Assembly (NCBI GenBank): GCA_032622095.1
Contig: CP136064.1
Span: 192,789,948-192,853,947, forward strand
Direction of reading: 5' to 3'
Origin: Siphonodentalium dalli
Lineage: Eukaryota; Mollusca; Scaphopoda; Gadilida; Siphonodentaliidae
DNA length: 64,000 bases
Below the pieces are notes generated by a model. The model saw only the letters and a list, made by a program, of their open reading frames with translations, searched no databases and was not told where the DNA came from. The position numbers and the translations under genes are program-made. Positions 1 through 64,000 of the stretch are shown here, one piece after another. The first letter of the stretch is position 1; each line of letters starts with the position of its first letter.

Positions 1-44
1 TAATTCTGCTGTGGTTAAGGAGTCAATTATTTAGGGCATTACTG
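1..44. mobile_element. TA-type palindromic MITE, right end (cut by window start)
   Basis: The sequence TTCTGCTGTGGTTAAGGAGT followed by ATTATTTAGGGCATTACTG is the right arm of the family described at 4461-4669. Confidence 0.9.
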
Positions 45-1727
45 CACCTTTTGTGGGACACAGTTTATGTCCACGGCACTGGGCAGGCATTTATCTCACT
101 TGTAACGTTATATATCGCTTCATTTCAGGAAATTAGATATGGTTCTGATGTACGACTGTCATGACCATCCCTTCCCCGAGCATACTAATATGAAATATGT
201 GTAACTTTGATCCTCTGTAGGTACAAGTATCATAAATTTTAAATGTAAACAAAAGCTGATCTTACAAATATTTGTGTTGGTTATTATCAGTATATTGTGT
301 GTACATAATGGGGTATTGACCATAGATAATTGCTGTACTATGCCGGAAAAGGATATTATATCTTCAATTACATGTATCTTTTGATTATTCACTTCACTGT
401 GATCCACGAAAATAAACACATCACATTAGATTAGATTATTTATTAGTAATGATACAAATATCTATACAATTTTATACAAAGATGTCACACGTATACAAAT
501 TAAATGTTATATGATATTGGATGGAACTGTGGTCGACATTAAAATATAACTGTAAGTGAGTGATAAAAAGAAGAGCTCACTATTCAGATGTATAATCAAA
601 AAGAGATCTAACCAATAAAGTTTTAAAAGATGGTTAGTCGGTGATATTAATATTAATAAATTTCAGGCCTTAAAATCCATTCATTTTTGCGAGAATCAAA
701 GCTCGTTCACAAGTTTAAGGGTACGAGAATCAAAATCAAATCCTGATTATGCCAAAACTGAGTTGGTTGGGAGGGGGGTATGGTGTATCACCCATTCCAT
801 GTTGGTGATGGTTTGAAGGGAATATCCCCTGGGAAAGTTTTGAAAATTCAATGCACTGAGTCAATTTCTCAACAGTAATATCTTACTTTCAAATCTTTAA
901 AAAGTTTACCCTCTCCCTGTATCTTCAGTCAAATGAGTTGATGTTAATGTGACAGGAATGCAAAATTGCAATATTTATTGTACATGTATAGCCTTCAATT
1001 TTGAAAGATTTATTGTTGGTAAATTGAAAAAAAAAACACCCTGGCCTAATAGCTATGACATGATGTCTTTATATAACAAAGCAGAGATACACGTATGTAT
1101 GTGAGAATCAAACTTGATTCTCATGTTTCACTTTGCGAGAATCATTTGCGAGAATTGATTCTGATTCTCGTACAAATTTTAAGCCCTGAATTTTATTATT
1201 AATACTGGAAAGAGCACGAGGCATATTCCTATAACTATATGAAAGAAAGGATTTGAAAGAAAAATGGTATTGCTGTAATCAGACTTGAATAAGCCACAGC
1301 CATTTCATAGAACCCCAATGAAATTTAAGCTAAATGATTGAAAACAATACCCAGCATATGAGCGGCCACATGACAAGAGTACATTGGTCCTATCCTTGAC
1401 TCCCAGCAAGAGTTAACTGATATCTTATCAGTTTGTCAACAATTGTAGTTTACTGATAAACAAAACACCCACTACTATCTCCACTTCTGTGTGGAAAACA
1501 ATTTGCTCTATTTCCTTTCTAGCTAGAAGTTTGCTGCGAGTGTGCAATAGTGTGTCAAATCTACAAGAAATCATGAATTGAGGAATGGATAAATGTTCTG
1601 AGTGGAGATTCGAGAGGTTTTGTGGTCTATGACAGTGCTAAGCCTTCCTTCCATCAGTTAAAGGTCAATTCAGGGTATCAGACCCCCCAGTTACAACAAC
1701 AGCATACATATGCAATATCTAGTATTA
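45..1727. other. No gene seen; AT-rich DNA
   Basis: ORFs are short and lack codon character. The stretch 700-760 and 1100-1170 repeats the motif GCGAGAATCAAA/GAGAATCAAA with CTTGATTCTC, a weak local repeat with no assigned role. Confidence 0.6.
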
Positions 1728-1756
1728 CCCCCCCCCCCCCCCCCCCCCCCCCCCCC
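1728..1756. repeat. Poly-C run (29 C)
   Basis: An uninterrupted C homopolymer borders the tandem-bearing repeat that follows. The length may be inexact in an assembly. A shorter C run lies at 7870-7884 and a G run at 34491-34502. Confidence 0.95.
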
Positions 1757-2506
1757 GCAATGAAGTTAGGGGGGGTATACTGGAGTCAGCTTGTCCATCT
1801 GTCGTCTGTCGTCCATCTGTCCGTCCGTGGACACAAATTTGTCCGGAGTTTATCTCAGCCGTTTTTGATCAATTTCCGTGAAACTTGGCACAGACATCAA
1901 CCACCATGGGAACCTGTGTACCTGCGGTTATGACGTCTGTCGGACTTTTTTTGGTGGAGTTATCCCCCTTTTTTCGACTTAGAAAAGTTCGCAACATGTA
2001 TACTTTTGTCAGAGCTTTTATTCCTACATTTTTACGTCAATTTTTTAAAAACGTGGCACAGATATTTAGTACCATGGGAACTTGTGCACCTGCGATTATG
2101 ACATCTGTCCGACATTTTTTGGTGGAGTTATCCCCCTTTTACGACTTAGAATTTGTTTTGCATCATGCATAATTTTGTCCGAGCTTTTATTCCTACATTT
2201 TTCGGTCAATGTTTTTTAATCTTGGCACTGATATTTAGTACCATGGAAACCTGTGTCCGACTTTTTTTGTGTGGAGTTATTCCCCTTTTTCGACTTAGAA
2301 CATTTTCGCAACATGCATAATTTTGTCCAAGCTTTTATTCCTACATTTTTCGGTCAATAGGTTTAAGATTATGGTTAGGGTTGTACACCTGCAATGGGAA
2401 CTGTTATTTTATTATTTTAACTAAATGTTTACTGACATGTGAAACATCTTAGTATTTTAAAAACAGGGGGGTATCCTTAGTCCCATTGGGACAGTCACAC
2501 CTCTAG
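1757..2506. repeat. Dispersed repeat with ~170-bp internal tandem units
   Basis: It starts TTAGGGGGGGTATACTGGAG and ends CAGGGGGGTATCCTTAGTCC-CATTGGGACAGTC. Inside, about three units repeat GGTGGAGTTATCCCCCTTTT, TCGACTTAGAA and GAGCTTTTATTCCTACATTT. ORFs at 1622-2172 cross it without coding character. Confidence 0.7.
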
Positions 2507-2523
2507 TTTTACACCAGTTTGTT

Positions 2524-3010
2524 AGCTCAACTTTACTTGTAAAGTTTGAGCTATTGCCATGGCTTGGTATCCATAGTCTGTGTGCGCGTGTGTGCATGGA
2601 GAATCTGTCAACAATTTCAATTAGCACGGACTACAGGTCGTACCTTTGGTTGGATCATTATGAAATTTGGCATGGCTGTTGACATTGACATGTAGATTGG
2701 AACGAATTTGGCCATAAAACATGGCTGCCAACAGCCATCTTGAATTTTACTCTTTGCATGACTAAATCCTTTGGCATGGGCTACAAGTCATACCAATGTT
2801 TGGTCGGATCATTATGAAATTTGTCATAGCTGTTGACATGTAGATGGGATCGAGTCATTTTGGAGTCATTCGGCAAAAAAACATGGCCACCAAAATTCAA
2901 TCCATCAGCACGGGCAACAGGTTCATAAAAGTACATGTAACCTATATACCAAACAAAACTAGGTCAAGGTCACTAACCTCAGGTCACCACACGATCCGAA
3001 GCTCCTGTCA
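2524..3010. repeat. Decayed relative of the 163-bp tandem element
   Basis: It has the same start (TTAGCTCAACTTTACTTGTA-AAGTTTGAGCTATTGCCATGG) and about two and a half degraded units (AACATGGCTGCCAACAGCCA, GACATGTAGATGGGATCGAG). There is no terminal AAGTTGAGCT. Confidence 0.65.
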
Positions 3011-3420
3011 TGAAAGTGTTAAGGGAAATACTTGTTAATGATTAGTAAAGAAAAGGTTAAAGCAAAGCCCAATTCATAATTATATGGATGTGTGCCAATT
3101 TCAAATTTCAACATGTCAGAATGGGAAAATATACAAAATTTTTATGACCAAGATTTCCAACTTTGATAATGTATATAGTACCTTGTGTTTAATTGTTGTT
3201 CACCTGAGGCATTCTTTATTGATGTAATTACTTTATCATAAATCCGCATGGTACTGTCAGCTGTGTCAAGTCTGTCTTACTTTTTGTTGGTGATAAAATT
3301 TCAATTAAAAATCTGTTTTTAAAAATGGACTTTTATTAGTCATGATTCTGTCATCAACTCTTTGTGCCCGGTTACAAGCTCTTCCAGAGGGGCCCCCCAG
3401 TAGCTCAGTCATTAACCTCT

Positions 3421-3960
3421 TGGCTGCTATACGTCAGTACAGAGTACAGACCTAAAATGTCATGCTGTGTACAGATCTCTTGGCTGCTGTACATCAGTAC
3501 TGAGTACAGACCTAAAATGTCATGCTGTGTACAGATCTCTTGGCTGCTGTACATCAGTACTGAGTACAGACCTAAAATGTCATGCTGTGTACAGATCTCT
3601 TGGCTGCTGTACATCAGTACTGAGTACGGACCTAAAATGTCATGCTGTGTACAGATCTCTTGGCTGCTGTACATCAGTACTGAGTACAGACCTAAAATGT
3701 CATGCTGTGTACAGATCTCTTGGCTGCTGTACATCAGTACTGAGTACAGACCTAAAATGTCATGCTGTGTACAGATCTCTTGGCTGCTGTACATCAGTAC
3801 TGAGTACGGACCTAAAATGTCATGCTGTGTACAGATCTCTTGGCTGCTGTACATCAGTACTGAGTACGGACCTAAAATGTCATGCTGTGTACAGATCTCT
3901 TGGCTGCTGTACATCAGTACTGAGTACGGACATAAAATGTCATGCTGTGTACGGACCTAC
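3421..3960. repeat. 60-bp minisatellite, nine units
   Basis: Nine consecutive units of exactly 60 bases (TGGCTGCTGTACATCAGTAC, then TGAGTACAGACCTAAAATGT and CATGCTGTGTACAGATCTCT). Inner units are almost identical and differ mainly at ACAGACC/ACGGACC; the first and last are diverged. Because 60 is a multiple of three, stop-free frames extend through the array on both strands. This explains the 249-codon ORF at 3364-4113, which I do not regard as a gene. Confidence 0.95.
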
Positions 3961-4460
3961 GTACCGTGCATCATGAATTTTCGGTCAATGTATCGCTTCA
4001 GGATTGGTAATGATAGTTGCCTTTGCATGAAGTTATTTCTATGGTTTTTGCGACATTCCCATTATATTTTTAAACTGCAAAATGGGCAGAATATCAATGT
4101 CCCCCGTACATGAAGTCATTCAGCAGTGAAGAGGTTAAGGTGTGTACTGAATTAGGTCACCATAAGCGTCCAGTGAATGCAGTGATGGTGAAGCTGGGTT
4201 GGTTCCCAATAAACAGGGATGTGTGATCCATGCAAATGGAGAATAGCCTGATTTGTTTATCTGGACAAGTTTTGTCAGTTGCTTTATTGCGAGGGCTGTA
4301 ATTTGTATGTGCATTGGAGTTAATGCCAGTAATTTCAAGTAACATTAACTTTCCACCACTTATAAAGCTCACCTCTTTCTGATATATGGCTTATTGGCTG
4401 AAACAATGATAAACCCCAATCACCCAACCAAAATCTCCAAGCATTACTCCTCTCATGATA

Positions 4461-4669
4461 CAGTAATGCCCTAAATAATCGACTCCTTAACCACAGCAGA
4501 ATTATTGGTAACTTTTCAGGATTTAGTCGGAAATATGGCTTGTTATTGGAAAGCTCTCAGTGAGAGCTTTCTGATGAATGGCAACAAGCAATATTTCCGA
4601 CTAAATCCTGCTGAAAAGTTACCCATCATTCTGCTGTGGTTAAGGAGTCGATTATTTAGGGCATTACTG
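4461..4669. mobile_element. TA-type palindromic MITE, complete copy (209 bp)
   Basis: The element runs from CAGTAATGCCCTAAATAATC to its inverse GGGCATTACTG and is flanked by TA on both sides. The two halves are almost fully complementary, so the whole unit can fold into one long hairpin around GAAAGCTCTCAGTGAGAGCTTTC. The TA duplication and CAGT-like tip fit a Tc1/mariner-derived MITE (inference). Other copies: 1-44, 15996, 16826, 33002, 51540, 53375, 58782. Confidence 0.92.
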
Positions 4670-4774
4670 TACGTTTTTCTTAAATATGACATTTTTTCAA
4701 GACGCTTGCAGATTCATAGAATCAGATGTGTAACCCAATTTTTTACATTTGGACATTCTTAAAGATACAGATGG

Positions 4775-5335
4775 CCTTCGCGATGGGTATATTGCTGTTA
4801 AAATAGTCACATCTGTTAAAAGCACCACAAACGGAAAGAATATTACAATATAGACAGATTTTGTTCATTATACCAATCATAAATATCATGTAAATAGCAT
4901 GTTATTGTCAAGGTTGTATGCCATGTTAGTAAATAAAGGCCATTATTATGTTACAGTACAGTACGTAAAGAGTGTGCGATAACCAAAACACTCAACACAG
5001 CGAGTTCTCACTAAGTAAACTTTGGTTAAAACTGCCACCATTATGTTTACAACATACCATTATAGCTAGATCTCTAATCCACTCAAGATTTCTGTGTTGA
5101 ATGGGTCACCATGAATCACTCTCCCAAAAAATCGCCACAGTATTCAGTATTTTGCTTATCGTACACTCTTTACATGCTGTATATAAACAAATGCTCGGCT
5201 CACACAAAGTGTGTTTTGTGGATAATATTGCATTTATACTATCATTATTCTATACTATTAGTATATTCTTGAGAATTATATTTCATAACTTGGTCACTTT
5301 TATTTCTAAATAATAACCAATAACCAAGGCCATCC
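4775..5335. repeat. Dispersed repeat R, copy 1
   Basis: The stretch 5010-5310 is closely matched at 31143-31440: both read CACCATGAATCACTCTCC (or CACCGTG), CACTCTTTACATGCTGTA and GCTCGGCTCACACAAAGTGT. A possible terminal inverted repeat is GATGGCCTT (4773) and AAGGCCATC (5327). The 62-73-codon ORFs in both copies are alike because the DNA is alike. Confidence 0.6.
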
Positions 5336-5844
5336 ATGCCTTTAACTGATCAGAGTAATACTAACGCTGTGTATAGACCAGGCTTTAGGCAATAATGTTA
5401 TGTTTAACTGATAAATTCTGGATGTATATGGGACTATTTAACCTTTCTTTACTAAATACCCTTTGACGAGTAGATATACCTTAGGAATTTTGCACTTGTA
5501 TTATCTATTTGTCTGTCTGTTGTCTGCTTATATTTGCCGAACACCCATTCAAATTAATAATAGAGCATCTGATGTACACTGTTATTACCCTGCATCTGAT
5601 AATCCTAATAATGTGAGGCAATGTACAATGCATAGACAAGTATTGATCTGATCTTCTTAGAATATTTGAGTTGAAGGCTTATATACAATTGGAATTGAGA
5701 AATTCTAAGGTGAATTAACCAATGAGTGACAGAAGACATGTATAAACTGCTAATGGAATTAGATCATTCCCAGTCGTGAAAGTGATTTGTGCCCAATTTC
5801 CAGACCTTTGTAACTTTTGTATAGAACTACGCTGTGACAATTAA

Positions 5845-6070
5845 CCCTTTCTATACTAAAGCATCATTGATGTCAGAGAAGTTATCCCATCGGAAATGTT
5901 CAGATAACAAGTTCAACAAACGACCATAGAATACCCTCAATAAATAAGGCTGCACTTTTATTTGTCTGTTGTCTGATTTTATCACCTTAACTTCCTTCCA
6001 AATGAATAATAGACCATTCCAATGTATACTTTTATAACTGAATGGGAGAATCCATTTAGTATAGAAAGGG
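5845..6070. mobile_element. TTAA-type MITE (CCCTTTCTATACTAAA family), near-complete
   Basis: The left side TTAA-CCCTTTCTATACTAAA and right side TTTAGTATAGAAAGGG-ATAA are inverted. Internal landmarks are TTGTCTGTTGTCTG and AATAATAGACCATTCCAATG. The TTAA target and CCC tip are piggyBac-like (inference). Relatives lie at 9762, 19203, 30086, 43770 and 48440, with fragments at 5439, 21985, 30400 and 32470. Confidence 0.75.
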
Positions 6071-6744
6071 ATAACACAAACCAAGAGAGATAAACTTTCA
6101 AAAATCAATTCTGGAAGTAGTCACATGTACATGTAACTGAATTCTACTATTCAGTTCCGACAGCATATATTGGAATGGTCCAATATTTATTTGGGGTGCT
6201 TGGATACAATAGGCACATGACACTGATGATGAAAGCCATCCGAATTTGTCGAAAAATAATATTCAAGGCAGAGAAAGTAGCTCGGATCTCCGAAAGGATC
6301 AGGGGAAACTGGTTCAGGGAACTGGTCAATAATGGGCGGTCCATATCTGTATAGATGATACATGGAACATTACATGGATTGCAATTGATTTTGTATGAAT
6401 TTATTAGAAATTTGTGTAGTGGAATAGATATAATTGATCTATCTTATGAGTCAACACTTGAAAACTATACTCTCTGAAAAGTAGTTACTTGATTCCCATT
6501 TATTCATTTGCCAGGATATTGTTGAACTTATTAGCTGAACTTCACCACAAATTAAGCAGTTACTTTTGCGTGTCATTTCCTTATATGATCTGAACATCCC
6601 TACAATGGAGATTCCACAACTGTTAATCAAATAATTATTAGCAGATGTTAATTGCTTATTTTCGAACAACTTTTTTGTTGTCAAATCACAATGTACTGAA
6701 ATTTTGATTTGCAATGATGTTGGAAATTCATCCATGTGACTATA

Positions 6745-7150
6745 ACACTGTTTTTATATGCCCGTTTTTAAAAAAACTGGGCGCAGTATGTTATTGGTCT
6801 GTTCATCTGTCTAGGCTTCTGTCCATTTGTCTGTCTGTCCAACAGTTCGCTTTTAGTTTCCGGATGATAACTTTAGATAGTTTTAACTGAATGGAATTAA
6901 ATTTGGTATTCGGGTTCTGCCTGCCAATTTTCTCCAGAGTTATGATGCTTTTTGTTGTAATTTGCACTCAATTTTCATATCCAGATGTTAACTTTGCCAA
7001 TATACAGGTCAGGTTCAAATTTGGGTTCCGATGACCAATTTTCACCAGATTTATGGCCCTTAGTTAGCATATTTTGTCATTCCCTGGCGATGTATGGGAG
7101 GCTGAAGCACAAAGATTTATTAAATGTGAATTTGGCCTCCCACAGCAATG
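6745..7150. repeat. Dispersed repeat, TGCCCGTTTTTAAAAAAACTGGGC start
   Basis: A short terminal hairpin precedes a CTGTCCATTTGTCTGTCTGT tract and two degenerate units with CAATTTTC-CCAGA-TTATG-CCCTT. A relative lies at 24635-24995 (ATATGCCCTTTTG start), 28145-28400 and 46420-46860. All share the CCGTCCGTCTGT-type tract and ACAGGTCAAGTTCGAATTTG. Confidence 0.55.
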
Positions 7151-8167
7151 TTCTTATTCACTTCGTGGGACACACTTCATATTTCTCACAATTAAAGAAA
7201 AAAAAAGAAAGTATTTTCTGGTGGATTATAGCATGTAGGCAGAAGGTGCTAGCTAGCAACCATTGCAGAATGGATAATTTGAGAATTTAGAACTGAATCC
7301 ATTCAGTAACCACAGAGTAACCCAATGTTGATCAAACTGGGGGAGTCGGCGCCTCTCACACCTTCAAGATACAGCAAATTGCCCTCCAGGATATGGAACA
7401 GGAAACTACTGTGTCGTTCCGCATTTATTTAGGGATAAGTATTCAAGTGGTAAGAGAGAAATTTAAATATCTACAATGATTCTGAATAACAAACTTCCTG
7501 CTTAAAGATGAAACACTTATTTATGATCTTTATTTGCTCATTCCTCAGAAAATAAAAAGCCTTCATTCAGGATATTGAACTTCACACCATCTATTCACAG
7601 TCAAGGTGTGACATTCTACTGTGCAATCTGCATACTTTTACGAAGTATTTGTTCTCCATTGAATTTTAATACTTCTAGTGAACAGGATCTATTTTTGATG
7701 TTGTGATCTCCTCCTGTGTCAAGTGTTATTAATTGTCATTGTGGTATTGCGTCTTGCTAAACACTGATGCAAAAGATAAAGTTTGCGAGACAACTCAAGC
7801 TACTTTTCTAATTTAATATTGAGGTGAGAGTATCTTGTTATTATCTTGCTACCATATCTGAAGGTGTATACACCCCCCCCCCCCCTTTCTGGTACATGGG
7901 ATTAGGGTAATTTTTATGTTGTTCGCCAAATTCATACCCCCTTTTAACTGGTACTCAGGATTCATATTCCAAATTTACATATTTAACTGGTACCAAGCTT
8001 TTATAACATCAAATATCTCAAATTTTTATTACTTTATAGTATATATAGCCTAAATCTAAAAAAAATTTATGTAATTCAGTCCATGCCACTTGATATGTTG
8101 AAGTTATGTAAACTACTTCAGTAAATGTATGAAAATTATCATATTTGTCTTTAATTACTGTATTTCA

Positions 8168-9440
8168 TAGTTTTTAGTCGAGTTTTTTTCCAAAACTCGA
8201 CTTATAGTTTGATGAGGGACGGTGGGCGGGCGGACGGGCGGGCGACGTGTTTTGCTTATAACTCAACCGTTTATTATGTGTGTGAGTACATATCCATGCA
8301 CATAAGCTGCAGACAAAAAATCGGGTTCGTCCGCACATTTATTACAGAGTTATGGCCCTTTGAATTTTCAGCTCGTTGGCGCGATAACTTCAACAAACGT
8401 TATCCGATTTGATTGAAATTTGGTATATAGGTGTCTCCCAAGAATATCTCGGATGAGTTCGAAAACCAGCCTGGTCCGATAAAATTTGATAGAGTTATGG
8501 CCCTTAATTAGTCATTTTTCACAAATTTTCAGCTCGTTAGCGCGATAACTTCAACAAACGTTATCCGATTTGATTGAAATTTGGTATATAGGTGTCTCCC
8601 AAGAATATCTCAGATGAGTTCGAAAACCGGCCTCGTCCGATAAAATTTGATAGAGTTATGGCCCTTAATTAGTCATTTTTCACGAATTTTCAGCTCGTTA
8701 GCGCGAAATTAAACTTCAACAAACGTTATCCGATTTGATTGAAATTTGGTATATAGGTGTCTCCCAAGAATATCTCGGATGAGTTCGAAAACCGGCCTCG
8801 TCCGATAAAATTTGATAGAGTTATGGCCCTTAACTAGTCATTTTTTATGAATTTTCAGCTCGTTAGCGCGATAACTTCAACAAACGTTATCCGATTTGAT
8901 TGAAATTTGGTATATAGGTGTCTCCCAAGAATATCTCGGATGAGTTCGAAAACCGGCCTCGTCCGATAAAATTTGATAGAGTTATGGCCCTTAACTAGTC
9001 ATTTTTTACGAATTTTCAGCTCGTTAGCGCGATAACTTCAACAAATGTTATCCGATTTGATTGAAATTTGGTATATAGGTGTCTCCCAAGAATATCTTGG
9101 ACGAGTTCGAAAACCAGCCTGGCCCAATAAAATTTGATAGAGTTATGGCCCTTAATTAGTCATTTTTCGTGAATTTTTAGCTCGTTAGCGCGATAACTTC
9201 AACGAACGTCCTCCGATTTGTTTAAAATTTGGAATAAACATACTTGCCAAGAATATTTCGGACGAGTTCGAAAACCAGCCTGGCCCGATAAAATTTGATG
9301 GAGTTATGGCCCTTAATTAGTCATTTTTCGATTTTACCTATTAATTAGTCTACCGATACTGATGCACACCTATTGGCGGTAGCCACCGAAACGAGACACA
9401 GCATCTCTGATGCCACCTCTTGTTCTTATTTGATAGGCAG
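8168..9440. mobile_element. Repeat element with ~161-bp tandem units (six)
   Basis: A terminal hairpin (AGTCGAGTTTTTTTCCAAAA-CTCGACTT, about 8176-8203) and a GGGCGGGCGGACGGGCGGGC tract precede units that restart with CAGCTCGTTAGCGCGATAAC at about 8369, 8530, 8691, 8856, 9017 and 9178. Units share TTGAAATTTGGTATATAGGT and TAGAGTTATGGCCCTTAATT. The end contains GCATCTCTGATGCCACCTCT. Tandem-bearing dispersed elements of this kind are known in bivalves (pearl/Helitron-like); that class is an inference. A related decayed element starts at 26410. Confidence 0.75.
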
Positions 9441-9761
9441 GATTCACATCTCTCTGTTAACTGCATGATATTGAAGGTGGTACGTGACACCTCATATCTC
9501 TCTGATCAACTCAACCTGTTTCCATGTCCCGATGTCTGCTTGATTATTCCGATGTATGCCATCCAATTTTTTACCAGAGTTTGTGTGTGACATCTTCTGG
9601 CGAATGTCATCACATCATAACTATACCTGTAATTCCATCCTGAGCTTAATTTCAGAATGTGTTTGTGTAATGGTATTATATCTCCACTCCAGAAGTTATG
9701 TCTTATTTCCCCCATCCCATTATAAATTTGATATTAGGAGGGCTGTAGATTGGATATCTAA

Positions 9762-10011
9762 CCTTTTCTTTACTAAACTCATTGACGAATAGTTCCCATA
9801 GGACATGTTCAGATATTATAAATAAGTTCAACAAACGGCCATAGGTCTGAACATTTGCCACCAATGAATATGAATCATTCAGCACTTGTATTATATTTTC
9901 GACTGACTGGCATCTGCCAATTTAGCCTGAACACCCCTCCAAATTAATAATAGACAATTCCAATGTATACCTTTATAACTGAATGGAAGAAACCATTTTG
10001 TACAGAAAGGG
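9762..10011. mobile_element. TTAA-type MITE, same family as 5845-6070
   Basis: It runs from CCTTTTCTTTACTAAAC to TTTTGTACAGAAAGGG followed by TTAA. It has the landmark AATAATAGACAATTCCAATG and the AAGTTCAACAAACGGCCATA segment. Confidence 0.75.
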
Positions 10012-11204
10012 TTAAATTAAAATTTTATTCTTTAGTTTTTTTCCCAACCTGAGTATTTTAGGAAGACAGCAAGATGGCTATCAATGTCTCACAAACCAGT
10101 TTAGGCCAATTTCACCCCTTCCCAACTCTGGGCTGAATTTCAAGCATGGCTGTAGAATGACAACTGTTAATCAATGCTCAACCAAGTTAGAATAATTTCT
10201 GCCCCCAACCCTCTGAGATTAATAAATTTCACCCCTCCCCCACTCAAGATTTAATTTCAAGATATGATGACTATCACCACTTAATCAAGTTAGGCTAATG
10301 ATAACACCCCCACCAGAACTGTAGGATGAGGATCAAACTTCTATTATCACTTAACCAAGTTTATAGGCTAATAAATGCCCTTATTAATTGCTACAACTTT
10401 ATAATGTTCTGGCAATCAAAATACAATGTTATGTACCTGTCAGCAAATTGTGTATTGCAATGTGAGAGAGAAAATGCAAATGTGATGACAAAGCATTACA
10501 TGTAATCATTAGTGAGAATTGACAGAGTGGCACACCTATAATAAATGGTCATATGGAACTTCACATAGTTGAATATAGGAGTATAGGGTAATGCTAAAAA
10601 TTGGCTCTCTTCCAATGACTGCAAGCAGTTATAATCTTATTTCATTGGATCAAATATTATAGCACTCCATACAACCCACTAATTACTAATGGATTGCTCC
10701 CTAATTTGACACTCTGGTGCATAACTAGGTACACATATACATGTACAGCATACTACTGATAGTAGTTCCAGCCGGCACCATATTAACAGAATAGGAATAT
10801 TAACTGTTGGTCATTTGTTTCATAAGTATGTATTTTCATGTAACAGTAGCTGTTTACTCTTTGTAGACGGTAAGTATAGGTTATAACCAACTTGGGTATC
10901 TGGACCAAAAAATACAGACCCAGACGCGTTAGCTTCTAATGGTATGATTTGTGTATTAACTTCCCAAGTGACTGGTGCAATCATTATCATGGTGTATTGT
11001 TAGAATTTCCCATCTTCCACTCCGATGTCCTTCCTGCTTACTATCCAATTATAATGTCAATTGCTGTGTTAATTTTAGCTCAATTGAGTCAATTCTGTAT
11101 TTGGCCCCGTCGAAATACAGATTCATGCAAGAAATATTGTCCATGAATTGGAGAAATTTGATTGACTGAGGGGTGTGAAGCAGTTTATAAGTCAGGATCT
11201 TACT
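10012..11204. other. No gene seen; mildly repetitive CCACCCC-type text
   Basis: At 10090-10380 the sequence loosely repeats AAGTTAGGCTAAT followed by CACCCC with a spacing of about 80-100 bases, a decayed tandem array. The rest is unassigned AT-rich DNA. Confidence 0.5.
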
Positions 11205-11276
11205 CAGTTCTGATTAAAATCATACTCAGATACACTCCTCATGGAGCATATTTGAGTATGATTTTAATCAGAACTG
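11205..11276. repeat. Perfect 24-bp hairpin
   Basis: CAGTTCTGATTAAAATCATA-CTCA (11205-11228) is exactly inverted at 11253-11276, with a 24-base loop (GATACACTCCTCATGGAGCA region) that itself contains CTCCTCATGGAG. Confidence 0.8.
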
Positions 11277-11324
11277 CATTGGACGTCCACCATTTTCATT
11301 CCGCTACCCATAATTTTTTTTTTA

Positions 11325-11790
11325 TCATTCTGTGGCTATGTTCTCCAAAATTATATGTGGCTATTTGTATTAATGAATATTTTATACCACCACTGGTTGT
11401 TATCCTGAAGCGATCACTTTCTTTACGTTTCATTCATCTTGGTAACCTGAAAAGCCCTGATATGGTGACTCAGTATGATGAGAACATTCAACAATATAAT
11501 TCGGTCATAGTCGGCTGCCATGGCAGCCATCATGGAATTCACTCTTTGTATCACTAAATTATTTGACGCACTTTTCATCCAATCATCACAAAATTAGACT
11601 TGCAACTTCGGGGTGGTGTCTGGAATGTCCAGACTCTGGATGGGAAATATCTATTCAGGTCAAATTTCTTTTTCAAAATATGGGTGCCAGCAGCAATTTT
11701 GGATACTAATAGTGGTGGTAAATATTCATTATTAACACAAATAGCCACATATAATTTGGACAACATAGCCACAAAAAGTGCCAGCCACAT
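11325..11790. mobile_element. Fold-back element with ~80-bp arms
   Basis: The left arm (11325-11405: TGTGGCTATGTTCTCCAAAA through TATACCACCACTGG) is inverted at 11698-11785 (GTGGTGGTAAATATTCATTA through GACAACATAGCCACA). The ~290-base loop contains no coding sequence. GCCACA-rich sequence (AGTCACACAGTG, AGCCACACAATG) follows to about 11890. Confidence 0.7.
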
Positions 11791-12859
11791 AGCGAACTAC
11801 ATGTAAGAACAAAAAGTTAGTCACACAATGCTACTATAGTCACACAGTGTTCCCTAGCCACACAATGCTATGAACTTAGGCAGCCACGCATTAGGTACCT
11901 TTCATTGGTATGGCTGTGAGTCTGTCTGTCCATCTGTAACAACTTTGAAGCTCTATATCTTGGTCATTGTCAGTCTGATTTTAATGTTCTTCGGTATGCT
12001 GATGAACCAACATGGGGGGGGGGGGAGGAAGTATTAACAAACTGCGGTTTCGACCATTGATTTTTTTGCAGAGTTCGGCCCCTATTGAGTAATGTGACTT
12101 CGTGTGAAAATGGATTTTACTCTTTACATGACTAAATCCTTCGGCACCCTACAGGCCACATCCCTCATCTGATTGTCACCAAACTTCATATGGATCTTTG
12201 CGGTTGCCTCTAGATGGGAGCTGTCAACTTTTTTCCCAAATTTTTTTTTAAAATGCGCCGGCAAAAATAACTACTTCGAGTGCGATTGTTCTCAATTTCT
12301 ATTTGATCACCATACCGGAGTTTCACATCACTTTAACAGGCACATCATCGGTTTTGTTATGAATGTATTATTTTACAAGTCTATAAATCTCCATCTCTTC
12401 AGCACTAACTGGAATAGATCACCGCATCACTTAAACTGGGTCAATGATTGTGCATCCCATGGAATATTATGTCAGTTAAACTGCAGCGGGTTACGGTCTA
12501 CTTGTGAAATCAATGTATATATGCATAGTATGTCAGTTTTATATATATGTATGGTACCCTTCCCCACTAATTACTGATTAGAAATTCGTACGAGAGCAAT
12601 TTCAACCTATTTGTGGTGTATAGTTTCTAACAAATGTTCTGTCAGGCATGAAATTTCCAACATCATTTTAAATGAAAACAATTTCATCATCACAATAAAA
12701 TCCCTTCGCTGAAACTTTTGAGTTTCCTTATTTTTAGCGCAACTCATCTTAAGACTTATTGTAAGCTTATGTTATCAGTACAGAATTTGTTTCATGGGGA
12801 ATTTCAGACCAGTGACTTTTGTTTTAAGGAGTGCTCGATGCGGGCTATCGTATTATGCT

Positions 12860-14014
12860 CAGGATTCGCAAAGTACCGTCAGTACCAGGAAATACAGTAT
12901 CGGCTCCGAATTGAGACCAGTACCGGAACCGCGGTACTGGTACCGGGGTACTGCCCATATATCCCCATAGATATTTTAAAATATGTGTAGGTGAATTATG
13001 TAGTTTTGAGAGGAGGGAGGGTTGATTTTCCACAGTGGAATAGATTAAAAAGGTGAATACTACATGATAGGTGAATAATGTATATTTCAACATACATGTA
13101 CATGCATTTTATGAAATTGTATGTGTTTATGAAGGTGCTTCTTCATGCCCTACCTCGGGAATGAGCTATAGATGCATTAGAATCGATACATTTTACTTTT
13201 CCCTTGTAGGCGAATAGAGTATATTTCAATATACAATGACGCATTTTATGAAATTGTATGTGTTTATGAAGGTGCTTCTTCGTACCACTGGTACTGCATC
13301 GGGAACGAGTTATTGATAAACCCTTGTAACTTGGGTCTTCGAGATAGTAGTCCAAAACTTTACTGCAGGTTCTTTAATTTGTTCTACAACCTGTAGTCAT
13401 GTTTGTTCGAATAAAACTCAATTGATTTTAGTAATACGATGTAAAGTCAATATATACACAATCACTTATGATACACGTACATATGTAACAGGTATGAAGC
13501 AGACAAGAACTATTAATATCTAACCAATTATTTTTGTCTCTGGAATTTGACCAGCATGGGGTGTAATATCCCAGCAGGGTCACATTAAAATAGCATAATG
13601 TCTGATCCCTGACATAACCAGGGAGTCAGCAGACATAACTGTTATCACAATGTGACAGAAACAATTCACACACCCTCGGGCCAGCATCGGTGTCAATGAA
13701 ATCTTGGTGTACTCAACAGCCAACATTCGGTCTGCGTTCACATAATATGATAGTTGTCCTGTAAATTTCTCACTATCACCACATGACACATATAATTAGT
13801 ACGACCCTCCAGTTTCGGAAAACATGTGTGCGATTAATGCTATACCAATATGATTGAATTCCGGTTCAAATATACAGACATATGACTGTTAACACTATTG
13901 ATAATGCTGTCACGCAATCCCGATTACTGGCGGTTCTGACTGAGAACCGGTATCGCATTTAAGCCGCATTTACCGTGGTTCCAATTCCGGTACTGGTACC
14001 CAATGCGAACCCTG
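12860..14014. mobile_element. hAT-type non-autonomous element (1.16 kb), TSD ATTATGCT
   Basis: A perfect 8-bp duplication ATTATGCT (12852-12859 and 14015-14022) flanks tips CAGGATTCGCA and TGCGAACCCTG. Subterminal regions on both sides contain many GGTACTGGTACC-type and ACCGGTA-type motifs, likely transposase-binding repeats. Two internal direct repeats (CATTTTATGAAATTGTATG at ~13104 and ~13242) are about 138 bases apart. No transposase ORF. Confidence 0.9.
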
Positions 14015-14084
14015 ATTATGCTGTTTGTGTGATAAATCATTTCATAATTTGGCCAATAAATGCATTAGGGGATTTCTGATAACC

Positions 14085-15010
14085 AAGTACCTCTTTGCAT
14101 GACTAAATCCTTCGGCACAACCTACAGGTCACATTCATCATCTGATCATCACCAAATGGATCTTTGGGATGACCTCTAGATGGGAGTTATAGATTTATAA
14201 AAGACATATTTGGCAGCAGCCATCTTGGATTTCAAATTTGAATCCATCAGCACACCCTGCAGCTCACATTTATTGGGGAATTGGGTTGAAAATTTACAGC
14301 CAATTGTTTATGATCACTTCAAGATTAATATATCGAATTTGACAATTTTCGATGAAAAACAAGGCCACCACTCCACATCCCACATCTCTCATCCGATCGT
14401 CACCAAACTTATTATGGATATTCTGTGACACGGCCATCTTGGATTTTACACTTTTTATTACTAAATCCTTTGGCAGACCTTTACAGGCCACAGCCCTCAT
14501 CCGATTGTCACTAAACTTCATATGGATCTTCGGGGTGACTATTAGATGGGAGCCATAAAAAATTTCAAAATTTCACTGGCAGCCATCTAGAAATTCACAC
14601 ATATATCAACCAGCTTGGGAACCTGTGATTTTGAGTTCAGTCGGACTCATTTTAGCAGAGTTTTTGCCATTTTTCGACATAGAATCATACATCCATGGAT
14701 GCATCTTTTGTCCGAGTCTGTATTTCGTCATTTTCCAGTTTTTGTTTAAACTTGGCACAAATATTAACCATCATTGGAACCTGTGATTCTGAGTTTGGTT
14801 GGACCCATTTCGGTGGAGTTAAATTCTTGCCATTTTTGCCGATTTTTATTGATGTTCAGTTTGTTAGTGCAATAACTTGAACAACTATTGACCGATTTTA
14901 ATAATGTTTGGCACAGGAGCTGGTTTTCAAAATATCTTGAACGAGTTTGAAAACCAGATTTGTCCAATTTTTTTCTACCGCAGTTATGGCCTTTAGTTTG
15001 CCAATTTTTT
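14085..15010. repeat. Decayed tandem-bearing repeats upstream of exon 1
   Basis: Segments with GCAGCAGCCATCTTGGATTT and CTCTTTGCATGACTAAATCC (to ~14580) relate to the 163-bp element. The following segment (GGAACCTGTGATT, TTTGTCCGAGTCTGTATTTC) relates to 1757-2506, and the last (GCAATAACTTGAACAACTAT) to 8168-9440. The related block at 12060-12250 lies on the other side of the hAT insertion, so the hAT may have split one array. Confidence 0.5.
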
Positions 15011-15484
15011 ATATTTTCAATATTTGAGGTTTCAGGATGATGACTTTTATTCCAAACATAGCCAATCCTTCATTCCGAACATAGCCAATCCTTCAGTTAG
15101 CCACCGTGTCCAGGACATTTTTGTCGGTCGACCATTTATTTATTTAGACGTAGAATTTAGTTATTATACTACTAATCAAAATGAAAGTAGCTATTGTTAA
15201 CACGTAGACAGTTGGATGCAAATTTAATTCAATGATTGTTACCAGAATCAAAGTTGTCATTTCTAAAAAAGCCCCCGGTCAATTAAAACCACCTGTTTCG
15301 AGGGATGTGTGGGTTAGCAGTCTTTTATTTAACCTATAATATGAATACTGTCAAGACTGGTAGTTCTGTATTAGGAGTAGACTTTGCTATACATTATGCT
15401 TTTGATCAAATGAACACCACAACCGCCGTGGTGGCTTTAGTTGTAGAACATATTTGCAGTTATATTTCTTATCTAATTTTGCAG

Positions 15485-15851
15485 GTGGCATCTGTGGAGT
15501 CCTATTTGCTTGTTGATGGTGCAGAAATGAATGGGAATCAACTCCATGTTGATCATCAGGTTCCTCGGCGATTCTCTGAGCAGCCCCCTGTTCTTAGTAA
15601 CCATGCTGCACAGTCATATGATGCAGACAGCCACATCGTGGAAATGGATCGGAGAGAATGCTTGGACCATCTAGGCAGTCTTGTTGACGACGTTGAGAAA
15701 ATGTTTGAGAAATCCAAATCATTTAATCTCGCTTCATTGTCGGGGGAGTCTCAGGCAGTTCCCGCTCGTCGCAGTGACGTGAACAACTCTGTGGAAGAAA
15801 TCCCACAAGTCGATAGCGATAGGAGGCATTTTTGTGAAGAAGACTTCAGGA
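15485..15851 (+). CDS. SLC4 anion exchanger (AE2/AE3-like), exon 1 of the recognised series
   Basis: This is the most upstream exon I can connect to the anion-exchanger gene. It follows a pyrimidine-rich acceptor ending TTTTGCAG and ends at donor GA|GTGAGT, in phase 1. It encodes about 122 residues with an amphipathic stretch (RRECLDHLGSLVDDVEKMFE) and ends in the block EEDFR, which continues in the next exon as SHRRASFPHIHQPL. From family knowledge, vertebrate AE2 has a matching EEDF plus His-rich segment near its N-terminus. The open frame runs upstream to an ATG at 15305, but that stretch looks intronic and precedes a good acceptor. The first ATG inside the exon is at 15527. Whether translation starts there or in an unseen upstream exon is undecided. 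The product is a plasma-membrane Cl-/HCO3- exchanger whose N-terminal half is cytosolic. Confidence 0.8.
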
Positions 15852-15995
15852 GTGAGTACCTTCACACTTAGATCATTTCATGAATCTCTACTCTGGCTTT
15901 GCATGTAGAGATCATACTCCATCAGTTCAAAACCCTTTTTGTCGCGTTCTGAGGATCAAAATACCTCTATGAAATACTCAGAAACAGGAGAGGTA

Positions 15996-16167
15996 CTGTA
16001 ATGCCCTAAATAATCAACCCCTTAACCACAGCAGAATTATGGGTAACTTTTCAGGATTTAGTCGGAAATATGGCTTGTTGCCATTCATCGGAAAGCTCTA
16101 ACTGAATCCTGAAAAGTTACCCATAATTCTGTTATGGTTAAGGGGTTGATTACTTAGGGCATTACTG
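15996..16167. mobile_element. TA-type palindromic MITE, complete copy
   Basis: This copy is flanked by TA. It has the variant tip CTGTAATGCCC and TCAACCCCTTAACC in place of TCGACTCCTTAACC. The central part of the right half is deleted (172 bp against 209). It lies in intron 1, about 145 bases after exon 1. Confidence 0.9.
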
Positions 16168-16825
16168 TATGCCTTGCAAAGACATGCATGTCAGAGAGAC
16201 CAAAACTAACGAGTATTTTTTCTCTATTATGTTAATAGAGTTTTCTGTTATAGTTTCTTCCTGAATCTCTTCTCTGGCTATGCCAATAGAGATCATGCTC
16301 TATCAGTTTAAAACCTGGGAACGTTTTGATGTTCTGACAGGAAAGTTTATAACATTGAATAATCAGTGCAGGTAATATATTGATACACTTGTTATCGAAA
16401 GCGCTAGACCATTTTATGATATTCAAGTGATTGAGTACCTCCCTGGAGGATCATCCTCGCCTAATTTTAATATTTTTTTAGTTAATACATATTCCTTAAT
16501 AATGCATTTCACTGTAGTGAAGGTACCAGCTCGAGATTGCATGATTTAAAGTGACTATGGTAAGCAATTTTGCTTTGCGTCGCTTACAATCATAGAATTT
16601 CTCCTGGGTAATCAAGTCAATGTTTATTGCAATATCGGCTCACAAAATTAACAAATATCTTGTATTGGGACCTCCCCTTACTGTGAATTTGAAATAGATT
16701 ATTGAGGAACAAGAAATATATTCCCTACGTTGTTTGTTCATTTTCATAAAATTCCCTGTCAGAACTTAAAAAAGTTTCCTGGTTTTGAACAGGTGGAATA
16801 TGATCTCTCCGGGCATAGCCAGATA

Positions 16826-17006
16826 CAGTAATGCCCTAAATATTCGACACCACAGCAGTCTAAGCAGAATTATGGGTAATTTTTCAAGATTTAGTTGGAA
16901 ATATGGCTTGTTGCCATTCATCGGAAAGCCATATTTCAGGCTAAATTCTGAAAAATTACCCATAATTCTGCTGTGGTTAAAGGGTCGATTATTTAGGGCA
17001 TTACTG
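16826..17006. mobile_element. TA-type palindromic MITE, complete copy
   Basis: This copy is flanked by TA (16824-16825 and 17007-17008), with tips CAGTAATGCCC and GGGCATTACTG. The left arm has a rearranged CACCACAGCAGTCTAAGCAG segment. It is the second copy within about 700 bases of intron 1. Confidence 0.9.
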
Positions 17007-17940
17007 TACTCATGATATGATCAACTTCACACCCAGACTATTTAAAAACCAACGATAATCTTATGAGATTTACATTTGTGGAAATTCAGATTTGATTTAC
17101 ATGTATGTAATTAGACATATCTCAGAATGGGTGCTATTTCATTTGTTTTGCACGCAACAGCTCATTGCAAGGTGGAATGCATCTCTTTAAAAATCTGATA
17201 ACAATTACAACCACAGCTTTAAAGATTGGTTATATTTAAATTGAGAGATTGGAGGTCAATGATGTGTTGACAATTTCCTCATGCATCGTAAAACACAACA
17301 TCTTTTGTAATACAGAATACAGGGGACATATAATTTTTAATTCATTACTTAGTATTCTCATTGCAATCTAGGAGATATTATCTTTGATTTTATCAACCAT
17401 TTCCTATGAAATTCCCTGATAAAATTGGCGATAACGAATTGGCAATAAAAATATCTGCATCATTAGTGCAGTTGCAGTACAAGGCGCGTATGACGTATTT
17501 GACTGGTTCAAAATCATGCATGAACTGACGTCACATCAATCGCATGCACAATCAAAACAACATTCCAATGAATATTCTTGCGCATTATAAACAAACAGTT
17601 GTTAGATTTTAACATTATTTGATTGCCTCCCATCGTGGGTATTATTGTAAAATATATCACAAATAAATCATATTTGTTGAGTATTTATTATATAATTAGA
17701 TAAAAATGCAGGTGTAAGATATTTTGTCCATTGAATTCAATTTCCGTTAGGTATATTCGCATGAACTTGCAGGTTGGGAGAATTAAGCAAATGCAGCTGA
17801 TCGTGTGACACTGATATATTTAGCAGGTTGGGAGAATTTACACAAGAAAGCAAATCGTCGAACACAACAAATTCAACGATTTTGGCATTTAAAAAACTCA
17901 TAAAATGTAATTTGTGTGATGAATTCAGTCATACGAATGG

Positions 17941-18125
17941 TAAATAAATGTGTTATGTACACAATATGTTTGTGACGATTCATCTATCGAGACTCGGCTA
18001 GTTATCGTGGCCACATAGCGACTTGGTGACCAAAGTTGCCCCGTCGCTATATATGGCCACGAAAACTAGCCTTGACTTGATACATGAATCGATACAAACA
18101 CATTGTGTATATAACACATATTTAT
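17941..18125. mobile_element. Fold-back element (~185 bp) in intron 1
   Basis: Arms AAATAAATGTGTTATGTACA-CAATATGTTTGTG and its inverse enclose GATTCAT-TATCGAGACTC/GACTTGAT-CATGAATC and GTGGCCACATAGCGAC/GTCGCTATATATGGCCAC, with a 20-base loop (TTGGTGACCAAAGTTGCCCC). The arms diverge by about 15%. Confidence 0.75.
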
Positions 18126-18889
18126 TTTATCGGCCAATGATATTTATTACAGATTAATTGTTCGCATCCTGTTGTTTTTATAAACACTACTAAATACTAC
18201 GATTATCACAAACAGTTACTACACCTCGACAGACCGAAATTCTGTCAGAACTCAGAACAATCCACAACCCAAGTTCTCAACCAATGAGTAGTGAGGATGA
18301 CCCAACAACAAGTTCTAGAAAGCAAACTCTTCTTGGGGTCAGTCAGTTCTCTATAAACCAGCATTGTGTCACCTCACTCCACTTGAGTTGAGACCTACTG
18401 ATTTCTTCCAATTGATCTCCATCTCTGCCCTGATCGATGATGGTTCTCTAATCCTCCAATTTTATAGACTCCCAATCCTGGATTTATTGTAAATGTAAGT
18501 ACCTATGTGTATCACCATGAAATTCTTTTAAGGTTCTAATCTAGCACTAAATCATGAAGGTGCTTGAACCCTGAGTTTCCTTCTCGGGTGCTGAGTATCA
18601 TCACCCTTTCCTGGCATAATGAAGATCAGTCAATTTTGAGGCCTGGAGGGAGTTGCTTGGTTTGAGCCGACTATCAAGTGAGGTAATGGCTACCCAATAA
18701 AATGGTGACCAGGTTTATTAAACTTTTGACAAATTTATTTTGTCTGACTTCCTCAACAATGTTGTGTATGATGGCCAGTTAAAATTAATGCATTTTCAAT
18801 CATAACCCATGTTTGGCATAGCTACCTCAACTCGACCACGCATCTCTGATGTGATTCTTGTATATAATTTTGTACTCTTGTCTTGGTAG

Positions 18890-19110
18890 GTCACAGAAGA
18901 GCTTCCTTTCCACATATCCATCAACCCCTCCGAGAAATAAGATCAAGTGTGTCTATAGCAAAATCAAAGAGTTCCAAGGAGTTCAAAGAGAAGAGAAAGA
19001 AAAAGAAAAAGAATCAACCTGGATTGAAATCTAAATCAGGCCCTTACCCGTCGAAGTCAGCATCACAGCTTAGCCCCAGTATTCCTGAGGTTGAGGTTGA
19101 GGCATATGAT
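18890..19110 (+). CDS. SLC4 anion exchanger, exon 2 (His/Ser block and Lys-rich tract)
   Basis: The acceptor is TCTTGGTAG and the donor is GAT|GTAAGT. The leading GT joins the phase-1 A of the previous exon to make Ser, giving EEDFR-SHRRASFPHIHQPLRE, a pattern shared with AE2-type N-termini. Residues 25-45 of the exon are a strongly basic run (KEFKEKRKKKKKNQ), followed by a Ser/Pro-rich stretch and acidic EVEVEAYD. It ends in phase 0, so the next exon enters in frame with DDHEERDE. The basic tract lies in the disordered cytosolic leader and has no assigned function. The frame stays open for about 130 bases beyond the donor, but that part lacks coding character. Confidence 0.85.
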
Positions 19111-19202
19111 GTAAGTATATCAACTGCTAGCCTAAAAATCAGAATGCATTCAACTCAAAATTTTATAAGCAAAGATATTGTTCACTGGTATTATTATGTT
19201 TC

Positions 19203-19385
19203 AACCCTTTCGGTACAAAATGGATTCTCTTGGGGGAGGGGGTGACGACAGAAGGCGAAAAGATAATACAAGAACAAGTTCATAACGATAGGTGGCAATT
19301 GTTCCGATAATAAGTTGAACTTATTAATTTATTTATTTACTGAATATCTCCTAAAGGAACTACTCATCAATGAGTATCAAAAGGG
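19203..19385. mobile_element. TTAA-type MITE, inverse orientation, decayed, just after exon 2
   Basis: Ends read CAACCCTTTCGGTACAAAAT and AAAAGGGTTAAT. Internal AGGAACTACTCATCAATGAG and AATAAGTTGAACTTATT match the family in inverse order. It starts about 90 bases after the donor of exon 2. Confidence 0.65.
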
Positions 19386-19527
19386 TTAATGAGGCCTATA
19401 AAGTTGTTGGGCTATCATCATGGAGTTTTTCCACTGTGGAAATATTGAAAGTTTTGGTTTTCTTGGCAACTCTGTGAAGCTGGAAAAATTACATGTTGGG
19501 CCTTATATTTCGCACAAAACAAATAAG

Positions 19528-20647
19528 CAGGGTTCACAATATCATAGATAAAATTGGCCAATGTGCAATTTTTTTCAAAAATGGCACAAAGAAATTACAT
19601 TTGGCCAAAAATAGTTTTTTTTCACCACGTCGGTTCATTTAGACTTGTGCATGCTGATGTAAGTGGCTCTCTGAATGGTTGTCACTACTTCGGTTCTCTA
19701 TTTTCCACTAATCATGTCACGCATACCATAGAAGATGTGTCAGTGTAGGAATACGTGATGCGGTCGGGGAAAACCCTGCACTATTTTTCGCTTTCGTCTG
19801 AAGACGATAAAACAAAATAATCATAATGCCCAGCGGAAAGAGCAAATATAATCCAAACTGGAAAAAAACACAAATTATAGTAATTTGCTTGTCCTATCAT
19901 TATCTAATTAAAAATAACTACTTTTCAATATAATACTCATTGCTACAATATGAACCACATTTAGTATCATGTAGAATTGTAGATAGCATATTTTTCTTGG
20001 CATTTTCAAGATTGTTTACATTTATCAGTGAATTTATTTTATAATTCTCAAACTAATTAAATGGATCAAGATATGATTTAATGATCTATGCCCAAAGTAC
20101 ATGTATATGGAGCAGTGCGGACAAACAAAATATTGTTTCAATATGGCTATACTTTGGGATCAGTAACTTGCATAAACCAGATAGTGCAAATTGGTTTTGA
20201 ATTGAGACCACTTGTGCAGCTTGATGACAAGTTGATGTAGAAATATATTAGTTACAGTAGTAAGACTGTACCTGTACTACCACACTGACAGATTCACAGA
20301 AACAAGGTCGAATAATATTTACATATTGATTATTGACAGATGACTGTCCTTGAAAACCCTTGAAATTTGAGTATATGCCTCCTTGAAAACCCTTGAATGT
20401 CATAAGGCTGAATGGTAGATATTGTCTAGTAACAATGGTGGGATTAAAGAAGTCTAGACATGGTATTTGAAGGTATGGATATAATTATATAGAATGTTAT
20501 ATGTTAAATAAAACAAAAATATTCATTATTTGTGTGACCAGAAAATGAGGATTTAATTTGGCCAAATTTTCTTTTTAGTTTGGCCAAAAAAAAATCAGAA
20601 TTGGCAAAAAAATGGCCAAAAGATGTTTTGGCCCAGCGTGAACACTG
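19528..20647. mobile_element. hAT-type non-autonomous element (1.12 kb), TSD CAAATAAG, in intron 2
   Basis: A perfect 8-bp duplication CAAATAAG (19520-19527 and 20648-20655) flanks tips CAGGGTTCAC and GTGAACACTG. Subterminal DNA carries repeated TTGGCCAAAA motifs on both sides. In length and in GCCAAA/GTTCGCGCTGG features it resembles the element at 55623-56740 and the partial one at 63758. No transposase ORF. Confidence 0.9.
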
Positions 20648-21147
20648 CAAATAAGAAGTTGGACCAAAATAATAAAAGTTCAAGATCTAGGATTTGAGCC
20701 GGACTCGTGACTTTGATAATCTAACGAGAACAGGATCACAATGAGCTATCGCCCCTCTATGATGACATGATACATTGTGAAATATAATTTCTATGTATAT
20801 GATAAAAGCTGAAAACTGTACATTATTTCGAGGTTGTTCCATTGGCATGAAATAATGGGACAGGTTGCAGCGATTATCTGGCTTAAAACATGGCATCATC
20901 CAAACCGACACCTGATCAGAATGGATTAACCCAAAATTGTATTACCTCATGATAGTTCAAGTAGATTCATTTTGGTAGAAAAATATTGTTTTGAAAGCAG
21001 AAGTGTTGTTTTGGAAGAGTATCCAGTGCCCTAGCTGTTCAATGAAGCCACAAGTTTGACCATGTACCTTTGTTTTACTTAATATTTAGTTTTTGAATAT
21101 TTGCATGACAATCAATGCTGAAATGAGCCATTTTTGCATCACCTTAA

Positions 21148-21393
21148 ACTTTCCATGGCTGGAGCTTCCTGAAATTTTGCGAAAACCCTGTGTCAATGCA
21201 TTTTCTTATATATGCGAGTCTCCCATAGGGAGCCACTCATATATAAGAGAAAATATTGGCTTAACAATACTTACCTTCACCTTGTAAGCCAGTAAATTCT
21301 CTTATATATGCTAGGCTCCCATACAGAAGAGAATCCACTGGCACAGGATCTTTAATGCTGCACCAGCTCAGCTCCCCTCATGATTTCAAATTC
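21148..21393. mobile_element. TTAA-type multi-hairpin element (GCATTCTCTTATATATGCGAG family)
   Basis: It starts at TTAA with AACTTTCCATGGCTGGAGC and contains two successive palindromes built on TCTTATATATGCGAG and its inverse, separated by TTACCTTCACCTTGTAAGCC. The right end GCTCCCCTCATGATTTCA is degenerate. Related copies: 32660, 55594/56749, 60616 and 61315; single-palindrome relatives at 34104, 47948 and 48234. Confidence 0.75.
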
Positions 21394-22091
21394 CACACAA
21401 ATCGCACGTGTCATGATATGCCAGACATGATTTCTGGGCATGATGTAGTCCACAGTTCGGCATGGCCTGGGTTTACTTACTTAGCGTATACCATATGTGT
21501 TCGTGTTTGAATTTTTGTCAGACATATTTGTTACGATTGTTGTGAAACCGGAGTGCCTCATACTGTAGACCCATCTCGATGGGCATCTTTGATTGGGTAA
21601 CTTCTCGGTTTACTGAGAAAGTTGTTGCAAAAATCGTCAAAGTGAGTTGAAATGATGATCAATTTTATCAAGCGTTCGTTACGTTGGGCTTATGAAAACT
21701 TGCTTTTAATGATTTTTCCCTCAAACGGGACACATATACTGAGAGGGATTCTATAGGCGATTGATGCAAGTTCGAGAATTTGAGGCGATGTACACGAAAG
21801 CTCACGTTAACAATGATGTCAATTTGATGAACAAGCAAAGTTCACAGGTCTGCGGGATTTATCTGCTGAGCTACAGCGAGTCCTGACGCGAGTACTCGTA
21901 TCATGCCTTCATCACCGATTCCGATTTTAAGCTTGGTTGCTTTTTTATGTTGCATCAGTGTTAAGGCAATAATACAATAATTTTCTGAATATCCCTCAAA
22001 AATGAATAATAGACCATTCCAATGTACACTTTTGTATCTGAATGCGTGAGTCCATTTAGTAAAGAAAGTGTTAAATTTGTTGTCTCTGCAG

Positions 22092-22512
22092 GATGATCAT
22101 GAAGAGCGAGATGAAACTGACCACTTATTGGCAGAGGAGGTAGAAGATTTCAATCTCCCAGGTGACTCTGACAGTACGTCAGATGATTTCTACAGCTCGA
22201 CTAGTGACAGTGGAGCGATTCGAGAAACAGCAATATTATCAGATGGCACCGATGATGATGGCGATGTCCAGAAGAAAAAGGATAATCTTAATCTGGATAT
22301 TCCTAAAATAGGTTTTTATATCGGAGATGACTCCAGGTCGGCACCATCAAGTAAAGCTGATGACCTTGATGTCATAACCCCAATGACTGGTGAAACAGAG
22401 AAATTTGATCCTTATTTTGGTGATGATGAGCCAGCCCTGTCCAGGAAATCTTCACTTGTTAAGAATAAACCCAGCAAAATGCCTAGTGATGGACAAGTTA
22501 GATTCCAGATCG
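22092..22512 (+). CDS. SLC4 anion exchanger, exon 3 (acidic Ser/Asp-rich exon)
   Basis: The acceptor is TGTCTCTGCAG and the donor is ATCG|GTAAGA. The exon encodes 140 residues plus one base (phase 1). The protein is very acidic and Ser-rich (DDHEERDETDHLLAEEVEDF, then SDSTSDDFYSSTSDSG), with a repeated idea of a short hydrophobic/Gly motif followed by DD (IGFYIGDD, DPYFGDD, VRFQIG). It is the largest exon seen and probably disordered, with many potential casein-kinase-type Ser sites (inference). From family knowledge, the N-terminal leader of AE2/AE3 is acidic and poorly conserved. A decayed TTAA-type repeat ends only about 17 bases upstream of the acceptor, so repeat DNA abuts the splice site. 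Confidence 0.85.
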
Positions 22513-23108
22513 GTAAGATTTAACCCTTTGAACCTATAACTTCAAACTATTTTGCTGCTCGTAATCTCAAAATATTTGCATAATAAATGTACATTTCGCG
22601 CCTTTGAGTTCTCCGTCAATACATGGTTGAATCGTGCATGATTAATATAATAGTGAATTGGCTTTGCTTTGCCGATAAAATATTCTTTACAACAAAATCA
22701 CAATTGCATTGTGCTATATATGTGATTATTATTATCATATTTCAAATGGTAATCTTGTGACCCCCAAACACTGTATTTGGTTGTTTGGGAATTTCCCAGG
22801 AAAATTGGTGGACGCAAAACAAATTGTGAAGGAATGAAAAGTTCTACGATGACCATGTCACAAGTTGACAAAATTACAAACCTAATGCAAAATAATCGAG
22901 TCAGTGATGGTTCGAATAAAAAAATGAAAATGAAATGGACTATTTAAGTCATATTGTTCTGATGAATAAGGGATTGAGTTTGAGAATATATATGTGTACA
23001 GCTACTATGGCCACGATGATAGGTCAATATCAATAAAATACCACCAACTTTCCAACAGGGAATTTGGCAATAATAGCGATGTTGGCATGGTAACCATCTA
23101 ACCATGAT

Positions 23109-23585
23109 TTAAAGGTACTCAACCCGTAAAGAGGGTCCCCATCTCAACAGATTCCAACAACAACAATCCGATCAGAGGGTCCTATATTACTATTTCTTTG
23201 GCTTTGGGGGTAACAAATATTTGATTCGAGTCGAGGAACCCATCAAACAAAGCTCAGAGTTATTAGATATTGATTTTTGAAAATTCTTATGTTCTCGAGA
23301 TGAGTACTTATAACTGCCGTCAATTTGGTAACATGCTCGAGATTTTACGCCAAAATTCTATTCAAACAGACAAGGATGGATAACTCTATAATCAAGTGGT
23401 AACAATTGACTACGTACTGGGCCAGAAAGAATTCCCGATAATGAAAAATAATAGATTTCTAAAATCGATATCTAACAAATCTGAGCTTTGATGGGTGACT
23501 TCCTCGACTCGAATCAAATATTTTTGACCCCCGAAGCCATTGAAATAGTAATTGAGAGGAGTTTTATCGGGTTGAGTACCTTTAA
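23109..23585. mobile_element. Fold-back element with TTAAAGGTACTCAACCCG arms, in intron 3
   Basis: Arms 23109-23285 and 23415-23585 are inverted copies. Shared text includes GGTACTCAACCCG at the tips and AAATATTTGATTCGAGTCGA and AAAGCTCAGA inside. The loop is unrelated sequence. A 76-codon ORF on the - strand is a by-product. Confidence 0.75.
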
Positions 23586-24399
23586 CTACCCTATATGATA
23601 ATCCAAAAAGTAAAATGTACATGCCAGTTGACTGAGGCATTCTAAAAAAATATGAATGTAATACATTGACAATTGTTTCTTATTGGGGATGCTTAAACTT
23701 TTATATGGAACTAAAATTTAAAAAACATGCATCTACAGTATAGCTTGGGAGCCCAGGGTAATAGGACATTAGAATAGGGGCGAACAGTGTTGGAAGAGAT
23801 AATACTCTATAGCTCTACCTGGGGAGTGACTGATTGTGAATGAACATTTGCAGGAAGAGCCTGTATTGCAGATATTCTCTAAGTCTGATATTTTAGCCAT
23901 GTATGTCAATTTTGCGGTAAGTTAACACCTAGAATTGACTTAATCAGCTATGAATATGCAAATTAGCCCTAATGTACAATTTAGAATGCGACAAGAACCA
24001 GTCTAACACTTGTTTATTCAGAAACAGTATTTCCGCAGATATAAAAAAATAACAAGATTTTTCATTGACTTATTGTCTTTATTTGGATTTAGGTGTACAC
24101 ATATTAAAGTTTATAATTAATTTTAAAAGCCATCTGGAATTGCCTTTATTCTTTCAAAGAAATTGTGTGGAAAGAAACTGTTGCCCATGGCACTAAAATA
24201 GTAATTCCTGTATGATTTCACAGTTATGGTATGCTCCACCATTTGAAAATCTTAGAACAAAATTGAAAAATAGCTGAAAATTTTCTTGAATTGCCTTGAA
24301 ATTTATAATAAAGGGCCTTCAATAACTTGAAAATTAGAAATTAGAGTGAATTAGAATTCTTTTAGATCATGAGAGTTTTAATGCTTTCATTGTTTTCAG

Positions 24400-24501
24400 G
24401 TGTGCCAAGTCAAGATTCTTTGAGTGTGCAAGAGACTGAGAATGAGCCTAGTGGGAAGGATATACCTCCTCCGATGCACTATATCAAAGCTAATAATCAG
24501 T
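24400..24501 (+). CDS. SLC4 anion exchanger, exon 4 (3' boundary uncertain)
   Basis: The acceptor is TTGTTTTCAG. The first GT completes the Gly left open by exon 3, giving FQIG-VPSQDSLSVQETENEPSGKDIPPP. The frame then runs to a TAG at 24528-24530. No strong donor is visible. Candidates are CAGT|GTGTAT (exon end 24501) and CAGTGT|GTATCA (exon end 24503). Ending at 24501 leaves one base and would need the alternative acceptor TTCAG|ACTC of exon 5 at 25184. The conventional exon 5 acceptor at 25179 needs two spare bases, which neither site supplies. Either a small exon is missing between them, a non-consensus donor is used, or read-through to the TAG gives a short isoform. The coding assignment is good; the end is not. 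Confidence 0.6.
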
Positions 24502-25178
24502 GTGTATCATCTCTGACTCATAGACGTTAGCCAGGTTTAGATCCAAGAAGTTTGAACTTAAGCTTCTGTTGCTATTAGATAATGATAATGACAACACTGT
24601 TTATATAATTTAAAACTAATAGTTCAACCATTTGTATATGCCCTTTTGAAAGAAATTGTATTATGTAATCAGTCTGTCTGTCCTGTCCGTCTTACCATCT
24701 GTATGTTAACATTTTTGATTTCCAATCGATAACTCCAGTTTGGATTATTTGATCTGAACCAAAGTTGGTATGTGTATTTCCCAGCTAAAGAAACAGGACC
24801 AGTTCGATTATGGGTTCTGTCCAATTATTTTTATATGAGTTACGGCAATTTTCGTCATAGAATTTGACCTCATTTTTGCATTAAAATTAGGGGTATATCA
24901 GATATACTTTGTAACCTCAAATTATTATTTTGCGGTAGTACAATTCAAAATGGCTTAAGGGCATATTTTGCCACACCCTAGCAATGCTCTTGTTTATGTG
25001 AATTTGATTTCAAACTTTTAAGTGAAAGCCAATTGTTAAGACATATTTATTGAGAACCAACCAAATCAATGGAAGTTGTTATTGGGTACTATCTAATAAC
25101 ACCTTCAACTATGAAAATACATGAGATCTGGTAAATGATGTAAGCAACGTGATAATTGTGTTTGATTTCTCATTGCAG

Positions 25179-25366
25179 TTCAGACTCAAATCTTAGAAGA
25201 CATAAGCATGGACACCATGGGCATGGCAAACATCACCATAAAATGGACCTGAGCTCTCGCAGGAAAAGTGGGACAGAAGTCAATTTACCCAGCGCAATCA
25301 AGAGGGTTCCGACAGAGGTGGACGAGGCTGCTATGCTACAAACAGCAGATCTCGATGATATGGCTA
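25179..25366 (+). CDS. SLC4 anion exchanger, exon 5 (His-rich cluster and RVPTE block)
   Basis: The acceptor is CTCATTGCAG (a second CAG five bases later is an alternative) and the donor is GCTA|GTAAGT, in phase 1. The translation starts SDSNLRRHKHGHHGHGKHHH, a His-rich run that could bind metal or sense pH (inference only). It then passes through RRKSG and IKRVPTEVDEAAMLQTADLD, which matches the conserved RVPTDE-ATADLD region of AE2-type exchangers that I recall. The final A joins GT of exon 6 to make MA-SHRW. A fold-back repeat begins only about 17 bases after the donor. Confidence 0.88.
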
Positions 25367-25382
25367 GTAAGTTCATCAGGTT

Positions 25383-25797
25383 AAAGGGGTACTTTATACT
25401 AAATTTACTACCATTTATGGGACCATCTCCTTTTATACTCAACAGGATATATGCAAAAACTGAAAGAATTTGAGCCATGGATTAGTGCAAAATACACTCG
25501 TTAATGTCAAACATCATTTATGACTCCAGTTGTTTGCATCATTCATATAGAGCACACGAGTGTATTTTGCACTGATCCATGACTCATATTCATTCATTTG
25601 TTGCATATATTATGACTGGAGTCATCAATTCATTTTCATTATAATTACCAGGTTGTTTGCATCGTTCATAGTGCACATGAGTGTATTTTGCACTAATCCA
25701 TGACTCAAATTCATTCATTTGTTGCATATATTCTGTTGAGTATAAAATGAGATGGTTTCATAAATGGCCTCATTTAGGGTACAGTCCCCATTTAATA
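25383..25797. mobile_element. Fold-back element starting 17 bases after exon 5
   Basis: The left arm AAGGGGTACTTTATACTAAA through TATATGCAAAAACTGAAAG and TTAGTGCAAAATACACTCG is the inverse of two right-hand blocks (25557-25612 and 25679-25797), which both read GAGTGTATTTTGCACT and TTCATTCATTTGTTGCATAT. One arm has therefore been duplicated. Confidence 0.7.
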
Positions 25798-26409
25798 GTC
25801 ACACATTTCATCATTAGGCTGAAAAATTGTTTTGTTTCGGAGGCAATATTCTGTGGAAATCAGTGAGGAAGGAGGTTTTATATACCCCCACCTGAATATT
25901 GTGGTGCAAACTGGATTACATGGGTCCATCCATCCAAGCAGATGTCTCAGCCACTGATTATCCAAACTCAATGAAATTTGGTATGGATATTCACCATTTA
26001 AAGGGCTTTCAAAAAATGGTGCTATTTGCATTTTCCATTTTAGACTTATCCTTTTTTATTTATCTGTAAATAATGTTTTTTTTGTCCATCATTGCCAATA
26101 TCTCAGCCGTGGTTTATCGGATCTCAATCAAATTCTGTATGGAGGTTCGCTCATTTCACATGAGTATTCAATTCAATTTCGGATCTAAACTTATCCTTTT
26201 TTTAATCTGGAAATAATGTTTATTGTCCGCCTGATTATCAATGAAATTTGGTATGCTGTACACCATCATAAAGGCTTTCATTTATCAAGTTAGTGATGTT
26301 CGCATTTTTCCTTTATAACGTTATTCTACTTAGTTTAATTTAAATTTTGGTGAATTTATCCTGCCCATGTTTCAATTAGGCACTGTAGGGATATGACGCC
26401 ACCTTTTTA

Positions 26410-27015
26410 GTTTTTAGTCAAGTTTTTTTAATCAAAACTTCGGGTGGCCCCTAAAATATATAACTTCGCTGTTTATTGATGGATTCTGACAATTTTTGGT
26501 ATGTGAGTTATTGTCACATGCAACAGCTGCACACAAAAAATTAGGCCCGCCCCGACTTTCTAACCAGGGTTATGCCACTTGTTTCTATTTATAGCAATTT
26601 TATGTCCGTTAGTGCGAAAACTTGAATAAATGTCAACCAATTTCATTCATATTTGGTATAGCAATCTTTCACAACAATATCTCGATCGTGTATGAAAACT
26701 AGGTTTGTCTGATTTTTTTTTACCTGAGTTACGGCCCTTAATTTGTATATTTTAGCAATATTTTGAAAATTTATGTTCGATAGCGCGATAAATTGAACAA
26801 ACGTCAACCAATTTCATTCATATTTGTTAAATGGATCTTTCAAAACAATTTCGAACAATTTTGAAAACCAGTTGTGTCTAATTTTTTTTACCTTAGTTAT
26901 GGCCCCTAGATTGTCTATTTTTGAGCAATTTTAGGAAAATTTATGTCTGATAGTGCGATAACTTGAACAGAAGTCGATCAATTTCATTCATGTTATTTTT
27001 TTATTCCTGATGTCA
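26410..27015. repeat. Decayed tandem-bearing repeat related to 8168-9440
   Basis: It begins TTTTTAGTCAAGTTTTTTTA and carries about three degraded units with GATAACTTGAACA, AATTTCATTCATATTTGGTA and GAGTTACGGCCCTTAATTTG. A similar block occurs at 14860-15010. Confidence 0.6.
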
Positions 27016-27417
27016 GTTTCCGGGGCTGATTGATCATCTTCATATGTATATTAGTGTAAAAGTAATGAAGGGCTATTGCAAAATATTAAGATGTTCAAAA
27101 TGAAAAATAAACCTACTATGGTAAGGTTGACTCTTGCAGAAATGATCATTTTATTTTCATGAAACATAGAATATATCAGTCTCTGTAAACTACAGACCCC
27201 CATATATAATAATAGGTCTGAGTACATGCCATACAGTTCCTATCACTGAACTCGGGTTCGCGAGTAATTTAAGATGAAAGCATCCAGTTGATTAACATAC
27301 CACAGTGTGTCTTAATTTGGGGAAGTTGCATGCCTTCCGAGAAATGACAACTCGATGAGACTTTAATAGACTTCGTATGTCAGCACAAGTCTAATAAATA
27401 TTTATAAAATTTAAAAG

Positions 27418-27566
27418 GTCACAGATGGGATGATGTTAGGGGTGTTCGTCGACACAGAATAAACAAGCATGGTGGTACCTCGACTGTCGTCCACATAGGC
27501 AAAAAAGCCAAAATAAAAAAGAAGTTCCTGAATATGAAACCAAAATTTGATCACAGTCCTCATGAG
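27418..27566 (+). CDS. SLC4 anion exchanger, exon 6 (SHRW-DDV-GVRRH block)
   Basis: The acceptor is TTAAAAG and the donor is GAG|GTAAGA. With the carried base it encodes SHRWDDVRGVRRHRINKHGG, then a basic stretch (GKKAKIKKKFLNMKPKF) ending HSPHE. From family knowledge, vertebrate AE2 carries SHRFEDVPGVRRHLVRK in the same place and a PHE just before the Band 3 cytoplasmic domain, so this exon anchors the AE2/AE3 assignment against other SLC4 branches. The exon ends in phase 0 and runs straight into MFVELDEL of exon 7. The acceptor has a weak pyrimidine tract; the protein match defines the boundary. Confidence 0.9.
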
Positions 27567-28144
27567 GTAAGACTATATGTGTGTAACAAAGTTAACAAGG
27601 GAAGCCTAACCACATCATCATAGTGTCAATCAAAATAATTATTGCATCCAATAAATTGTGTTGTTTCTTGATGTTCTGATAATACTCAGTTTGAGTTCGA
27701 TAGACACTAAGGTTGTGGGTATACTTTTTCTGGTTTCGCTCAGATTGAGCTCCTCACATGAATTTATCACGATCTATATCTAGTTCACTATCTAGAACCA
27801 CAAGTGTTTCAGCATACTTTACAATGGGAAATCTATTTTGTGCTTTAAAAGTCAATTGTTGACAAGTTCAGTGGTTTTCAATATTCAGTAGTTCAATCAA
27901 TCTTTGTTCAAATTTTTTACAGCTATTTCTAACATTCAGTATTATGTAAGGGATATACTGTTGGTTTTGATGGTAATCTGTATTGACAAAACCCACTGTC
28001 CATCTGTAACTCTTTCACAATTTCCATGTGTTTATAAAATCTCACCCATATGTATGATTTAGCACAAATATGTGTATCTTAGAAGATGATTACTTAACTA
28101 CACATCATTGGTCAAAGAAAACATGAGATCAAACGTGTTTCCCA

Positions 28145-28400
28145 CCGGTCGTATATTTCGGGGGACTATTAAAATAGCCAGTGTCCATCCGTCCGTCTGT
28201 GCGTGTGTGCGTCCGGAAATGGTTTCTGGATGATTACTTTAGTTTCGGTTATTAGATCAAAAGCAAATTTCATAGGTGAGTTTATCAGACCAAAATACAG
28301 GTCAAGTTCGAATTTGGGTTTGCTCTGCCCATTTTTGCGAGAGTTATGGCCCTTTTTTTACTTAGAATCTTGTAATTTTCTGGTTTCCAGATGATAACTT
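28145..28400. repeat. Dispersed repeat with CGTCCGTCTGTGCGTG tract, in intron 6
   Basis: It has GTATATTTCGGGGGACTATT, then the pyrimidine-rich tract, ATACAGGTCAAGTTCGAATT and GAGAGTTATGGCCCTTTTTT. A second, shorter unit follows to about 28480. Confidence 0.55.
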
Positions 28401-29863
28401 CAGTTTGTGTGATCATATCTGAACCAAATTTGGAATGTGCGTTTATCAGCTCGAAATACAGGTCAGGTTCGAATATACCATTTCAGGGGACACTGGTTGG
28501 ATTGTTCTGAAATTTAGTATCGGATTTAGGGTCCTTGTTATTTTTTTCAGAAAAGCTGATGCCCCCAATGAAGCCACTTTTTCGGGGGACACTATGGCCG
28601 GACGGCCTTTTATTCCCCTTACAATTGCTAAGCGCCTCTGAGAACAATACAGCCTCAAAATCCACATTCTGGCTGAGTTTTTCACATTGGCGCTAGAATT
28701 CAATGCATTGTGAAGTGGCAGAAGAATAGAGAAAAGTTGATTTTTTGTGATGGAAAAAAACAAAACAATTAATTTTCCAATAAATCCTGATGATGAAATG
28801 TAAAAATTTTAAGGCACGATGGCATTGGTTGTAGGGTATAATTTAGAAATAAAAGTTACCAAATTATGAAAAATTCCTCAAGAATATACTGATATAATAG
28901 GATAATGATAGTATGAATGCGATATTGTCCACAAACACATTGTGTGAGAGAAATTGAAGTTCGATTATGTTAGTTTTCCCAAAAAACACGTTGGTGTGAT
29001 TTGAATGAGATTGCTCTGCATTCCGCCATGCATTTAATCTTTGTCGGACTTTGGCTGGTTCCGAGCTTGTCTGTTTACAAACTGTCTGTTACAGAATTTC
29101 TCTTTTGTTTAGATAACACTGCGTACGATCTTGACAATAACATGCTATTCACACGACATTTGTGATTGGTATAAGAACAAAGTTTGTCTATATTTTAATA
29201 TTCTTTCTGTTTAATGAGTTGCCCATCAGCAGTTATTTATACTAGTTGTAGTGATTATGACAGTTTTTGTAACTCTTCTGGTAACTTACGGGTTACCTGA
29301 GCACAAACCAGGGGAACAAAATATAGGTTTGTTAGGCCATTTTAATAAAATATCTGTTCTCGGGCAAATTAGATCTCAATTTTAATATGAGGGAGGCAGG
29401 CTATTTATTTGTTCTCAGAAATCTTTAAAACATACACCATAAACAAACACAAATTCATTTTAATTGTTCAAGTCTAATAATTCTAACAGAAAATATTTAA
29501 AAAAAATGTTTGACAAGGATTTTTTAAAGGAAAGTTTCAGTGACGAGGGATCTGCCTGAGAACACTGAATTTATATTTATTTGTCCGCATGCATAATTTT
29601 GAATTCTGCAGGTCTGTTAGTGCTGTAAGTTCGCAACTCACTCACTTGGCATTTGTTAATGTACTCAATGTACATCAAAGTATAACAAAATAGCTCTGCA
29701 GGAATTTTTGTCTGGCTACAAAACGTGCAGATAATCACATAAAAAACAAAACATGGAGAGTACAACAAGAGCCTCCCATTCTATTTGCGACCTTTCGTGA
29801 TACACAAACTGAGTTATTTACATCAGAATATTTGGACATTTTATACATTGAATATCATTCCAG

Positions 29864-30044
29864 ATGTTTGTGGAGTTGGATGAGTTGCACATTGCGGAGG
29901 ATGGTGAATTGGAGTGGCGAGAGAAGGCTAGATGGATTAAGTTTGAGGAGGATGTAGAAGAGGGGGCTGAGAGGTGGGGCAGGCCTCATGTTGCCTCCTT
30001 ATCCTTCCATAGTTTACTCGAACTGAGGAAGGGCTTGGCATCTG
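29864..30044 (+). CDS. SLC4 anion exchanger, exon 7 (start of Band 3 cytoplasmic domain)
   Basis: The acceptor is ATCATTCCAG and the donor is TCTG|GTGAGT, in phase 1. It encodes 60 residues including FVELDEL, then [17 protein letters not shown] and [17 protein letters not shown]. These are hallmark sequences of the cytoplasmic domain of SLC4 exchangers (Band_3_cyto family); the [18 protein letters not shown] form is closest to AE1-3 rather than the Na+-coupled NBC branch (from memory). This domain forms the cytosolic dimer that joins the 12-14-helix transport domain, which lies beyond the window. It is the most confident coding call in the window. Confidence 0.96.
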
Positions 30045-30085
30045 GTGAGTGGTTACGATGATTACGTTCTTTTCTGTCAAATTTT

Positions 30086-30330
30086 TATCCCTTTCTTTAC
30101 CAAATGGATTCTCCTATTCTATTATAAAGTATACATTGGAATGGTCTATTATTTTTAGAGGGAGGTTAGGAAAATATAAGGAGATGACGGACAGCTAATA
30201 CAAGTGCAGAAGTATTACCCTATTCATTTATGGTAAAATATTCAGATAATAAGTTCATCAAATGGCTTTCGTGAACAGTTTCTAAGGGAACTACTCATCA
30301 ATTAGTATTTAGTAAAGAACTGTTAACTCA
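30086..30330. mobile_element. TTAA-type MITE, inverse copy in intron 7
   Basis: It begins CCCTTTCTTTACCAAATGGA, contains TACATTGGAATGGTCTATTA and AAGGGAACTACTCATCAATT, and ends AGTAAAGAACTGTTAAC. The right tip is degenerate. A second partial copy follows at 30400-30476. Confidence 0.7.
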
Positions 30331-30476
30331 AATTGATGGCATCAAGCTGAGCTACTTTCGTAGATCAGACTAACATTTTGATGCACTTGGGGAATGTTCA
30401 GATATTAACAATTTCTATACTAAATGGATTCTCCCACTCAGTTAATAAAAATATTCATTGGACTGGTACATTATTC

Positions 30477-31130
30477 AGGGTTCATACACGGTCCTGGAAT
30501 CTGGGAAAGTCATGGAATTCAGTTTGTTTCCAGTCATGAAATAGTCATGGGATTAGCAATATTTGGCCTTTGTATTGGTAGTCATTGAATATGATTGCAA
30601 CGGCAACAATATAGTGTTTTGTTGGAAGTTTATGCAAAAATATTGTGCGCATACATTGTTCAAGTCCTATTCATTGGAAGCCCTATTAGCATTATAAACT
30701 TGAAATCGCGTTATCAGCAATAAATATAGAGTTATTCCTCTGCAATACAATGAATTGGACGCTCTCAATCTGTGTGGGAATTAATTCCGTTATTGAGTCA
30801 GGGACCGTTCATGCATGGGTGAATAAATTGAATTACATGCCAGGAAATTGATCATTCAATGAAAAGTGGGTCGCACAATGGCTCAAACCAACAAAGAACA
30901 AGCACCAAACACTCTGCACAGTATGCAATGTAACTTTCGATTTATCTAACATGGGCAAATTGTCCTTCGCTTGTTGAGAAATTGGAGAATAAATGTCAAG
31001 GCATCAGGACAGCGAGTTTCTTCATGCCTGAAGCTATCTCAAGGGTCAGTGCAGAAAGTACAATTACAACAATTCTGCACTCTCACAAATCATATGTACA
31101 CTACTGTATTCAGTAAACTCACAGTCCTTG
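30477..31130. mobile_element. Possible truncated hAT-like element
   Basis: A hAT-like tip CAGGGTTCATACACGGTCC interrupts a TTAA-family repeat (GGACTGGTACATTATT precedes it). The following DNA has CATGGAATT/CATGAAATAGTC repeats. No matching right tip with an ACATTATT duplication was found, so the element is truncated or the tip is coincidental. Confidence 0.4.
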
Positions 31131-31142
31131 AATTGTTCCACT

Positions 31143-31440
31143 ATTGAAATTTGGTTAAAATTGCCACCAAGGTTGTTTACAAGATACTGGTATAGAGCTT
31201 GCTAATTCTCACCAATCAAGATGTTAGTGTTGAATGGGTTACCGTGAATCACTCTCCTAAAAAAATTGCTACGGTATTGTGTGTTTTGCTTATTGCTCAC
31301 TCTTTACATGCTGTAAATAAACTAACGCTCGGCTCACACAAAGTGTGTTTTGTGGAAAATATCGCATCCATTCTATCATTATATTATAATATTACTATAT
31401 TCTTGAGGAATTTTTCTTAATTTGGTAACTGTTACTTCTA
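31143..31440. repeat. Dispersed repeat R, copy 2 (intron 7)
   Basis: It matches 5013-5310 in direct orientation, including AAACTAACGCTCGGCTCACA and TGTGTTTTGTGGAAAATAT. The left neighbour of copy 1 is not shared. Confidence 0.65.
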
Positions 31441-31809
31441 AATTATAACCTACCAGCTGAAACAGCTCAGAGGGGCCTGTGGCCCCTGTGTGCCCTTCAC
31501 GCACATTATATACATAGCCTACTATTTTATATATATATATATACAACATCAGTATAAACTCAAGTAAACTAACATTGGTTCATATTGGACATATGATTCT
31601 GGAATAAGCTAATAGTGGACTTATACCTGTTATTCCATTGGATGGTGCGGGCCACAGCGAAATCACATTATAAAGAGCGTGTTTACATTAGGTGCTACAA
31701 CATATCCACGTGGAAATAGGTTCATATTGAAATAAATATTCAAATAGGTTTAAATTAGACTTATTTGATTCTGAAATAGGCCCATAGTGAGCATATTTAA
31801 AAAAAAAAA

Positions 31810-31985
31810 AATTAATTTAATGAATTTTTTTTAATTCAAAATTTTGAAAACGTAGTGCCGTTATAACGTCCACCAGGGTATCCAAGTCACCACACCAAAT
31901 TTGGTTGTAATCTGTTCAGCGGTCTGGGAGAAAAATCTGGACAGATAGACAGACAGATTCTACTCTTTTATATATATAGATAACG
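31810..31985. repeat. LINE-like 3' tail
   Basis: The text CACACCAAATTTGGTTGTAA, TCTGTTCAGCGGTCTGGGAG and GACAGATAGACAGACAGATT ending in TTTTATATATATAGAT resembles the 3' ends of RTE-type non-LTR retrotransposons as I recall them. No reverse transcriptase is present. Confidence 0.4.
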
Positions 31986-32094
31986 AAGGCCATCCATGCC
32001 TATTAATGGAGAAGAAATCTCCCATATCTCCCTCTAGGTTGGTATATGTTCTATACATTGTTTATCCCCCATTTCTGTATTTGTATAATTTCAG

Positions 32095-32230
32095 GGTGTG
32101 TCCTGCCAGATTTGGTTGTCAATGATCAACCGTCAATTATATACAACATCGTAGAGAGCATGGTCATCAACGACATCATTCGAGCTGATCAGCGGGGAGA
32201 CCTGCTTAGAACTTTACTCAGTAAGCACAG
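32095..32230 (+). CDS. SLC4 anion exchanger, exon 8 (Band 3 cytoplasmic domain, continued)
   Basis: The acceptor is TATAATTTCAG and the donor is CACAG|GTAACC, in phase 2. Joined to exon 7 it reads ASG-CVLPDLVVNDQPSIIYNI, then VESMVINDIIRADQRGDLLRTLLSKHR. This corresponds to the AE2 segment with VVEQMV-SDQIKAEDRANVLRALLLKHSH, so the order and spacing follow the family. The next exon is 16.5 kb away, across the intron that holds the DIRS-like element. Confidence 0.95.
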
Positions 32231-32659
32231 GTAACCATATTCTCCATAAAATGTTTAAAGTTATATTACATAATTTGGCAGTTAAATCTAGGAGCATCCT
32301 AACTGTTAAAAATTTGATTACATTTTCTATATTTTCCTGCACCACAACTTTGACCTTTCAACCCACAAGAGATATTGGTTTGTTTAATGCACAATTTGAA
32401 TCGTTTTGTTGTCATTGATTTTCTGGAATTGACGATGATACACAATTTCATCAGGTTTTGAATTGACTGACATCTGCTTTTTGTATCCGATCATTCCAGG
32501 AAATGAATAATAGACAACTCCAATTTATGAATTAGAACTGAGTGGGTTTATCCATATTGTATTCTGTAACAGCCATCAGTTCTATACAGCAAAGTGAAAA
32601 GTGTGTCTTGCATTTATAGTCGCACAAACAAACATATCAGATTGTATAGAAAGTTTTAA

Positions 32660-32900
32660 CCTTTCCATGACCAGAGCTTCCTGAAATTTTGTAAAAACCC
32701 TGTGCCAATGCATTTTCTTATATATAGGGAGTCTCGCATATATAAGAGAATACATTGGCCTAACAATGTTTACCTTTACCTTGTAAGCCATTGCATTCTC
32801 TTATATATGCGAGGCTCCCTATGGGAGACTCGCATATATAAGCGAATGCACTGGCACAGAATCCTTAGTGCTGCACCAGCTCAGCTATGTCATGAAATGA
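32660..32900. mobile_element. TTAA-type multi-hairpin element, copy in intron 8
   Basis: TTAA flanks both sides (32656-32659 and 32901-32904). The element reads CCTTTCCATGACCAGAGCTTC, two palindromes of CATATATAAGAGAAT type and a TTTACCTTTACCTTGTAAGC linker, then CATGAAATGA. Confidence 0.8.
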
Positions 32901-33001
32901 TTAATGATTGTTGCTGGTGAAGCTTTCCAGACATATGGCTATGATGCTACTGGTTTATAAGCCAACCCTGAGATCTATATATCACTCTACTTGAACATCT
33001 T

Positions 33002-33202
33002 CAATAATGCCCTAAATAATCGACTCCTTAACCACAGCAGAATTACGGGTAATTTTTCAGGATTTAGTTGGAAATATGGCTTGTTGCCATTCATTGGAAA
33101 GCTCACTCTGATGAATGGCAACAAGCCATATTTCCGACTAAATCCTGAAAAATACCCATAATTCTGCTGTGGTTAAGGAGTAGATTATCTAGGGCATTAC
33201 TA
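33002..33202. mobile_element. TA-type palindromic MITE, complete but tip-diverged copy
   Basis: The arms are full-length, with tips changed to AATAATGCCC and GGGCATTACTA. The core ATATGGCTTGTTGCCATTCA and its inverse are intact. Confidence 0.88.
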
Positions 33203-33234
33203 TATTCAGGGTTCCTGGCTAAGATTTATTCAGA

Positions 33235-33350
33235 TACCAAGCCTTGAAATTGTGTGTCTGCCATTTGCAGAATGAGGTCCCCAGAGGGTGAATTTAGTGA
33301 TGCTAGCATCACTAAATTTATCCTCTGGGACCTTATTCTGCTCAGGCCTC
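33235..33350. repeat. Fold-back element fragment (GCAGAATGAGGTCCCCAGAG family)
   Basis: It contains ACCAAGCCTTGAAATTGTGT, then a palindrome of GAATGAGGTCCCCAGAGGGT and its inverse around GATGCTAGCATC. Only one outer arm is present. Confidence 0.75.
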
Positions 33351-33780
33351 ATCTTCTGGGAAGTATCTGTAGTCTCAAATTAACATTGTTTTCAGTTACT
33401 TTTTCCCCTTTGTTCAGTTTCTATATCCCTTAATTTACAGAAGATAAAATGCATAAACAAGTTTTCAAAACAGAAGGACTCTTTGGTATTTATAAGCCTT
33501 GTCTTTTGTAGAATTGTTGTTGTTGTAACTTGAGGTTTGGAACCCTGAATACATCTGTAATTGTTTATTGTAAAATCTTAACAATTCACTCATCTTTTGT
33601 GATGGCCTTATTTGTGAACAGTGTAACCGTTGTACAGGTCAGGCACATCTTGAATTTGGCTATTATAGTTATATTTAACTGGTATAGTTAGAATTTGACA
33701 ATGATAACTCCATTATTCCTGCTTTTTTTGTGGAAACTTGGGGTAGCACATCCCAGTTCACAGCCAAATTGCACTCTTAA

Positions 33781-35363
33781 CCCTTTCAGTGCCAGGGGCC
33801 GATCTCATCGGCCCTAATTTATGGTCTCAAAAAAATTAAAAGATTAAAAAAAATTTGGATTGAATTTTTTGTGTGGGTATGCTTAAGCATGCTATAGCAA
33901 ATTTAAAAACAAACTGGATAAAACCTTAGGGGCATGTTATAACTCAAAACTATCACCAAGTTTTCATAGTAATAATTTTGATGCCCATGAAAAACGTAAG
34001 ATTCCCTGGCACTAAACCTACAAAATAAGTCTGTTAAAGAATATAAGAAAAAATTATTAAAATTGTAAAAAATTGTAAAAAATAATAACAAATGAAAAAT
34101 AGTTAGGCCAATGCATTTTTTTATATATGCGAGGCGACCTATGGTTGACTCGCATATATAAGAGAATGCATTGGCACAGGGTATATCCGTTGAAAAATCG
34201 GACCTGGCACACTTAATTTTCGAACCCCCAGATTACATTTTATAAAATATATGCCATATTATATACCATTTGAAAGAGGAAGCTCCAAAACATTGTAGTA
34301 TCAACGTATCCGGTGTTATAAACTGTGGACATGTTGTTTTTGTTGAGTTACCAATGCGTTTTGTCATCAAGATTGAAGTAAAAATCAGTATTATTTTCAA
34401 TGCAGGGGGGAATAACTCTATATATTAAATGTAGAGTTCTTCCCCTTCCATTGAAAATATTTGAATTATGTTGCTTTCTGGGTGCCAAAGGGGGGGGGGG
34501 GGAGTCTTTCTATAATTTCAGCAGTTTTCTATTTCTCTGTGGGCATCTTCTGAGACACAGCTGTTTCAAATAGTGATGAATTATAGTATTTTAATCATAT
34601 TTTATGGCATAGATTGTTATTAAAGCCATATATCAAGTCACTATAAAAAAAATAATCGGAGACTCAAAAATTAAGTGGGCCTTTAACAATATTGCAGCAA
34701 ATGAACATTCTCCGCATAGAATTAGATTTGCAACCTTTTGCGCCTGCTTATTTTATTTAATAATGGCACTCCTTACTAAACCGACATTAATATGATGACA
34801 CAACCGATACTTCATAACAATATTTAGATCATTTGGATGCCTTCTTATCATATGCCATCATGATTAATCATTCGCATGGACAAGCCTTGAAATAGTGTGT
34901 CTGTCATTTGCAGAATGAGGTCCCCAGAGGGTGAATTTAGTGATGCTACCCCGCATAGCGGGCTAGCATCACTAAATTCACCCTCTTGGGGCCTCATTCT
35001 GCTGAGTTGTAAGCAGAATGAGGTCTCCAGAGGGTGAATTTGGTGATGCTAGCCTGCTATGCGGCTGCAAATGACAAACACACTATTTCAAGGCTTGGTG
35101 CCATCATGATTAATCATTCGCATGGATCGGGACAAGTTATTCCATCATAAAAACAGGCGAGACTGATTTTGAATAATTTTTGTGAATTATGATTTTGGAT
35201 TATCCCTCTTTTATCGAATTCACAAATCAAATTCACAATATCCATATTCAACTTTTAACTTTAATTATAATAATGTATAACATTATTATAATCAATAAAT
35301 TTGAAAAATGATCAAGGAAATATGGGTTGGTATAAAAATCGGACTTGGCACTGACTGAAAGGG
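33781..35363. mobile_element. TTAA-flanked element (1.58 kb) with CCCTTTCAGTGCCAGG tips
   Basis: TTAA (33777-33780 and 35364-35367) flanks inverted tips CCCTTTCAGTGCC and GGCACTGACTGAAAGGG. The internal sequence repeats ATCGGACTTGGCAC-like text near both ends. It carries a nested palindrome (34104-34187) and a nested fold-back (34882-35098), but no long ORF. Confidence 0.75.
34882..35098. mobile_element. Fold-back element (AAGCCTTGAAATAGTGTGT tips), 217 bp
   Basis: The outer arms CAAGCCTTGAAATAGTGTGT and CACACTATTTCAAGGCTTG are inverted. Inside lie three alternating copies of GCAGAATGAGGTCCCCAGAG with GGTGAATTTAGTGATGCTAG, forming a second palindrome around CCCCGCATAGCGGG. Relatives: 33235-33350, 42285-42395 and a decayed one at 42600-42700. 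Confidence 0.8.
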
Positions 35364-35436
35364 TTAATAGTTGAATATAACTATAATGAATTCAGAATGT
35401 GGCTGATCTGTTGTATTATATTATCTAGTGTAAATA

Positions 35437-35625
35437 TATCTCCGTCAAAGGTATCTTGCCCACTGAACTATATGGTATATTATCCCAAGTAGGAGGGGTT
35501 AACTCTCCGAGTTGAAAAAAACGTACGGAAATTGTATGGTACATATCTTCTGTCATGTTCATGACCCGTGTAATCACGTGGTTTCTGACACGTAGTGAAA
35601 GAATCGCCAATATTTTTTTCCCCTC
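35437..35625 (+). repeat. Left inverted terminal repeat of the DIRS-like element
   Basis: It starts TATCTCCGTCAAAGGTATC and contains TTGCCCACTGAACTATATGG, then a run through ATCACGTGGTTTCTGACACG. The inner ~170 bases are near-identical, in inverse orientation, to the right repeat; the outer 15 bases (TCTCCGTCAAAG) differ from the right end (TCTCCTAGAAG), as is normal for DIRS elements, where the tips are unequal. It includes a CACGTG palindrome (E-box/CLEAR-type core) that could act as a promoter element (inference). Confidence 0.85.
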
Positions 35626-36490
35626 CTAACCAGGACGGGTGCAAAAAGAATCTCTCACAAAGAATACGAAGCTAAGTTGCAGTTTGTATAGCAAAAACAG
35701 TTTTGTTTTTGTTTTATACAAACAACATTATTTCTTTGCTTATAGTTGAAAATTATGTAACGATTCACATAAAGATTACGACGGTTTGTTCCGAATATAA
35801 AATATCGGAATCGGATCCCACGCGCTTATACATCCGAACGGATCCTGCGCGCATCAAATACAGATACAGATACAGACAGGATGACTCGTTTCGTTTTAAC
35901 CGACTTTGTCTTCCATAATTTTAATCGGTCAATGATTTAATATCCGTTTTCTGTGCAGACAATATGCAACGTTTCTGGCCTATTAAAGGCAGAACATTCG
36001 AGGCACCATTGGATATGACTAAAGACGCTGATCGTTTTCTTTATAACAAATCTATGGCATACAGGTGACGTGTTATTTAAGTTACCACGTGCGTTGACGG
36101 TGGTTAAAGGTATCACGAAATTAGGTGACTTATTTTCGAGTTCATTTTTTCGTTTGACGGCTTTCTTTATACGTTGACAATCATCGTCTGGTGTACAACT
36201 GACGGAAAAAGCAGTGTTTAAACGCTTGTGAAATAGGCTGATATGATTGTAAAATCCCGAATGTCACTTTGAACCTTTTTCACCCTGGATGATTAACAAT
36301 GGGGCCGTTACTGCCTTGGTTGCCACATGGTAACATAACACAACAGGTGTATTTGTGATTGTTCGCAATCACATTAATTACTTTCACAGGACTGCTAATT
36401 GAGGTAAGACCAGGTTCATGAATCGCCTTCCCCGTAGCTCCCCTTGAAGTCGCTTCCCTCGTTTCGAGGTCCCAAGAGTTGAGAACGAAA

Positions 36491-36590
36491 GTCGATATAT
36501 AGGGTTCCTCTAATTGGCGTAATTAGCACTCGGAGCGATAGTCACACCACACAGGACGCGGGTTGGGGCTACCCATCGAACCCGTAGCTC
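36491..36590 (+). repeat. GC-rich ~100-bp unit, copy 1 (inside DIRS-like element)
   Basis: It shares CTAATTGGCGTAATTAGCAC and GCGGGTTGGGGCTACCCATC with two other units at 36955-37056 and 38101-38201. Each is preceded by GTCGATATATAG-like or GCCGATATATCG-like sequence. Internal inverted complementarity (GGGTTGGGGCTACCC) suggests a hairpin. Read in one frame, all three give similar peptide, LIGVISTR-DSHTKQ, so they could be a decayed repeated coding domain or a structured noncoding unit. Confidence 0.7.
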
Positions 36591-36954
36591 ACACGAGTTG
36601 CTTCCCCTAGGACACGGACAAACTCGCGGGGAAGGATCCAGAGAATTTTTGTTTGGGGACACCTGTTCTGTATTTGAGTATGTGCCCATATAAATTTGGA
36701 TGTTAAAATATTCAGTACTGGATACTTGATTGTGCAAATAAAGGCTCCATATTATAGACTATATATCATCTGCGGGCTGATGATTTGCATTACTAGGACA
36801 TTTTGTTGAATTGTAGAAAAATTCCTTGACAATATGGAAGATCCAACTAGAATAAATACTATCTACATGGAATTTGGGGACATTTGGGTCTCTATAGTTT
36901 GGGCACCCAAACCTGTAACAGGTATCAAAACATCCCTGTATCCTTCTCTGACTT

Positions 36955-37056
36955 GCCGATATATCGTGTTCCTCTAATTGGCGTAATTAGCACTCGGGGC
37001 GATAGTCACACCAAACAGGCGCGGGTTGGGGCTACCCATTGAACCCATGAGTCACA
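36955..37056 (+). repeat. GC-rich ~100-bp unit, copy 2
   Basis: This is the second direct copy, about 465 bases after copy 1. It has TAATTGGCGTAATTAGCACT, then CGATAGTCACACCAAACAGG and the GGGTTGGGGCTACCCATTG hairpin. Flanking DNA also shows weak similarity to the flanks of copies 1 and 3, so the duplicated unit may be longer than 100 bases. Confidence 0.7.
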
Positions 37057-38100
37057 TTGGTGCGCTCCCTGGACTATCGAATGGGACGTCAATCTGCTTC
37101 TGCGGGTCGACCATTGGCTGTTGACGTGCCCCGGACGGCTGTGACCACTGAGCTCTACTAAAACACTCGACACACGCCGTCCATCGCTACAAGTCGTCAT
37201 CTCGGGGTCAGCGCGGCTGGGGGATACACCCTCGGTGATCCCTGACCATGCTCTCCGGTGCCTTATGATCATAGTGTGTGGAATTTGGGCTTAAATTACT
37301 AGTCGAATGGCCTTTTTTACTTTGTCTCAATTCAAATTAGGAGACTTTTTCTCAAATTATTACATTTACGCAATTATTTGGCACCTGAAAGTTTATCCTC
37401 CATGCCTTCTGCCCCAGCTGGGCTTGGAATGGGATCACAGTTCACAGGCTTGTTTCCTCCTTATTATAAGTCCCCACTTTCGGGGGCTTGGCTGACAGGT
37501 TACTGGCCGCATTCTGGCCAACAGCTGCCAGTAACTTCGGGTTTGATTTTAAATGAAAACAAAAGATCTTATTACCTGACGCCATTATAGCAGGAAGCTT
37601 GCTTGGGAACTGGTACTTACTAACCTCCCATCGCCAGTTCGGTCGGTTGGATATCGGGATCGGTCCTGCTGCTGCTCCACCCCAAGATGTACAGGCTCTG
37701 GACATTTCTCCGGGGTCCCCAATGACCAGACCTCACATGCAATTAGAAATGAAGCTTGTCGTGGTGTATTGTGCTGTTAACACTCCATCGACGGATGGAG
37801 ATCAGGATCAGATCGAGCAGTCGCTCCAGCACGAGGTGAAAGGGCTTTCGACATTCCTTTCGGGTCACCTTTACATGCGCTTACGAGGGAGCTCAGTTAG
37901 TTGTTCAGGGTTCTCTGATGCAGCCAAGCGCAGGAAGAAAATTAATGTCGAATTTTGATTAGCAAATAACCTCAGATTGACATGATTTGATAGCATTGTT
38001 CTACAATCATTTACAATTTAACAGAACATCAGAGTGCTTTCCCTTGTTTCGAGGGTTCCAAGGAAGCGATAGAAACCTTTACGACCAGGACACTGTCACT

Positions 38101-38201
38101 TGTCGATGTATAGTGTTCCCTTCATTGGCGTAATTAGCACTCAGGATGATAGTCCCACCAAACAGGTCGCGGGTTGGGGCTACCCATCGAACCCATTGGC
38201 C
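38101..38201 (+). repeat. GC-rich ~100-bp unit, copy 3
   Basis: This is the third direct copy, about 1.1 kb after copy 2 and 90 bases before the nested hAT insertion. It reads TTGGCGTAATTAGCACTCAG, then GGGTTGGGGCTACCCATCG. It is more diverged in its first half. As in copy 1, CGAACCC is kept at the 3' side of the hairpin. Confidence 0.7.
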
Positions 38202-38288
38202 GCATTTGTAGGGCTTTCTGGACTATTGACAGGGACTCCAAGTTGGATACTACGGGACGACTGTTGGCATACCCTGGGACAGTCAAAT

Positions 38289-40130
38289 TAGTGTTGAAAC
38301 GATTAGTGGTTTTGGGGAATCGACTAGTCACCAGAGGGAATCGACTACTAGTCGACTAGTCGGACCTCTTCCGAAACTTACCGTTTTGTGCTCATATACG
38401 TATATAATTTGCGGTAACCAATTTTGCATTTTCGAACGCAAAGCAAGACGTGATTTAACACTATTTGTCATGATTATTTGGCTTCATATCACTGAAGGTT
38501 AATAGGTTATTAATTTGTCCCAGGTATATGATGTTTTATGACAACAAAATTACCATCCAGTTGATGTATGTATCTAAGCGGTGGTGACAAACACCTGATC
38601 TATCGCGGAAACGCTACGGATTACGGAGTGGAAGTGCGTGCAACAATCAGAAACCGGAGCATTATTCTATATGTTTTGTGTAAAAATGTTCCTTTAAAAT
38701 TGATATGGTATGGTCTACAGGGCCGTACCGGTTCTTACATACAATCGAACATCGTTATTTTCGAACTTGCCCAGTGTGCTTGTCAGCGATTGACATCACA
38801 AACGGGCGTACATGAAGAAATGCAAGATATTTTGAGAAACGAACTTCATCTCCGACAGAGTCAAACAAAAGTTACAAAATAAATGTTATAACAGCTGTAG
38901 TGCGTACAAGCCTTTTATGCTCGCAGATGTCATGTACATATATCGGACACGGAATGTGGTAAAGTTCCCTGTATATATAGAGTCCGCATATATTAAAAAT
39001 GGGCCATGCATTGCGTACACAATGTTGTTCCTTGTATTCATTGCAAGGTCACGATATGACATCACGGACAGTCATTTTCCCGCCAAAACGCACCTGTTTT
39101 CACTGTTTGATTTGATCGCGTACATAATTGTCTCTCGTGCATGGTACATTGTAAATATATATACAATATATACAATTTTACTCGCGAGTCCCCGAATACA
39201 CAATCGATCATGTCAGTTTCAGAAATAAAACTGCGCAGACCGGTGATGTTAATAGTACATGTCAATGCGATGTCGTAAGTTCTTGATTTAGCCCGATTCC
39301 AGGAATTTGCGTCATCCAGATTACGTTTCTGGGAACAGCTTTGTCACCGCCCAATTCCGCGAAGGATTTAAGTTTGAGGTGCTAAAATACATTGTAATTT
39401 TTCACAAACACAGTCCATAAACGACGTGGGATTTCCGAAGTGACTCGCCAGTTTAGTTCGAAATACGCGACGCTATTTGATGCATAGCATGGTCGACCGC
39501 GGTTGGCTTTATATTTATATCTATAATATAATATAATATATATAGAACGTGCGATCGTATACGCTCACCCATGCGTCAGTTGATGCATATGGTGGTTGTA
39601 AAACATATCACACAATTTTAGAAATAAACTTTAAAGGTATACTGACATAGTGCTTCAATAAACTATAATATATTGGACTTGTTATTAAACTTAAAACTTA
39701 ATAATGTCACCTCGCAATTAACTTGATTGAAGTTGAGTCCTGCACACCTGCAAACACGTTGACCAGTTATCACTCAGATCAATTCCGTCACGCCGAAATA
39801 GATTCTTTGAAGTTGATTATCAAAGCCGGCCGTCTCAACTTCAAAGAATAAGCCGCCGTGGCACCGACAAATACATTGAGTTGAAGTACTGAAAGCAGTT
39901 ATGCATCAATGGGACAACAAAGAAGGCTTTAACAAGCTAATTGTGATTGTGTATTTCGATAGCCTGATTGTTTAAATTGACCAGTATTTCGGTAATGGCA
40001 GCAACGGCACTGCTTTCGCGATGGCATAATGGTGGTGGGTGTGTTCCGACTAGTCGACTAGCCGATTTCGGAATCGACTAATTCAATAATCGCGTCGATT
40101 TCGATTAGTCGATTAATCGTTTCAACACTA
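38289..40130 (+). mobile_element. hAT-type element (1.84 kb) nested in the DIRS-like element
   Basis: The element is flanked by a perfect 8-bp duplication AGTCAAAT (38281-38288 and 40131-40138). Its tips are inverted repeats starting TAGTGTTGAAACGATTA, and the subterminal regions are dense in GACTAGTCGA-type motifs. This tip and the 8-bp duplication are typical of hAT transposons. No transposase is recognisable; the longest internal ORF is 104 codons. It is therefore non-autonomous, and younger than the DIRS-like element it splits. Confidence 0.9.
38568..38882 (+). CDS. 104-codon ORF inside the nested hAT element, unknown
   Basis: An ATG-initiated ORF is open for 104 codons and ends TAA. The product begins MYLSGGDKHLIYRGN and has a hydrophobic stretch (SIILYVLCKNVPLKLIWYGL) near residue 30, then a hydrophilic C-terminus. 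It has no hAT dimerisation, BED-finger or DDE signature that I can see. It may be a fragment of captured sequence or chance; its position in the centre-left of the element and lack of internal stops are the only support. Confidence 0.25.
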   Translation: MYLSGGDKHLIYRGNATDYGVEVRATIRNRSIILYVLCKNVPLKLIWYGLQGRTGSYIQSNIVIFELAQCACQRLTSQTGVHEEMQDILRNELHLRQSQTKVTK

Positions 40131-40228
40131 AGTCAAATGAGGAAATAGGATACAAGTTGCATGGCTTTTGTTAGCATTTGGGTAGCAACTTGCCCTGTGA
40201 TGCCGGTCAGTTTGTACCCTGCTTAACG

Positions 40229-40300
40229 TCGTCAGAGATGGGTGGTTATGCCATCGGACTGCACACTTGGCGACCTGGGTTCGACCATCCTGAGAGGTAT
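40229..40300 (+). other. tRNA-like segment inside the DIRS-like element
   Basis: The stretch has ATGGGTGGTTATGCCATCGG followed by GACCTGGGTTCGACCATCC, resembling the D-arm and B-box (GGTTCGA) of Leu/Ser-type tRNAs. It does not fold into a convincing full cloverleaf: the acceptor ends do not pair. It is a relic SINE head or tRNA-derived module rather than a working tRNA. Confidence 0.35.
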
Positions 40301-41636
40301 TCAACCATTTTACTGTTCTCGGGTTGGGATGTGTTCAACTTCTTGCCTTATAAGTGGTTGCTCCTTTCCATGTTCCATCCAGCTCTTTCATGGTCACGGG
40401 CTTTGCTGGAGAATGTCTATAGTCATTCATATCACTAGATTAGTATATGACTCTCGCCCTTTCATTTTCCTGACTTTTTAAGACGTGTTCTGGACTGGTT
40501 CGGGTGCTCGATAGGGTAAATATTTACATCTCGATTTGGGACGCCAGAATCAGAGATAAACAAGCATACATGCTTTATCTCCGACCTCGCTGTGTTTCCG
40601 TAATAGATACGAATGACATATATTTTGTCTTCAGGTTGCTTTCAGTCCTAACTCAACAGGGATTTCACTTTTGTTGTCCAGTCATACATCGATGAGTCCA
40701 TTATCCATGGTTCGACATATGCTCATTTTCAGAACACTGTTGACATGAGGTCTCGTTCAGCACCCCAATCGGTCCTTTGCTGACCTCAGAGATTGCCAAT
40801 GCAGGATAATGTTGCACCTGTGGGGCAGCATATGAATCGTGTTGGGCACAATTCATAAAGTTTCATTACATACCTGCCGTCGGTTTCTGCTGGTTTTGGG
40901 CTTGTGCCACAATCCTGATGCCTTGTTAGTCCAATTTTTGTTTTTGTGGATTTCCACCTTAACGATATTGGAATTTCGGTTCCTGGATGCCTTTCTGTCA
41001 TGGATTCAGTAGCCTGTGATTGGTCAGTTGGGTTTGACTGTGTGGGTGGGCATTTCCATATTTGGGAACGTCATCGGGGAAAAATATGTCATGGCTTATT
41101 ACATCTTAGTCGGTCATATCTCGAACTCCAGGCTTCAAACTAAGTTTTCTGCTGTGAAACTCCAATTCTGAGCCCTGTTCTTCATACGGCCTGAGCCTTG
41201 CACCGTATGTCTGTGTAATACCCATTCGCTTCCCGGTCAGGCTATTGGTCAATGATACCTCCTCCTTATCGACAATGGCATGTCTCCAAGTAGTTGGTGT
41301 CGGGCCCTTTCTTGGGAGCTTGCAGCTGGTTTTTCATCGGGCTCTCATCATGTACTGGGACACGGCCCAACCCACTCAATATTTCTATTGTTTTTAAGGG
41401 GGGTCTTCGTTATTACTTGCGGCTTTTGCTGCTCGGCTGATACATTATTAGCCCTAAGTTCCGATGCGAATGTCGTATCCGACTATCCATCTCCAGGTCT
41501 TCTGAAGCTATTTACTTTACTTGCAGGGGTCTTAAACTCTTAAGTGGCCACTTTTTGTTCGTTTGTGAGTGCTGACAGGTATTAGTTTAGGATGGAATAT
41601 TACATTGCCTTATGGTCCTATTGTGCATGTGTGTAT

Positions 41637-41661
41637 ATATATATATATATATGTATATACA
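41637..41661. repeat. (TA)n microsatellite
   Basis: TATATATATATATATATATA with a few interruptions follows, inside the DIRS-like element. Another short (TA)n lies at 31529-31547 and a (GA)n tract at 57120-57142. Confidence 0.9.
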
Positions 41662-41793
41662 TATATATCTATATGTCTGTGCATGTGTATGTATATATTG
41701 TAGGTTATCAGGTCAATCCAGTTCTTTGATTCAGATGCATAGCAGTGTTTTTGTTTCCTCGTGGCCTCCACCTGTTAGAAAATTCTATGCTTT

Positions 41794-41891
41794 ACCATAT
41801 AGTTCAGTGGGCAAGATACCTTTGACGGAGATACAATATTTTCCTAAATAAGTAAAATATATATCTCCTAGAAGTATCTTGCCCACTGAAC
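41794..41891 (+). repeat. Internal complementary region (ICR) of the DIRS-like element
   Basis: The first 40 bases are complementary to the left tip and the following 61 to the right tip, overlapping at ATA. The sequence therefore equals the complement of a right-end-to-left-end circular junction, as expected if the ICR templates circle closure in DIRS replication (family knowledge). The agreement with the right tip is 59 of 61. Confidence 0.88.
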
Positions 41892-42162
41892 GCTGAGCTC
41901 CCTCCCAGGGTTTCGCACCCACCCCGCTCACGAGGAATGTCCTACTGGGGATAAAAAATATGGCGATTCTTTCACTACGTGTCAGAAACCACGTGATTAC
42001 ACGGGTCATGAACATGACAGAAGATATGTACCATAGAATTTCCGTACGTTTTTTTCAACACGGACAGTTAACCCCTCCTACTTGGGATAATATACCATAT
42101 AGTTCAGTGGGCAAGATACTTCTAGGAGATATATATTTTACTTTTTTTGGAAAATATTGTAT
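41892..42162 (-). repeat. Right inverted terminal repeat of the DIRS-like element
   Basis: It runs from GCTGAGCTCCCTCCC to GGAAAATATTGTAT. Positions 41950-42118 match the left repeat inversely. The outer 44 bases (AGATATATATTTTACTTTTT to the end) have no counterpart in the left repeat but match the ICR. An open frame of 76 codons crosses it, but so does the equivalent in the left repeat, so this is repeat identity rather than a gene. Confidence 0.85.
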
Positions 42163-42284
42163 TTATCACATAATCCCTTCTCAGATATAATCTTTCTTCT
42201 TCCAGGCATCAATGGTAACTCTCTCACAATTGCTCTGCCAAGTCACTTAAGAATATCTAGACCTGTGAATATGTTACTGGAAAT

Positions 42285-42395
42285 TTGCAGAATGAGGTCC
42301 CCAGAAGGTGAATTTAGTGACGCTACCTCAAACAGCAGGCTAGCATCACTAAATTTACCTTCTGAGGACCTCATTCTGCTTAGGCCTTTTCTTCA
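42285..42395. repeat. Fold-back element fragment (GCAGAATGAGGTCCCCAGA family)
   Basis: The palindrome GCAGAATGAGGTCCCCAGAA ... TTCTGAGGACCTCATTCTGC surrounds CTCAAACAGCAGGCTAGC. It lies about 120 bases downstream of the DIRS-like element. Confidence 0.75.
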
Positions 42396-42599
42396 AAAAG
42401 TATCTTTATTATCAAATTTATAACAAGTTTTTTTAGTTGCTTTAGAAACTTCTTGAGAAAGTTTCTTTTTCTTTTTTAGTTTAGTTTCTCTATATCCCCA
42501 AACTGACAGATGACACATTGCATAATCAAGGTGATCAATGGATACACATCACCATCTTCACCATCTGGGAACTGAAATCTGTGTCTAGGTCTCCCATAG

Positions 42600-43385
42600 C
42601 AAATGAGGCCATGCAGAATTAGATCCACAGTGGATGAATTTAGTGACTCTAGCTTGATTTGCAGGGTATCGTCAGTAATTTCACCCTCTGGGAACCTCAT
42701 TTTTCCAATTTCCAGCACCATATTCGCAGGCCTCTGAATCAGATTATTCATTTCATATTTTCAATACAAAAATTCATTCTGCAGTATTGATTACCTGCTG
42801 TGAATAATCTGTTTGTTTGGTAACAAGATGTTACAATCACTGTCTCCAACTAACATTTTTAAACGTAATTGTATTGACGAAGGCTATTCTGCCACTGCAG
42901 AATAAGGATATCACCTTCTTCTGCCACAAATCACTTATCTTCAAAATGACTGACACATCGTGTTTTTTAAATTGCTTCATCAAGCTTTCACATATTATTA
43001 AATTGCACACATGTCATTTTTGAGGATAAACTAATCAAGATCCCACATTGCTGTGATTGCCCTCTTAATAGATGCCTAATTATACAAAATAAATATGGCC
43101 AAGCTGGGGATTAAAGGATTAAAAATAGCATATAGGGTCATGTAGAAGCTTGGTTTGGTTTCAAAAATACAGTATTGGACCCTTCAAATGGAGTCATAGA
43201 AGGCACCACTATTTGTTATTACTAAAAGCCAAAAATAGGAACAGTTTTTATTTCACCCTCTGGGAACCTCATTTTTCCAATGTCCGGCACCATATTCTCA
43301 GGCCTACGAATATCAGATTATTCATTCAATATAAAAATTTATTCTGCAGTATTTATTATCTGTGTGGTAACAAGATGTTTTCACC
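42600..43385. repeat. Direct duplication of a ~130-bp repeat segment
   Basis: The segment TTTCACCCTCTGGGAACCTC, through CACCATATTC-CAGGCCT and TTCTGCAGTATT-ATTA to GGTAACAAGATGTT, occurs at about 42677-42832 and again at about 43251-43379. The first copy adjoins a decayed fold-back relative. No ORF in this stretch has coding character. Confidence 0.6.
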
Positions 43386-43769
43386 AATTGACCTCCAAAT
43401 ATAGGAGATTGTAACACACCATGCTGTCCACAGGCCCTGCATACAGGCATTGTTGATATAAATGATGATGCTAAAATAATAGTATCATGATGTATGGTTA
43501 TCATGGGTGCACAAAGAAGGCTAGTATAGTCTAGCGGATACAAGAGCCTGTGAACATGTCAGTTAGCATTAAATACACATTTAGTTGTTTGAGCTATCAG
43601 TTTCAGATCACCAAAATCATCTCATACATAACCTTTATAAGGTGTATGAACCTGAATATATATTTAGCTTAAAATGTTTATGTAAATTTAAATGGAAATA
43701 AACATCTGATATGTTGGATGGCTATGCCATATGCAGATATCAGCAAAAATTTCTTTGAAATAGGGGGTG

Positions 43770-43888
43770 GGTGCTGGAACTATCTGTTGTCTGCTTATTT
43801 TTCCTGAAAACCTAACCAGTTGATTAGCAGACCATTCCAATATATACTTTTATAACTGAGTGTGAAAATCCATTTAGTAAAGAGAGGG
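43770..43888. mobile_element. TTAA-family MITE, right half
   Basis: It has ATCTGTTGTCTGCTTATTTT, then AGACCATTCCAATATATAC and TTTAGTAAAGAGAGGG-TTAA. The left half is missing. Confidence 0.65.
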
Positions 43889-45066
43889 TTAATGATCCAC
43901 AAATACTATATATCATACGAAACCCCTACAATATCATTGAAAAATCCATTAGAAATTTTCTTATATCTCATTAGTGGGTAATAGCTTCGTGCTTCCTGCG
44001 AAACTTGACTTCGCACCAAGTAAATACCACTCGGATTAATATTATTTAGATATGCCGTGCTTGACACCAATACCAGACATTGCAAAATGATTGCTTTGCT
44101 CATTAAAGTTCAATTATTGTCCAACTTCGTTGCACTAACGAAAATAGGCACAAAAACAAATTGGGGGACTATATGTTTTGTCACAAGGCAGAGGGTGCAA
44201 TACTGTCATATACGGTTGTGAAGCGTCTCGGCCAACACCGTGCATGTATGCATTTTACATGCATTTTTCAGCTTCTTTTAAAGATTTTGATTTGTTAAAA
44301 AGGCATAAAGCTCTAGTTTTTTTCATGTTATATACAAGATCTTCAACTCATTGTGTTGGGATATAAGTTTTTATGAAACTCGTTTCGTAAAATCTTTTTT
44401 CCCAACATAACTCGATGGAGATCCTCTTTATGTCCATGGCCATGGGACATTTGTTTGGAAGAATTATCAGCATATACTGTCAAATTCTGCCTTCGGTCTA
44501 TCCACACCTTTGTCTTTTGTAAGTGACATCATGAAGAAGAAGTCCCCTAGAGACTGAGAATGGTTCTTTGTTTCCATTATGTTTGAATTTTAAGGTGTCA
44601 GCATGGGAACTATAAGTTGTCTTTCTATCCAATCAAACACAAGTTTCTTCGGAAAAAGCCAATGACCAAATGTTTCTGAAACTTTTCTCATATTTGCTGA
44701 TTTTCATGAGATAAAATTTATTTCTAGATAGACAGCAATTATTTTGAAAACTGTGAGTATGGAAGTGAATGGAATCTCATAAAAACACAGTAGTTTTATA
44801 GCTAAAAAATTATATTTACAAGTATTGAGTGTTAAAATTTGTGTTTTCTTACTTAGTCACTTTGATAAATTTTTATATTTCTACAACCTTTATTTCATGT
44901 ACATGATTAGTAATTGGAATTCAAGTTTACTTTAATTATGTTAGCACCATTTTATTTCAAACAATGTGACGGATAAACTTTTTTTGTGGGAGGAAACAAA
45001 TAAGTTTTCTAATATAGGTTCAATAGCTATTATTTAGAAATATAATTTTCAATTTCTTGCATTTTT
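43889..45066. other. Intron 8 DNA with nothing recognised
   Basis: AT-rich sequence without inverted ends, tandem units or ORFs above about 65 codons. Only short homopolymer tracts are seen. Confidence 0.5.
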
Positions 45067-46374
45067 AGCTCAACTTTACTTTGTAAAGTTTGAGCTATTG
45101 CCATGGCTTTGTCGTCCGTCGTGCGTGTGCGCGTGTGTGCGTAAGGTGTCAACAATGCAGTCTACAGGTCGTACCTTTGATCGGATCATTATGAAATTTG
45201 TCATAGCTGTTGACATCAACATTTAGACTAGAATGATTCATTTTGGGGTCATTCGGTAAAAAAACATGGCCGCCAGTGGCCATCTTGCATTTCAAAATTC
45301 AATCCATTAGCACGGGCTACAGGGCGTACTGTTTGTCTGATCGTCATGAAATTTGTCATGGATGTTAATATTGACATGTAGATGGGAACGAGTAATTTTG
45401 GGGTCATTTGGCCCAAAAACATGGCCGCCAGCAGCCATCTTGGATTTTACTCTTTGTATGACTAAATTCTTTAGCACGGGCTACAGGTCGTACTATTAGT
45501 CTGATCATCATAAAATTTGTCAAGAATGTTAATAATGACATGTAGATGGGAACGAGTCATTTTGGGGTCATTCGGCCAAAAAACATGGCCGCCAGCAGGC
45601 ATCTTTGATTTCACTCTTTGTATGACTAAATCCTTTAGCACGGGCTACAGGTCGTACCTTTAGTCCGATCATCATAAAATTTGTCATGGCTGTTAATATT
45701 GACATGTAGATGGGAACAAGTCATTTTTGGGTCATTCGGCCTAAAAACATGCGGCCAGCAGCCATCTTGGATTTTACTCTTTGTATGACTAAATTATTTA
45801 GCACGGGCTACAGGTCGTACCTTTAGTCTGATCATCATCAAATTTGTCATGGATGTTAATATTGACATGTAGATGGGAACGAGTAATTTTGGGGTCATTT
45901 GGCCCAAAAACATGGCCGCCAGCAGCCATCTTGGATTTTACTCTTTGTATGACTAAATCCTTTAGCACGGGCTACAGGTCGTACCTTTAGTCTGATCATC
46001 ATAAAATTTGTCATGAATGTTAATAATGACATGTAGATGGGAACGAGTCATTTTGGGGTCATTCGGTCAAAAAACATGGTCGCCAGCAGCTATCTTGGAT
46101 TTTACTCTTTGTATGACTAAATCCTTTAGCACGAGCTACAGGTTGTACCTTTAGTCTGATCATCATAAAATTTGTCATGAATGTTAATAATGACATGTAG
46201 ATGGGAACGAGTCATTTTGGGGTCATTCGGCCAAAAAACATGGCCGCCAGCAGCCAACTTGGATTTTACTTTTCTCTTCATGTCTTTTAACTAGTATTAG
46301 ACATTCAACTTTCCACATTCCTAATCGCTCCATTGACTGTAATACATTAAATTATTCCCTTTCCAAGTTGAGCT
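45067..46374. mobile_element. Repeat element with ~163-bp tandem units and AGCTCAACTT ends
   Basis: The ends are AGCTCAACTTTACTTTGTAA-AGTTTGAGCT (hairpin) and AAGTTGAGCT. Between them, about 6.5 units repeat ACATGGCCGCCAGCAGCCAT, CTTTGTATGACTAAATCCTT, TTAGCACGGGCTACAGGTCG and GACATGTAGATGGGAACGAG at a spacing of 152-166 bases. Decayed relatives lie at 2524-3010, 12060-12250 and 14085-14580. Confidence 0.78.
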
Positions 46375-46419
46375 ACAGTGTCATTGACACTTTCATTAGT
46401 TATGTGTACTGATACCATA

Positions 46420-46860
46420 GTATGGTACACATAGTGTCGACGTCCAGATTGACCACTCCTCATTCGTCCATCCTTCCATCCATCTGTTGTGAGGTCCGTC
46501 CGTCCGTCTCTGTCTGTAGACACTTTAGTCATGGTGTGATAACTCAAACATTTTCTATCCGATCAGAACCAAATTTTTATATGAGTTTCTCTACCCAAAA
46601 TACAGATCAAGTTCGAAGATGGTATTGATCGAATATTTTTTAACGGAGTGATGAACTATTTTTCAACTTATAATTCATGCATGCAGCGATAACTCAAACA
46701 AATTTCATCTGATCGGAACCCAATTTGGTACGTGTCTTTCATAGCCCAAAATACAGATCAAGTTCGAATATGGGTTTGATCCGATTATATTTACTGGAGT
46801 TATGGCCCTTTTTCAACATAGATTCATCCAGATTTAAGGATTCCTGATGATAACAGGCTT
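46420..46860. repeat. Dispersed repeat with CCGTCCGTCCGTC tract
   Basis: It starts ATGGTACACATAGTGTCGAC and contains about two units of CAAAATACAGATCAAGTTCG and GGAGTTATGGCCCTTTTTCA. It is related to 6745-7150 and 28145-28400 and lies right after the 163-bp tandem element. Confidence 0.55.
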
Positions 46861-47900
46861 CCCATGTGCTGTGGGCGATATAAGACAATTTTATCACTTG
46901 GAGACAAATATGATTTATTTAAATTAAGTTATTTTAGCTATCATGATTTTAAGCTGTAAATGGTGTTCTTAATACTTGACAGGGAACATTGCTAAAAGAC
47001 CTAGTTTATAATTTGTTTATAAGATCATGGTTGAGTGAATTTTAGGGGCCACTGAGGGGTCAGAAGATTAACATTGGGGGGCTATAGGGTTTCATGGATT
47101 TCATCTCAAAACAGAAATCAATGCTTTTACGTTATATAGAGAAAAAATTTGTATGATCTAAACTATTTTCTTGAGAGCTATTCTTACCACCATGTATGGA
47201 CTTATGTTCATTTATCTCAGGTTAGGGGTCCTAGGGTATTCCAATGTTATTATATACCTATCAAAGTGACACTACCAGATCAAAATTGACACTAGGACCC
47301 ATATATTGCAATAAATCAGGAATTTGTGTTATTATATACATCTGTCTATACATGTACTTATTTAGTAAATAACAGTGTATATATCACTCTTTAATTCAAC
47401 ATCAAAACTCGAGATAGTGATTCATATCATAGCTATTTACTATTGCCAAGGGATGGGTTAAACATCTGCTCATCATGATCGGCCTCTTATTTATTATTTA
47501 TTATTTAAGAATCCTAACAAAAGTAATAATGCTTAGAACAATGACCTTTATATTGACATATTAATAAATGATTTTTTAGCTTTCCAAACATCAGTAGTAG
47601 CCATTTGATCAGTTTATTACTATGGAGTATCAATTCTCTCAACTGTTTCATTTAAAAAAAACTTTAGGTTTTGATTACTCTATTTCAAAGAACTACTACT
47701 GTTTGACATGGTGAGCTTTATTTTTATATATTTGATATGGATCAAAATTATTGTTGGGAAGCGCATATAAACTAGATTCTTTAACCCTATAGAAGGGGAT
47801 TTACTGATACTCTGATAGGTAGTTACTTGATTCCCATTGATCATTGGTATGGATATTATTTGGAATTTATATCTGAACAAATGCATGTTTTCTGCTTATA

Positions 47901-48359
47901 TGTGACCCGCCATATCAAATCCAGTAGTAAGTCGGGATTTTTTTTACCCTGTGCCAATGCATTCTCTTATATATGTGAGTCGACCATAGGTCGCCTCGCA
48001 TATATAAGAGAATGCATTGGCCTAACAATTTTTTACAATTTTAATAATTTTTTCTTGTATTCTTTAACAATTTTATAATTTCACCCATACAGAGCCCCAG
48101 ACAAACATGAGCAGACGACACTCTTCTATATGCTTCTATATATGTGTGGGGCTCCCTGCAGGGTAATGGATGTTTTTTATTTTATGTCCTAAAAATTGTA
48201 AGAAACATTTATTTAAAAAAAATGATAAAAAATTGTTAGGCCAATGCATTCTCTTATATATGCGAGGCGACCTATGGTCGACTCGCATATATAAGAGAAT
48301 GCATTGGCACAATGTAAAAAAATCCCGACTTACGACTGGATTTGATATGGCGGGTCACA
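47901..48359. mobile_element. Composite palindromic element with TGTGACCCGCC tips (459 bp)
   Basis: The tips TGTGACCCGCCATATCAAAT and its inverse are flanked by TA on each side. Just inside lie matching AAGTCGGGATTTTTTT arms. Next, in mirror order, come two copies of the GCCAATGCATTCTCTTATAT palindrome (47951-48022 and 48240-48308). The unit is thus palindromes within a palindrome, sharing modules with the TTAA multi-hairpin family. Confidence 0.82.
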
Positions 48360-48439
48360 TATGATGTGAACATCTCAGAAGAATTGACTATTCTGTTGTA
48401 TACTATTGTAATTGAATGGGAGGAACAGTTCACAAATTA

Positions 48440-48635
48440 GTTCTTTACGGATTCCCCCATTCAGTTATAAAAGTATACGTTGGAATGGTCTAATATTTAT
48501 CTGGAGGAATGTTCATAAAATAGAAGCAGACGACAGATATTACAAGTGCAGAAGGATTTCTATTCAGTGGTGGTAAATGTTCAACAAACGTCTGAAGGGA
48601 ACTACTCGTAAAGAGTATTCAGTAAAGAAAGTGAA
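48440..48635. mobile_element. TTAA-family MITE, decayed, just upstream of exon 9
   Basis: It contains CAGTTATAAAAGTATACGTT, GGAATGGTCTAATATTTATC and AGGGAACTACTCGTAAAGAG, all in the inverse order of 5845-6070. The tips are eroded. It ends about 70 bases before the exon 9 acceptor. Confidence 0.65.
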
Positions 48636-48707
48636 AATGGCAATCCTTTTTGAAGAGGACCTATCTATTGTGTAACATACATATGAATCTTCATTAAAAC
48701 ATTTCAG

Positions 48708-48821
48708 ACATGTGATTGACAACAAAGGAACATTCATTAGAAGAAACTTCTCTCACACAAATCTCCATGGGTTGGAGAACGCGCATAAATCAAGGTCTAA
48801 ATCTTTGTCTGTAGCATTGAT
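48708..48821 (+). CDS. SLC4 anion exchanger, exon 9
   Basis: The acceptor is AAACATTTCAG and the donor is TTGAT|GTAAGA, in phase 2. The first A completes Arg from exon 8, giving LLSKHR-HVIDNKGTFIRRNFS, then HTNLHGLENAHKSRSKSLSV. AE2-type proteins have a similar F-S-F-PRN/RRN-S segment just after KHSH, followed by a His/Gly-rich loop, so position and composition fit. RRNFS and SRSKSLS are basic Ser sites of kinase type (inference). The in-frame TAA that would follow ALM spans the splice donor and is removed by splicing. Confidence 0.85.
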
Positions 48822-50125
48822 GTAAGAGTTTGTTTTCCTTTTTAGTTTTTCCTTCCTGCTTTATTTTTTTTGCTTCCATAGCCATTTAATCATGGTGTGT
48901 GGAATGTGAGCTTATTTGTCTCTGCGTAATGACATAGTCTACTTGTTTGGCTTATATTTCTGAAATGCAGTTTTCTATTTATCTACAGTTTGGATATAAA
49001 CAGCTGTAATTAATGCTGAAACAATTATTCTGATGTATTTTTTTGCCCTCGCAATAAATATTTTATGTGATATAATCGAGACAGTAGACCATGTTATAAA
49101 AATAGACTTGGCTCATCGCATATAATTTAATCAGTTCCTTTCCCGTCACAATGATATATTATTCCCTACACTTGATCACATAGATAAATATGAATTTTTG
49201 AAACATTGTAGCTCCGTCTCTGGCACTCTAAATATAGCAATGAGTCTTTAAATCTACGCTGTGACGTCTTTTAGGTGATTTAATTACATTGTACAAGGAG
49301 TCAGTCATAGGAAATTATTGAAGGACACAGTCTTCTGTATGTCTATAATTTTGAATTTGCACAGTTGGGCGAGAATGCATCACTATAACATATTAGATAA
49401 TTTGCCTCTATACAGGATTCTGGTATCGACATGTTGCTCATGCTATTCACATTTGAATGACTGAACCATATATTCTCATATTGTTTACCCATTCGGAATA
49501 AACCGGATTCCAAACGCGTGGATATAAACCACAACTAATGCATATTAGTAGCTTCTATGCAGTTCTATAACATTCCTTTTCTCAGAACCTAAGTGTTATC
49601 GCCATTTTCAAAATCAATACTGCAAACATCATATTGTAATTAAGAGTATGATGACCTCACAGTGTAAATTTAATATCTGTGGCTATATTTACAGCAGCAT
49701 AGATATCAACATTTTGATTCTGAAAACAGCAAAAAAAAACAACAAAAAGAAGTGAAAAATAAATAGTGAAGTAAAAATGCCACTAAAAAGTATTGATAGA
49801 GTTGGAGATATAACTGTTTGGTACACCTACTGATAAATATATTACCCCTCAGGCAGTTTAAAATATATTTTGTTTTGCTGAATCACCTAGATTTCTAGTC
49901 CACATTTAACAAGCAGATTTTATAAGCCATTGTATGTCTGTCGTGTTTGTTATGTGCATGCCATTGTGTGTATGCAGTCAGATTTTCACTTGATATAAAT
50001 TTTATGCAGATTATTGAGATTTAGAGCATTAGATGAGTTTCCTTCGTCTTTATCGGCCAGTTACCTCAGTTGGGAGAAATATTATATGAAGTCACAACCT
50101 TTGTACAGGGCCATGGCAACAATGG
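48822..50125. other. Intron 9 5' part, nothing recognised
   Basis: AT-rich and unique-looking from the exon 9 donor to the hAT target duplication. ORFs are short and spurious. Confidence 0.5.
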
Positions 50126-50133
50126 GATGAGAC

Positions 50134-51266
50134 CAGGCCTCAGCCTAGGGGTCCAGAACAGGGAGACTTGAAGTCTCCCTCCAGGAAATTTAGGGAGACT
50201 TCAGGAAATTTAGGGAGACTTCATGGAGAAGTGGGGAGACTACCAAAAATTGACAATTTTCAAATATCGCTTTATTTTATAACATCTGACAATAAAAATT
50301 TTAAAAAGATCAAATAAGAAATAAAACTAAAAATAATTGACTTTATCTGAAATTAGCTTAATTGTTATTATCCATTTAAAATTTTTGGAAATGTTTTGTG
50401 TAGCAAGACAGTTATCAAATTACAGTAGAGTTAATTTTTTAACTAAATGAAAGTAGTATTATTTCATGGACTGCAGCTTGGAAGATACGTTTATACAGTC
50501 TGAATAATGTTGCATGTAACTTTGTAAGTTTAATTTGGTCACGGCTGTAATGTGGGTGTCCGCTAAAATAAACAATAAGGACTAACTAACAAAGGAGTTG
50601 CAAAAGCTTTTATTAATTAATGGCCTCCCTTAATTAATGCCAACATCACTGGTATAATCCGATTAAAGCAATAAACTTGACATTATTTTATTTACGGAAG
50701 CGGGTATCTTCAAAAAGTCCGACGCGGTCTCTTCAAAAAGTCCGACGCGTTACCGAAACGAACTTCCGAAGCGCCTGGTACATACTGGTACATACTGATA
50801 TTAAATGTCGTAATTGTTTTATGTCTGAAAAGCGGGACGGCGGTCTATTAAGTTAATTAAAACATTTATTTGTGACACTCACGATGGTCAGTAACAACAC
50901 AGATGCGAACATCTCATCGTGTTTTTACCCCGTCAAAACATTCGTGATTAACATTCATTACCGCAAAGGGATCGAACAAAGGCGATTGAATAACAACACA
51001 AAACAATAGGTCATATTTTATGTTTTATTTTAAACACTTGGATCTTTGTCTCTGCATCGTCTGTTTCTTTTTGGGATGGCCGCCACGATTCATCTATATA
51101 CGGACTTGTCCGGAAAAAAAACTAGAAAAAAAATTAAGAAAAAAAAAAAAAAAAAATCCCCCAAAAATTGAGGGCGACTTCGATTTCGCCTTAGAGCGAC
51201 GACAGGGCGAAGTCAACAACAGTAAGGCGACAATCTCGCCCGAGTCGCCTTGTGAGCTGAGGCCTG
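50134..51266. mobile_element. hAT-type non-autonomous element (1.13 kb), TSD GATGAGAC, in intron 9
   Basis: A perfect 8-bp duplication GATGAGAC (50126-50133 and 51267-51274) flanks tips CAGGCCTCAGC and GCTGAGGCCTG. The left subterminal region has GGGAGACTT repeats and the right has GGGCGA/GGCGAC repeats, as in the smaller element at 54164. An 18-A run at 51138-51156 lies near the right end. ORFs inside are low-complexity and not convincing. Confidence 0.9.
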
Positions 51267-51539
51267 GATGAGACACCCCCCCCCCCCCTTCCTATTTTGG
51301 TCAAAATTTAGTGGGATTTTTTTTGTTTTTAGCCCAAAAGTCAAATAATTTGCTATTTTCGAGGATGTGGTGCAAATGGGGAGGTTCAGTTGGTAATTCT
51401 AAGCTGATTCCCCCCATATCCAACAGGGACACATTAACCATGTCCCTGCCTTTACATCCTGTCTCTCATTGGCTGATCCAATGGAGACTCTGGTCAGTCT
51501 CAATAGGTTCCTCTATTGGTAGATACAGTCAGAGGTATA

Positions 51540-51604
51540 CAGTAATGCCCTAAATAATCGACTCCTTAACCACAGCAGAATTATGGGTAACTTTTCAGGA
51601 TTTA
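51540..51604. mobile_element. TA-type palindromic MITE, left arm only
   Basis: The arm runs from CAGTAATGCCC to TTTTCAGGATTTA and then stops abruptly at ACATGTCTCC, about 55 bases before the TIR element at 51659. The second half is missing. Confidence 0.88.
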
Positions 51605-51658
51605 ACATGTCTCCTTATTTTGTAAACACTCTTACATTGCGAAAAATTCTAAACTTTA

Positions 51659-52891
51659 AGGCCATATAAACTTAATAGTTTGTTTCTCAGGGATTTTTTT
51701 TTTCAAAGTGATGAGGGAGGCAGTTATTTATATTTATTATTTTTTTCAAATTAATTTTGTGGTGAGGCAGGTATTTATATATATAATATTTATCGGAGTC
51801 CCATATTAAGGAATAATACTGGATATGGGCAATATACTGAAGCAGGGAAGCTGACCATCATATATCCCCTTAATAATCTAGATTTGTAATAAAGTTGTAT
51901 AGAGGAAACAGTTTGAGTTATTCACTCATGGCAGAAGATGTGGAAACTACATCGGTGAAATTTGATGTAACTCAGGGTGACCACCAGCCAGATCAAGCTT
52001 TATTGGAAGGAGTTCCACTGGACTACACATGAATTGATAATATTAAATCACAACAATAATTTATGAAATAAAAAGTTTATTTTCTAATTAATCACAGACT
52101 GTCATAAAAATCTTGAAGTTTGGAATAGTGCTGATCCACAAACCAGAGTGCATAACATACAATAGCCACACATTGCCGACCCACACTGTCAACGCTAACC
52201 TTTCGGAAGCCCACTTTGTTTTCAACCAGTCAATGAATGAATTGCACAATTTGTTATGTTTGTTTTTCACATTTGTCTTACTGGGCAACACCAACTCCTT
52301 GCAACTTGTCATCAGCACCGAGAATACATCAACTACTTCTCCCGATTTATTCTCTGGTACATCTTCTTTGGTCACTTGAATTTGAAAATATCGTCCGAAA
52401 AATTGCGTGACTTCAGAAAACATGATGATCATGATCATGATGTCTCCTGCAACTGTGTCAAAGTCCCCCGTTTTCGTTTTTGAAACAACCAGGTCAAAAT
52501 CATCGTCAATGTCTTTCGTGGACATGAAATCATCAGCCATTTGAGGAACAGTTTTTGATCTGTTGTCTGATATAATTGTCCATTTGCCTTCCGACGCATT
52601 CTGCACGATACAAATGTTCACCAAAGTCGCCATTTTGTTATTATTTTAAACAGGAAGTTCGTCAGAATTATCCGCCCTTGTTTGTGAATGTAAAGTCCGG
52701 ATAGATTTGCGGTCCGGATAGATTTGCAGTTTGCGTAAAGTTTCAAGACGAAGTTATCGGTCTGGGTCGGTTCGGGACATGCGGTATTTATATATTTATT
52801 ATTTTATAGGTGCCAATAAATAAGGGGGAGGCGCAGGTTTTTGGGGGACGCGGCGATCCCTGAGAAACGAACTATTAAGTGTGTATGGCCT
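51659..52891. mobile_element. 1.23-kb DNA element with 36-bp terminal inverted repeats carrying the 181-codon ORF
   Basis: The left arm (51659-51694) starts AGGCCATATAAACTTAATAG and ends TTTCTCAGGGAT. The right arm (52856-52891) is its reverse complement at about 33 of 36 positions. Inside each arm are related purine-rich stretches (GAGGGAGGCAG on the left, GGGGGAGGCGCAG on the right). I could not fix a target-site duplication: flanks read CTTTA on the left and AAATT on the right. The CAGGGAT inside the arm resembles a hAT tip, but the 8-bp flanks at that point are inverted, not direct, so it is not a simple hAT insertion. Superfamily unassigned. Confidence 0.65.
52088..52633 (-). CDS. Intact 181-codon ORF of unknown function inside a TIR element
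   Basis: This single-exon ORF is antisense to the host gene and lies inside its ninth intron. It starts at an ATG in good context (CAAAATGGCG) and ends with TAA; an AATAAA signal lies seven bases after the stop (complement of 52076-52081). The protein begins MATLVNICIVQNASEGKWTI, has an acidic KDIDDDFDLV segment near residue 40, a Met/Ile-rich hydrophobic stretch (residues ~65-75), the block FFGRYFQIQVTKEDVPENKS, a basic KTNVKNKHNKLC region and a Trp-rich C-terminus. I do not recognise a family and see no transposase catalytic pattern. The ORF sits centrally between 36-bp terminal inverted repeats, so it is probably carried by a mobile element, either as its own gene or as captured host sequence. 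It is clearly better formed than other non-exonic ORFs here. Confidence 0.6.
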   Translation of the reverse strand: MATLVNICIVQNASEGKWTIISDNRSKTVPQMADDFMSTKDIDDDFDLVVSKTKTGDFDTVAGDIMIMIIMFSEVTQFFGRYFQIQVTKEDVPENKSGEVVDVFSVLMTSCKELVLPSKTNVKNKHNKLCNSFIDWLKTKWASERLALTVWVGNVWLLYVMHSGLWISTIPNFKIFMTVCD

Positions 52892-53374
52892 AAATTATTT
52901 TGTTAAAGCAATATAACATAATCTAGTTTGTGTTCTATTTACAAGAACCAGTTAAAAAACTAAGACTTGATCTGGAACTTTTATACCAATAAGAATATCA
53001 ATAATAAACTAGAAGTTAATGCCGGTCTCATTAGTATTGAGGAAATATCACATTCAAGCTTTTTTTTGCAGTTGGCTTGTTACATAAAACCAGAACCCAG
53101 ATCATCCAACCCCAGTCAGCTTTACTATTTTAATTTATTGTTTGTAAAGATATATAGTCATTTGTAAGTCAAAAAACTGGCTGCATATGCACAGTATCAG
53201 CTTGTCATCTTAATATATGTGATTGTTTGCGATAGAATAATCTTACAGCATGGCTGTCTGTAACGCAGGGATGGATATAACACAATATGATTTTGGTTAC
53301 CATTGTGATTTATTAGTGACCCTGTTCAAATAACTAACAGACCTGAATCAAGGTCATGGGTTGTTAATCAGTTA

Positions 53375-53520
53375 CAGTAATGCCCTAAATAATCGACAAC
53401 TTAACCACAGCAGAATTATGGGTAACTTTTCAGGATTTAGTCGGAAATATGGCGATGAATGCCAACAAGCCATATTTCCGACAAAATCCTGAAAAATTAC
53501 CCATAATTCGGCTGTGGTTA
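53375..53520. mobile_element. TA-type palindromic MITE, right tip lost
   Basis: The left arm is complete (CAGTAATGCCC onward) with a shortened loop. The right arm ends at GGCTGTGGTTAA, so the terminal ~25 bases are missing. Confidence 0.88.
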
Positions 53521-53990
53521 ATTTCTCTGCCTTTTAAGGTGACAGCACAAATCCTTGACAGAAATTAGTTGTAGCCCCCAAGATAGCAAAATATGAAACT
53601 CTATTCTGGTTATGTTGCAAAATGGACACATAGAAAACAATTTAAGAGGCATAACTCTTTGGTCAAGAGTGATAGTTTGAAAATTCATTCAATTTATTCA
53701 TGTGGAGAATCCATAGACCAAATTTGGTCAAAATTGGATATTTGTTGGAGTTATCATGCTTACGTTGTGACACATTGAAATGTGCTTTAAATAATTGGGA
53801 ACTGCACAGGTGTAAATTTGTGATCTCACTGGCTGAATTGCTATGCACTTGGTGATGTATAACCAGTATTTATTTCCAAGATGCCACCTGTTTTAACAGT
53901 TTTATTTATGTTTGTGCAATATGCTATAAGTAATTTTTTGGACATTCCTGACCAAAAGTTTTAGAACATGGGTGAATAAATATATATTAA

Positions 53991-55119
53991 CCCTTTGAAC
54001 CCTGACGTCCTGAACGTTAAATGACCCCAACCCGAGACGCCTGACGTTATATAGTGTTCCAACGACGTAACTCATAAAGCTCTTAATTGGGATGTATATA
54101 CATGTAAACACGCTCAACTATACAGCAATCTACTATGCTAACTGAACAAGTGTGTGGTGAAATCAGGGACCAGCCTAGGGTCAAAATATAGGGAGAAGTG
54201 ACTTCTCCCTCTTGGAAAAATAAGGAGAAGTGAGGGCTTACCAGGGAGAAGTGGAGCGTTAGTGCGACTATTTGTCGCTAGTAACTATTCATTAGAACTG
54301 ATTGTTTTAGCTGTTATAATTGTCCACAATAGATTTTCTACATGGGGGAGGATAAACTGGAAGTGTTAAGCTGAGCAGTAGATCATCCAGTCACCAATTC
54401 TTCAGGGAGATTAAAAAGTTAACTAAAATTTTTTTTTTTTTAGGGAGACATCCACTTCTCCCTGATGTCATTTCAGGGAGACTTGCGGCCACACAGGGCG
54501 ACTATTTCGCCCACGTCGCCCCCTAGGCTGGTCCCTGGGTGAAATATGTCACAAAGTATTTCAACGAGACAGTCTATTCCACGTTCAATATACATGTACA
54601 TGTATATAGATATATTGCGGCTTCCTTTGGTCGCGCTATATATTTATAACGAAATTCTTACACTTTGCCTACAATAGAAGGCTTTTCTCAAAATGCACCT
54701 GTGTGCTTGCGTGAAGAAACAGACCCCCTATTTCCAATTTGGCTGCTAAAATCAGAGGTATGAACATGTGACTCATTCGCGCAAAGTATAGAAGCACTAG
54801 TCTAGTTAATTTGGGCTTTGATCGCGAAATTTCTAACGAAATACATCCCTTTTCCGACGATAAAAAGCGGGGTTTTTTTTCTCAAAATAGGCCTCTGCAC
54901 ATGCGCGAAGAAACAAACCCTCTGCCGTCAGTTTGTCGATCAAAGTCACGTGGGTAAACATGTGACACGTGTGTGCAAAGTAGAAGTACAACTCTAGTTG
55001 ATATGTGCGTTTATTCAGCTGTAATTTTGTGTCAAATATCGTCTGATTTCTGGACAGGTCTCCCGGGATATAGGAATATAAGGATTGGACCAGTATTCCG
55101 GTCTCTTGGGTTCAAAGGG
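53991..55119. mobile_element. TTAA-flanked element (1.13 kb) with CCCTTTGAACCC tips
   Basis: TTAA (53987-53990 and 55120-55123) flanks inverted tips CCCTTTGAACCC and GGGTTCAAAGGG. The interior has two related blocks containing TTTTCTCAAAATGCACCTGTG and CTCAAAATAGGCCTCTGCAC, i.e. a ~210-bp internal duplication. The 374-bp hAT MITE is nested at 54164. No ORF of note. Confidence 0.8.
54164..54537. mobile_element. Short hAT-type MITE (374 bp), TSD GGTGAAAT
   Basis: A perfect 8-bp duplication GGTGAAAT (54156-54163 and 54538-54545) flanks tips CAGGGACCAGCCTAGG and CCTAGGCTGGTCCCTG. Subterminal GGGAGAAGTG (left) and GGGCGACTATTTCGCCC (right) relate it to 50134-51266. It is inserted inside the TTAA-flanked element 53991-55119. 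Confidence 0.92.
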
Positions 55120-55622
55120 TTAATGGATTGATATGTGAAATCACGTAATAATTTTAAGTGGTTAGTACAGAAGAGGGCAGCTCCATCTCAGAGGGAACAT
55201 TAGTAACCATGCGGATGACATTTAACAAGTGGACAGGTGTACATTTTGAAACCTGATGACTAAACTTTTGTCGGGGATCTGTGGTGCTCATGTTCCAACT
55301 ATTGCCACCACACACCGAGCTTAAGCTTGCTATGAAATATCAGCTATTAAGAAACTTGGGCCTGCTGCACAATATAAATACTGTTCTTGTCACTTTTTTG
55401 GCTATTGGGTGATACTCAATTTTCAGCAGATGAAGCCAGCTATTTTTGTGTTAATCAGACAGCATCCAAATAGCACTAACTGCATGAATGTTGTTTCAGG
55501 AGGCAGCAGTTTGCAAGCATTACCCATCCCAATAGACTGAGAATGTGAATAACAGGGTGCCTGTATTAGCATGTTCTCTTATAATATTATTAACCCTTTC
55601 ATGACGGGAGCTGCGCTGGTGC

Positions 55623-56740
55623 CAGGGTTCGCGCTGGCCCAAAATTCCCAGGTGACAACACTATTGCCAATTGCATTATTTTTAGAGCCACTTTATACTT
55701 TATGTTGCCACTTTTTTCCGACCAGTATTTTTTGGTGCCACTTGAATTTGTTATTCCAAAAAAAAAAAAACAAGAAAATTACCTATTATATGTACTTTCC
55801 GTCAATGCCGAACTTGTGACGTATCATAAACAATTGTGTGTGAAAATAATGACAGAAATGAATGATAGTGTTACTCCCCGTTGTACATAGCATTATATTA
55901 AAATCTAATTTGAAACATAGTACACATACCTTTGGTTAGCTCGTGTTTCAGAATAAGATCTTTCTTCATGACACTACAACCAGATACGAACATGTTTATA
56001 ACATTCGCAGCACGGCATGTAGAACAGAACATAACATATTTGTCACCATCGAATGATAGTCATTCGCGAGATATTTTCCACTAATTTCTGAATTTTCGTT
56101 TTGGCGAACTTGCAACTATTTGTGGCATTGAACACTAGTATGTTGCTCGGTTTAGGGTGTAGCACACATCGATGTTAAACCAACCACTGTATTTGGACTA
56201 TCGGTAATGTCTGAATGTCCGAAGAAATCAGTAACTTTCTTCATTTTAGAATGATGTTGCGTGTCTGATGCATTGTTGCTGAAATCTAACTTGCGCTTAC
56301 GATTCATATTTGCTGTTTGTGAAAGCTGAGTTACGAAGGACATATTTATGATATTTTATCTAACACCTACTATCAATACGCAGCTTCCTAATGACGTAGA
56401 CATCAGGAAGCCCTTTGTTTGGCTAATGTTTGTCAAATTGGAGTCAATAGCTGTAGTTAGTGTTATTATCGAGTAGAAATTCAAAACCCTTTCACCCGAG
56501 CGATAAAATAAGTCGGTCTGACATAAGCCGCAAATCTATTATATGCTTTCAATTAGGACCCAATTAGCTATGTCGCGACCGGATATCGATGTGTGTTTTG
56601 TTTCCGACCGATTGACTGCAAGCTTTATTATATGGGTACCAATTGCCAAATGCCAAAAAGCTAGGTGCCACTTTTTGTAGCCAGTCATTTCATTTTTTTA
56701 TAGCAATTTGCTAAATTGGCTATCGGCAGCGCGAACCCTG
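55623..56740. mobile_element. hAT-type element (1.12 kb), TSD GCTGGTGC, inserted in a palindromic TTAA element
   Basis: A perfect 8-bp duplication GCTGGTGC (55615-55622 and 56741-56748) flanks tips CAGGGTTCGCGCTGG and CAGCGCGAACCCTG. Subterminal DNA has GGTGCCACTT repeats on both sides. A - strand ORF (56152-56343, 63 codons) contains NMNRKRKLDF and MKKVTDFFGHSD, resembling the basic start of some hAT transposases; this may be a transposase remnant (inference). The target is a TTAA-type multi-hairpin element whose halves lie at 55594-55622 and 56749-56986. Confidence 0.92.
56152..56343 (-). pseudogene. Possible 5' remnant of a hAT transposase
   Basis: The 63-codon ORF begins MSFVTQLSQTANMNRKRKLD and reads KMKKVTDFFGHSD before a short tail. 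Basic residues followed by a TDFF/SYF-type motif are common at the N-terminus of hAT transposases, from general knowledge. No catalytic or dimerisation region remains; the 1.12-kb element is too short to hold a whole transposase. Chance is not excluded. Confidence 0.3.
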
Positions 56741-57959
56741 GCTGGTGCAGCATTAAAGAACCTGTTCCAGTGCTTTCTCTTATACATGCAAGTTTCCCAT
56801 AGGGACCCTCACATATATAAGAGAATGCACTGGCTTACAAGGTCAAAGTAAATATTGTTAGGTCAATGTAATCTCTTTAATATACATGTATATGAGAGGC
56901 TCCCTGTGGGAGACTCACATATACTAGAGAATGCATTGGCACATGGTTTTCGTAAAATTTTAGGAAGCTCCCCCGTCATGAAAGTGTTCATATATAATTA
57001 ATAATGAAACAGTAAAACACAATAACATTAACCAACTACCTCAGGCTCATTTCAATCTTTGTAGACAATTGTTCTTGAAGCTGTTGATGTTGATTAGTTT
57101 CTTATGGTAATGGTAAAGAAAGAGAGAGAGTGAGAGAGAGATACTCAGAGGAAAATATACACTAGTGTAAACATGTATATTTTATGATTTGAAAGAAATT
57201 GCACAGATTCCTCCGAAATAAGTTCATTCTAATAAGACGTTGTAGAATGTCATACTCAATATAATTTTTTTGCTATACGTCCCATTAGACTCTGAGAGGA
57301 CTAAATATGTGGTGATTGCAAGTTTTATTTTGTTCTACTCTGGTACTTTTTGGTTAGGACGATCCGTAAGCCAACAAAATTTAAAAAAATGGTCTAAATA
57401 ATCTTAACATATTTCTCTCATTAATGAATGGATAAATCTCTTTAGGAAATTTATTTTCAGAACTGTTGAGAATCTAAAATATATGATTATTTTTTGGATA
57501 CATATACCATATGATGAGTCAGTATGTATCACATAAATCAGATTCTCATAATGGGATGCATTGAATCGTGAAGGAAAAAATGTGATGCATCAGAATCGCG
57601 ATGAATCGTTACAACCCTATCATATTAATAATTATTCGATAAATTACTGTGTTCGATAAAACACCATCTAAAGGAACTCCAGGCACCTGATTATATATTT
57701 AATTCTGTTAGCATGTTACTTATTAAAAAGTTTATATTGTTATCATATTATTTTGCATGCAAATGTATTTATGATAGTTTATCTTATGGAAATTTCAGGA
57801 TTACCGTGGACTGTTATGTTAAAGTATCCTTGTCTCATTTTAAGATTCAGCACAGCCTGAATGTGGAATTGATCATATTGTCAGATTACTTGTCTTTTGA
57901 TGCATACATTAGTTTTATTCAGATCTCAGTGATTTCAAACTATTCATAAAAATTGTGAG

Positions 57960-58293
57960 GAAAAAATATCCTTTGGCGGATGAGTATGTCATATATGATC
58001 TCATGTCGATTGTGATTATATTTTTGCAATAAACTGAGAAATATTGTAACTGTTGGCCAATTGTAATAAATAAATCAAACAAACAACATTATTAAAAGTA
58101 AAATTAATGTATATAATAAAAATAATATCCTTCCGCATGATAGCATAGTCAAAACTTCTCATTTAGGAGACGATTTATTCAAAGTTCTTTGCACGATAAT
58201 ATGATATTACCTAGAACTACCGTAAACGACATAAATTTTGTTCCACCCGACAACTTTATGGCGACATAAATGTCATTCTACCAGCCAAAGGGT
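57960..58293. repeat. Dispersed repeat S, copy 1, upstream of exon 10
   Basis: Shared with 62755-63071 in direct orientation: GGATGAGTATGTCATATATG, AATAAACTGAGAAATATTGT, CTAGAACTACCGTAAACGAC and the end CCAGCCAAAGGGTTAA. Similarity is about 75%. Confidence 0.7.
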
Positions 58294-58520
58294 TAAGATT
58301 CAGCTCTGCCTAATTGTTGGATATATACCGTTAATTTTTTTTAGAAATACATGTATATGTATTTTTGGGCATGGTTGGACTTTATTCAGCTGCCATCAAT
58401 TTCAAAATATCTATAAGGATTACACTACTGCATTTTTAACCAAAGTGATTATTTATATATATCATATTACATAATGTTTCATGTTTCGAAAAATCAAACT
58501 AAAGTCCAACCTCTTTCCAG

Positions 58521-58698
58521 GCATCAAGGAGAAAAGCATCGAGATAGCAAAAATATCAGTCGTAATATGTCAGACGAGAGCTTTCAGAGCATCAAGGACC
58601 AGCTATTCGGATCGACCAAAAACCTAAATCACAAACACCCAGAAATGGATGTCAAAGCAAAACCGGAAATGTTCAAAGTTAATGTTGAAAGCAACATG
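58521..58698 (+). CDS. SLC4 anion exchanger, exon 10
   Basis: The acceptor is CCTCTTTCCAG and the donor is ACATG|GTAAGA. The first G completes ATG from exon 9. It encodes HQGEKHRDSKNISRNMSDES, then FQSIKDQLFGSTKNLNHKHPEMDVKAKPEMFKVNVESNM, and ends in phase 0. The hydrophilic, Lys/Ser/Asn-rich sequence fits the variable linker of the AE cytoplasmic domain before the conserved 'IPE-AEA-VLVG' block, which is not in the window. A truncated palindromic MITE starts only 84 bases after the donor. Confidence 0.85.
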
Positions 58699-58781
58699 GT
58701 AAGATTTGAATAAAAAATCATTGAGATATGCAATACCATATTTATTGGAGGTTTAATTGCAATTCTTCCATCTGAAAACTA

Positions 58782-58920
58782 CAGTAATGCGCTAAGTAAT
58801 CGACTCCTTAACCACAGCAGAATTATGGGTAACTTTTCAGTATTTTGTCAGAAATATGGCTTGTTGCCATTCATCTGAAAGCTCTCGGTGAGAGCTTTCC
58901 GATGAATGGCAACAAGCCAT
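58782..58920. mobile_element. TA-type palindromic MITE, truncated after the central hairpin
   Basis: It starts CAGTAATGCGCTAAG, passes the centre GAAAGCTCTCGGTGAGAGCTTTC and ends in GGCAACAAGCCATA, where TATATATA begins. It lies 84 bases downstream of exon 10. Confidence 0.88.
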
Positions 58921-60254
58921 AATATATATAGTTTTGTTCATATGCCAAACATAATCAGCGCGTAAATAGTATATTGTCGTCAAGACGTACGATGGTGTAC
59001 GTAAACAAGAACCTTCTCGTGTTACAGAAGTTTTGCTTCTGTTTACATAACACAGCGCAATTCTATTGGTCAATCACACACAAATGATATAAACGCTCTT
59101 TATTATTTCCTTATCAGGAAAAGCAGTAACAAATAACGCTCTTTATGTTTACCATATCTGGATCTAAACAAAAGCCAGGTTCTGTAACGTTTTTTGCTTT
59201 TGTTTACATAACAAAGGAAAAAACATTTGACAATAACATACTGTTTATGCCATATTTCTGATTGGTATAAGAACAGGGTCTGTCTATATTTTACTATTCT
59301 TTCTGTTTATGGCGGTTTTTGACGGAGCTGAATATTTTAACACCATACCCACCGCCAACGCCGCCCGTTGAGCGAGGCTCGTCAGAGTCCAATAGATGCC
59401 ATATTCCCAGAGCAGACAAAAACACTGTAAGCAACAGCATCAGCCACATATTTTATTTTTTCATCGCAGAAAACATGTCCTTTGCTAAGGGAAAAGTGTT
59501 ATTTTTCAAAGTGTTTCATTCGTTTCTTCGATTACGGCGATGGATATATGTGTCAGGAAGCTACTAATAGTTTATAGATGTTTCATAATATAATTAATAA
59601 ACATTCCCTGTTTTTCACAATTTGTATGAATTGCAGTGAATTAGGGACGATAAATCATTCTGAATCACAATGAAGTCTCAGGCTGGTTGACATTGTTCCC
59701 AGTTACCTGCACAATTTACAAATATTATTCATTACATCATGAAAGTAAGATTTACCTAATAATGTTATATTGAACAAATAAACCTATGTTGACTAACTAA
59801 ACAAAACGTTTGACGAACAGGCTTTATATAGGCAATGGAGATAGCGAGCAGTGGATAAATTAGACATATATTGGTAGTTTCAACACTTATAGCCATTCTT
59901 GACCGTATTATCTTTTTATTGGGAATCCTATGTTTTCTGAACTTGTATTATAAAAACACCTCTCTAAGTTAGATACAGATCATACTTGTACTTTTATAAC
60001 TGTTTGGGAGAAAGATAGAACCAATGCTGTAATGAAAGGTCGCCAGTGAGAAAGTTGCCCAATTTTGATTTTACACTTGGGAGGTGTCTAAATGTGAATG
60101 GAATCAATGTATCTTTATTCTGATATGTGTGTTGTGTGTCTGTCTGTCCTACCATCCCGTTATCTCTATTTTATCAATAAATATTTTTTTTTACTTGCAA
60201 TGAAACTTCTGATTTCTAGGATTTAATTACTAGCTTTGACCGCATTTATTACAG

Positions 60255-60314
60255 AATGATATGGACCTCTCTAAAACATGTGTAGATGATCTTGATCACA
60301 TGACTGCTGATGGG
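60255..60314 (+). CDS. SLC4 anion exchanger, exon 11 (small, tentative)
   Basis: A 60-base open segment lies between acceptor TTATTACAG and donor GATGGG|GTAATG. It encodes 20 residues, NDMDLSKTCVDDLDHMTADG, in the phase left by exon 10, and ends in phase 0. The donor is suboptimal at +5. The acidic sequence fits the variable linker. It could be an alternative exon; no homologue comparison is possible here. No further AE exon was found between here and the window end, so the transport domain must lie beyond 64 kb. Confidence 0.6.
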
Positions 60315-60615
60315 GTAATGTCATCACCCAGGCGACCATATTTTTTGCTTAAAGATCATGACTAACCTTTTTTTTCTCTTTAAATATATACGTTATTTTG
60401 TCAGTTCATTTATTTTGCTTTGTGTGCCTAATTCAGGGATGTTGCGATTACATGCCTAACATATTTGATTACAATACAAATGCTTTCCAATTTGATGATT
60501 ACAAATACAATACAAATACTTTTTCCAGTTGATTTATTTGATTACAAATACAATACTTATCTTAAAATGATATTACATACTTATTGGACCTTCAAAATAA
60601 ACCATACACTATTAA

Positions 60616-60843
60616 CCCTTCCATGACTGGAATTTCCTAAAATTTTGAGAAAACCCTGTGCTAATGCATTCTCTTTTATAAGCAAGTCTCCCATAGGGAG
60701 TCTCGCATATATAAGAGAATATATTGGCCTAGCATTATTTACCTTGACCTTGTAAGCTCCCTATGGGGGACTTGCATATATAAGATAATTCACTGGCACA
60801 GGATCTTTAATGCTACACCAGCAAAGCTCCCATCATGAAAGGG
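60616..60843. mobile_element. TTAA-type multi-hairpin element, complete (228 bp)
   Basis: TTAA lies on both sides (60612-60615 and 60844-60847) with inverted tips CCCTTCCATGACTGG and CATCATGAAAGGG. Both internal palindromes and the TTTACCTTGACCTTGTAAGC linker are present. Confidence 0.85.
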
Positions 60844-61314
60844 TTAACAGCTCATAGAATAGATAAAATATATGCTATAAAAATATCTAAAACATTTAAA
60901 AAGAATAATTTAAAACACGCGCTAACATACTCCATAAAATTTCATCCATTCATCTCAGTCTGTATATTGTGATGTGTATTGTCTTAGTCTGAATAATGGT
61001 TTCCAGATTTAATAGTGCATGCTGGAAATACTGATGGATTTCTTCTTCAGTTTGAATTTCAAATTGATAATTCAAAAATTGGGAAATTTGTGTTGCTGTG
61101 GTTTAATTAGCTTGTTTGTTGGCTTAGCACGCAAGACAGGACCAAACTTCTGACTGCTGAACTATATGTTAAATTATCTGTATTGCTGTTTATTGTTGAA
61201 AAAAGCATGAAAACATCACTCATGATTGTATATGTCATCATTCGCTTATTCAAATTAAAGTTACTTATCATGTTTTTTGCCAAAGGGCCAATATCACACA
61301 ATACATAAGTATTA

Positions 61315-61493
61315 ACTCCATAGGGAGCCTCTCACATAGGAGAATGCACTGGCTTACAAGGACAAGGTAAATATTGTTAGGCCAATTCATTCTCTTATAT
61401 ATATGAGGCTCCCTATGGGAGACTCACATATACAAGAGGATGCATTGGCACAGGGTTTTCAAAAAATTCCAGGAAGCTCCAGTCATGGAAGGG
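61315..61493. mobile_element. TTAA-type multi-hairpin element, left part missing
   Basis: It is in inverse orientation to 60616, beginning inside the first palindrome (CCATAGGGAGCCTCTCACAT) and ending AGTCATGGAAGGG-TTAA. Confidence 0.75.
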
Positions 61494-61589
61494 TTAACTG
61501 ATAACATGCTTTCCTGCTTATTAAAATATTCTTGATAATCTGTAGTATATGAGTTCTAGCAAGTGAAATTATCTGTATTTCAAGTTGTA

Positions 61590-61690
61590 TAAGTTATAAC
61601 CCGATTGTGTATCTGCACAAGAAATACAGATCAAGGCCACCGGCCTGAGGTCTGTATTCTTGTACAGATACCAAAGCAGGTTATAACTTA
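61590..61690. repeat. ~100-bp palindrome
   Basis: TAAGTTATAACCCG at the start and GGTTATAACTTA at the end bracket GTATCTGCACAAGAAATACAGA and its inverse TCTGTATTCTTGTACAGATAC; the centre is GGCCACCGGCC. It is a compact hairpin of unknown family. Confidence 0.7.
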
Positions 61691-61699
61691 TTTATAAAC

Positions 61700-62754
61700 T
61701 GATTTCCAAGGACGAGGTTTTCACTACATATGTGTCCATTAACTATCAAGACTTGTGATTAAGTCACGCGGCGATATGACATCATATTTACAATCAAATG
61801 TGAGCTAAGTTAATTTAACACCAACATCTTCACTACTTGGCCATGAGTGCTCAATTTGATAGAAACTCAATGCATTGATCCAATGAAATCGTCACTCAAC
61901 ACTTCATTCCGTTCCACAGTAGTTAGTTCATTTGACTTTTCGCATGATGCAATTGTTCCGAGTGGATTTATCTTATGGATAATATTCTGTTGAAAGTCAT
62001 TGGGATGATTATGTTTAGGTACCACTGATACGGCTGAAGGTCAGGGCAACACAAATACCTGATTTGTGGCACCAATTGATAGCGACAAACTTCAAAGGTG
62101 ATACTGCCAATGTGTTCCATGATACACCCAATATTCAACATCATGGCCATTAAAGGTGCGGCGAGAGTGGGCAGAATATCAAAATTCTCAGGTGCCGACA
62201 AAGATAGAGGTGAATTCGCTGGTTCCTCTTGAAATAAACTTTGACATTCCATTATCAGTTAAGGGTTTATCACTGAAATTCGCAGAATGGATGGAAGTGA
62301 TTACCATCAACGCTAATGAATATTGTCTTCAGCATGAACTCAGGAATGTTAACTCAGGAATGTTAACATTGGCCAAGTGGAGACAAACTGGTTTTCAAAA
62401 ACCTGATAAAGACATCAGTGAACTTTTGGAATTCCATTGATTGTCATATGAAACATTTGATGGCAGAGTATGTAGGCATGTCTCAGAAATGTGCTGATCC
62501 GATGGACGAACTCGCATGTTAAGGACACCTGAACCTTTATCTTAGAAAGTGCACAGGGACTGTTCAATGCAGTGTTTTTTGTGTGTGGTGTTCAATGTTT
62601 TATGTGAATTATTAGATTTGCAACAGCGCTTTTTGGATGGCTATTGTGTATTTCTATTCTGTCGCAAATCATAATTTGAATGCGTCCTCCACACACTCAT
62701 CAACACAAAACACTGCACCACTGCGAGCTTCATAATCCAACCCTACGGCCATGT
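61700..62754. other. Unassigned DNA with a possible decayed ORF
   Basis: A + strand frame (62156-62440) reads about 94 codons without a good ATG (starts at GTG) and includes SLVPLEINFDIPLSVKGLSL and NSGMLTLAKWRQTGFQKPDK. The next frame continues coding-like text (CHMKHLMAEYVGMSQKCADP) after 62440, as if frame-shifted. A pseudogene fragment or cryptic transposon gene is possible. It does not join the anion-exchanger frame and I do not recognise a family. Confidence 0.3.
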
Positions 62755-63071
62755 GATTATCCCTTTGGTGGGTGAGTACGTCATATGTGACATCATACCC
62801 ATGAGTGAATACATTTTTTTGAAAATAAACTGAGTAATATTGTAAGATTGGCATATTGTAAGATGTTACAAACAAAAACATTATTAAAACCAAAAATCAA
62901 TGTCCATCCATACGCATGATATATGTGAGAAGTTCCCATTTCGAGACGATTTTTCAAAGATATGTACACGTATCATGTTAAAAACCCTAGAACTACCATA
63001 AACGACATACATGTTGTTCAACCAGCCAACTGTACAGCAACACAAATGTCGTTATACCAGCCAAAGGGTTA
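62755..63071. repeat. Dispersed repeat S, copy 2
   Basis: It matches 57960-58293; landmarks are GGTGAGTACGTCATATGTGA, AATAAACTGAGTAATATTGT, CTAGAACTACCATAAACGAC and CCAGCCAAAGGGTTAA. Confidence 0.7.
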
Positions 63072-63757
63072 AATTACTCCTATTCTATTCAATTGTGATT
63101 TTACACCTGCCTCAAGTGCATTGTCCACGCTTTTAATTACTGAGTGTTGATTGATAATGATGCCTTTGTTAAAATATATTTTTGTGTAGGCCAAAATTCA
63201 AGGATAATTGTTCACCAATTCAAGCAATTTCATTGGTTGAGAGGTGTGAATCACTTCATGGAAGAATCTGATTACAACCAGGAACTACAACTTACAATAA
63301 CATTTATTTAATTGTGTTGCTGATCATTATTTCATCAACGATTATATATTCTCTGTGTACATTTAAGTACTGATAGTAACATTCTCACATATATATTGTG
63401 TGGGTTAAGTGTTCATCTGACAATAACCACTTTTTGATATCCCAACTTCGAAAAGCTCCCATAGGTTGCAATAAATCCATTCAGTGATGAATCTATCTAC
63501 CTTTTCAGATGCAACCTACACTAATAATACTGCTCAATTGTAGTTTATCGGAAACATTGTGGTTAAATAAATTTTGATATCCCCCAGAAGGGGATATAGA
63601 ACTTTTCGCCATCACACTCACACATGCAACCTTTTCACTTGTGTCTACCAATGCGCTACCACTGGAATATTTCAAAATCCTTGTTTATCAATAGAGTTAT
63701 CCTTTAATGTTATTATTATAGTTATAATTTAAAATCTATTTTATTTTGAATTTCGAC

Positions 63758-64000
63758 CAGTGTTCGCGCTGGACCGAAAAATTTTGTGGCCAAAAGTTTA
63801 GCCAAATGAAAATTTTATTAGCCAAATGAAAAAAACTTTTTGGCCAAATTAAAAAAAACTTTGGCCAAATTAAATCCTCATTTTCTCGGCGCTTAGCAAT
63901 TAATGACTAAAATATTTGTTTTAAACTTTATTTATTACTCAGAATAAAAACATAACTAAAACAACACAAAAACAACTTTAAAAACAATATTATATCAACA
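63758..64000. mobile_element. hAT-type element, left end only (cut by window end)
   Basis: The tip CAGTGTTCGCGCTGG is followed by repeated TTGGCCAAATTAAA and AGCCAAATGAAAA motifs, matching the subterminal structure of the 19528-20647 element. The expected duplication would be ATTTCGAC (63750-63757); its partner lies outside the window. Confidence 0.75.

Follow-up and report, generated by a model that had tools for sequence, protein, structure and literature searches.

The window (the whole 64-kb stretch of DNA that we analysed) contains a 1231-bp unit, at 51660-52890, that lies between perfect 3-bp TAA duplications, is bounded by inverted arms, and carries an intact ORF of 181 codons on its minus strand. 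The features of this element and of its surroundings are collected in Table 1. The only ATG ORFs of at least 60 codons between the arms are the 181-codon ORF and a 75-codon ORF on the opposite strand. A 22-nt AT-rich motif at 52783-52804 is related to the left subterminal direct repeat.

Table 1. Coordinates of the element, its parts and the features around it, in window positions.
Feature	Position	Strand	Remarks
Left TAA target-site duplication copy	51657-51659		flank reading
Left terminal inverted repeat	51660-51694	+	35 bp, starts GGCCATA
Left subterminal direct repeat	51717-51794	+	two 31-nt copies, 47 bp apart, 84%
34-codon ORF (MAEDVETT...)	51928-52032	+	convergent with the 181-codon ORF
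AATAAA	52067-52072	+	downstream of the 34-codon ORF
AATAAA	52076-52081	-	downstream of the 181-codon ORF
181-codon ORF	52088-52633	-	acidic, pI 5.2, 4 Cys, no recognised domain
17-bp tandem duplication	52695-52728		upstream of the 181-codon ORF
Right terminal inverted repeat	52856-52890	-	35 bp, 3 mismatches to the left arm
Right TAA target-site duplication copy	52891-52893		flank reading
Dispersed palindromic repeat copies	1-49, 4458-4672, 15991-16170, 16821-17009, 33002-33205, 51538-51604, 53373-53527, 58780-58885		
Exon-like ORFs, from one or several large host genes	15287-15871, 22050-22523, 37557-37958, 58417-58713	+	

Gene structure and repeats suggest that the host is an animal, and the host gene may conceivably be BLTP1-like. 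By eye, GTGAGT or GTAAG was found at or near the ends of the exon-like ORFs that end at about 15.87, 22.52 and 58.71 kb. Because these ORFs lie on the plus strand and have such ends, the element probably sits antisense inside a host intron, as an earlier note on this DNA had proposed; the 40 bases examined at the 37.96-kb end contain neither motif. Two further stretches were scored for codon usage, of which the one at 58.4 kb was exon-like (0.087) and the one at 62.1 kb was not (-0.154). Pfam gave nothing at the curated cut-off for six long ORFs, some of them exon-like, or for ten further stretches that included the 34-codon ORF and an upstream frame, and the lowest Pfam E value among these (0.0031) came from low-complexity sequence rich in proline. 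Four ORFs of the window, compared with the sequences of the PDB, returned nothing significant, a tRNA search with bacterial settings found none, and Rfam showed no match at gathering scores.

The window also contains repeats of other kinds. A dispersed, MITE-like palindromic family (CAGTAATGCCCTAAATAATC...) is present in longer copies of about 150-215 bp and in half copies. The outer inverted pair 51566-51603 / 53484-53521, which was considered as a nesting frame, consists of two copies of this repeat, and it therefore does not frame the element and yields no empty site. A tandem repeat at 3417-3952 (60-bp unit, 8.9 copies at 98%) has several open frames and gives rise to the longest ATG ORF of the window, of 218 codons. 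Tandem arrays at 8362-9329 and 45162-46270 have periods of 161 and 164 bp, with longer multiples scored too. Long inverted pairs at 47939-48322, 60612-61497 and 32733-34133 have a CGCATATATAAGAGAAT motif in common and probably form another dispersed family.

GGCC forms the outermost bases of both arms, with the GGCCATA start present at each end, and is likely the outer end because the adjoining base belongs to the TAA/TAA direct duplication. The inverted-pair searches returned the arms as 39 nt at 90% identity and also as 36 nt at 92% (51659-51694 / 52856-52891). The earlier note had described matching arms of 36 bp; the inverted arms exist, but they are 35 bp long, and the longer reading arises because one duplication base per end happens to pair. 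Inward, the identity decays past a GGGAT boundary. The probability that any 3-mer would match by chance outside the arms is 0.020 in this window, a figure that we estimate to grow several-fold if the end position may shift.

The same flanks can also be read as a TTAA target in which one base of the duplication has mutated, which would make the element a non-autonomous member of the Kolobok type. The left flank is indeed TTAA, and the 5'-GG...CC-3' ends obey the RR..YY rule, but the right flank reads TAAA, one mismatch from TTAA, while the TAA duplication is perfect. We regard this reading as quite unlikely.

How much weight the arms can bear depends on their background. No comparable inverted pair appeared in 20 order-2 simulated windows, against 14 found by the same script in the real window, at least 3 of which are copies of the one dispersed palindromic repeat. 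Because the real window holds 14 such pairs, the arms alone are weak and non-decisive evidence. The abundance of pairs would also suit a unit unrelated to transposition, in which chance arms surround a processed or nested host gene. The abrupt limits of the arms, the 3-bp duplication directly outside them, and the absence of such a pair from the simulated windows all speak against that explanation, as does the absence of a poly-A tail after the ORF, and we consider it very improbable. The earlier note had named a processed pseudogene as a finding that would overturn its proposal; the missing tail speaks against one, and the ORF had no host-gene match in Pfam or among PDB sequences. Taken jointly, the arms, the sharp ends and the duplication are fair evidence for a transposon-like unit, in agreement with the earlier note. 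Within the 64-kb window the arms pair only with each other; the remaining matches were weak, at E 0.066 or above, and fell in AT-rich sections of the element. A single copy of the element was seen there, and its mobility is thus putative.

The 181-codon ORF has a good start context (AAAATGG), as had been noted before, and it lies slightly off-centre rather than centrally between the arms, 428 bp from the left end of the element and 257 bp from the right. The AATAAA previously taken as its own poly(A) signal does begin at the seventh base after the stop. However, of the positions sampled, 3.5% have an AATAAA no more than 30 nt away, the element has five of them on its minus strand and three on its plus strand, and because it is common in the AT-rich DNA here, the hexamer is weak evidence. 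Among the ATG ORFs of the window, the 181-codon ORF ranks third by length, behind the tandem-repeat ORF and an exon-like ORF of 188 codons, and the window holds no second copy of it. An ATG ORF of this length was found in 0 of 60 order-1 and 1 of 60 order-2 simulated 64-kb windows, and in none of 2000 simulated 1239-bp elements under either model.

To examine the coding status of the ORF, we measured the periodicity of base usage by codon position. Over 52088-52630, in the plus-strand reading, the value was 33.5, which was reached by 5 of 939 windows in a control that left out windows overlapping four tandem arrays or the ORF; all 5 fall, at least in part, in the exon-like regions near 15.3 and 22.0 kb, which are the two strongest. 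When these two regions were additionally removed, none of 2666 overlapping control windows (maximum 22.8) reached the ORF periodicity of 35.4, and neither did any of 5000 shuffles of the ORF. Without the ATGATC palindrome the periodicity was 28.2, still above the control maximum. The codon score, trained on 437 codons from four exon-like ORFs, was -0.137 for the ORF; null frames averaged -0.297 (sd 0.093), and 388 of 7698 scored at least as high as the ORF. A different frame of the same strand scored higher (-0.036), and in leave-one-out scoring the four training ORFs ranged from 0.097 to 0.183, all above the 181-codon ORF. Its codon usage is thus weakly coding-like and unlike that of the host exon-like ORFs.

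The modest codon score, the higher score of another frame, and the occurrence of an equally long ORF in one order-2 simulated window would be expected if the element were MITE-like and the long ORF were accidental or a decayed, untranslated remnant. The periodicity, which exceeds all 2666 control windows even without the palindrome, and the element-sized simulations argue against this explanation, which we consider unlikely. Overall, a coding status for the ORF is supported, with length and periodicity in its favour and codon usage opposed. We read the ORF as coding, either with codon habits that differ from those of the host, such as a mobile element would show, or in a partly decayed form.

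The 34-codon ORF was scored in the same way. Among 213 ORFs of 30-45 codons in the rest of the window, with the exon-like regions and the element left out, 1 reached its codon score; this comparison was made after the fact, and we treat it as only a lead. Pfam showed nothing for this ORF at E up to 10. It may be a remnant, namely the truncated start or an exon of a second gene. The two convergent ORFs have opposed AATAAA hexamers between them, plus at 52067 and minus at 52081, an arrangement such as a decayed two-gene element might leave behind, but AATAAA is common in this AT-rich DNA.

We then looked for proteins related to the 181-aa product. Pfam, which covers many transposase families, gave zero matches at E up to 10, both for this protein and for the 75-codon opposite-strand ORF, and NCBIfam gave no relative at E up to 1. 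Among PDB sequences there were two matches at E up to 10, neither of them significant, the better being human ARL2-binding protein (E 0.34). Searches of phage and plasmid proteins revealed no significant relative; a match to a PHROGs family of unknown function (E 0.035) was taken as chance. Peptide patterns, a search that reaches close relatives only, hit 4 stretches in viral contigs and 25 in prokaryote genomes, none of which was confirmed. At the DNA level, the element had no match among phages, the arm patterns had no exact match in viral and genome contigs, and three exact arm words had no occurrence in the literature text searched. Because the DNA collections searched were prokaryotic, phage, plasmid or viral, the absence of relatives says little. 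The description of the protein as unlike any transposase, made in the earlier note, agrees with the Pfam result and is weakly tested, the other sets besides PDB being prokaryotic, phage, plasmid or viral. An AlphaFold2 model made without relatives had a mean pLDDT of 39.9, and a PDB fold search with it gave 64 hits with E values up to 10, none of which, among the best 50 of the 64 that were listed, reached 0.001. The predicted structure and the fold search are uninformative, and we claim no fold.

These searches also bear on the origin of the ORF. Pack-type elements are TIR units without a transposase that carry a coding segment of host-gene origin. The present element is likewise a TIR unit with a coding segment and no transposase, and differs in that no host parent gene is demonstrated for it. 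Capture of a host gene, or of its 5' part, by a transposon would suit the strong start context and the periodicity of the ORF, as well as the CpG observed/expected ratio, which is higher in the element (0.79) than in the window (0.63). However, the protein shows no significant Pfam or PDB sequence match, the ARL2-binding protein included, and the codon usage differs from that of the host exon-like ORFs. Consequently, we hold a host-derived ORF to be possible but somewhat unlikely.

The reading that we prefer, at about even odds (roughly 0.5), is that of a non-autonomous cut-and-paste DNA transposon that carries its own non-transposase gene, most likely derived from a two-gene parent. The arms with their sharp limits and perfect TAA, their agreement with the published PIF/Harbinger pattern, the length and periodicity of the ORF, and the convergent second ORF with its exon-like codons and the opposed AATAAA hexamers were counted in its favour; the single copy seen, the failure to detect a transposase or Myb/SANT domain, the low codon score and the 14 inverted pairs of the window were counted against it. 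The element is probably a mobile element without a transposase of its own. A larger relative would supply the transposase in trans; once bound to the 35-bp arms, the enzyme would cut the unit out and place it at TAA, a target that fits the PIF/Harbinger group. The minus-strand gene, whose coding status is supported and whose translation and function are putative, would most likely be an accessory gene of the two-gene parent that was retained as most of the transposase sequence was deleted, and the 34-codon ORF would be a leftover of the parent's second gene.

Should the ORF prove to be conserved among copies of the element, the locus would represent a DNA element that lacks a transposase and keeps a protein gene under selection, and would be a test case for an element-encoded accessory function or for gene capture; if not, it would be an ordinary deleted transposon copy. 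It is rather improbable, in our judgement, that the element is the first copy of an undescribed small two-gene family whose 181-aa product is a new accessory or mobility protein within about 1.2 kb.

Finally, we compared the element with known systems. Kolobok transposons duplicate TTAA and have 5'-RR...YY-3' termini, and their lineages carry various accessory proteins (PMC9587614). The present element has an AT-rich target and GG...CC termini alike, and a single mutation would account for the mismatch in its 4-bp duplication, but no transposase was found in it. The KolX (Kol0) ballast fold has seven conserved Cys, whereas the ORF has four (residues 8, 111, 130 and 180), a comparison by Cys count. 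PIF/Harbinger elements, as characterised in PMC4482050, have TWA duplications and arms that are mostly shorter than 60 bp with A or G usually as the first base; the element has TAA on both sides, in one copy, and 35-bp arms that start with G. According to the same paper, both a transposase and a protein with a Myb/SANT domain are encoded by most candidate autonomous copies. In the element no DDE transposase ORF was detected, which is expected if the copy is non-autonomous, and no Myb/SANT second ORF; Pfam gave nothing for the 181-, 75- or 34-codon ORF, although a divergent domain could escape such a search. Non-autonomous PIF/Harbinger elements, including Tourist-like MITEs, are likewise short and without a transposase; in contrast to them, the element has a 181-codon ORF and is longer than the MITEs of 246 to 430 bp named in PMC6850418 and PMC6327408. 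MITEs are without coding capacity and have many copies; the ORF here is coding-like by periodicity, and less so by codon use. Membership in the group not being established, we file this likely mobile element as one that works like a non-autonomous element of the PIF/Harbinger type.
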